45,250 nucleotides of DNA from Oxalobacteraceae bacterium OM1. GTDB lineage: Bacteria; Pseudomonadota; Gammaproteobacteria; Burkholderiales; Burkholderiaceae_D. This document shows positions 1 to 45,250 of the stretch, one piece after another. The stretch spans positions 1-45,250 of the forward strand of contig SPQI01000228.1 in the NCBI GenBank assembly GCA_004570315.1, written 5' to 3'. The notes under the pieces are model-generated. The model was not told where the DNA came from, did not search any database, and saw only the letters and a list, made by a program, of their open reading frames with translations. Position 1 is the stretch's first letter, and every line of letters begins with the position of its first letter. A program made the position numbers and the translations under genes.

Positions 1-47
1 GGCATCTTCAGTTCGGTGGCAAATTGGGCTACGTTGTTACTCGCCAT
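1..47 (-). CDS. infB: Translation initiation factor IF-2, N-terminal fragment
   Basis: Only the first 15 or so codons lie inside the window; the gene continues beyond base 1. The minus-strand reading begins MASNNVAQFATELKMP, which matches the usual N-terminus of betaproteobacterial IF-2, the GTPase that brings initiator tRNA to the 30S subunit. An AGAGGA ribosome binding site sits just upstream at about 53-58. It follows nusA with a gap of 48 bases, as in the conserved rimP-nusA-infB operon, which supports the call despite the short fragment. Confidence 0.85.
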   Translation of the reverse strand, partial: MASNNVAQFATELKM

Positions 48-95
48 TCAGTCCTCTTTTCTATGTGTCGCGAGATGATAAAGTTGTTGCTGGAG

Positions 96-2143
<2,048 letters not shown>

Positions 2144-2188
2144 CACGCTCTCCGAATACCGCGCCGAACGGCGCAAAAACTGTTCAAC

Positions 2189-2223
2189 AAAAAAAAAAAT
2201 GGGCATCTGCCCATCTCTTTTTT
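2189..2223 (-). terminator. Terminator-like hairpin in the rimP-nusA-infB leader
   Basis: Read on the minus strand, ATGGGC and GCCCAT form a perfect 6-bp stem around a 4-base loop, followed at once by eleven T. It lies between the promoter at 2305-2333 and the rimP start at 2143, so it is inside the transcribed leader and not behind a gene. It may attenuate the operon. Confidence 0.7.
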
Positions 2224-2304
2224 GTCGCCCTCGGCCGCCTGCTGCCTGGCCGCGGAACACCGGGAGAACCTCACCCATTCCCGGTCGACTCTGTTAACTC
2301 TCTA

Positions 2305-2333
2305 ATTATAAACGGTTATTTGGCCTACCGCAA
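2305..2333 (-). promoter_or_regulatory. Sigma-70 promoter of rimP-nusA-infB
   Basis: The minus strand carries TTGCGG (2333-2328), a 17-base spacer and a perfect TATAAT (2310-2305). Transcription would start near 2298, giving a leader of about 155 bases before rimP. Confidence 0.8.
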
Positions 2334-2336
2334 TGG

Positions 2337-2366
2337 AAAATGCCCGCATCCCGACTAGGAGCGGGC
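2337..2366 (-). terminator. Intrinsic terminator of rluB
   Basis: On the minus strand GCCCGC (2366-2361) pairs with GCGGGC (2347-2342) across a 13-base loop and is followed by ATTTT. It lies about 25 bases past the rluB stop and just upstream of the rimP promoter, separating the two transcription units. Confidence 0.65.
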
Positions 2367-2391
2367 AAATTTCCCGAGAGAAAACGCCGGA

Positions 2392-3939
2392 TCAGCCGCG
2401 CGGCGTACGCCGCCGTCCGATGGCCTGCATGCCGATGCCCATGCGCTGGCCCATGCCGCCCTGACGACGCTTGTGCATGTCGGGGAAGCCGAGCGCGGTC
2501 TGCAGCGGGTCCGGCTGCCGGCTCTTCTGCTGGCCACCGTTGCCCTTGCTGTTGCCGTTGGCGGCGTTGCGGCCTTGACCGCGCTTCTGATTGCCGTTGC
2601 GGTCGGCCTGCTGCCCCTGGCCACCATTCCGCCCCTTGCCCTGCTGCTGGCCCTGGCCACCCTGCTTTTCCAGGCCGCTCAGCGTCATGAGGTTGCGGAC
2701 GGCATGCTCGTCGAGCTCTTCCCAGCGGCCGCGCTTGAGATTGGTTGGCAGCGTCATTGCACCGTAGCGTGTCCGGATGAGGCGAGACACGGTCAGGCCG
2801 ATCGCCTCGAACATGCGGCGCACCTCGCGGTTGCGGCCTTCGCCGATCGTCACACGGTACCAGCGGTTGACGCCTTCGCCGCCACCATCTGCGATTCGCG
2901 AAAACTGGGCGGGACCGTCTTCCAGTTCGACGCCGCTCAGCAGTTTCTGGCGCATGCCCTCTTCGAGCTCGCCCAGCGTGCGCACGGCATACTCGCGTTC
3001 GATGTTGTAACGCGGGTGCATCAGCCGATTGGCCAGATCCCCGGACGTCGTGAAGAGCAGAAGGCCTTCGGTATTGAAATCGAGTCGCCCCACCGCCAGC
3101 CACTTCCCCGCCTTCATCGTCGGCAGGCGTTCGAACACCGAGGGCCGGCCCTCGGGGTCGCTATGGCTCACAATTTCACCGGCAGGCTTGTGATAGATGA
3201 GGACGCGCGGTGGCCTCTTGCTCACCTTGCGCTGGACCAGCTTGCCATTGATGCGAACCTGGTCCGTCGGCAGAATCCGCTGTCCGATATGCGCCGGCTC
3301 GCCATTCACGGAAACGCGCCCCGCAATGATGAGTTCTTCCATTTCGCGCCGGGAACCGAGGCCGGCTTCGGCCAGCACCTTGTGCAGCTTCGGCGCATCG
3401 TCTTCGGCGGTCAGATCGCGGCGCACGGTCTTGGCGGCCGGCTGACGCCCCTGGCGATCATCGGTTGCGGCGCTATCGAAGGCTTCCGAGGTCACGAAAG
3501 AGAAGATGTCATCCGGCGTATTTGCAGCGGCCTTGCCGCTCTGCTTACCGCCAGCCTTGCCCCGGCCTTTGGCAGCCGGCTTGGCATTCTTCCGTTCCCC
3601 GCCCTGACGTTCGCCGCCGTCACGTTCGCCACCCTTACGCTCGCCCGGCTTGCGCCCGGTACGCTCGGCCTTTGGCTGCCGGGGCTCTTTCACCTCTGCA
3701 GCGGTCGCTTCTCCCGCCTCCACGGCTGCGCTCGCATCGCCCTGGCCACTCTCTGCAGGCGTACGTGCGGCACGGGTGCGACGCAGGCTGCGCGGACCAC
3801 GGACCCCGCGCTTGGCGGGCTTCTTCTTGCCTTCGTCCGCCGCAGCACCGTGCTCCTGTTCGGCACCGCCTTCGGTGGTTACGGGAGCGTCTTCGGCGGC
3901 GACCGTCGCGCGTGCATCATTGTGACTGGGCAGATTCAT
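2392..3939 (-). CDS. rluB: 23S rRNA pseudouridine synthase RluB with long low-complexity tails
   Basis: The 515-residue product isomerises a uridine of 23S rRNA (U2605 in E. coli). An S4 RNA-binding domain spans about 183-230 ([19 protein letters not shown]) and the RsuA/RluB catalytic domain follows, with the nucleophile D287 in GRLDFNTEG. The core is flanked by an Ala/Lys/Arg-rich N-terminal tail of about 180 residues with repeated GGER units and a Gly/Gln/Asn-rich C-terminal tail; together they make the protein far longer than E. coli RluB. The chosen ATG ([10 protein letters not shown]) overlaps the 3' end of scpB by 23 bases; the frame is open further upstream but there only shadows scpB. 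Confidence 0.93.
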
Positions 3940-4888
3940 CGTTCGCTTCTGGATTGTTCTGGCTGGGCGCATCGGCAGCCGGTGCGTCGGCGGCGTGCGC
4001 TGCGTCGTGATTTTCGGAGGGGTCCGCCGGCAATTCTTGCTCAAGCGGTTCGGATTGGAGTTCGGTCTGGGAAGTTGGTTCAGGTGCCTCTTGCGTGATG
4101 GCAGATTCGCCATCAATCACCTTGTCGGCTGGGGCTTCCGTTGGGTCGCCGCCTGATTCTTCAGAAGTGTCGGCAGCTGCTGCGTCCTGCTCTTGTGCGG
4201 GGGTTGCGTCCGAGTCCGGCGAACCCACCTCGGACGCGCTCTGTACCTCGCCGTCGGGTTCCGCTTGCACGGCATCTTGAGCCTGCTCGAGATTTGCCTG
4301 CATGTCTCCCGCGAGGGCTTGCATTTCCGGCAGCACGCCGGCTTGAACGTCGTCCCGGGTCACCTGCTGCAGCGGCGGCAACTGGTCGAGCGCCTTGAGG
4401 CCGAGGTCGTCGAGGAATTGCTTGGTCGTGGCGAACAGAGCCGGCCGGCCCGGTACGTCGCGATGTCCGATCGCCTCGATCCATCCGCGGTCTTCGAGCA
4501 TCTTGATCGTCTGGGAGTTCACCGTCACGCCGCGGATTTCTTCGATGTCGCCGCGGGTTACAGGCTGCCGGTAGGCGATGATGGCCAGCGTTTCAAGCGT
4601 GGCACGGGAATATTTCGGCGGCTTTTCGGGGTTGAGGCGATCGAGATATCTTTTCATCTCGGGCCGGCTCTGGAAACGCCAACCGGTTGACAGGCTCACC
4701 ACCTCGATGCCCTTGTCACCCCAGTCGCTCCGCAACTCTTCCAGCAACGCACGCACAGTGTCCGCGCCGATTTCCGACTCACCCTCGCCATCTTCCATAA
4801 AGAGCTTCTTCATGTCGTTGATGGACAGCGGCTCATGCGCGCACAGCAATGCGGTTTCGAGGACTTTCTTGGCCTCAAGTGTGTTCAT
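3917..4888 (-). CDS. scpB: Segregation and condensation protein B (ScpB)
   Basis: ScpB dimers, with the kleisin ScpA, form part of the SMC condensin complex in chromosome compaction. The first 190 or so residues hold the paired winged-helix domains, including [20 protein letters not shown] and [16 protein letters not shown]. The remaining 130 residues are an acidic Ala/Glu/Asp/Pro-rich tail, probably disordered. scpA is not adjacent in this window. The gene overlaps rluB and lies downstream of the initiator tRNA. No Shine-Dalgarno sequence is visible before the ATG, which follows CATAATAAAA directly. Confidence 0.93.
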
Positions 4889-5041
4889 TTTTATTATGCG
4901 TGTTTTGGTACAAGCAACTTATCGCCAGCGGCACGCAAGGGATGCGGCCCGGTTCGGAGAACTGCTGATGCTGCACTATCCCGACGCCTCGGTTTGGAGG
5001 AGGTGTGATGAGAGGCGGGGAAATGTAAAGGCTTGTGAGAC

Positions 5042-5119
<78 letters not shown>

Positions 5120-5269
5120 TCTGAAGAAATGAAGTATAGCGTGATTTGTGGTGCAATGCAAACTCCGTCGCCACAAAACCTGCGGTGCTACACTTGCACC
5201 GCTGCTGACCACGCAAGGGCTCGCGTTCCTCGACTGCCGGCAATTGCGTCAATCCTTACGATCCGGCCC

Positions 5270-5848
5270 ATGAAATTCTGCTCCGAGTGCGCGCACCCCG
5301 TTTCCCTGCAAGTCCCGCCCGACGATAACCGTCCACGCTTCGTCTGCACGCAGTGCGGGACGATCCATTACCAGAATCCGAAGATGGTGATCGGCTCCAT
5401 ACCGGTATGGGACCACGACGGCGATACGCGTGTCCTGCTGTGCAAGCGCGCCATCGAGCCGCGCTACGGCTACTGGACCCTGCCTGCGGGCTTCATGGAG
5501 AACAATGAAACGACGGGTGAGGCCGCTTCCCGCGAGACGTTCGAGGAAGCGGGTGCTCGCATCGAACTGCACGACCTGTTCACCCTGTTGAACGTGCCGC
5601 ATGTGCACCAGGTCCACATGTTCTATCGCGCGACGCTGCTCGACCTGGATTACGCCGCCGGTACGGAGAGCCTAGACGTCGCCCTTTTCCGGGAAAGCGA
5701 AATCCCGTGGGACGACATCGCCTTCCCGACCATCACCCATACCTTGCGTTTTTTCTTCGCCGATCTTGCCCGCATCAAGCGCGAGGGCGGTGCGTACGCC
5801 CTCCACTCGCACGACATCCTGAAGCCCATGCGCCGCAGCAGCGAGTGA
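5270..5848 (+). CDS. Nudix hydrolase with N-terminal zinc ribbon
   Basis: The 192-residue protein begins MKFCSECAHP. Two CxxC pairs (C4/C7 and C26/C29) form a zinc ribbon, and a complete Nudix box follows at 74-95 (G74, E80, R88, E89, E92, E93, G95), the metal site used to hydrolyse nucleoside diphosphate-linked substrates. Relatives are annotated as ADP-ribose pyrophosphatase or NUDIX protein; the substrate cannot be read from sequence. The start was chosen at the zinc ribbon, since the frame upstream to 5129 has no family resemblance. It ends 4 bases before the convergent ammonium channel gene. Confidence 0.9.
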   Translation: MKFCSECAHPVSLQVPPDDNRPRFVCTQCGTIHYQNPKMVIGSIPVWDHDGDTRVLLCKRAIEPRYGYWTLPAGFMENNETTGEAASRETFEEAGARIELHDLFTLLNVPHVHQVHMFYRATLLDLDYAAGTESLDVALFRESEIPWDDIAFPTITHTLRFFFADLARIKREGGAYALHSHDILKPMRRSSE

Positions 5849-5852
5849 GGCG

Positions 5853-7055
5853 CTACCAGCTGGTTTCGCGCTCGGCGGTCGCGCTGATGCGATGGATGGA
5901 GAGGTCGGCCCCGTCGAATTCCTGTTCGGGATCGAGCCGCAGGCCGACCACCCGCTTCAGCACGCCGTAAACCAGCGTACCGCCGGCCACCGCAATGGCC
6001 ACGCCCAGGACGGTGCCGATCAGCTGCGACATGAACGACACGCCGCCAACGCCGCCCAACGCCGCCTGCCCGAAAATCCCGGCGGCGATGCCGCCCCAGG
6101 CGCCACACAGTCCGTGCAGCGGCCACACACCCAGCACGTCGTCCACTTTCCATTTGTTCTGCGTCAGCGTGAACATCCACACGAACACGGCGGCGGCAAT
6201 CCCGCCGGTGACCAACGCCCCAAGCGGATGCATGAGATCCGAGCCGGCGCACACGGCAACGAGGCCGGCCAGCGGCCCGTTGTAGGCGAAGCCTGGATCG
6301 TTCTTGCCCAGCAGGACGGCAACCAGCGTGCCACCCACCATCGCCATCAGCGAATTCAGGGCGACGAGGCCGTTCATCTTGTCGAGCGTCTGCGCGCTCA
6401 TCACATTGAAGCCGAACCAGCCGACCGTCAGGATCCAGGCGCCGAGCGCGAGAAAAGGAATGTTCGACGGCGGATGGGCGGCGATTGCGCCGTCCTTGGA
6501 ATAGCGGCCGCGGCGCGCTCCTAGCAGCAGTACCGCCGGCAGTGCAATCCAGCCGCCGACCGCATGCACGACTACGGAACCGGCGAAGTCGTGGAATTCC
6601 TGCGAAAAGACGGCCTTGAGCCATCCCTGGATACCGAAGCGCTGGTTCCACGCGATTCCCTCGAACAGCGGGTAGACCAGCCCAACCAGGATAGCCGTGG
6701 CGATCAGTTGCGGATGGAATTTGGCGCGCTCGGCGATGCCGCCGGAAATGATGGCCGGAATTGCGGCGGCGAAGGTCAGCAGAAAAAAGAACTTCACCAG
6801 CTCGAAGCCGTTGCGCTGGGACAGCGTCGCGGCGTCCGCAAAGAAATCGACACCGTAGGCGATGGTGTAGCCGACAAAGAAATACGCAATGGTCGATACG
6901 GCAAAATCGACTAAGATTTTGACCAAGGCGTTGACCTGATTCTTCTTGCGTACGGTGCCCAGTTCCAGAAAGGCAAATCCGGCGTGCATCGCCAGGATCA
7001 TGATGGCCCCGAGCAGAATGAATAAGGCGTCGGCACCGTGTTTATGCGCGTCCAT
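5853..7055 (-). CDS. amtB: Ammonium channel protein Amt
   Basis: This 400-residue inner-membrane protein conducts ammonium/ammonia. About eleven hydrophobic segments are visible. The twin pore histidines are H164 (in FAGSVVVHAVGG) and H314 (in WPLHGLCGAWGG), and D156 of the substrate site is present. The start is the ATG at 7055 (MDAHKHGADALF), preceded by GGGAG. The frame runs upstream to 7139, but that stretch contains the promoter. No glnK (PII) gene is adjacent, unlike the common glnK-amtB pair. A sigma-54 promoter precedes it, which implies control by nitrogen status. Confidence 0.94.
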   Translation of the reverse strand: MDAHKHGADALFILLGAIMILAMHAGFAFLELGTVRKKNQVNALVKILVDFAVSTIAYFFVGYTIAYGVDFFADAATLSQRNGFELVKFFFLLTFAAAIPAIISGGIAERAKFHPQLIATAILVGLVYPLFEGIAWNQRFGIQGWLKAVFSQEFHDFAGSVVVHAVGGWIALPAVLLLGARRGRYSKDGAIAAHPPSNIPFLALGAWILTVGWFGFNVMSAQTLDKMNGLVALNSLMAMVGGTLVAVLLGKNDPGFAYNGPLAGLVAVCAGSDLMHPLGALVTGGIAAAVFVWMFTLTQNKWKVDDVLGVWPLHGLCGAWGGIAAGIFGQAALGGVGGVSFMSQLIGTVLGVAIAVAGGTLVYGVLKRVVGLRLDPEQEFDGADLSIHRISATAERETSW

Positions 7056-7105
7056 CGACAATAGCTCCCAATTGGTGTGCAGCGGCAAAATTGCGCACCA
7101 GCAAA

Positions 7106-7121
7106 AGCAATATCCGTTCCA
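7106..7121 (-). promoter_or_regulatory. Sigma-54 (-24/-12) promoter of amtB
   Basis: The minus strand reads TGGAACGGATATTGCT. This matches the sigma-54 consensus TGGCACG-N4-TTGCW at all but one defined position, with the invariant GG (7120-7119) and GC (7108-7107) separated by the required 10 bases. Transcription would start near 7096, about 40 bases before the amtB ATG. Confidence 0.8.
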
Positions 7122-7190
7122 TTTTGGTGCCGAACGCAAGTCCTTGATTTCTCATTGATGAACACGCCCACACTCACTGTTTTGAGGACG

Positions 7191-7207
7191 CGCACCAAAA
7201 CAGAGCG
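7191..7207. promoter_or_regulatory. Candidate NtrC binding site
   Basis: The sequence cGCACCAAAACAGAGCg agrees with the NtrC dyad TGCACCAAAATGGTGCA at 13 of 17 positions, with the left half perfect. It lies about 95-110 bases upstream of the predicted amtB start, a normal enhancer distance for sigma-54 promoters. It also falls in the leader of aat on the other strand. Confidence 0.45.
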
Positions 7208-7234
7208 CCTCGGAGTACCGAATTGGGGAACAGC

Positions 7235-7957
7235 ATGATTGCGTGGCTGGAAGGCGATGCACCATTTCCGGACGTTTCTCGCGCCCTGACGGAAGCCGAT
7301 GGCGCCGCGGGACTGCTCGCCGCTGGCGGCGACCTGTCGCCGCGCCGGCTGCTTGCGGCCTACAAGCGAGGCATCTTCCCCTGGTTCTCGCCCGGCCAGC
7401 CCATCCTCTGGTGGAGCACCGACCCGCGCATGGTGCTCGAGACCGAACGCTTTCACGTTTCGCACAGTCTCAAGAAGATATTGAAGAAGGTGCACAAGAG
7501 CATGCACGACGACGGCCGATGGCAGGTGCGGTTCGACGCCAGCTTCGAGGCCGTGATGCGCGCCTGTGCGTCGCCGCGCAGCGAGAGCGGCGGGACGTGG
7601 ATCACCGAAGACATCGTGGACGGCTATTGCGGCCTCCACCGCATGGGTTATGCGCATTCGGCCGAAGTCTGGCTGGATGGGCGGCTGGTGGGCGGCGCGT
7701 ACGGCGTCTGTATCGGCCGCATGTTCTTCGGTGAGTCGATGTTCGCCCGGGTCAGCGATGCCTCCAAGGTGGCGCTGGCTTATCTCGTGCACTTCCTGAA
7801 GTCCCACGGCGTCATGCTGATCGATTGTCAACAGGAGACCTCGCATCTTGCATCCCTTGGCGCGCAACCCATCGAGCGGAAGGCATTTATTGCGCATCTT
7901 GAAAGGGCGATTGCGCAGCCGGGTATCGAAACGTGGGAACCACTCGACCTCTTCTGA
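7235..7957 (+). CDS. aat: Leucyl/phenylalanyl-tRNA--protein transferase
   Basis: Aat adds Leu or Phe from charged tRNA to proteins with N-terminal Lys or Arg, producing N-degrons for ClpS/ClpAP. The 240-residue product has the typical segments [54 protein letters not shown] and RMFFGESMF. The ATG at 7235 is used (GGGGA 5 bases upstream); a TTG at 7223 is also in frame. bpt, encoding the other N-degron transferase, begins 82 bases downstream on the same strand. Confidence 0.96.
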
Positions 7958-8039
7958 AACCCAACCGAAAAACCCCTACGACGAGCCACCGGGCGGGTGT
8001 ACATTACCCTTGTCCGCCCAGCTGCCAGGCAAGCATCAC

Positions 8040-8795
8040 ATGACGCATCTCAAAGACCTGCCGTTCGCCACCCTGCAGTTCTACGCGACTGCGCCTTACC
8101 CGTGCAGCTATCTCGATGGCCGCCAGGCCCGCTCGCAAGTCGCCACGCCGTCGCATCTGATCAACGCGGACGTCTATTCGGAGCTCGTCAAGAACGGCTT
8201 CCGGCGCAGCGGCATCTTCACCTACCGCCCGTATTGCGACGGTTGCCACGCCTGCATCCCGGTGCGCGTCAAAGCGGACGAATTCGTGCCGAACCGCAGC
8301 CAGCGCCGCGCCTGGAAGCGGCATGACGATCTGGTCACCTGGGTCACCAATTTGTCCTATCTGCCGGAGCATTACGATCTCTACCTGCGTTACCAGGCCG
8401 CCCGCCACGCCGGCGGCGGCATGGATCACGACAGCCGGGATCAGTACGCGCAGTTCCTCCTGCAAAGCAAGGTCAACACGCGTCTGGTGGAGTTCCGCGA
8501 GCCGGACGGCACGCTGCGCATGGTGAGCATCATCGACGTGCTCAACGACGGCCTGTCATCGGTCTATACCTTCTACGATCCCGACGTGGAAGGCGCCTCC
8601 TTCGGCACCTACAACATCCTCTGGCAGATCGAACAGGCCAAGCGCCTCGGCATGCCTTATGTCTATCTCGGCTATTGGATCCAGCACAGCGTGAAAATGG
8701 CGTACAAGGTCAATTTCAAGCCGTTGGAAGCGCTGCATCAAGGTCGCTGGCAGGCATGGCAGCCCGATTACTGGAATGCCTTCGAAGACCGCTGA
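8040..8795 (+). CDS. bpt: Aspartate/glutamate leucyltransferase (bacterial ATE-type)
   Basis: Bpt transfers leucine from leucyl-tRNA to N-terminal Asp or Glu, a second route to N-degrons. The 251-residue protein starts [15 protein letters not shown] and carries the ATE N-domain cysteines in [13 protein letters not shown] and the C-domain segments SSVYTFYDP and YVYLGYWI. The frame is open upstream into aat, but homology begins at 8040. It sits between aat and pyrD, a common arrangement in betaproteobacteria, and is probably co-transcribed with aat. Confidence 0.95.
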
Positions 8796-8870
8796 CACGG
8801 CCCGGCATGACGGCGAGCAAGTAGAATACGGCTTTCGCCACGCGGCGCCTCGCGCCATCCCGTTCGCCCC

Positions 8871-9914
8871 ATGTCCGACAAGCTGCTCTACGCCCTCGCG
8901 CGCCCTCTCCTCTTCTCGCTCGATCCCGAAGCCGCCCACAATCTGACCCTGCCCGCGCTGAAGCGCGCCGCGCAGCTTGGGCTGACGCGCGTCTGCGCCC
9001 GTCCGCAGGACGATGCACGCACGGTGATGGGCATCCGCTTCCCGAATCCGGTCGGTCTCGCCGCGGGACTGGACAAGGACGGCGCCTACATCGACGGGCT
9101 CGCCGCACTTGGCTTCGGCTTCATCGAAGTTGGCACGGTGACGCCGCGCGGCCAGCCGGGCAATCCGCAGCCGCGCATGTTCCGCCTGCCGGCGGCGAAG
9201 GCCATCATCAATCGCATGGGCTTCAACAATCATGGCGTCGATGCCTTCGTCGCCAACGTGCAGGCATCGCGCTTCTATCAGGACAAGCAGGGCGTGCTCG
9301 GCCTGAACATCGGCAAGAACGCCGACACGCCGATCGAACGCGCGGCGGACGACTATCTGCGCTGCCTCGACAAGGTCTATCCGTACGCGAGCTATGTGAC
9401 CGTCAATATCTCTTCGCCGAACACCAAGAATCTGCGCCAACTGCAAGGCGGCTCCGAACTCGACGGCCTGCTTGCGCAACTCAAAGACGCACAGCAGCGC
9501 CTCGCCGACCGGCACAAGCGCTACGTGCCCATCGCGCTGAAGATCGCGCCTGATGTGGATGGCGAACAGATCAAGACGATTGCCGCGGCGCTGTTGCGGC
9601 ACAAGATCGATGCGGTGATCGCGACGAACACGACGATCACCCGCGACGCGGTGAAGGGCCTGCCGCACGCGGAGGAAGCGGGCGGACTGTCGGGCGCGCC
9701 GGTGTTCGAACTGTCGAACCAGGTGATCCGCGACCTGAAGTCGGAGTTGGGCGATGCGATTCCCATCATTGGCGTCGGCGGCATTCTGTCGGGTGCCGAT
9801 GCGGCCGCCAAGGTCGCCGCGGGCGCTTCGCTGGTGCAGCTCTACAGCGGACTCATTTATCGCGGCCCTGCGCTCGTTCGGGAGTGCGCGGCGGCCCTGC
9901 GCAAATCGCGCTAA
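8871..9914 (+). CDS. pyrD: Dihydroorotate dehydrogenase (quinone), class 2
   Basis: PyrD oxidises dihydroorotate to orotate in pyrimidine synthesis and passes electrons from FMN to membrane quinone. The 347-residue length and the N-terminal membrane-associating helix ([21 protein letters not shown]) mark class 2. Seen motifs are [36 protein letters not shown], the catalytic-serine region VNISSPNT and IPIIGVGGI in the FMN phosphate site. It follows bpt by 75 bases and precedes an aldo/keto reductase gene by 46 bases. Confidence 0.97.
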
Positions 9915-9960
9915 AGTGGGCGGCTCCGGTCCCGCCGCGGACCATCCTCAGGGAGCCCAC

Positions 9961-11004
9961 ATGGACAAGATCAAGCTCGGCGGCAGTGACCTGCTCGTCT
10001 CGAAGGTGTGCCTCGGCACCATGACCTTCGGCGAGCAGAACTCGGAAGCCGACGCCCACAGCCAGCTCGACTATGCGCTCGAGCGCGGCATCAATTTCAT
10101 CGACACCGCCGAGATGTACCCCGTCATGGCCCGCACCGAGACGCAGGGCTCGACGGAGCGCTTCATCGGCACCTGGTTGAAGAAGTCCGGCAAGCGCGAC
10201 CGCATCGTGCTCGCGACCAAGGCCGCCGGCCCGTCGCGCGGCATGCCGTGGATCCGCGACGGGAAGGCCGACTTCAACGCCGCCAACCTTAAGGCGGCCG
10301 TCGACGCCAGCCTGCAACGCCTGCAGACCGACCACATCGACCTCTACCAACTCCACTGGCCGAGCCGCAATGCGCCCATCTTCGGGCAGCTATCCTTCGA
10401 TCCAACCAAGGAGCGTCCGCATACGCCGATCGCCGAGACGCTGGGCGTGCTGGCCGAGCTGGTAAAGGCTGGGAAGATTCGGCACATCGGCGTGTCGAAC
10501 GAAACGCCTTGGGGCGTGATGGAGTTCATCCGGCAGGCAGAAGCAAACGGGCTGCCGCGCATCGTCTCGATCCAGAATGCATACAACCTGGTCAACCGCA
10601 GCTTCGAAAACGGCTTGGACGAAGCCTGCTACCGCGAACGCGTCGGCCTGCTCGCCTATAGTCCGCTCGCCTTCGGCCAGCTGACCGGCAAGTACCTCGC
10701 CGATCCCAAGGCGCATGGCAGGCTGACGATCTTCCCGCCGACCTGGAGTCCGCGCTATTCCCGTCCCACCGTGTCCGCCGCCGTCAAGCTCTACGCCGAA
10801 CTCGCTCGCACCAACAAGCTGTCGCCCGCCCAGCTGGCATTGGCCTGGTGCTATTCACGCTGGTTCGTCGCATCGACCATCATCGGCGCGACGACGCTGC
10901 ATCAGCTGAAGGAAGACATCGACGCGCTGGACGTTACGCTGAGCGACGACATGCAACAGGAAATCCAGGCCATCCACCTCGCCATCACCAATCCCGCGCA
11001 GTAG
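9961..11004 (+). CDS. NADP(H)-dependent aldo/keto reductase, Tas-like
   Basis: The 347-residue protein is a TIM-barrel aldo/keto reductase resembling E. coli Tas. The catalytic tetrad is visible: Asp and Tyr in FIDTAEMYP, Lys in LATKAAGP and His in DLYQLHWP; RHIGVSNET and YSPLAFGQLTGKY are also typical. Its physiological substrate is unknown. The ATG at 9961 (MDKIKLGGSDLLVSK) follows an AGGGAG site. The frame is open upstream into pyrD but is not coding there. It ends before a terminator shared with clpA. Confidence 0.9.
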   Translation: MDKIKLGGSDLLVSKVCLGTMTFGEQNSEADAHSQLDYALERGINFIDTAEMYPVMARTETQGSTERFIGTWLKKSGKRDRIVLATKAAGPSRGMPWIRDGKADFNAANLKAAVDASLQRLQTDHIDLYQLHWPSRNAPIFGQLSFDPTKERPHTPIAETLGVLAELVKAGKIRHIGVSNETPWGVMEFIRQAEANGLPRIVSIQNAYNLVNRSFENGLDEACYRERVGLLAYSPLAFGQLTGKYLADPKAHGRLTIFPPTWSPRYSRPTVSAAVKLYAELARTNKLSPAQLALAWCYSRWFVASTIIGATTLHQLKEDIDALDVTLSDDMQQEIQAIHLAITNPAQ

Positions 11005-11043
11005 TCCCGCACACGCATTCCGCGCACAATCACGACGCGCAAG

Positions 11044-11081
11044 AAAAAAGCCCCGGAGCTTTCGCATCCGGGGCTTTTGTT
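11044..11081. terminator. Bidirectional terminator between the aldo/keto reductase gene and clpA
   Basis: AGCCCCGGA pairs with TCCGGGGCT around GCTTTCGCA, with an A-run on the left and TTTTGTTT on the right, so it can end transcription from both convergent genes. Confidence 0.85.
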
Positions 11082-11094
11082 TGCTGCTTGCCGA

Positions 11095-13391
<2,297 letters not shown>

Positions 13392-13395
<4 letters not shown>

Positions 13396-13700
13396 GCTTC
13401 CTCCATCACGCACTGCAGGGGATGTCCTGCTTTCCTTGCGTGGGTTAAAACCAATTCTACTTTAGTCGACGCAATATCCTTGGGATACACGCCGCACATA
13501 CCTTTACCGTCGCGATGAACCTTGAGCATGATCTGGGTGGCAGTCTCACGGTCCTTGTTGAAGTACTCCTGGATGATCGCGACCACGAATTCCATCGGGG
13601 TGTAGTCGTCGTTCAATAGCAGTACCTGGTACATCGGTGGGGGCTTGAGCTTCTGCTCTTGCCTAGCAAGTACCGTACCGTTGTCATGCTGAGTTGCCAT
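13392..13700 (-). CDS. clpS: ATP-dependent Clp protease adaptor ClpS
   Basis: ClpS (102 residues) recognises N-terminal Leu, Phe, Tyr or Trp and delivers such proteins to ClpAP. The N-degron pocket residues are present: N30-D31 in [12 protein letters not shown] and H62 in LKVHRDGKG, and the GVYPKDIA loop is conserved. The flexible N-terminal tail (about 20 residues) is of normal length. It is the first gene of the clpS-clpA unit and lies in the same window as both transferases that create its substrates. Confidence 0.97.
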
Positions 13701-13873
13701 GCGTATAAGTCTAAAGCGATGTACAGGGGCACTTGGGCCCGAAACTGGGCAGGGATTCCTAACTAATATTACGCCGTTTCAGCCTGTGTCGCAGATTGCG
13801 CCAAACACAGGCAATTCAAGATCGGCCATCTGCAAAAGGCTTGCTTTTCCTCAAATCCGGCAAGGAACTCGCC
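13701..13873. other. Intergenic region upstream of clpS and cspA
   Basis: This is the left part of a 331-base gap between the divergent genes clpS and cspA. It should hold the clpS promoter, but no convincing -35/-10 pair stands out on the minus strand. Confidence 0.4.
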
Positions 13874-13902
13874 TTGACTTTTATTTTTTTTGCAGGAACA
13901 AT
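13874..13902 (+). promoter_or_regulatory. Candidate sigma-70 promoter of the cold-shock gene
   Basis: TTGACT (13874-13879), a T-rich 17-base spacer and AACAAT (13897-13902). Transcription from here would give a leader of about 120 bases before the cold-shock gene, the long 5' UTR typical of cspA-type genes. Confidence 0.5.
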
Positions 13903-14031
13903 GGGTATTATTGACTTTAAGCCTTGTGCAAATGTCAATATGAAGTGAGCAAGTTTTAGGAGGGGGCAGCGTTACGCAGAGCTTCTTGCTTGGCCGGCTC
14001 GTGTGATTAGTTATTAATGAAAGACGCTTTT

Positions 14032-14235
14032 ATGGCAACAGGTACCGTCAAGTGGTTCAACGATTCCAAAGGCTTCGGATTTATCACTCCGGATGACGGC
14101 GGTGAAGATTTGTTCGCCCACTTTTCCGCAATTCAGATGAGCGGCTTCAAGACTCTCAAAGAAGGTCAGAAGGTTGTGTTCGAAGTGACGCAAGGCCCCA
14201 AAGGCAAGCAGGCTTCCAACATTCAGCAAGGCTAA
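14032..14235 (+). CDS. cspA: Cold-shock protein (CspA family)
   Basis: The 67-residue protein is a single cold-shock domain, an OB-fold RNA/DNA chaperone. RNP1 (KGFGFI) and RNP2 (DLFAHF) are intact in [20 protein letters not shown] and [11 protein letters not shown]. An in-frame ATG lies 15 bases upstream at 14017, but homology starts at 14032. The long leader suggests regulation at the mRNA level, though cold induction cannot be inferred from sequence alone. Several csp paralogues usually exist, so the gene symbol is by family. Confidence 0.93.
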
Positions 14236-14263
14236 TTCCTGATCACGCGATTAGCAAGAGCAC

Positions 14264-14293
14264 GAAAACCCCGCTAGCGCGGGGTTTTTTTTC
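14264..14293 (+). terminator. Intrinsic terminator of the cold-shock gene
   Basis: AAAACCCCGC and GCGGGGTTTT form a perfect 10-bp stem around TAGC, followed by further T, 28 bases after the stop codon. Confidence 0.9.
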
Positions 14294-14443
14294 GCCCTGC
14301 CTCGGCACTTGCGCTGCGCCGTTCGCACTGCGCCATTCTTCCTGCCAATCCTGCAAGACTAACAGTCCCCCGACATCCTCGGATTGCCCGGTGTCATGAC
14401 GCGGTGCCGCCAAGGATGAGAAATGGCGGTAAAGTAAGCGCCC

Positions 14444-15799
14444 ATGAAGCTCCGCCAAAAGATCATCGTACTGGCCATCGCTCCGCTCATCGTGGCGCTT
14501 TGCGCGATTGCGGTCGCGGTTCGGCATCAGGCGGAATTGCTTTCGCAACAACAGCGGGCTTCCGTCGAAGCGGCATATGTCGCCAGCAAGGAGGCCGAAC
14601 TCAAGCATTACGTCGCTCTCGCCACCCACTCCATTGCACATCTGTACGAGTCCGGGCGGCAGGATGCGACGGCACAGGAGGAAGCCAAGGCGATCCTGGC
14701 GAAACTGGACTATGCCGACGACGGCTATTTCTTCGTCTACGATCTTGAAGGCAACAACCTGATGCACCCGCGCCAGCCGGAACTGGTCGGACGCAACTTG
14801 TGGGAGCTGCGCGATACCAGCGGCAATCCAACCATCCAGAGACTGATCGGCCAAGCCAAGGCCGGCGGTGGCTACGTTCGCTATTTATGGGAAAAACCCT
14901 CATCCGGCAAGGTGGCCCCGAAGCTGGGCTACGTCGTCACGCTGGATCGCTGGGGCTGGATGCTTGGCACCGGCATCTATCTCGACGATGTCGACGCCGC
15001 GGTCAGCCGGATCGATTCGCAGATTTCCGGCAACATTCAGAGCACGATGCTATGGATTGCCGGCATCGCCATTGCCAGCGCGCTCATCATCGGACTCTGC
15101 GGCCTGGCCCTCAACGTCAGCGAATCGCGTGTCGCCGATGCCAAGCTGCGCGCGCTCGCCCAGCGCGTGGTCCGCTCGCAGGAGGACGAACGCGCCCGCT
15201 TGTCGCGGGACTTGCATGACGGCATCAGCCAATGGCTTGTGTCGATCAAACTGCAGGTCGAATCGGGCATTGCAAAGCTGATGGCCCAGGCCAGCAGCCC
15301 GGAAGTCGCACGCGACTCTTTCGATCGCGCCGCCACGCAGTTGAACGACGTGCTCGGCGAAGTCAGGCGCATTTCTCACGATCTGCGCCCCGCCCTGCTC
15401 GACGACCTCGGGCTCGCGCCGGCATTGGATCATCTCGCCCAGGAATTTGCCGACCGCACCGGCATTGCGACCAGCTTCGAGGTCAACGGCAATGTGGACG
15501 GCCTGTCCGACGTCGGCAACACGGTACTGTTTCGGATTGCCCAGGAGACGCTTACCAACATCAAGCGCCACGCGCATGCATCGCATGTAACGATGCGCCT
15601 GTCCGGCGACAAGGTCAGCGTCCGGCTGGTGGTCGCCGACGACGGCACCGGCTTCGACGTGGCGCGCGTCGCCCAGCATCCCAAACGCGGCATCGGCCTG
15701 CGCAACATGCACGAACGGCTCGAAGCCGTGAACGGCCGCCTGCAACTGAGCTCATCGGCCGAAGGAACCCAAGTCATCGCCACCCTGCCCCGACTTTGA
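14444..15799 (+). CDS. Membrane sensor histidine kinase with Cache domain, NarL/DegS type
   Basis: The 451-residue protein has a transmembrane helix (about 7-27), a periplasmic Cache-type sensor domain (about 30-195, with DDGYFFVYDLEGNNLMHP and GWMLGTGIYLDD), a second transmembrane helix (about 202-224), a HisKA_3 dimerisation domain and a HATPase_c domain. The phospho-accepting histidine is H258 in SRDLHDGISQWL, and the ATP site shows N, G1 and G2 boxes (ETLTNIKRHAHA, DDGTGFD, GIGLRNMHERL). Cache domains of this kind often bind small organic acids; the ligand here is unknown. The cognate regulator gene begins 5 bases downstream. Confidence 0.92.
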   Translation: MKLRQKIIVLAIAPLIVALCAIAVAVRHQAELLSQQQRASVEAAYVASKEAELKHYVALATHSIAHLYESGRQDATAQEEAKAILAKLDYADDGYFFVYDLEGNNLMHPRQPELVGRNLWELRDTSGNPTIQRLIGQAKAGGGYVRYLWEKPSSGKVAPKLGYVVTLDRWGWMLGTGIYLDDVDAAVSRIDSQISGNIQSTMLWIAGIAIASALIIGLCGLALNVSESRVADAKLRALAQRVVRSQEDERARLSRDLHDGISQWLVSIKLQVESGIAKLMAQASSPEVARDSFDRAATQLNDVLGEVRRISHDLRPALLDDLGLAPALDHLAQEFADRTGIATSFEVNGNVDGLSDVGNTVLFRIAQETLTNIKRHAHASHVTMRLSGDKVSVRLVVADDGTGFDVARVAQHPKRGIGLRNMHERLEAVNGRLQLSSSAEGTQVIATLPRL

Positions 15800-15804
15800 T
15801 CACC

Positions 15805-16434
15805 ATGACGAATCACGACCTCGTCCACATCCTGCTCATCGACGACCACCCGCTCGTGCGCGACGGCCTGCGCGCCCGCCTCGAAACCATTGCGCACTTC
15901 CGCGTGGTCGGCGAGGCGGCAACCGCGGAGGAAGCACTGCACCTGGCCGCAAGCCAGACCGTCGATCTGGCCCTGATGGACATCAACCTGCAAGGCATGA
16001 ACGGCATCGAACTGACGGCGCGCTTCCACGCGCTCCATCCCGAGATCGCGGTGCTGATGCTGAGCATGCACGACAAGGCGGAGTACGTGATGCAGTCCGT
16101 ACAGGCCGGTGCGCGCGGCTACGTGCTGAAGGACGCGCCGGCGATGGACATCATCACGGCCATCGATACCGTCATGTCGGGCGGCATCTACTACAGCGCC
16201 GGTCTCGCGAAGCAGTTGTCGCGCCCGGGCCCACCGGCAATGCTGCTGACGACAAGGGAACGTGAAGTGCTGCAGCGGATCGCGACAGGCAAGTCAAACA
16301 AGCACATCGCGCGCGAAATGGACCTGAGCGTGCGGACGGTGGAAACCCACCGGCTCAACATCAAGCGCAAGCTCGGTATCGAGGGACAGGCCGACCTGAT
16401 CCGCTTTGCGCTCGAGCATGCCATGCCGACGTGA
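15805..16434 (+). CDS. Two-component response regulator, NarL/FixJ family
   Basis: The 209-residue protein has a receiver domain (about 5-125) with the phospho-acceptor D59 in LALMDINLQGMNG, the acidic pair D13/D14, and K in YVLKDAPA. A LuxR-type helix-turn-helix follows (about 146-205: LTTREREVLQRIATGKSNK and VRTVETHRLNIKRKL). It is translated from an ATG at 15805, just after the kinase stop, so the two are almost certainly one operon. Target genes are unknown; a terminator ends the operon. Confidence 0.94.
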   Translation: MTNHDLVHILLIDDHPLVRDGLRARLETIAHFRVVGEAATAEEALHLAASQTVDLALMDINLQGMNGIELTARFHALHPEIAVLMLSMHDKAEYVMQSVQAGARGYVLKDAPAMDIITAIDTVMSGGIYYSAGLAKQLSRPGPPAMLLTTREREVLQRIATGKSNKHIAREMDLSVRTVETHRLNIKRKLGIEGQADLIRFALEHAMPT

Positions 16435-16456
16435 ACTGCCTGCGGAATGGCGCAGC

Positions 16457-16494
16457 CAACAAAAAAGCCGGACGACTGTCCGGCTTTTTTGTTG
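16457..16494. terminator. Bidirectional terminator between the response regulator gene and icd
   Basis: A perfect inverted repeat with 17-bp arms (16457-16473 and 16478-16494) around GACT; the core GCCGGAC/GTCCGGC is flanked by A6 and T6, so it can act on both convergent genes. Confidence 0.92.
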
Positions 16495-16507
16495 AGGCAA
16501 CTGGCGA

Positions 16508-17761
16508 TTACATCTGGGAGATCATGACGTCGCCGAAACCGGAGCATGACACCTGCGTCGCGCCTTCCATCAGGCGGGCGAAGTCGTAGGTCACTTTCTT
16601 CGACGTGATGGCTTTCTCCATCGAGGTGATGATCAGGTCGGCCGCTTCGGTCCAGCCCATGTGACGCAGCATCATTTCAGCGGACAGGATCAGCGAGCCC
16701 GGGTTCACGTAGTCCTTGCCGGCGTACTTCGGCGCAGTGCCGTGGGTGGCTTCGAACATCGCGACGGAGTCGGACAGGTTGGCGCCCGGCGCGATACCGA
16801 TGCCGCCGACCTGCGCGGCCAGCGCGTCGGAGATGTAGTCGCCGTTCAGGTTCAGCGTGGCGATCACGCTGTACTCGGCCGGACGCAGCAGGATTTGCTG
16901 CAGGAAGGCGTCGGCGATCGAATCCTTGACCGTAATTTCCTTGCCGGTCTTCGGATTCTTGAATTTGCACCACGGGCCGCCGTCGATCAGTTCGGCGCCG
17001 AATTCCTTCTGCGCCAGCGCGTAGCCCCAGTCGCGGAAGCCGCCTTCGGTGTACTTCATGATGTTGCCCTTGTGCACCAGCGTCACGGAGGGCTTGTCGT
17101 TGTCGATCGCGTACTGGATCGCCTTGCGCACCAGACGCTCGGTGCCTTCACGCGACACCGGCTTGACGCCGATACCGGAGGTGCTCGGGAAGCGGATCTT
17201 CTTGACGCCCATTTCCTTGACCAGGAAATCGATCAGCTTCTTGGCGTTGTCGGACTCGGCCGCCCACTCGATGCCGGCGTAGATGTCTTCGGAGTTCTCG
17301 CGGAAGATGACCATGTCGGTCTTCTCCGGCTCACGCACCGGCGAAGGAACGCCCTTGAAGTAGCGCACGGGGCGCAGGCAGACGTACAGGTCGAGTTCCT
17401 GGCGCAGCGCCACGTTCAGCGAGCGGATGCCGCCGCCGACCGGCGTCGTCAGCGGGCCCTTGATCGACACCACGTAATCCTTCAGAACCTGCAGCGTCTC
17501 TTCGGGCAGCCACACGTCCGGACCGTAGACCTTGGTCGATTTCTCGCCGGCGAAGATCTCCATCCAGCTGATCTTGCGCTTGCCGCCGTATGCCTTCGCC
17601 ACAGCCGCGTCAACCACCTTGATCATCACCGGGGTGATGTCCACGCCCGTGCCATCGCCCTCGAGGTAGGGAATGATCGGGGTGTCGGGGACGTTCAGCG
17701 AAAAGTCGGCGTTGACGGTGATTTTCTGGCCGTCGGTCGGCACTTTGATATGTTGGTACAT
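16508..17761 (-). CDS. icd: Isocitrate dehydrogenase (NADP+)
   Basis: Icd converts isocitrate to 2-oxoglutarate and CO2 in the TCA cycle. The 417-residue protein is a dimeric E. coli-type enzyme. Seen are the substrate-site serine in [25 protein letters not shown], the metal-binding segment around [15 protein letters not shown] and [13 protein letters not shown] in the nucleotide-binding region. The start gives [11 protein letters not shown], normal for the family, after a GGAG site. A 14-bp palindrome lies between promoter and gene (17837-17850) and may be an operator. Confidence 0.97.
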
Positions 17762-17836
17762 CGTGGGGCTCCGGGGTTGGGGAGAGTGGAAGGTCTCGTA
17801 CTTTATGGTTGACTTTAGCGTTGTAAAGTCGAACTG

Positions 17837-17850
17837 GTCTTATATAAGAC
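17837..17850. promoter_or_regulatory. 14-bp palindrome in the icd leader, probable operator
   Basis: GTCTTATATAAGAC is a perfect palindrome. A CATAAT -10-like hexamer on the minus strand (17873-17868) would put the icd transcript start near 17861, so the palindrome falls about 10-25 bases downstream of it, a typical repressor position. A second dyad, CAGTA-TTT-TACTG, lies at about 17877-17889. The binding protein is not identifiable from here. Confidence 0.5.
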
Positions 17851-18021
17851 AGAAGACCGCGTTTCGTATTATGCACCAGTATTTTACTGTATGCCATGGA
17901 TTTTGCGCCCGGCAAGGCCGCCGGCGCGGCCGTCGGGGACCTTGAAGCTTAGTCCATATTCCCCGATGCGCAACGCGTACAATGCCTGCGGTTTGCCCCC
18001 ACGCCTCGCCCTCCAGAAGCC

Positions 18022-18579
18022 ATGTCGCTCATCCTCTTCAACAAGCCCTTTGGGGTGATGTGCCAGTTTTCCGCACACGAAAGTCGCCCGACCCTGGCCG
18101 ATTACATTTCGCTGCCAGGCATCTATCCGGCCGGTCGCCTGGATGCCGACAGCGAAGGTTTGGTCCTTCTGACTGACGATGGGCGGCTGCAGCACCGCAT
18201 CAGCCATCCGCGGCGTAAGCAGCCGAAGACTTACATTGTTCAAGTGGAAGGCCTGCCGGAACGTGAACAACTCGAGCGCCTCGCCGGTCCGCTCGACCTT
18301 GGGGATTTCGTGACGCAGCGCTGCGAGGCGAAGGAAATCGAGGCGCCCGACTGGCTGTGGCCGCGCGAGCCACCAATCCGTGCCCGCGCCAGCATTCCAA
18401 CCAGCTGGCTGGCGCTGACGCTGTCCGAAGGCAAGAACCGGCAGGTGCGGCGGATGACGGCGGCAGTCGGTTTGCCGACGCTGCGCCTGGTACGGATTGC
18501 GATCGGCGCATTCTCGCTCGCCACCCACCCGCTATGGCCGGGCGAGTGGCGCGAGGTCGCGCCGGAGGCGCTGGACTAG
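18022..18579 (+). CDS. rluE: 23S rRNA pseudouridine synthase, RluE type
   Basis: The 185-residue protein is an RsuA-family pseudouridine synthase without an S4 domain, as in RluE, which modifies 23S rRNA (U2457 in E. coli). It starts directly at the catalytic domain (MSLILFNKPFGVMCQFS); the catalytic Asp is in YPAGRLDADSEGLVLLT, and SEGKNRQVRRMTAAVGLPTLRL is the conserved C-terminal segment. Its TAG stop overlaps the stop of the convergent membrane-protein gene in a CTAG tetramer. Confidence 0.92.
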   Translation: MSLILFNKPFGVMCQFSAHESRPTLADYISLPGIYPAGRLDADSEGLVLLTDDGRLQHRISHPRRKQPKTYIVQVEGLPEREQLERLAGPLDLGDFVTQRCEAKEIEAPDWLWPREPPIRARASIPTSWLALTLSEGKNRQVRRMTAAVGLPTLRLVRIAIGAFSLATHPLWPGEWREVAPEALD

Positions 18580-19706
18580 AACGGCAGCAGCTTCATGTCG
18601 AACACACGCTCGACGAGCCAGGTGGCGGCGATGGCGGCGATGACGAGCGATCCGCCGATGAGCACGACGCGCCGGTAGAACACGCTGGCGCGAATCGCAT
18701 AGGCAACCGGAAGGAAGGCCGCCACGATGGCCAGCTGCCCTACCTCGACACCGAGATTGAAGCCGACGAGCGCCAGGACCAGCGCATCGCGCGGCAGGCC
18801 AAGATCGCTCAGCACGCTGGCGAAGCCGAAACCGTGGATCAGGCCAAACGCGAATGCCATTGCCCAACGGCGCTCGGCAAAGATCGGGAAGATGTTATTC
18901 AAGGCGGCGATCACCACCGAGGCGGCGATGGTCGATTCCACCCAGCGGGAAGGCAGGCTGACGATGCCGAGCGTCGCGAGGCTGAGCGTGATGGAATGCG
19001 CGACGGTAAAGGCCGTGACGATCTTCAGCACGCTGTAGAACGCCGGCCGGAACGCCGGCACCGGCTCCCACACAGGCTTGCCCGGCGGCCGGAACACCAC
19101 CGCCGGCAGGAGCAGGGACAACAGGAAAAGGATGTGGTCGAAGCCGATCCAGATATGCCACACGCCTTCCTTGCCGTAGTCCAAAAACTGACTCGTGCGG
19201 CTCGGCGCGTTGAGCGTGAAGGTCTGCGCGGCCTTCTCGGGGCTGAAAACGCCGGCGGTGGATGCCCCGGCGTAGGCGAGCCGTAAAAGCCCCTTGTGCT
19301 GCGGATCGATATCGAAGAAGAGTCGGTACGTCGCCTGCAGCGCATGGATGTTGCCATTGCATCGGGCGGTGAATCGCAGCACTTCATAGGCGCCGTCGGT
19401 ATGGTCGTCGATCAGGTGGCCGGTTGCCTGCAGCGGACAGGTGGCACCATTGGACGACAGCTGCAAGCGCGCCAGCGCATAGGCCGCGATCTCGGCGTGC
19501 CTGCCCTTGACCTCGCCCCACGTGATTTCGGCATCCCCGTTGGCGTCGAGCCCGAGCGCAAAATCGAGGTCGCGCAAGGCGATGTCCCATTGCCCGGTGA
19601 TGTTCTCTCCTGAGACGGACAAGGTCAGGTAGCTGTCGCTGGGCTTATGGGCATGCGCACACAGACTCAGCGACCATATCAGGAGCAGTAGCACGAGGCG
19701 TTTCAT
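18576..19706 (-). CDS. HupE/UreJ-family membrane protein
   Basis: The 376-residue protein has a signal peptide (MKRLVLLLLIWSLSLCAHAH), a periplasmic part of about 170 residues with no motif I recognise, and a C-terminal half of about six transmembrane helices with HIWIGFDHILFLLSLLLP and IHGFGFASVL, the His-rich signatures of the HupE/UreJ_2 family. Relatives of the short HupE/UreJ type are linked to nickel or other metal supply; the role of this long form is unknown. The ATG at 19706 overlaps the upstream TPR gene stop (ATGA), so the two are one unit. Confidence 0.85.
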   Translation of the reverse strand: MKRLVLLLLIWSLSLCAHAHKPSDSYLTLSVSGENITGQWDIALRDLDFALGLDANGDAEITWGEVKGRHAEIAAYALARLQLSSNGATCPLQATGHLIDDHTDGAYEVLRFTARCNGNIHALQATYRLFFDIDPQHKGLLRLAYAGASTAGVFSPEKAAQTFTLNAPSRTSQFLDYGKEGVWHIWIGFDHILFLLSLLLPAVVFRPPGKPVWEPVPAFRPAFYSVLKIVTAFTVAHSITLSLATLGIVSLPSRWVESTIAASVVIAALNNIFPIFAERRWAMAFAFGLIHGFGFASVLSDLGLPRDALVLALVGFNLGVEVGQLAIVAAFLPVAYAIRASVFYRRVVLIGGSLVIAAIAATWLVERVFDMKLLPF

Positions 19707-20878
19707 GAACGTTCTCCCTTCAAGCGCTGGGCGAGCGCGTGCAGTGCCTTGTCCTGCAGGTGATTTTGTTCCAGCCACTCGAGCACCGGGCGCGCGGCAT
19801 CGGGCGCCTTGGCAGCAACGGCGGCTTCGAGGAAGACTTGCGCATCGCGAGGTTCGCGCTGCACCTTCCAGTTTTCCTGCGCCAGGCGCAACGCCCGCTG
19901 CGGATCATGCTTCACCTGCAGCGCGAAGCGCGACTCTTCCTGCTGATGAACGGTATCGCCGCGAAGCTGCGCCGCTTCATAGCGCGCGGCCAGCGTTTCC
20001 TCCAGCTGAGGGGCGTCCTTGGCATTCGTCTCGCGCGCGGCGAGCACCAGGCGCAGGAGCAGTACGTCGGACCGGGTCTTGTCCCTCAGCAGGGTCAGCG
20101 TTTCCGCCGCGCGATGCTGGGACAGAAGCAGGTCGGCGTACGCCGCAAGCAGAAATGTATCCGTGATGTCGAGCCCCAAGGCATCCTTGAAATGCGCTTC
20201 GGCCAGGTCCGGCCGGTCGATGCGCTCGGCGAGTTCGGCGAGGCGGATCAGCAGCCACATCCGCTTGGGCGGGGTCAGGCCGCGGGCCTGGGCCAGCGCC
20301 TCCGACAACGTGCGGTAGCCTTGCTCGGCATGACCGGTCAGGCCGTCGACCATGGCTTCACAACCCAATCCGATGTGCGGATCGCCGACTTCATGCAGGG
20401 CGATGCAGTCCTTACGGGCATCGCCGTAGCGCGCCTGAACGATATGGATGACCGCCCGCAGGGCCAGCGCCTGCGCATTGGCGGGATCGCGGCGGATCAC
20501 TTGGTTGAGGTCGTCGACGGCGCCGTCGAAGTCATGGCGAAATTGCCGGATGCTGGCGCGCATTACCTGAACGTCGACCGGCGGCTCGGGCAGGTTCCAC
20601 CATGGCGCGAGCGCCGCTTCGGCATAGCCCAGGTACCGCGGATCGCCCTCTTCCGCCACCATGCCATAGTAGCGGCGGGCAAGCGCGACGGCGACGTCAC
20701 GATTGCGCGGATCGCGCTGCAGTTCGGCGCGCAGGCCGGAAAGCTGGCGCGCGACGGGATCGTTGGCCTTGAATGGGAGACGCTCCAGCACTTGGCTGTC
20801 GGAGCTAGGAACATGAGGCGCGGCGCACGCACCGGCAGCCAACAGGAGGCTGGCAAAAAAAAGTGGATATCGGGGCAT
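19703..20878 (-). CDS. Exported TPR-repeat protein
   Basis: The 391-residue product starts MPRYPLFFASLLLAAGACAAP, a signal peptide; the Cys at its end might be lipidated but the lipobox is not canonical. The rest is helical, with TPR-like units such as AVDDLNQVIRRDPANAQALALRA cut short here, LAEAHFKDALGLDITDTFLLA and similar pairs, so it probably acts as a periplasmic scaffold. It is translationally coupled to the HupE/UreJ-like gene, suggesting that the two proteins act together. No enzyme motif is present. Confidence 0.8.
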   Translation of the reverse strand: MPRYPLFFASLLLAAGACAAPHVPSSDSQVLERLPFKANDPVARQLSGLRAELQRDPRNRDVAVALARRYYGMVAEEGDPRYLGYAEAALAPWWNLPEPPVDVQVMRASIRQFRHDFDGAVDDLNQVIRRDPANAQALALRAVIHIVQARYGDARKDCIALHEVGDPHIGLGCEAMVDGLTGHAEQGYRTLSEALAQARGLTPPKRMWLLIRLAELAERIDRPDLAEAHFKDALGLDITDTFLLAAYADLLLSQHRAAETLTLLRDKTRSDVLLLRLVLAARETNAKDAPQLEETLAARYEAAQLRGDTVHQQEESRFALQVKHDPQRALRLAQENWKVQREPRDAQVFLEAAVAAKAPDAARPVLEWLEQNHLQDKALHALAQRLKGERS

Positions 20879-21014
20879 GGTGGACGTCCTGGAAGCCAAG
20901 CTCGCGGATCATAGCATGCATGGCAGTCTGGCAATTTCGGCCTGCATACCGGCCTGCACACCGTTTACGCGGCATATCGTCTTTCGGATGTCGATTCGGC
21001 GCCGACGATGTCAA

Positions 21015-21080
21015 CCGTTAATATTTTTGTCCGTTAAGGACAGTGATTCGCGAGAATCACCGCCTTATTAACATGTTAAT
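21015..21080 (+). promoter_or_regulatory. Repeat- and dyad-rich leader of a small exported protein gene
   Basis: CCGTTAA occurs twice (21015-21021 and 21031-21037), followed by a hairpin GTGATTC-GCGA-GAATCAC (21043-21060) and a perfect 14-bp palindrome ATTAACATGTTAAT (21067-21080) that ends 16 bases before the start codon. These look like regulator sites; no clear -35/-10 pair is visible. Confidence 0.45.
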
Positions 21081-21096
21081 TAGAAGGGTCACAACA

Positions 21097-21309
21097 ATGA
21101 AAAAGCTGATCGCTGCTCTGGTCGCCGGCCTGTTTGCCGCCTCCTCCTTCGCTGCTTCGCACATGGCTGCACCGGCTTCCGCTTCCGCTTCCGCTGCCGC
21201 TTCCGCTCCGGCCGCTTCTGCTGACGCTCCGGCTCCGAAGGCCAAGAAAGCCAAGAAATCCCGCAAGGCCAAGAAAGCTGCTGCCGCTTCCGCAGAAGCT
21301 TCCAAGTAA
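21097..21309 (+). CDS. Small exported Ala/Ser- and Lys-rich protein
   Basis: The 70-residue product has a signal peptide (MKKLIAALVAGLFAASSFA), an Ala/Ser/Pro-rich linker and a very basic tail (KAKKAKKSRKAKKAAA). The layout resembles acid-shock protein Asr and related small periplasmic proteins of enterobacteria, but low-complexity sequence makes homology uncertain. Similar short proteins are common in Burkholderiales; their function is not established. An AAGGG site precedes the ATG at 21097, and a strong terminator follows, so it is a monocistronic gene. Confidence 0.8.
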   Translation: MKKLIAALVAGLFAASSFAASHMAAPASASASAAASAPAASADAPAPKAKKAKKSRKAKKAAAASAEASK

Positions 21310-21324
21310 TCCAGTCCCGGATGC

Positions 21325-21353
21325 AAAAAAGGCAGGCTCGCGCCTGCCTTTTT
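21325..21353 (+). terminator. Intrinsic terminator of the small exported protein gene
   Basis: AAAAAGGCAGGC pairs with GCCTGCCTTTTT around TCGC, 15 bases after the stop codon. Confidence 0.9.
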
Positions 21354-21448
21354 GTTTTTTCGGGACGTCCCGTTACAAGTCTGTACAAACCGGTGGTTGA
21401 TCCGCTGCCCCGGACTTTGTAGGCTGCAGCTTTTACCTTCCACGCCTT

Positions 21449-21907
21449 ATGCCGATCTTTCAACGCCTTGCGGCCGCCGCCGCCTTGTCCGTGACCCTGC
21501 TGGCTGGAGCCGCTCACGCCCAGCAGCCGGTCCAACAGCCGGTCCGTTTCCCGGTCGTTCAGCTCCATGCCGGAATCCACGTCATCCATGCCGAAGTTGC
21601 AGCGCGCCCGGCCGAACGCGAACAGGGCTTGATGTTCCGCGAAAAAATGGGAGCGAACGAGGGCATGGTGTTCGTGTTCGGCGCGCCGGCGGACGTGTGC
21701 ATGTGGATGAAGAACACCCTGATTCCGCTGTCCGTCGCCTTCCTCGATGAGAATGGCAAGGTGATCAACATCGAGGACATGAAGCCGCAGTCGCTGGATT
21801 CGCACTGCGCCGCGAAGCGGGCCCATTACGCGCTCGAAATGAACCTGGGATGGTTCAAGCAGCGCAATATCAAGCCGGGTAGCACGATTGAAGGCTTGCC
21901 GCGCTGA
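21449..21907 (+). CDS. Exported DUF192 protein
   Basis: The 152-residue protein has a signal peptide ending near AAHAQ (about residue 25) and one DUF192 domain with the family signatures EREQGLMFREKMGANEGMVF and MWMKNTLIPLSVAFLD. DUF192 proteins are small beta-rich exported or lipoprotein-like proteins of unknown function. It is followed by convergent rpsT and appears to stand alone. Confidence 0.9.
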   Translation: MPIFQRLAAAAALSVTLLAGAAHAQQPVQQPVRFPVVQLHAGIHVIHAEVAARPAEREQGLMFREKMGANEGMVFVFGAPADVCMWMKNTLIPLSVAFLDENGKVINIEDMKPQSLDSHCAAKRAHYALEMNLGWFKQRNIKPGSTIEGLPR

Positions 21908-22036
21908 ACGGCGCATCATCACGCGTGCCTGGCACTCGCTAGAAACGCACGCGTAACGACGCCAGTAATCACGATGGCGTCGTGACTTAACCGGCGCTTA
22001 TGGCAACACAACCACCAGTTACTTTCTGAAAACGAC

Positions 22037-22064
22037 AAAACCCACATGCTTTAAAACATGCGGG
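22037..22064 (-). terminator. Intrinsic terminator of rpsT
   Basis: On the minus strand CCCGCATG pairs with CATGTGGG (one G-U pair) around an 8-base loop and is followed by TTTT. On the plus strand the same position is an A/C mismatch, so it favours the minus-strand gene. Confidence 0.7.
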
Positions 22065-22112
22065 TTTTTGCATCCTGCCTCATGCCCGGCGTGCGCCGGA
22101 CATCACAACAAC

Positions 22113-22379
22113 TTAGGCAGCCAGCGCTTTCAGGGCAGCAGCCAGGCGGCTCTTGTGGCGAGCGGCCTTGTTCTTGTGGATGATTTTCTTGTCAGCGATG
22201 CGGTCGATGGTCGACACCGAAGCCTGGAACACTTGGGCGGCAGCAGCCTTGTCGCCGGATTCGATCGCCTTGCGGACCGCCTTGATCGCGGTGCGCAGCG
22301 TCGAACGCTGGCTGGAGTTGTGAGCGTTTTGCTTGACTGCTTGACGAGCGCGTTTGCGGGCCTGTGCGGTATTTGCCAT
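22113..22379 (-). CDS. rpsT: 30S ribosomal protein S20
   Basis: The 88-residue protein begins [18 protein letters not shown] and is rich in Lys, Arg and Ala, as expected for S20, a primary 16S rRNA-binding protein. Conserved segments are [14 protein letters not shown] and [13 protein letters not shown]. The frame extends upstream to 22697, but the ATG at 22379 gives the correct family length and has AGGAAAT before it. It is divergent from murJ, a common neighbour in proteobacteria. Confidence 0.98.
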
Positions 22380-22457
22380 GAAATTTCCTAGATCGAAATC
22401 GGGTCTGCGTCCGCCTGAGCACTTGCCTAAGCCGCGCAGAATTCTGTAAAGCCTCGG

Positions 22458-22486
22458 ATTATAACGTTTTTCCGAAAACGGAGCAA
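22458..22486 (-). promoter_or_regulatory. Sigma-70 promoter of rpsT
   Basis: The minus strand carries TTGCTC (22486-22481), a 17-base spacer and a perfect TATAAT (22463-22458). The leader to the rpsT ATG is about 70 bases. Confidence 0.8.
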
Positions 22487-22600
22487 CGCCCGCAAAATCA
22501 TCCCATTCCGCCCGCGGATTCGGCGCCGAACTTGCCAAACCGGCAGTCGCGCAGCCGCGACGGGCGCGCGCGACAGGCGGGCCGAAGCCGGGCGGGCCGC

Positions 22601-22606
22601 TATAAT
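22601..22606 (+). promoter_or_regulatory. -10 element directly in front of murJ
   Basis: A perfect TATAAT ends 8 bases before the murJ ATG, so a transcript starting at the usual distance would have almost no leader. No good -35 is seen 16-18 bases upstream. Confidence 0.5.
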
Positions 22607-22614
22607 CCCGCTCC

Positions 22615-24165
22615 ATGAATCTGCACAAAACGCTGGCCACCGTCTCCGGCATGACGATGGTTTCCCGCGTGACCGGCTTGCTCCGCGAGCTGCTCATCGC
22701 CCGCGCCTTCGGCGCTTCCGCCTACACCGACGCCTTCTTCGTCGCTTTCCGCATTCCCAACCTGCTTCGCCGGCTGTTTGCCGAGGGCGCGTTTTCGCAG
22801 GCCTTCGTGCCGATTCTCGCGGAATACAAGAACCAGCGCGGCGACGACGCGACGCGCGAGCTGATCGACCATGTCGCGACGGTGCTGATCTGGGCGCTGG
22901 TCGTGACCTGCATCGCCGGCGTGGTCGGCGCGCCGGTGGTCGTCTATTTCGTGGCGACCGGCCTGCAGGCCGATGCCGACGCTTTCCGCGCATCCGTCCT
23001 GATGACGCAGATCATGTTCCCGTACATCGGCTTCATGGCGTTCGTGGCGCTTGCCGGCGGCGTCCTGAATACTTGGCGCAAATTCCAGATTCCCGCCTTT
23101 ACGCCGGTCCTGCTCAATCTCGCGTTCATCGCGGCGTCCCTCTTCGTCGCACCGCACATGCAGGAGCCGGTGTATGCACTGGCATTTGCGGTGGTCGCCG
23201 GCGGCATCCTGCAAGTCGCGATTCAAATTCCCGCGCTGGTGCGCATCGGCATGCTGCCGCGCCTGTCCTTCAATCCCAAGTTCGCGCTTGCCGATGCCGG
23301 CGTGCGGCGCGTGCTGCGTCAGATGGTGCCGGCGATCGCGGCCGTATCGGTGGCGCAGATCAGCCTCATCATCAACACCAACCTCGCTTCGCGCCTGGCG
23401 CACGGCAGTGTATCGTGGCTGTCGTATGCCGACCGCCTCATGGAGTTTCCGACCGCACTGCTCGGCGTCGCGCTCGGCACGATCCTGCTGCCCAGCTTGG
23501 CCAAGGCGCACTCCGTCGGCGACAAGGAAGAATATTCGGCGCTGCTCGACTGGGGCCTGCGCCTGACCTTCCTGCTCGCCCTACCCTCAGCCGTGGGCCT
23601 GGTGACGCTCTCGGTGCCGCTCACGACCACGCTGTTCCACTACGGCGCCTTCGACACCCAATCCGTCATGATGACCGCGAAGGCCCTCATCGCGTACGGC
23701 ATCGGCCTGATCGGTCTCATCGTCGTCAAGATTCTTGCGCCCGGCTTCTATGCCAAACAGGACATCCGCACGCCCGTCAAAATTGCCATCGGCGTTCTCA
23801 TTGCGACGCAGCTGATGAACCTCGCCTTCGTACCATGGATCGCGCATGCCGGCCTGGCGTTGTCGATCGGCATGGGCGCCTGCCTGAACGCTGGCCTGCT
23901 GTATCTCGGCCTGCGCCGTCGCGGCATTTACGTCGCACAACCGGGATGGGGCATGTTCCTGCTGCGCCTGACGGGCGCGCTGGTCTTGCTCGCCGCTGCG
24001 GCGCTCTGGACTGCAGGACATTTCGACTGGATCGCCATGCGCGCGCATCCGCTGCAGCGCGTCGGCGCATTCATGCTCGTCGCGGCAGCCTGCGCCATTG
24101 CCTATTTCGGCTCGCTGCTTTCGATGGGCTTCCGCTTCTCGGACTTCAAGCGCGTTACCCGCTGA
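22615..24165 (+). CDS. murJ: Lipid II flippase MurJ
   Basis: MurJ (516 residues) moves lipid II across the inner membrane for peptidoglycan synthesis. About fourteen hydrophobic helices are visible, and the N-terminal signature [20 protein letters not shown] and [11 protein letters not shown] are conserved, as is the [20 protein letters not shown] segment. No Shine-Dalgarno sequence precedes the ATG and a -10 box lies 8 bases upstream, so the mRNA may be leaderless or nearly so. It is divergent from rpsT. Confidence 0.96.
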
Positions 24166-24241
24166 CAACCCGCTTGAGCAATGCGCCAGCGCTGGCATGT
24201 CGCCCTTTCATTGCGGGATCGATGGTTTATGATGGTCATGT

Positions 24242-25081
24242 ATGGAGATCAAAGCCCTCGATTACTTCGCGTCGCTGGTGCAGCAGGACGATTCCATCCC
24301 CCTGTTCGAGGCTGCCCTCGCCATTGCCCAGGACGCCGATCCACAGCTTGACCTGACCGCGACCCAAGCCGAAGTCGATACGCTCGCCGCCCGCCTGCAG
24401 CGCCGCCTGCCTTCCGATGCCTCGAGCGTGCAGAAGCTGCGCCTGCTGAATCACTTCTTCTATCAGGAGCTCGGCTTCGCCGGCAACGTCAACGATTACT
24501 ACGATCCGGACAACAGCTACCTGCATCGCGTGCTCAGCACGCGGCGCGGCATTCCGATTTCGCTCGCAGTGCTGTACATGGAGCTGGCGCAGCAGATCGG
24601 CCTGAACGTCAAGGGTGTGTCCTTCCCCGGGCATTTCCTGATGAAAATGTCGATCCAGTCGGGCGACATCGTGCTCGATCCGTTCAACGGCGCGAGCCTC
24701 TCGCGCGAGGAACTGGAGGAGCGGCTGGAGCCGTATTTCGAGCACAACCGCTATCCGGGCGCCATTCCGCTCGCCTACTATCTGCATGCGGCACATCCGC
24801 GCGAAATCCTGGCGCGCATGCTGCGCAACCTGAAGGCGCTGTTCCTTGAACATACACGCTGGCAACGCGTGCTCGGCGTGCAGCAGAGGCTGGTGATTCT
24901 TTTGCCGGACGACATCACCGAGCGCCGCGACCGCGGCCTGGCGTTCGCCAACCTTGAATGCCCGCAGGCGGCGCTGGACGACCTCGAAGCGTATCTCGCG
25001 GAACGTCCGCACGCGGCCGACGCCGATACGCTGCGCCGCAAGCTCCCTGAGCTGCGTCTGGCGAGCCGGCGCCTCAACTGA
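24242..25081 (+). CDS. SirB1-family protein (transglutaminase-like plus TPR)
   Basis: The 279-residue protein has the SirB1/transglutaminase-like domain (about 35-190: LLNHFFYQELGFAGN, RRGIPISLAVLYMELA, VSFPGHFLMKM, DPFNGASLS) and a TPR-like C-terminal part (about 190-270). Its biochemical role is unknown; the usual Cys nucleophile of transglutaminases is not evident. The ATG at 24242 has no clear ribosome binding site, and a TATGAT hexamer lies just upstream (24228-24233). Its TGA stop directly abuts the stop of convergent uup. Confidence 0.88.
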   Translation: MEIKALDYFASLVQQDDSIPLFEAALAIAQDADPQLDLTATQAEVDTLAARLQRRLPSDASSVQKLRLLNHFFYQELGFAGNVNDYYDPDNSYLHRVLSTRRGIPISLAVLYMELAQQIGLNVKGVSFPGHFLMKMSIQSGDIVLDPFNGASLSREELEERLEPYFEHNRYPGAIPLAYYLHAAHPREILARMLRNLKALFLEHTRWQRVLGVQQRLVILLPDDITERRDRGLAFANLECPQAALDDLEAYLAERPHAADADTLRRKLPELRLASRRLN

Positions 25082-26986
<1,905 letters not shown>

Positions 26987-27057
26987 GGAAAAGGGGGACG
27001 GGACTGGAGAGAAACGGATATTGTACCGACCGCCCGGGATTTCTCCGAAGCGTCAGA

Positions 27058-27063
27058 TATAAT
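27058..27063 (+). promoter_or_regulatory. -10 element of tRNA-Arg
   Basis: A perfect TATAAT 32 bases before the tRNA. The -35 region (about 27035-27040) does not match consensus. Confidence 0.5.
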
Positions 27064-27095
27064 CGCGGTCGGGCGGCGCCCTGCCGCCGCAGCGT

Positions 27096-27167
27096 CTCGC
27101 CGTAGTTCAATGGATAGAACGAGTGCCTCCTAAGCGCTAGATACAGGTTCGATTCCTGTCGGCGGGG
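27096..27167 (+). tRNA. tRNA-Arg (CCU)
   Basis: A full cloverleaf of 72 bases: acceptor CTCGCCG/CGGCGGG, D arm GTTC/GAAC, anticodon loop CUCCUAA with anticodon CCU, 4-base variable loop, T arm ACAGG/CCTGT and discriminator G. The gene is followed by CCC, so the terminal CCA is not encoded. The complementary bases on both sides would allow a longer acceptor helix. It is the probable integration target of the island that begins here. Confidence 0.93.
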
Positions 27168-27955
27168 CCCAAAATATGCGGCTTTCCGGCCATTTTGTGA
27201 CACGATTGTGACAACAGACCGGTCACTTACCCGGTAATGCGGCTGGCTCAGTTATGTGCACTTGTGCCTGTTCACGTGTCCAAGCTCTGCTGCAGCTGCA
27301 TTTCTGTTTCGCCCTGAGACTTTTGGCCGCGTTACTCCAACGCCAAGGCCACGCTTCTCAGCATCGTGGCAGTCTCCGTTCATGCCACCAAGGTATATCT
27401 CCGTTCAGCACCTAACGCGGCTGCACGCGATGGCAAGGCATCACATGCTGAAAATCAACAAGCGCGCCATCACAAACACTCGTACGGCATCGCCATACTC
27501 CAGTTCACTGGACAGGCGACGTTGTGCTCCGCCGTACGTAGGCGCTGCTCCATGGATACGGCGCAGGGAAACCGTACAGGGTCATACGGCAGCTGCCTGC
27601 CTCTCTTAAGAGGGAAGCAAATTGCCGGGAGCAAACAGGTAGTTGCGGTGAAGCGGTAGCCCAGAGAACCCAAACAACCAACGTACTGAATTCTTCCCCT
27701 AGGACTTGGGTAAGAACCGTATTGCCCAGAATGCCACGCGCCCCTACGACTTTGCTCAGCGATGCGGAAATATGCGTGTTCGTTGACGAATATCAACGAC
27801 AGGGTGACATTTGTCATCTTTTCACCTACCGAGGGAGTGGCTAGCATCCGTGTCACGCGCTGCATGCCGCCCCGCGTCATCGAAGCCTCACAGACCCGAC
27901 TGGCCACTGGCACGCGCAGCGTCCTTCGTTCTATAACACGATCGGGAGAGCCGTA
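27168..27955. other. Gene-free stretch with TTGTGACA repeats (island left end)
   Basis: No convincing gene lies in these 788 bases. TTGTGACA occurs twice, 11 bases apart (27195-27202 and 27206-27213), followed by GGTCAC (27221-27226). Further right are GTTGA-N6-TCAAC (27782-27797) and the perfect 12-bp palindrome TGACATTTGTCA (27805-27816), which could be recombinase or repressor sites in front of the excisionase genes. Confidence 0.45.
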
Positions 27956-28234
27956 ATGGCAGTCCGCCGCTGCAAGGATGTCATGTGTGAGAAGTTCCGC
28001 GCCGCGCATTACAGCGTCATACAGCAGAAGTCCTACAACGATCCTACTTATGTTGAGGTTGGCAACAAGCTGGGCGGGCCCGATTCGGTCTTCACGCCCT
28101 ATCGGAAGCGGCTTTCGCCACCTATGCCGACGCTGCAAATGGCTGGGGTGGAACCGCTGATCGGGAAAAGCACGCTGCAGCGGAGCGCGGCCGACCTGAG
28201 CACCAACGCAGCTCGCGTGGGAAGGCAGCTGTGA
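27956..28234 (+). CDS. Hypothetical protein upstream of the excisionase-like gene
   Basis: This 92-residue frame begins MAVRRCKDVMCEKFR after a GGGAGAG ribosome binding site and ends in a GTGA overlap with the next gene, an arrangement expected for a real, coupled gene. Third codon positions are GC-rich, as in neighbouring genes. I do not recognise the protein; it has no signal peptide or membrane segment and is moderately basic. It may be a small regulatory protein of the integration module, but that rests only on position. Confidence 0.45.
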   Translation: MAVRRCKDVMCEKFRAAHYSVIQQKSYNDPTYVEVGNKLGGPDSVFTPYRKRLSPPMPTLQMAGVEPLIGKSTLQRSAADLSTNAARVGRQL

Positions 28235-28482
28235 CGCCCATTTTCCACCCCGTCATCTGGGTATTGGTCAACAAAGCAGCCGAGCTGACCGGCCGCTCCC
28301 AAAAATCGCTGAACGGTCTTGTGCATGCCGGCCTGCTTGTGGAAGGCAAGCATTGGAAGTGGTCCGCGGACGGACGTCGGTATTTCAACCTGCAGGAACT
28401 GGACAACTGGGTGGCGCACAGCAAGGGCAAAGCTTCGAGCCGCGGGCGGCGCGAGAACGTCTCAAAACCAAATCCGACCTGA
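28231..28482 (+). CDS. Putative excisionase / recombination directionality factor
   Basis: The 83-residue protein has a predicted winged helix-turn-helix, VNKAAELTGRSQKSLNGLV, followed by HWKWSADGRRYFNLQELDNW, a pattern I associate with phage and island excisionases in the MerR-like class. Such proteins bend the attachment sites and drive the integrase towards excision. The start is GTG at 28231 with GGGAAGG 5 bases upstream, overlapping the previous stop. The integrase gene follows after 150 bases that hold repeated motifs. Confidence 0.7.
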   Translation: MTPIFHPVIWVLVNKAAELTGRSQKSLNGLVHAGLLVEGKHWKWSADGRRYFNLQELDNWVAHSKGKASSRGRRENVSKPNPT

Positions 28483-28524
28483 ACCTTGCTCGGCCATGCA
28501 GGCCCAGCAGGATTCAACGAGCAA

Positions 28525-28576
28525 GCCACAGCCGGGCGACGGCCGTAACGCTCGGCTGTGACCGCTCGGCTGTGAC
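28525..28576. repeat. Tandem 14-bp repeat plus inverted copy upstream of the integrase
   Basis: CGCTCGGCTGTGAC occurs twice in direct tandem (28549-28562 and 28563-28576). An inverted copy matching 12 of 14 bases, GCCACAGCCGGGCG, lies at 28525-28538. The three sites precede the integrase start by about 60-110 bases and may be binding sites for integrase or excisionase. Confidence 0.75.
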
Positions 28577-28632
28577 GTGCGCTGCACAGGCATCCAGAAG
28601 CGCAATGCGCCATTTCGACATAGGGAGAAAAG

Positions 28633-29805
28633 ATGGGCGACAACAACGTTTCTAGAGGTGTCTATCCGCATGGGGCATCGCTGTATGTGGACTTCACCTG
28701 GGAAGGCCAGCGGCATCGAGAGCGCCTCGGCCTTCGCCCAACCGCGGCGAACTGGAAAGCGGCGATTGACATCCGGGAGACGATCGTTCGTGCCATCCGG
28801 CTCGGCAAGTTCACGCTTACGACGTTTGTCGAGCACTTCCCAAATTCGAAATTTCTCAAGAAGTGTGGCGGACGACCGGTTGCCAACACTGTGGAAGCCG
28901 CTGTGGAAACGTACCTGATCATTGCCGGCTTAAAGCTGGCCGCAAGCACCGTATCGGAATACCGCAATACGCTACGTCGGTTCCTGCTCCCGGCATTTGG
29001 CTTCCGCCACATTGACACGGTCACCTACGAGGAACTTGCCTTACACCTTGCCGGGTTGCGGATCGAAAACGCCAAAACGTTTAACAATCTCTTGACACCC
29101 GTGCGAAAGGTCTGGGCACATGCTGTCGATACCAAGTTAGTCACGGATAATATCGCGCGCAAAATCGATTTTCGCGCCATCGAGGACGCCAGCCCGGATC
29201 CGTTGGAACTTGAACAGATCGATCGTGTACTGAACCACCTCCTACAATTTGACGCGCAGTGGCTCAACTACTTCGAATTCGCGATTTTCTCGGGCTTGCG
29301 ACCCTCCGAGTTGATTGCGCTGAAGTGGACCCATATTGACTTCCGACGCAAGAAGGTCTCGGTCAAAGGGGCACGGGTCCGCGGCCGCGATAAGGAAACG
29401 AAGTCCAAACGTGTCCGCCATGTCGACTTGCAGACCCGCGCGCTGGCTGCCCTTACACGACAAAAGATGTATACATTCGAAACGAGCGAATACGTCTTCT
29501 GCAATCCGGCCACCGGCCAGCGCTTGCTCAGCACCAGTACCGCGCTCGAGAAGGCGTGGAAGCCAGCGCTGGCGGCAGCAGGTGTCCCTTATCGTCCAGC
29601 CAGGCAGACACGGCACACGTTTGCGACGATGTGCCTGCATGCCGGCATGATTCCTCTGTACGTGGCACAGCAGATGGGACATTCCGATCCCAATCTATTT
29701 TTTAAGGTGTATGCCAAATGGATCGATGGCGATGCGAATCGGCGGGAGATCGAGAAGCTCGATTCCCTGTTTCTTACCATACATGAGCGCCGGCATGGCG
29801 ACTAA
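28633..29805 (+). CDS. int: Tyrosine-type site-specific integrase
   Basis: The 390-residue recombinase has an N-terminal arm-binding domain (about 8-45, YPHGASLYVDFTWEGQRHRE), a SAM-like core-binding domain (about 85-175) and a catalytic domain. Catalytic residues seen are R223 (SGLRPSEL), a Lys in the beta-hairpin near 255-259, R327 (RQTRHTFAT), H350 (QQMGHSDP) and the nucleophile Y360 (FFKVYAKW). The histidine that normally starts the HxxR motif is Arg324 here, a tolerated variant in some families. Its position beside tRNA-Arg indicates integration into that gene. Confidence 0.93.
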   Translation: MGDNNVSRGVYPHGASLYVDFTWEGQRHRERLGLRPTAANWKAAIDIRETIVRAIRLGKFTLTTFVEHFPNSKFLKKCGGRPVANTVEAAVETYLIIAGLKLAASTVSEYRNTLRRFLLPAFGFRHIDTVTYEELALHLAGLRIENAKTFNNLLTPVRKVWAHAVDTKLVTDNIARKIDFRAIEDASPDPLELEQIDRVLNHLLQFDAQWLNYFEFAIFSGLRPSELIALKWTHIDFRRKKVSVKGARVRGRDKETKSKRVRHVDLQTRALAALTRQKMYTFETSEYVFCNPATGQRLLSTSTALEKAWKPALAAAGVPYRPARQTRHTFATMCLHAGMIPLYVAQQMGHSDPNLFFKVYAKWIDGDANRREIEKLDSLFLTIHERRHGD

Positions 29806-30552
29806 AGCATCATTAGCTGGGCCCATGACTGGCCTGTAGTCATGCGCCTCTCCTTTGACAACAATATCGCACCGCTCGGTGCAAAGCTAACACCGGTTAG
29901 CGCCATCTCGCCGCCTGGCGAGAGCGCGCCGATTTTGCCGTGCGCCTGTTCAGTTTTCGTGAGCACGTTCGTTAATCATTATTTCGGGGCGCCATAGGGC
30001 AGCCACGCTAAACCGAGCGTATTTTGTGGGCATACCACCCGTCAGCGTGCGGCACTGCAGACCGCAGGCGCGCACGGACCTGCTATAACCCTTGTCAATG
30101 CCGGACTGGGTCATTGAACAAAAGGCTGCCTGCGGCAGACAAGCGCATCTTTGCCCTACCCGACAAATGTGCGTGGTCCGGCATGCCTCAATGTACATGG
30201 TTGTCGACCGAGTGAATGGCGCATTGTTTCTGCCAGGATCGTGACATCAGGGCACCGCGTGGCGCTGCCTTGGCGCCGACCGGTGCTCCATCCGCACCAA
30301 ACGGTGCGCTCCTAGCTCCACTTGCGCCGCCTATGCACCCGTGCCGCAAACAAGATCGCCGAGAATATCCGCGCCCTATCGATGACGCACACTGCCTGTG
30401 ACGCTACACGCGTAGCGCCGCCGCACATGGCAACGTGCTTCTTGGCGGCCGTCGCCGAAACTGCCGGGCTGACCTAGACCTATCCGCATCGCGGACCTTT
30501 CCGCCTGGGGCCGCCTACTTGCAGATTCGGCGTGACGGTCGGTTAGTGCGAA
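29806..30552. other. Gene-free stretch downstream of the integrase
   Basis: These 747 bases hold no gene I can support. Three tandem stem-loops lie near the left end (listed separately). Around 30,250-30,330 the sequence is rich in GGTGC/GCACC segments that could fold. Confidence 0.4.
29869..29923. repeat. Three consecutive stem-loops
   Basis: GCACC-GCTC-GGTGC (29869-29882), GCTAAC-ACCG-GTTAGC (29886-29901) and TCTCGCC-GCCT-GGCGAGA (29906-29923) are three perfect hairpins, each with a 4-base loop, separated by 3-4 bases. No T-run follows directly. They could form a structured RNA or mark a recombination or replication site. Confidence 0.6.
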
Positions 30553-31062
30553 TCAGACGTCAAACCCAAGCAGCCACGACACGATCCGACGCTCCACCCG
30601 GTTCAGGAAGGTGATTTGTTTCCCGATATGCAGCCAGCGGTACTCGTTCTGCGAAAGCTTTTCGCGCACGACCACCTGCTTTTCCACCACCTTGGCCTGC
30701 TTTTCGGCCACCTCCGCATCATGCTTTGCCAGCCAATCGGCGAATCCGCCCTCCTCCTTGAAAGCCGCTGCGTATTCCACGGGCACCTTGGCAAGAACGA
30801 TGCCGTTCGCCGCATCCTTCGCTCGCAACTTGGCTGTCCGTTTTGCGTCTGACGAGCGCGATTTGCCTTTCCCAGGATCCGGGATGTACGCGGACATCCG
30901 GATAAGGCCGTGTTCCCGCGCCAGGTGCGCCTCCTCGTCGGCCGGTTGTTCATCGGGCGGCACGCCGGCGCCATCCTTTTTCTTTGGCTGGTCATTCGGT
31001 GGCACGCCGGTGCCGTCGTCCTTTGGCTGCTCGCCGTCCTCATCCTTTCCATTCATCGTCAT
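30553..31062 (-). CDS. Hypothetical protein with disordered acidic N-terminus
   Basis: The 169-residue protein is not recognised. Residues 1-45 are acidic and disordered and contain a near-duplicate unit (TGVPPNDQPKKKDG, then AGVPPDEQPADEE). The middle (about 55-100) is Lys/Arg-rich, followed by a helical stretch with coiled-coil character (AKHDAEVAEKQAKVVEKQ) and a hydrophobic C-terminus (RRIVSWLLGFDV). There is no signal peptide. A GGGAG site precedes the ATG, and a perfect 26-bp palindrome lies 32 bases upstream, implying tight regulation. It has no close neighbour on its strand. Confidence 0.7.
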   Translation of the reverse strand: MTMNGKDEDGEQPKDDGTGVPPNDQPKKKDGAGVPPDEQPADEEAHLAREHGLIRMSAYIPDPGKGKSRSSDAKRTAKLRAKDAANGIVLAKVPVEYAAAFKEEGGFADWLAKHDAEVAEKQAKVVEKQVVVREKLSQNEYRWLHIGKQITFLNRVERRIVSWLLGFDV

Positions 31063-31093
31063 CCGTTACGCTCCCTATGCCAGGTGCTTGGAC

Positions 31094-31119
31094 CCGTGAC
31101 TGTCACGTGACAGTCACGG
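31094..31119. promoter_or_regulatory. Perfect 26-bp palindrome, probable operator
   Basis: The left arm is CCGTGACTGTCAC and the right arm its exact complement, GTGACAGTCACGG. Each arm itself contains the dyad GTGAC-W-GTCAC, giving four GTGAC half-sites in 24 bases. It lies just upstream of the 169-residue protein gene and far from any plus-strand gene. Confidence 0.7.
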
Positions 31120-31829
31120 TTGAAGGTGTTGAACGCCGGGGCACGCCGTCCCGATCCCACGATACCCTGCACGACTGCAACGCCACGTAGCGGCGCTTCT
31201 GCTTTCCGCGACGGCATTGGCTGCTCGACAGCGACACGGCGGTCCAATGCCGCATCCCTTTCATCGTAACGAGCACCAATCAACTGGTGGAGCATGTGGG
31301 AGCCTTGCCAGCCATCCCCAAAACGAAACGGCCCCGCGGCGTCGATCCACCGACACAAAACAAGACATCTGTGGTAACGGCGCACCGCGATATGGTTCGC
31401 ATCGCCCTCCGTCGCTTGGCTCGGCATTAGGTTCGAGCCGATGGCGCAACGCCCGCAATCCTGTGGAACGCGTCGGGTCGGCCAGCCGTGCGCCGCTCCC
31501 ACGGTGGACTACCAGTAGGCCTGTGCACTGCGCGCGGATGCTTGCGCCCAAGGCCGGCCACTTCGGCCATCCAGAGCAGTAATTCGCCCCTCTACTCACA
31601 GGTGATAAACGGACGGTTCAAGGTTTTTCATCCCAGCCGCCCCGCTACACTTTTTCGTACGGGCGCGCACTGCCGAAGCCACCTGCATAACCGCAAATGC
31701 GCTTTGCGCATGACCTGCGTTTCGCCTGCGCGGCATTAACAGAGAAAAGAGGGATCAGCGAGATGGGCAAGTGGCGGGTTCACGCACGCGGTCGTTTTCT
31801 TGGCGGCCGACTTTTTGACGGGAGAGGGT
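31120..31829. other. Gene-free stretch between two island genes
   Basis: No frame here has a credible start, ribosome binding site or recognisable product. It should contain the promoter of the recombinase-like gene at 31830, but none is clear. Confidence 0.4.
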
Positions 31830-32897
31830 ATGACGACAGAGCAGACCGGGCAGCCGCTGCCCACGCGCACCACCGAGACAGAACAGCTGTACCACGACAT
31901 TTTGCGGCGCTTTCAACAACTGGCCCAGGAAGACGTGTACGCCGGTCGGGCGGATACCGGCGCACCGGAAGCGATACGGCTCGCAGTGCATTTCCGGCAG
32001 CACGAAGACGGGTGGGCCGCGGCCACGGCACGCCTGTACCGGGCGGCGCTGGTGCATGGCCTCCAGCGCCATTATCCGCCTGGCGACGCGGAGGAAGCCC
32101 TGGCACTGCTGTATTACCAAGATGAAAGTGAAGAAGTTCGCATGGTCCGCAAGCAGGCACAGCGCGAGAAGCGACGACGGCAAAAGCGGCTGCATCCTCG
32201 CTGCAGCCAGCAAAAAGCCAAGGCGTTCTCGCAGGAGCGCCTCCTACGGCTGCTGGAAGAGCTGGTCAAGTCGCACAGCAAGTGGGCCCGGCCAAGCTGC
32301 GAGTGGCTGCTGGCCGGCGTCTGGACCGGCCTGCGCCCCGCCGAGTGGGGTGGCGCGACCCTCATGGCGGTGGAGGGGCGTCCTGCGTTGCTGGTGAAGA
32401 ATGCGAAAGCCACCAATGGACGTGCCCACGGCACGCATCGCACGCTGTTGCTCGACCTCGATGAGGAGCAACTGAAAGTGGTGGCACGCCACCTCGAGCG
32501 AGTGCATGGCTTCGTTCAGGACGGCAGCTATGCCACGCTGTACACGGGCTGCCGCAAGCTGATTTGCGCCGCCGCCGACCGGGTGTTTCCCAAGCGGGTC
32601 AAACATCCGACCTTGTACACCGCGCGCCACATGTTCTCCGCGGTCGCCAAATCGATGTTCGGGAAGGCAGAAGTGGCCGCGTTGATGGGACATGCGTCGA
32701 TCAAGACGGCCGGTACCCACTATGCCCGGCGTTGCACCGCAAGCGGCGAGAGCCGGGTACGCCCGCATGCCGCGGACGTCCATGCCGTTGACCAGCGCAA
32801 CCCACCGCATTTCCCCGCCACCAGTGAACCTGGGCTCGATGCCACGCCGGCGCGCTCATCCCCCCTTGTGCGCCCCAGCGCCGATTCCGACGCCTAG
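31830..32897 (+). CDS. Second tyrosine recombinase-like protein
   Basis: The 355-residue protein starts MTTEQTGQPL after a strong GGGAGAGGG site. Its C-terminal half has the tyrosine recombinase residues: R169 (TGLRPAEW), K190 or K194, R266 (YTARHMF, with Tyr in place of the first His), H288 (ALMGHASIKTAG) and Y298 (THYARR). The N-terminal half is helical with a basic stretch (KQAQREKRRRQKRLH, 109-123) and lacks the arm-binding domain of normal integrases. After Y298 comes a Pro/Ala-rich tail of about 55 residues. It is only distantly like the island integrase; substrate unknown. Confidence 0.7.
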   Translation: MTTEQTGQPLPTRTTETEQLYHDILRRFQQLAQEDVYAGRADTGAPEAIRLAVHFRQHEDGWAAATARLYRAALVHGLQRHYPPGDAEEALALLYYQDESEEVRMVRKQAQREKRRRQKRLHPRCSQQKAKAFSQERLLRLLEELVKSHSKWARPSCEWLLAGVWTGLRPAEWGGATLMAVEGRPALLVKNAKATNGRAHGTHRTLLLDLDEEQLKVVARHLERVHGFVQDGSYATLYTGCRKLICAAADRVFPKRVKHPTLYTARHMFSAVAKSMFGKAEVAALMGHASIKTAGTHYARRCTASGESRVRPHAADVHAVDQRNPPHFPATSEPGLDATPARSSPLVRPSADSDA

Positions 32898-33150
32898 CGT
32901 TTGCGATTGACTGCGCGCTACGGGCGGCAACGGTGCCGCTCGTTCAGCCGCATGGAGATATCGCGCTCCGCTTCTCAGCCCTAAGGTTCCGGCCGCGCCC
33001 CCTAGGGACATGGCGCCGACGATGTTTGCGTGCTCGTGGCGCTCCCGGCACTTGCAAGACATGCCGGCCAAGCTATTGTTGCCGCTGGCCTGGAACACCC
33101 CACGAAGCAGCCTGCTATTCGCAATCCTAGGCCTAGGACAGTCGGTCAGT
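32898..33150. other. Gene-free gap
   Basis: No feature is seen in these 253 bases, which separate the plus-strand recombinase-like gene from the end of the minus-strand ATPase unit. Confidence 0.4.
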
Positions 33151-33354
33151 TCATTGCCGCACACACTGCGCGCTGACAATCTGGCGACGCGCAGTCCCGC
33201 CCAACGGGTTCGTGCGGTTAACATCGTCGATCGCCTGCAGCACTTTGATCCGCGCGGCGTCACAGCGGGCCGCACTGGCGAAAGCCGCCATGGAAACCAC
33301 CGGTCCCCAGGCGCTCCCGCCCAGCACCGTGATCACGATCAGCACGTGTGTCAT
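33151..33354 (-). CDS. Small exported protein downstream of the Lon-like ATPase
   Basis: The 67-residue frame begins MTHVLIVITVLGGSAWG, a signal-peptide-like or membrane-anchor segment, followed by FASAARCDAARIKVLQAI. The pattern 'hydrophobic start, F-x-S-x-x-x-C-x-x-A' occurs in many tiny exported proteins of phages and plasmids whose function is unknown. It lies 46 bases after the ATPase gene on the same strand. The start site is uncertain because only a weak GGAAAA precedes it. Confidence 0.4.
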   Translation of the reverse strand: MTHVLIVITVLGGSAWGPVVSMAAFASAARCDAARIKVLQAIDDVNRTNPLGGTARRQIVSAQCVRQ

Positions 33355-33400
33355 GGTCGCGGTTTTCCAACACCGTAAGTTGGCGACATGGCGGAGCCCG

Positions 33401-34516
33401 CTACACGAACCCGATGCGTCGTGAGGTGCTGAGTGCCTCCAGTCCGCATGCCCGGATATCGTCCGCACCGATCTGCGTGCGACATTCGTAGACCACCCGG
33501 CCCACCGCTTCGCGCAAAGCCTTGCGCATGACCCGCGGCGCCGCCGTGCTCAACACGTCGAGCGCGTCGTCGGTCAGTACCAGGCTCGCCGTCGCCTGTG
33601 GCAGTTCGCGGCACAAGCGCCGCCACAGTTCCCGGGCAATGGTACGGCACTGCTCGCGCGTCGGGTTCGGGACCTCAATCACCTTCATGCGGCTGCGAAT
33701 CGCGGCGGGCAAGGTGTCGTCGTTCCCGCAAGCGATAAAGATGACGGCCGACGCATCCATGATTAGCCAAGGATGGGCGAGATCCGAGAACATGCGTGCG
33801 CTCTCCGGATCCAGCAAACTGTAGAGGGGCGAAATCGGCTCGTACTCCCTGGACCCGGCGCAGCGGCTCAGTTCCTCGAGCACCACAATGGGGGAGGCAT
33901 ACGGCCCCATAATGAGTCGCTCGAACAGCAGGCCGGGCTTGGAATTGCCCCAGAAGTCGGACACGCCTACCAGGTCCCCACTGGCTTGGGCTACTTCCAT
34001 ACGCAACGTCAGCGGGGCCGTGAAGGACGACGACGATGAGGGGGACAACGTGCCGCTAAGCAGCAGGCGCGCCACATCCTGCATGATTAGTGATTTCCCG
34101 ATGCCGGGTTCCCCTAATAAAAAAACCGGCTCGGGATGCGGACTTTTGCCCTCCCGTTCCGCAATTGCATAGGTCGTGCGCAAGAACGCGATGTAGTCCC
34201 TGAAATTGGGATACGCCTGCTCCAGCAGGTCAAGCCGGATGCGCCAGTCGGCCGGCACCTGCGGGAGCTCGCGCCAGCCGCCAACCTTGCGCAGGTGCTC
34301 AATGATCGCCATTGCCGCCGTGCGATGATCGCGATCCGACAGCGGTCTGCCGAGACGAATGGCTGCCGCTTCTACGTCCTCCCGCTTGACGACCTCGAGA
34401 TAGCGATGGCGCTGCGCCCGCGGCGGCACTGGCCACAGAGCCGACTGCGCCCCTCCACCCTGTGTGCCGTCCGCTGCGTCGTCTTCAAGCCGTTCCGTCC
34501 CTTCTGGCGCATGCAT
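33401..34516 (-). CDS. Lon-like AAA+ ATPase without protease domain
   Basis: The 371-residue protein has one AAA+ module. Walker A is GEPGIGKS (135-142), Walker B IVVLEE (210-215, Glu where Asp is usual), sensor 1 Asn in FIACGND (N265) and an arginine finger in AAIRSRMKVIEV. The stretch LYSLLDPESARMFSD followed by a sensor 1 and RSRMKVIEV closely parallels the Lon ATPase (LLEVLDPEQNNTFSD in Lon). Lon's N-terminal substrate domain and Ser-Lys protease domain are absent. The ATG at 34516 has GGGAGG upstream; the gene follows a small acidic ORF by 24 bases. Function unknown. Confidence 0.85.
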   Translation of the reverse strand: MHAPEGTERLEDDAADGTQGGGAQSALWPVPPRAQRHRYLEVVKREDVEAAAIRLGRPLSDRDHRTAAMAIIEHLRKVGGWRELPQVPADWRIRLDLLEQAYPNFRDYIAFLRTTYAIAEREGKSPHPEPVFLLGEPGIGKSLIMQDVARLLLSGTLSPSSSSSFTAPLTLRMEVAQASGDLVGVSDFWGNSKPGLLFERLIMGPYASPIVVLEELSRCAGSREYEPISPLYSLLDPESARMFSDLAHPWLIMDASAVIFIACGNDDTLPAAIRSRMKVIEVPNPTREQCRTIARELWRRLCRELPQATASLVLTDDALDVLSTAAPRVMRKALREAVGRVVYECRTQIGADDIRACGLEALSTSRRIGFV

Positions 34517-34540
34517 GTCCTCGCCCTCCCCGTCGTCGCG

Positions 34541-34747
34541 TCAGTCCGCTTCCTCGTCGTCCGAGTCCTGCCCGGCAGACCCGGGTTCAGAGAATTCGAA
34601 AGGCAGGTCATCCTGCATGGACGCGCGCGGCGCGGCAGGCAATTTGTGGGGTACGCGGACATACCACGGAACGACATCGCTATCATTCGGGCAGGGACTC
34701 GGCCCTGCGGTCGAAGAGATCGGATAGATCGGATAGAAGAGTGTCAT
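34541..34747 (-). CDS. Small acidic protein upstream of the Lon-like ATPase
   Basis: The 68-residue frame starts MTLFYPIYPISSTAG, with AGGA 5 bases before the ATG, and ends in an acidic tail (FEFSEPGSAGQDSDDEEAD). It has no recognised domain. It is the first gene of the apparent unit small protein - ATPase - small exported protein, and only 24 bases separate it from the ATPase gene. Its coding status rests on ribosome binding site, spacing and the acidic C-terminus. Confidence 0.45.
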   Translation of the reverse strand: MTLFYPIYPISSTAGPSPCPNDSDVVPWYVRVPHKLPAAPRASMQDDLPFEFSEPGSAGQDSDDEEAD

Positions 34748-34891
34748 GGGCATCCTACATGCAGACGTGATGAGTTTCGAAACCACAACCATTAAAACGC
34801 AGGCTATACGCTTGCATTAATTCGTCAAGGTGATAGACATAAGGGAAGCGGTCCTTGCGCCGTCCCGCCCCATCTGCATTAGGAGAGATTC

Positions 34892-35587
34892 ATGACAGCA
34901 CACCTACCCTGCTCTACGCGACTGGTCCTGTTCCTGGATATCGACGGGGTGCTACATTCCGAAGACGCGCAACTAGCGGGCATCGACTACGTGACCGAAG
35001 CGCTACGGGTGGGCATGGTGCGCGGTCAGGTCAACCCGACGGCGTTAGGTCTGCTGTGTCCACACCGCCAGCAACTGCTGGCCGACATCCTGGCGCGCCA
35101 CGAGCACGTTGACGTCGTACTGTCGAGTAGCTGGAGGCATTGGGAAGGGTTTCATTACCTCGATCCAAACGATATGCGCGATGAGCTGTTTGAGCGGCGT
35201 CATGTGCAGAGTCTGGATTGGATCAAGCGCTGGATGATTCCGGAACTCGCGCACCGACTCATCGGCAAGACGCCGCCTAACGGTAGCCGGCTTCAGCAGG
35301 TACGGATTGCCGCCGACGCACTCTCTCGCAACGGCTATTCGCCCTACTGGGTAGCGCTGGATGACCAGGCCTCGCACTTTCCTGGCATTGCACCGTTCTA
35401 CCAGGAGAATGGCCATGAGCGGGTGAACAATCCGAACGTTGCGCCCGAAGAGATCGTCGTGCTGGTCGATGGACGCTTTGGCTTAAGGGAAGTGTCGGCG
35501 CTGGCGCTTGATCGGGCACTCGCCCATGCCAGCCAAGCGGCCAACCAGCATATCCCGCCGCTGTCTGCCATTGGAGCAGGCGGGTAG
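34892..35587 (+). CDS. HAD-superfamily protein, RNA-repair-associated (HAD_SAK) type
   Basis: The 231-residue protein begins after an AGGAGA site. HAD motif I is LFLDIDGVLHS (D16, D18), motif II is VVLSSSWRHW (S78-S80), and a later acidic pair occurs in WVALDDQASHF. The DGVLH and SSSWR pair is typical of the HAD domain found in 'Swiss Army knife' RNA-repair proteins, where it is thought to act as a phosphatase on RNA ends or nucleotides. Here it stands alone. It is transcribed divergently from the Lon-like ATPase unit with 144 bases between them. Confidence 0.82.
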   Translation: MTAHLPCSTRLVLFLDIDGVLHSEDAQLAGIDYVTEALRVGMVRGQVNPTALGLLCPHRQQLLADILARHEHVDVVLSSSWRHWEGFHYLDPNDMRDELFERRHVQSLDWIKRWMIPELAHRLIGKTPPNGSRLQQVRIAADALSRNGYSPYWVALDDQASHFPGIAPFYQENGHERVNNPNVAPEEIVVLVDGRFGLREVSALALDRALAHASQAANQHIPPLSAIGAGG

Positions 35588-36164
35588 CGGATGCGATAAG
35601 CGTACGGAGAACGGTATGAATCGGAGTCGGAGCGAACAAAGCGGTCGACGCTTCGGCGAAGGCAACCGCGTGGAACGTTGAAGGTATGCTGCGGCACTTC
35701 TGGCTAGCTTAACGTAGCGCGCCTATTGACCGGAGTTTCTCGTGTAACTCATCTATCCGGCGGCTGATACGGTTAAGTCCGCGGTGCGTGGCCTTTCGTC
35801 CATGCTCGGTCCATGGCTGCCCAGTGAAAACCAGCGATGACCGTTTTGCGGAATTCATGCGTCAATCAGCCTCTGCGCATGGAGGTCGCCTTTTGCAAAC
35901 ACCTCCAAGGCGGAGTGGTAAAGGGGCGTTGCCTTCTTCGCCGAAGCGTCCGCCCGCGATTCCGACCTCGCTGAGAGGCTTCCCGGCGACAATGCAAAAC
36001 AGCCGCAATTCGCCTCCCGCGTGAGCTTACGCCCTGCACTGCCTACCGCGCGCACGGGGACACTGTTCAGCGGATTTGTTTCGGGCCGGAAAACGGCGGT
36101 CTGCGCGGCTGGCGCCCGATCCGCGGCATGGTTGACTCAACTCAGGGAAACGCCCCCGCGCCGA
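35588..36164. other. Gene-free stretch at the right end of the island
   Basis: Short frames on both strands lack ribosome binding sites and recognisable products. I see no direct repeat of the tRNA-Arg 3' end that would mark the island border. Confidence 0.4.
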
Positions 36165-36193
36165 TTGGACGGGCCGGCTGCGCCGCGTATGCT
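36165..36193 (+). promoter_or_regulatory. Candidate promoter of the RND efflux operon
   Basis: TTGGAC (36165-36170), a 17-base spacer and TATGCT (36188-36193), about 85 bases before the permease start. Confidence 0.45.
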
Positions 36194-36276
36194 GAAAGCT
36201 TGTTCGGCGTCGAACAGCATCTTGCCTCTCCGGAACGAGCACCACTCCCCAGCCCAGCGTGTAGGGCCTTCATCAC

Positions 36277-39200
36277 ATGTGGATTGTCGAAACCGCATTG
36301 CGCCGGCCGTACACTTTCATCGTGATGGCCTTGCTGATCCTGCTGGCGACTCCCGTCGCCTTGCGGAACACGCCCACCGACATCTTTCCGGAGATCCGAA
36401 TTCCAGTCGTCAGCATCATCTGGACCTACAACGGCCTGCCTGCGCAGGAAGTCGGGCAGCGCATCGGCGCAGTGACGGAACGGGCGCTCACCACCACCGT
36501 CAACGACATCGAGCACATCGAGTCGCAGTCGCTCGCCGGCATCTGCGTCGTCAAGGTCTTCTTCCAGCCGCAGGCCAACATCCAGACCGCCATCGCCCAG
36601 GTCGTCTCCGTCAGTCAGGCGCAGTTGCGGCAGCTGCCACCGGGCATCACCCCGCCGCTGGTCATCACCTACTCGGCGTCGAGCATCCCAGTCATCCAGC
36701 TCGGCCTGTCCAGCCCGACGCTGTCCGAGCAGCAGCTGAACGATCTCGCGGTCAATTCCCTGCGGCCCTCGATCATCACGATACCAGGCGCCGCAGTGCC
36801 GTTTCCCTATGGCGGCAAGAGCCGGCTCGTCTCGGTGGACCTCGACCCGCAGGCGCTGCTGGCGAAAGGACTTGCACCGGCCGACGTCGTCAATGCGGTC
36901 AACGCCCAGAACCTGATCCTGCCCGGCGGCACGGTCAAGCTCGGCACGACGGAATACAGCGTCAAGCTCAACGGCTCCCCGGAGACCGTGGCCGAGCTGA
37001 ATGCACTGCCGGTCAGGACGGTGAATGGCGCAACCACCTATCTGCGTGAAGTCGCGCACGTCCGTGACGGCTTCTCGCCGCAGACCAACATCGTCAAGCA
37101 GAACGGGCAGCGCGGGGTGCTGCTCTCCGTCATCAAGAACGGCGGCGCCTCCACCCTGCAGATCGTTTCCGACCTGCACGCGCGCCTGCCCGTGATCGCG
37201 CAAGTCCTGCCGCAGGACCTGAAGATCACGCCGCTGTTCGACCAATCCATCTTCGTGCGTTCCGCCGTGCAAGGCGTGATGCAGGAAGCGATCATTGCGG
37301 CTTGCCTGACCGCGGCGATGATCCTGCTCTTCCTCGGCAACTGGCGCAGCACCTGCATCATCGCCATTTCCATTCCACTGTCCATCCTCAGCTCGCTGCT
37401 GGTGCTGCACGCGCTTGGCGAAACCATCAACATCATGACGCTCGGCGGCCTCGCGCTGGCCGTTGGCATCCTCGTCGACGATGCCACCGTCACCATCGAA
37501 AACATCGAGCGCCACTTGCACCTGGGCGAAGAGCTGCACTGCGCCATTCTGAAAGGCGCCGGCGAGATCGCCGTGCCGGCTTTCGTCTCAACGCTGTGCA
37601 TCTGCATCGTCTTCGTGCCGATGTTCTTCCTCACCGGCGTGGCGCGCTATCTCTTCGTGCCGCTGGCGGAAGCGGTGGTGTTCGCCATGCTGGCTTCCTA
37701 TGTGCTCTCGCGCACCTTGGTGCCGACGCTGGTCATGCTGATGATGAAGCGCCACGCCGAGCACGCGCAGGAACGACCGAACCTGCTGCGGCGCCTCTAC
37801 CTGCGTTTCGACCGCGGCTTCGAGCGGCTGCGCGGCGGCTACATCGCCGTGCTGAGCGCCCTGCTTACGCGGCGCAAGGTGTTCGGCACGCTGTTCCTCG
37901 GTTTCTGCGCCGCCTCCTGTGCTCTCTTCCTCGTGCTCGGCGAGGATTTCTTTCCCCGGGTCGATGCCGGGCAGATCAAGCTACACATGCGGGCGCCGAC
38001 CGGTACCCGCATCGAGGAAACGGCGCGCCTGTCCGATCATGTCGACGCCGCCGTCCGGCGCGTCATTCCGGCGCGTGACCTGGAGGCGGTCCTGCACAAC
38101 CTCGGCGTACCCAACAGCGGCATCAATCTTTCGTACAGCAACTCCGGCACCATAGGTACGCTCGACGGCGAGTTCCAGATCTCGCTCAAGCCGGGCCATG
38201 CGCCGAGCGAAGGCTACATCGAGCGCCTGCGCGCGGAACTACCGCGGGAATTTCCGGGCGTGGAGTTCTTCTTCCAGCCGGCCGACATCGTCACCCAGAT
38301 CCTCAACTTCGGCCTGCCGGCGGCGATCGACGTGCAGGTGGCCGGCAACAACATCGAAGCGAATCATGCGCTCGCAAGCCGGCTGATGAAGCGCATCATG
38401 GCCGTGCCCGGAACGGTCGACACGCACATCCACCAGCGCCTGGACCAGCCGACCCTGGCGCTGCAGATGGACCGCACGGCGCTGCAGCAGCTGAACCTCA
38501 ATGCGGTCAACGTGGCGCAGAACGCGCTCGTCTCCCTCGCCGGCAGCTTCCAGACGGCGCCGAACTTCTGGCTCAATCCGACTACCGGCGTGGTCTACAG
38601 CATCGCCGTGCAGACCCCGCAATACCGGATCGATTCCCTCGATGCCCTCATGCGCACGCCGATCGGCCAGGGTACGGAGGCGCAGCCGCAGCTGCTCGGT
38701 AACCTGGTGCAGCTGCGGCCGGCGGCGCAGCTGGCGGTCTCCTCGCGCTACGACATCGCGCCGGTGATCGACATCTATGTGAGCGTCGCGGGACGCGGCT
38801 TGGGCGGCGTGGCCGACGACATACGGCAGATCGTCGACGACATGAAGCCGCAGCTCGCCCGCGGCTCCCGGGTCACCATGCGCGGGCAGGTACGCACCAT
38901 GCAGTCCTCCTTCATCGGCCTCGGCATCGGACTGGCGATGGCGATCGTGCTGGTCTACCTGCTGATCGTCGTGAATTTCCAGTCATGGATTGACCCGCTC
39001 ATCATCATCAGCGCATTGCCGGCGGCGCTCGCGGGCATCGCCTGGATGCTGCTGTTGACCGGCACCCGGCTGAGTGTGCCAGCCCTGACGGGCGCGATCA
39101 TGACCATGGGCGTGGCGACGGCGAATAGCATCCTGGTGGTATCGTTCGCGCGGCAGCGCCTCGAGGAAGGGTTGCCGCCGCTCTCCGCCGCGCTGGAAGC

Positions 39201-39447
39201 GGGTGGCACCCGGATCCGCCCGGTGCTGATGACTGCGCTGGCAATGATCATCGGCATGCTGCCGATGGCGCTGAGCCTGGGCGAAGGCGGCGAGCAGAAT
39301 GCACCGCTCGGCCGCGCCGTCATCGGCGGCCTGCTCCTTGCCACCGTCTCCACCCTGTTCTTTGTTCCGGTGGTGTTTGCCGCAGTCCATCGCCGCCTCG
39401 CGCGCCGGGCCGCCGGGCGGGCCCTGCCTGACGTCCATCCTGCCTGA
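36277..39447 (+). CDS. RND efflux transporter permease
   Basis: The 1056-residue inner-membrane protein has the twelve-helix RND layout with two large periplasmic loops. It begins MWIVETALRRPYTFIVMALL; helix 4 carries the proton-relay Asp pair D401-D402 in VGILVDDATVTIENIERH, and the second half has TGAIMTMGVATANSILVVSFA. Sequence resembles the hydrophobe/amphiphile efflux (AcrB/MdtB-like) branch more than the metal CusA branch. Substrate unknown. The adaptor gene follows after 8 bases. Most RND operons place the adaptor first, so this order is less common. Confidence 0.92.
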   Translation: MWIVETALRRPYTFIVMALLILLATPVALRNTPTDIFPEIRIPVVSIIWTYNGLPAQEVGQRIGAVTERALTTTVNDIEHIESQSLAGICVVKVFFQPQANIQTAIAQVVSVSQAQLRQLPPGITPPLVITYSASSIPVIQLGLSSPTLSEQQLNDLAVNSLRPSIITIPGAAVPFPYGGKSRLVSVDLDPQALLAKGLAPADVVNAVNAQNLILPGGTVKLGTTEYSVKLNGSPETVAELNALPVRTVNGATTYLREVAHVRDGFSPQTNIVKQNGQRGVLLSVIKNGGASTLQIVSDLHARLPVIAQVLPQDLKITPLFDQSIFVRSAVQGVMQEAIIAACLTAAMILLFLGNWRSTCIIAISIPLSILSSLLVLHALGETINIMTLGGLALAVGILVDDATVTIENIERHLHLGEELHCAILKGAGEIAVPAFVSTLCICIVFVPMFFLTGVARYLFVPLAEAVVFAMLASYVLSRTLVPTLVMLMMKRHAEHAQERPNLLRRLYLRFDRGFERLRGGYIAVLSALLTRRKVFGTLFLGFCAASCALFLVLGEDFFPRVDAGQIKLHMRAPTGTRIEETARLSDHVDAAVRRVIPARDLEAVLHNLGVPNSGINLSYSNSGTIGTLDGEFQISLKPGHAPSEGYIERLRAELPREFPGVEFFFQPADIVTQILNFGLPAAIDVQVAGNNIEANHALASRLMKRIMAVPGTVDTHIHQRLDQPTLALQMDRTALQQLNLNAVNVAQNALVSLAGSFQTAPNFWLNPTTGVVYSIAVQTPQYRIDSLDALMRTPIGQGTEAQPQLLGNLVQLRPAAQLAVSSRYDIAPVIDIYVSVAGRGLGGVADDIRQIVDDMKPQLARGSRVTMRGQVRTMQSSFIGLGIGLAMAIVLVYLLIVVNFQSWIDPLIIISALPAALAGIAWMLLLTGTRLSVPALTGAIMTMGVATANSILVVSFARQRLEEGLPPLSAALEAGGTRIRPVLMTALAMIIGMLPMALSLGEGGEQNAPLGRAVIGGLLLATVSTLFFVPVVFAAVHRRLARRAAGRALPDVHPA

Positions 39448-39455
39448 GGAAGCAC

Positions 39456-40673
39456 ATGTCCGAACAACGCCACGCCAGCCTGGGAATCCACATTCAGAAA
39501 GCCGCCGGAGCACGGCACATACGCCGCACGCGGCTCCTGCGACGCGTCACGCTGGCCGCCCTCGTGCTGCTGTTGCTGCTGCTCGCGGGTGGACTTGCCA
39601 CGCTGGCAGTGCGGCAGGGGCAATCACGTGCGCTGGCGGAATCCGCGGAGAACCAGCAGCGGCTCCATGTCCTGAGCGTGCGTCCGAGTCCGGGGCAGAA
39701 CAGCCAGTCCGTGGCGCTGCCCGGCACGTTGCAGGGCTATACCGAGGCGCCAATTTCCGCACGCACCAGCGGCTACCTGGTGCGCTGGCATCGCGATATC
39801 GGCAGCCGGGTGAAGAAGGGCGACATCCTGGCCGAGATCAGCACGCCCGAAGTCGACCAACAGCTCGCGCAGGCGGTCGCGGCGCGGCCGCAGGCGCTAT
39901 CCACGCTGGAACTCGCGCGGGTGTCGATGCAGCGCTGGGACAAGCTGCTGCGCGACAAGGCGGTATCGCAGCAGGAGTATGACGAGCGGCGCAGCGCCTT
40001 CGTGCAGGCCGAGGCCAATCTTGCCGCGTCCGACGCCAATATTCGCCGCCTCGAGGAGCTTGAGTCCTTCAAGCGCGTGCTGGCCCCGTTCTCCGGGATC
40101 GTGACCCGCCGCAACGTGAATGTGGGCGACCTGATCGAAGCGGGCGGCGGCGCATCGGCGCGGCCCCTGTTCGTGCTGAGCCAGCCCGATCCCTTGCGGG
40201 TGTATGTCTATGTGCCTCAGGCCTATGCGCAACAGGTGAAGGCCGGGGATTCGGTATCGATCACCCAGGCAGAGTTGCCCGGTAAGCGCTTCCAGGGCAA
40301 GGTGGTGCGCACTGCCGGAGCGATCGATACGGCCAACCGCAGCCTGCAGACCGAGATCAGCCTGCCGAATCCGGACGGAATCCTCCTGCCCGGTGCCTAT
40401 GTGACCGTCGCGCTCGCCATGCAGGGCAACGCACCGCTCACGATTCCGACCAACGCGCTCCTGTTGCGCGCCGAAGGACCGCAGGTGGCGGTGATCGACC
40501 CGAACGGACGAGTGCAGTTGCGGCCGGTGCAGCTCGGCCAGGACTTCGGCCTGCAGGTGCAAATCCTGGACGGCATTGCGGCCACCGACGAGCTCGTCCT
40601 CAATCCGCCCGACTCGCTCGCAAACGGCGATGTGGTAACCGTCTCCCGGCCGAACGGCGCGCATCTGCAATGA
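39456..40673 (+). CDS. RND efflux periplasmic adaptor (membrane fusion protein)
   Basis: The 405-residue adaptor links the permease to an outer-membrane channel. It has an N-terminal membrane anchor (about 28-52), a lipoyl-like domain in two halves (ARTSGYLVRWHRDIGSRVKKGD and APFSGIVTRRNVNVGDLI, each trimmed here), a short helical hairpin (about 130-200) and a beta-barrel domain (LRVYVYVPQAYAQQVKAGD). It overlaps no gene but lies 8 bases after the permease. No outer-membrane factor gene is adjacent, so the pump probably shares one encoded elsewhere. Confidence 0.9.
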   Translation: MSEQRHASLGIHIQKAAGARHIRRTRLLRRVTLAALVLLLLLLAGGLATLAVRQGQSRALAESAENQQRLHVLSVRPSPGQNSQSVALPGTLQGYTEAPISARTSGYLVRWHRDIGSRVKKGDILAEISTPEVDQQLAQAVAARPQALSTLELARVSMQRWDKLLRDKAVSQQEYDERRSAFVQAEANLAASDANIRRLEELESFKRVLAPFSGIVTRRNVNVGDLIEAGGGASARPLFVLSQPDPLRVYVYVPQAYAQQVKAGDSVSITQAELPGKRFQGKVVRTAGAIDTANRSLQTEISLPNPDGILLPGAYVTVALAMQGNAPLTIPTNALLLRAEGPQVAVIDPNGRVQLRPVQLGQDFGLQVQILDGIAATDELVLNPPDSLANGDVVTVSRPNGAHLQ

Positions 40674-40849
40674 CCGCAGTACGTCTGTTCCTGATGGCTA
40701 ACGTTTCAGTTGACCATCGCCATAGGGGTCTGCGTCCAATCGCGTGTTAAACGGCAACATGGCATTATCTAGTACCGAACCGGATGGTAGAGAAACCCTC
40801 TTATGCCATGGTACGGGCGCAACGGAACGTGAGTTCGACAGGAGTCGTC

Positions 40850-41140
40850 ATGCCCAGGGCAATTTGGAACAGCAGCGTCATCGCGGAAGCCCCGGACGAT
40901 GCAGTCGAAATCGTGGAAGGCAACGTGTATTTCCCGATGCATGCGGTGCGCGAGGACGTGCTGCAACCGAGCGACAAGACCAGTTTCTGCCACTGGAAAG
41001 GCCGTGCCAACTACTACCATGTCGTCGTTGACGGCAAGGTCAACCACGATGCAGCCTGGATCTACCGGACGCCGCTGGATGCGGCAAAACGCATCGCCGG
41101 CCATGTCGCGTTCTGGCATGGCGTCGAAGTGGAGCGATGA
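40850..41140 (+). CDS. DUF427 domain protein
   Basis: The 96-residue protein has a single DUF427 domain: RAIWNSSVIAEAPDDAVEIV, NVYFPMHAVREDVLQPSDK, TSFCHWKGRANYYHVVVDGK and AAWIYRTP (each typical of the family). Its function is unknown. The ATG at 40850 is chosen because AGGAG lies 6 bases before it; an in-frame ATG at 40784 has no such site. It stands alone after the efflux operon. Confidence 0.9.
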   Translation: MPRAIWNSSVIAEAPDDAVEIVEGNVYFPMHAVREDVLQPSDKTSFCHWKGRANYYHVVVDGKVNHDAAWIYRTPLDAAKRIAGHVAFWHGVEVER

Positions 41141-41226
41141 CCCATCGCGCCCGCGGCGAGCCTGGCTTTCGGACCGCACGCACGCTCCCTTCTTCCGCTT
41201 TGCGCCGAACTGCTTGGCTCGCCCAC

Positions 41227-41280
41227 TGTTAATTTTCGCGATCAGTGACTGCGCCTTTTTGTCGAATCGTGACCCGGTAG
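41227..41280 (+). repeat. Degenerate IS21-like end, copy A
   Basis: Begins TGTTAATTTTCGCGA and continues to GAATCGTGACCC. It aligns without gaps to the copy at 41812 over about 46 bases and more loosely to the copy at 45198. The TTTTCGCG and TTTTT...TGACCC pattern resembles the repeated termini of IS21-family elements. Confidence 0.6.
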
Positions 41281-41419
41281 CGCGGGGGACATCCGTGGCG
41301 CTCGTCCTAGGAGACGAGACGCGGCAGCGGCCGCCCGGAAACCTCCGGTGCGGCTGTCACCCCGGCGTTGGCCAGAGTGTTGTGTCAACTAAGGCGGGTG
41401 TGGCGAGGACAGCGAGACG

Positions 41420-41647
41420 CTAACGCGCCTGGTTGTCCTGCTGCTTCTTGGTGTTGGTCGCAGCGGTGCGGACCAGCGCAGTCGGCGCGGTAATGGCCGG
41501 TTGTGTGTTGACCTTCGCCTGCTGTTGTTTCGTGGCAGCGTCTTTTGCGGCGTCTGAACTGGCTTGCGGGGCGACATTGTCGCAGGCAAGCGCGCCAGCC
41601 GTCACCAGCACCAACGGTGCCATCCATAAAGTGTGTCGGGTTCGCAC
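41420..41647 (-). CDS. Small exported Ala/Gln/Lys-rich protein
   Basis: The 75-residue frame starts at GTG 41647 (MRTRHTLWMAPLVLVTAGA), with AAGGAG 6 bases upstream. A signal peptide ends near LACDN; the Cys could be lipidated although the -3 residue is Ala. The mature part is polar and repetitive (ASSDAAKDAATKQQQAK, VRTAATNTKKQQDNQ) and probably disordered. No function is recognisable. It lies between two degenerate IS-like repeats. Confidence 0.6.
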   Translation of the reverse strand: MRTRHTLWMAPLVLVTAGALACDNVAPQASSDAAKDAATKQQQAKVNTQPAITAPTALVRTAATNTKKQQDNQAR

Positions 41648-42081
41648 AAGGGTCTCCTTAACCGCCAACCGTGGCGGCAGATGTTCATCTTTGGACTCAG
41701 GGCGGCAGAAGTGCTTGAGCGCTCGCAAAGCTCGAGTGATTCGGGCTGTTTTTAAAAGGTGCCTCAGCAAGGCATGCTGGTAGGCATCCCGTGCCGCTGT
41801 GTCGCCGGGCTTGTTAGTTTTCGCGACCGTCGACCCAGCTTTTTCATCCAATCGTGATCCTGTAAAGCGGAGAACGCCAGCAGTGCGGAAAAGCGATCCA
41901 CTAAAATAGCCCGGGTCAAAATTCGACGCAAATGGCGCTTGCCACCGCACGAAAATCAACACTTCAGGTGTATTGATTCGTCTCGCGACCTCATCGCACT
42001 GAGTGCCAAGCGGGATACAAACTGCATATGTTCTCTTGCGCCTGTTTAACGAGGTGTAGTGGATAGGAAAGGAAATCTGAA
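41648..42081. other. Gap upstream of the SDR gene
   Basis: Apart from the degenerate repeat at 41812-41865, no feature is seen. The minus-strand frame that continues from the small exported protein is not credible as coding. Confidence 0.4.
41812..41865 (+). repeat. Degenerate IS21-like end, copy B
   Basis: Begins TGTTAGTTTTCGCGA, same orientation as copy A, and contains GACCCAGC, TTTTTCATCC and AATCGTGATCC. Copies A and B are 585 bases apart and flank the small exported protein gene. Confidence 0.6.
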
Positions 42082-42909
42082 ATGACCGATGTGATTGTTG
42101 TGATAGGGCCGGGGTCGATCGGCCAAGCCATCGCCCGGCGCGTGAGCGCAGGAAAACATGTGCTCCTCGCGGACCTGCGCGAGGCAAACGCCGACGCTGC
42201 GGCAAAGACGCTCAGCGAGGCCGGGTTCGCAGTGAGCACGGCAGTCGTGGATGTGTCTTCGCGCGAATCGGTCCAAGGGCTCGTACAGAGGGCGGTGGCG
42301 CTCGGCCCCGTCACCGGCGTCGTGCATGCCGCGGGCGTCTCGCCGACACAGGCCTCGCCCGCAACGATCCTGAAGGTGGACCTGTACGGCACTGCCGTCG
42401 TGCTGGAAGAATTCGGCAATGTCATTGCGCCCGGCGGCGCCGGCGTGGTGATTGCCTCCCAATCTGGACACCGGCTCCCCGCACTGCCGCCCGAGCAGAA
42501 CAAGACCTTGGCGACAACGCCGGCTGACGACCTGCTTGCGCTGCCCTTTCTCCAACCGGACCAGGTAACGGACCCGCTGCACGCTTACCAGGTTTCCAAG
42601 CGCGGCAATGCCTTGCGGGTCATGGCGGAGGCGGTGCGCTGGGGCAAACGGGGCGCACGTATCAACACGATCAGCCCGGGCATCATCATTACGCCGTTGG
42701 CCAAGGACGAGCTTTCCGGTCCGCGGGGTCCGGGATACCGCCGTATGATCGAGCTGTGCCCGGCCGGCCGTGCCGGCACACCGGATGAAGTTGGAAGCGT
42801 GGCTGCGCTACTGATGGGCCCGGAGGGCACGTTCATTACCGGCAGCGACTTCTTGATGGACGGTGGCGTCACCGCCTCCTATTGGTACGGTGATCTTGCG
42901 CCGAAGTGA
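42082..42909 (+). CDS. Short-chain dehydrogenase/reductase (SDR)
   Basis: The 275-residue Rossmann-fold oxidoreductase has the cofactor motif GPGSIGQAIARR near the N-terminus, DVSS (about residue 57-60), VHAAGVSP, the catalytic Tyr and Lys in YQVSKRGNALR, and the substrate-loop start ISPGIIITPLAKDEL. FMLMDGG-like SDFLMDGGVTASYW ends the domain. The usual catalytic Ser is probably in VIASQSGHR. The Asp after the first strand (ADLRE) suggests NAD(H). Substrate unknown. AGGAAA precedes the ATG. Confidence 0.88.
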   Translation: MTDVIVVIGPGSIGQAIARRVSAGKHVLLADLREANADAAAKTLSEAGFAVSTAVVDVSSRESVQGLVQRAVALGPVTGVVHAAGVSPTQASPATILKVDLYGTAVVLEEFGNVIAPGGAGVVIASQSGHRLPALPPEQNKTLATTPADDLLALPFLQPDQVTDPLHAYQVSKRGNALRVMAEAVRWGKRGARINTISPGIIITPLAKDELSGPRGPGYRRMIELCPAGRAGTPDEVGSVAALLMGPEGTFITGSDFLMDGGVTASYWYGDLAPK

Positions 42910-43150
42910 TTGAATGTCGCGCCCGGACGAACGACTAAAGCTGGCCGCTTAGGGCCGGACACGATGTCATCTGCAATGGCCGCCTCGCACGACTCTCCGG
43001 CCAGTCGATTTATAGACACAGCCTTCGCAAATCGACCCATAGCTGCCAGCCGGCTTACCATAAAGCCGCGGCGTAAACGCCCGAACGCCGTGTTTTGCTT
43101 TTTCAAGTAAGAGCAAACCTTATTTGCCGCTGCAGCCATTGGGACGACCC

Positions 43151-43593
43151 TTAACGTCGCGTTCTACTTTCGCATTTGCGCCGATCGTTCCAGATACACA
43201 TTTGCGCGTCGGCGAGTCGGATTTTGCCGCTGCAAACCATGCGTTTGAGCCGGACTTCAAGCTTGTCCTTTGCTTTGGCGCCGTCTTGTCCTTCCCAAGG
43301 CTGCAGCATCAGATTGTGGGGGGGTTGCGGGGATGACCGCCGAGGGCCAACGGAATTTTGTGATCGAGCTCCAGTTCACCGGCGCGACTCCAGTCGATGC
43401 CCTACCTTTTCATGAGCAGCTTCTTCACGCTGTTGGTGTAGTTGGTGGACGGTCGCACCGCCTTCGTGTAGCCGGACACGCAGATTGTCTCCCTGATGGT
43501 GTCCTGTCGAACATCGTGGTTGAGCACGTCGTCCGGTACGTTAGCAAGTGCGAGTGCCGGCAGTGCAGCCAGCATGACGGTCAAGGTCTTCAT
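43151..43593 (-). pseudogene. Broken periplasmic HNH-endonuclease-like gene
   Basis: An intact 63-codon frame (43593-43402) encodes a signal peptide (MKTLTVMLAALPALALA) and ICVSGYTKAVRPSTNYTNS, then stops at TAG (43404-43402). Reading on in the same frame gives GIDWSRAGELELDHKIPLA and LGGHPRNPP, the HNH core. A run of seven C on the minus strand (43324-43318) then shifts the frame; one more C would restore NLMLQPWEGQDGAKAKDKLE and a normal C-terminus ending at the TAA at 43153. The gene thus carries one nonsense codon and one probable single-base deletion. The family is small exported HNH proteins with unknown biological role. Confidence 0.82.
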
Positions 43594-44122
43594 GGCGGCG
43601 AGTCTATCGACTCAACCGCTCCAGGCACCAGATTGTTTGCATTTAGAAACGATTGGCTTACGCGGTCGATTGCGGCGCGCGCGATCGACACGACTTGCCT
43701 AAACAGCCCCTTCCTTGACGGCTGATTACACCCTTCGGGACAAACGGCCAAAATGCCCAGCTCCGCTACCCGGTGGCGGCGTTAAGTCACCAAGCTCGTG
43801 CCATTGCGAATGGTATGCCCCGGCCTGCGGCGACCGCTCCCTATCGCACAGCGCATCCGCGCTGCAGCCCTTGGCAGCACGAGCGCTTCGGTCTGGACGG
43901 CCCAGCTTCGGGATCCGTCCTAGTGATGAACAAGTTGCCGGGCTCGGCTTACAATCTCGGATTGCGATTTCTGGCGCCGCCGCGGTTCCTACGCTCGGTC
44001 GTAATGGCCTTGCCGCTCTTGCCCCAACACCTGTTCGGCGTAGGACATCGCACAGCGTTTGCCGACACTTGACCCCGCTTGCCCGAAGCGCCGACACAAT
44101 TTGGGGCTGCGACCCCGCTCTT
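43594..44122. other. Gap upstream of the YeiH-type gene
   Basis: A plus-strand frame in phase with the transporter is open from 43715, but its residues do not resemble the family and no ribosome binding site supports it. No promoter or divergent regulator gene (often a LysR-type gene beside yeiH) is seen. Confidence 0.4.
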
Positions 44123-45139
44123 ATGACATCCCGATTCCTATTACTTGCATCCGTTGTACGCGGCCTCTGGCCCGGCATGGCCATCGCGGCCGTCATTGCG
44201 TTAGCAGCGACGTTCGTGTCCACCACGTACGGCGGACCGCAGTTGTTGTATGCGCTCTTCTTTGGCATCGCCTTCCACTTTCTTTCCACAGACGAGCGCT
44301 GCCGGCCCGGCATCGAGTTCTGCGCGCGGACGTTATTGCGTACCGGCGTGGCACTGCTTGGCGCGCGTATTACGTTCGCAAAGATTGCCTCACTGGGTGT
44401 TGCGCCGATTGCGATTGTCATCGCTGCCGTGGCGAGCACGACGCTGCTCGGCTGGCTGCTTGGCCGGAAGCTAGGCAGGCCGACCACTGAGGGCATTATT
44501 TCCGGAGGAGCGGTTGCGATTTGCGGCGCATCGGCGGCGCTGGCGATTTCCGCGGTGCTGCCGCAGACCAAGGAGAATGAGCGCTTTACGCTGTTTACCG
44601 TGGTTGGCGTGACTGGAATGTCTACCATCGCCATGGTGACGTATCCGCTCATTGCTCGCCTAGTTGGACTCAACGCGGATGGTGCCGGAATCTTCCTCGG
44701 CGGGACTATCCATGACGTGGCGCAGGTCGTCGGAGCGGGCTACCTCCTATCCGCCCATACCGGGGACGTCGCGACGTTTGTAAAGCTGACCCGCGTAGCT
44801 TGTCTGGTGCCTGTCGTGCTGCTGCTGTCGATTCTCTTTCGCACCCACAACGGCACAACCGAAATCGATGCACCTCCACTGGTGCCGCGGTTCCTGATTG
44901 GGTTTGCGTGGCTGCTCACGGTGAACAGTTTCGGCTTCATTCCGGCCGCCGCCGGCGAGTTCATCAACGGCGCATCACGCGCCTGTCTGGTCGCTGCCAT
45001 CGCTGCGCTCGGCGTCAAGACGTCGTTGCAGTCGCTCGGCGCACTGGGCTGGCAGGTCGTACTGATGCTGGTCGCAGAAACCGTGTGGATTGCGCTCTTG
45101 GTGCTGACGGCCTTGGCAGTGCTGGGGTATATCGGATAA
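44123..45139 (+). CDS. YeiH/UPF0324-family putative sulfate exporter
   Basis: The 338-residue membrane protein has about nine to ten transmembrane helices. Family segments are YALFFGIAFHFLS, LLRTGVALLGARITF, ISGGAVAICGASAALAIS, GVTGMSTIAMVTYP, GGTIHDVAQVVGAG and GVKTSLQSLGALGW. Relatives are annotated as putative sulfate exporters, mainly because some are induced in taurine or cysteine metabolism; the substrate is not proven. The ATG at 44123 (MTSRFLLLASVVRG) is chosen by homology, although no ribosome binding site precedes it. Confidence 0.9.
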   Translation: MTSRFLLLASVVRGLWPGMAIAAVIALAATFVSTTYGGPQLLYALFFGIAFHFLSTDERCRPGIEFCARTLLRTGVALLGARITFAKIASLGVAPIAIVIAAVASTTLLGWLLGRKLGRPTTEGIISGGAVAICGASAALAISAVLPQTKENERFTLFTVVGVTGMSTIAMVTYPLIARLVGLNADGAGIFLGGTIHDVAQVVGAGYLLSAHTGDVATFVKLTRVACLVPVVLLLSILFRTHNGTTEIDAPPLVPRFLIGFAWLLTVNSFGFIPAAAGEFINGASRACLVAAIAALGVKTSLQSLGALGWQVVLMLVAETVWIALLVLTALAVLGYIG

Positions 45140-45197
45140 ATTACGATTTCGGCCTCAGTGAATCGGAAAGTGAATCACTGCGTGTTGCGCAAGAGCC

Positions 45198-45250
45198 TGT
45201 CAATTTTCACGCAGTTTTGACCCAGGTTTTTCATCTAAAGCTGACCCTCC
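45198..45250 (+). repeat. IS21-like terminal sequence running off the window, copy C
   Basis: Begins TGTCAATTTTCACGCAG and continues GACCCAGG, TTTTTCATC, GCTGACCCTCC to the end of the window. It is the least degenerate of the three copies in its TGACCC units and may be the end of an intact insertion sequence lying beyond base 45250. Confidence 0.55.

What the first reader, a model, noticed from the sequence alone, without database searches (positions are those of the whole stretch)
31094..31119. Perfect 26-bp palindrome built of two GTGAC-W-GTCAC dyads
A 13-bp perfect inverted repeat with no spacer, each half itself a near palindrome, sits 32 bases upstream of the 169-residue protein gene. 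Such a nested dyad suits cooperative binding of two dimers, or a partition or replication protein. No such regulator is recognisable nearby.
Basis: seen in the sequence. Interest (0 to 1): 0.55.

Follow-up and report, generated by a model that had tools for sequence, protein, structure and literature searches.

The report
Conserved palindrome before orphan island gene
A perfect 26-letter DNA palindrome lies just before an unnamed gene in a mobile island of a Noviherbaspirillum bacterium, and a near-identical one lies before that gene's distant cousin in a second species, so it is very probably a control site of that gene, most likely bound by the gene's own product; the kind of device is ordinary, the gene is unnamed.

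Summary
Window 31094-31119 is a perfect 26-bp palindrome of two GTGAC-W-GTCAC dyads, the longest in the window and single-copy in the genome. The 169-residue gene has one detectable relative, in Noviherbaspirillum aridicola (38% identity overall, 42-46% in the local matches). There, 22 nt before the ATG, lies a perfect 28-bp palindrome of the same two dyads with the same CC/GG ends. No other window ORF of 80 aa or more has a relative in the 40 kb around that locus, and the flanking DNA is not alike. In 392 family genomes the gene occurs in two and the double dyad in the same two, at the same spot.

Best explanation: an operator of the gene, most likely bound by its own product (basic C-terminal part, uncertain fold), giving autorepression. 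Binding and repression are inferred, not shown. A leader RNA hairpin and a host regulator remain rivals; partition site, terminator and recombination site fit poorly. The case rests on two loci in one genus, and loose double dyads also occur elsewhere without this gene. Kind: new member of a known kind. Interest: modest.

The parts
31094..31119 (.). Perfect 26-bp palindrome, proposed operator, of two abutting 11-bp dyads with CC/GG ends
   Evidence: 28-bp counterpart at L003:1412-1439 = G081:C4:65821-65848
31096..31106 (.). Dyad GTGACTGTCAC, distal to the gene start is 31107-31117; this one is proximal
31107..31117 (.). Dyad GTGACAGTCAC, distal to the gene start
30553..31062 (-). 169-residue gene of unknown family; candidate for the protein that binds the palindrome
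   Evidence: No Pfam family at E<=10; homologue in N. aridicola; codon positions 46/62/40% identical over 138 codons
28633..29805 (+). Tyrosine integrase with Arm-DNA-bind_2 domain: island context
27095..27171 (+). tRNA-Arg(CCT), at whose 3' end the island begins
   Evidence: backbone similarity in the genus stops there

Best explanation
The palindrome is an operator in the control region of the 169-residue island gene. Each 11-bp dyad (GTGACWGTCAC) is taken to bind one dimer of a small DNA-binding protein, most likely the gene's own product, and the occupied site hinders transcription of the gene (negative autoregulation). Shown: the palindrome, a matching palindrome before the only detectable homologue, co-occurrence of gene and motif, and no other shared gene around the two loci at the cut-off used. 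Inferred: that the product binds, that it binds as dimers, and that binding represses.
For: Perfect 28-bp palindrome of the same dyads and ends 22 nt before the ATG of the homologue. Upstream DNA otherwise not alike: best 13-mer 13 of 13 inside, 10 of 13 outside the palindromes in 300 bp; no blastn match of the window to 40 kb around the homologue. The 169-aa gene is the only window ORF of 80 aa or more with a tblastn match there at E<=1e-5. Gene at E<=0.001 in 2 of 392 family genomes, double dyad in 2 of 392: the same two, the same place; the two draws appear to be the same set. Among 120 genome-contig loci with the loose motif, the one that encodes a homologue is also the only one of 143 matches with CC/GG ends. 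The dyad symmetry inside each arm is kept, which suits protein units. C-terminal 110 residues basic, pI 9.69 and 11.27.
Against: Two loci in one genus only; class search found 1 of 369 genomes, its own. The whole window protein has pI 6.45. No DNA-binding family matches, the structure models are poor (mean pLDDT 60.9 and 57.5) and the strand of the first is missing in the second. No sigma-70-like promoter was found near either site, so an overlap with a promoter is not shown. Spacing between dyads differs by 2 bp. Loose double dyads occur without the gene: 18 of 18 viral contigs and 119 of 120 genome-contig loci.
Confidence: 0.6

Rival explanations
1. Operator bound by a different protein, such as a chromosomal regulator of Noviherbaspirillum or another island protein not conserved in sequence.
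For: The two genomes share a chromosome's worth of genes that were not compared. The N. aridicola island has a helix-turn-helix gene nearby, 24.5 bits, just below Pfam's cut-off of 27.
Against: The other 13 of 15 genus genomes lack both gene and motif, so a host regulator would have no such site there. No second shared gene within 40 kb at E<=1e-5.
Confidence: 0.2
2. A hairpin in the leader RNA of the gene (stability or translation control) and not a protein-DNA site.
For: Both leaders fold into the hairpin: -28.8 kcal/mol, z -3.02 (76 nt) and -4.14 (61 nt) for the window, -25 kcal/mol, z -3.20 for the homologue. The central W pair is swapped T-A to A-T with pairing kept.
Against: Any perfect palindrome would fold so. 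A hairpin needs pairing only, yet the letters and the inner dyads are kept. Transcript starts are unknown.
Confidence: 0.12
3. Partition (parS-like), recombination or other cis element of the island that is not mainly about this gene.
For: Both sites lie in tRNA-integrase islands. The window's centre CACGTG has the base make-up and central CG described for Burkholderiales parS sites (passages of PMC5450999).
Against: The homologous site has GC at its centre and 8 of 16 matches to parS. It is about 4 kb from the tRNA end, single-copy and has no 6-8 bp crossover spacer between the dyads. Its position just before the start codon of the one shared gene is unexplained.
Confidence: 0.06
4. Chance palindrome or terminator.
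For: Palindromic double dyads arise independently in unrelated genomes.
Against: 0.0014 expected by composition, and a near-identical copy stands before the homologue. The terminator scans do not call it.
Confidence: 0.02

Closest known systems
Autoregulated operators of small dimeric repressors, for example ribbon-helix-helix repressors and antitoxins (class recalled, not from a call)
   Same: Palindromic site directly before the gene of a small, partly basic protein on a mobile element; tandem dyads suit two dimers.
   Different: No such family is recognised in the protein, no toxin partner was identified, and binding is untested.
Bsr and chromosomal parS sites of Burkholderiales (PMC5450999, passages)
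   Same: Perfect palindrome; in the window the centre is CACGTG.
   Different: parS are 16 bp with a T-rich 5' end and central CG; the homologous site has no central CG; 10 and 8 of 16 matches to chromosomal parS; no parA/parB found in the scanned ORFs.
Same motif inside phage replisome-organiser genes (PF09681)
   Same: The 22-bp motif itself, in 3 genes checked by Pfam.
   Different: There it is coding and reads HVTVT; here it lies before an unrelated gene.

Membership tests
Operator of the downstream gene | Palindrome kept before the start of homologous genes | tested here: met
   1 of 1 homologue found has it, 22 nt before the ATG
Operator of the downstream gene | Bound by the gene product, changing expression | not testable with these tools
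   Needs gel shift and reporter assays
Ribbon-helix-helix repressor | Sequence match to a ribbon-helix-helix family | tested here: inconclusive
   0 Pfam families at E<=10 for both proteins; families of two members are easily missed
Ribbon-helix-helix repressor | Strand-helix-helix core that dimerises | tested here: inconclusive
   H71-85, E89-92, H95-104, H107-165 in the window model, pTM 0.25; no strand in the homologue's model; fold searches uninformative
ParB-parS partition site | 16-bp palindrome with central CG, T-rich 5' end | tested here: not met
   Homologous site has central GC; 10 and 8 of 16 matches
ParB-parS partition site | parA and parB genes nearby | tested here: inconclusive
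   None among window ORFs scanned with Pfam, but not all ORFs were scanned
Intrinsic terminator | G+C-rich hairpin followed by a run of T | tested here: not met
   Scans list other sites, not this one
Tyrosine-recombinase crossover or att site | Inverted arms around a 6-8 bp crossover region at an island end | tested here: not met
   Dyads abut (0 bp) or are 2 bp apart; about 4 kb inside the island; single copy. The defining feature is recalled. Other ways of dividing the arms were not tested.

The most novel reading that the evidence does not exclude
The 169-residue protein founds a new DNA-binding family whose nested GTGACWGTCAC site is a dedicated control element of Noviherbaspirillum integrase islands, governing island behaviour (excision, copy state or mobilisation) and not merely the level of its own mRNA.
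Probability: 0.15. Interest if true: 0.45.

Novelty: new member of a known kind. Interest (0 to 1): 0.3.

Why it matters
It gives an unnamed island gene a testable function (DNA-binding regulator) and a defined target, from a motif that was kept while the DNA around it diverged beyond recognition. If the protein binds the site, a small DNA-binding family and its site would be defined together. The device itself, a gene with a palindromic operator, is common.

Tried and rejected
More homologues. The 169-aa protein gave no relative in genome contigs, plasmids or phages; the N. aridicola protein none in plasmids; the two-row alignment and the N. aridicola protein alone none in viral contigs. Genus: 2 of 15. 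Family: 2 of 294 and 2 of 392 at E<=0.001, with three more at E 0.001-0.01. Those three were dropped: the matched stretches are alternative or antisense frames over what look, by eye only, like a transposase, a malic-enzyme or phosphotransacetylase-like and an AMP-ligase-like gene; the loci hold no GTGACNGTCAC within 1 substitution. Class: 1 of 369, its own.

Motif counts. An order-wide scan found the window's site only, 1 of 399 genomes; its pattern has a fixed 0-bp gap, could not have found the homologous site, and G081 is not in that draw.

Other. Fold searches were uninformative; the rows cover mainly the long helix, and no ribbon-helix-helix chain was listed, which excludes nothing. PDB sequence search: best E 0.44, a fatty acid-binding protein. 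Rfam at E<=1 on 28000-36000: one match at E 0.23, 20.7 bits against a gathering score of 49. PADLOC: E 0.0085 to a RecX-named model, not pursued. No copy of 12 nt or more of the tRNA end elsewhere in the window, so the island's right end was not found. Papers: 'GTGACTGTCAC' gave 10, listing only, none with a title on bacterial regulators; ribbon-helix-helix terms gave 5, listing only; 'Noviherbaspirillum' with 'genomic island' gave 1, listing only; parS gave a listing, and of PMC5450999 I saw passages.

Full report
OBSERVATION. The 26 bases at 31094-31119 are a perfect palindrome of two GTGAC-W-GTCAC dyads. It is the longest perfect palindrome in the window (next 20 bp); 0.0014 are expected by composition and 0 of 120 simulated windows reached 26 bp. 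The core with up to 3 mismatches occurs once in the draft genome. The single dyad occurs at two other places there, both inside long open frames. The gap to the ATG of the 169-aa gene is 31 bases.

CONTEXT. The same-genus genome G081 is Noviherbaspirillum aridicola NCCP-691, contig NZ_BPMK01000004.1: the same sequence was returned with that title as L132. So the window's genus is Noviherbaspirillum. A tRNA-Arg(CCT) lies at 27095-27171. In 10 of 14 other genus genomes contiguous similarity reaches the 3' end of that tRNA (27169 in nine, 27173 in one); in the other 4 it stops earlier in the loci held; in none of the 14 does it go on. An integrase with an Arm-DNA-bind_2 domain follows at 28633-29805. 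So the palindrome lies in an integrase island that begins at the tRNA; the right end was not found.

The 169-aa protein matches 2 of 294 family genomes, its own and G081 (42% over 92 aa). In G081 the gene lies some 5 kb past tRNA-Gly, tRNA-Gly and tRNA-Cys genes, beyond two integrases and a helix-turn-helix gene that scores just below Pfam's cut-off; a weak relaxase match, also below cut-off, lies downstream. Its upstream DNA holds CCGTGACAGTCACGCGTGACTGTCACGG, a perfect 28-bp palindrome, 22 nt before the ATG. The dyads are the same, the central W of each is flipped, and 2 bp are added between them, so the dyad centres are 13 and not 11 bp apart. Outside the palindromes the upstream regions are not alike: best 13-mer 13 of 13 inside, 10 of 13 outside, in 300 bp. 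blastn of the window against the 40 kb around the homologue gives nothing, and of all window ORFs of 80 aa or more only the 169-aa gene has a tblastn match there at E<=1e-5. Over 138 aligned codons the three positions are 46%, 62% and 40% identical, as expected of a conserved protein with diverged silent sites.

CO-OCCURRENCE. In two searches of 392 family genomes each, which appear to be the same draw, the gene at E<=0.001 is in 2 of 392 and the double dyad with 0-6 bp between is in 2 of 392: the same two genomes, the same place. By chance alone the same pair would be drawn once in about 77,000; the two genomes share a genus, so this number is only a guide. Three weaker hits were examined and dropped as alternative or antisense frames of other genes. 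None of the 18 viral contigs with the pattern encodes one. So the loose motif is not specific to this gene, while its full form was seen only there, in an incomplete census.

MECHANISM. Kept letters, kept symmetry inside each arm and a kept place just before the start codon point to a protein-binding operator. Since no other gene is shared nearby and 13 of 15 genus genomes lack both gene and motif, the gene's own product is the most economical binder. Its C-terminal 110 residues are basic (pI 9.69 and 11.27), although the whole window protein is not (pI 6.45). The window protein's model has the order helix-strand-helix-helix at 71-165, which could hold a ribbon-helix-helix core, but confidence is low, the homologue's model lacks the strand, and no family or fold search supports it. 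I claim an operator bound by the own product at 0.6 and leave the fold open. The unequal spacing argues against two dimers in one rigid geometry. No sigma-70-like promoter was called near either site, so how binding would repress is not shown.

RIVALS. A leader hairpin forms in both RNAs, as it would for any perfect palindrome, and does not explain the kept inner dyads. A parS site is disfavoured: 10 and 8 of 16 matches, and no central CG in the homologous site. A terminator is not called. A recombination site is disfavoured by position, spacing and single copy. A host or unrelated island regulator remains possible.

VERDICT. Real, conserved and in all likelihood functional: an operator of a rare, unnamed island gene. 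Two loci in one genus carry the case, and no binding has been shown.

Noticed in passing
L005:3774-4727, L007:3806-4630, L014:1897-2748 and other viral contigs: The same double dyad lies inside phage genes: in 15 of 19 matches (18 contigs) the longest open frame reads HVTVT there, and in 9 of 19 it goes on as HVTVTxxHA[TI] (L005/L012 and L008/L018 share sequence). Three of three scanned are replisome organisers, PF09681. It may be a replication origin site inside the initiator gene (inference).
   Followed up: partly
L023-L142, for example L067, L037, L061: Double dyads with a 4-6 bp gap recur in Omnitrophota and Anaerolineae records, several per contig in one MAG (JACQQR01); 101 of 143 matches have a gap of 4-6 bp. 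They look like dispersed repeats.
   Followed up: no
L064:3662-3687, L064:4477-4502, L141:3201-3226, L141:3807-3832: A perfect 26-bp palindrome TGGTGACAGTCACGTGACTGTCACCA occurs four times in two contigs of one alphaproteobacterial MAG.
   Followed up: no
window 31800-32897 (+): 365-aa ORF with a weak tyrosine-recombinase-like match (phrog_1, E 1.8e-4; no Pfam family), beside the true integrase of the island.
   Followed up: no
window 33401-34516 (-) and 34892-35587 (+): Divergent pair: an AAA ATPase with weak Lon and TRIP13 similarity and a HAD_SAK_2 protein; possibly island cargo.
   Followed up: no
window 30944-31017: Imperfect 32-nt direct repeat with 42-nt spacing (78% identity) in the 5' part of the 169-aa gene, giving a low-complexity N-terminal stretch absent from the homologue.
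   Followed up: no
window 26005-26024: Second longest perfect palindrome in the window, GCTTGTCGACGTCGACAAGC, inside the ABC-F ATPase ORF 25082-26986.
   Followed up: no
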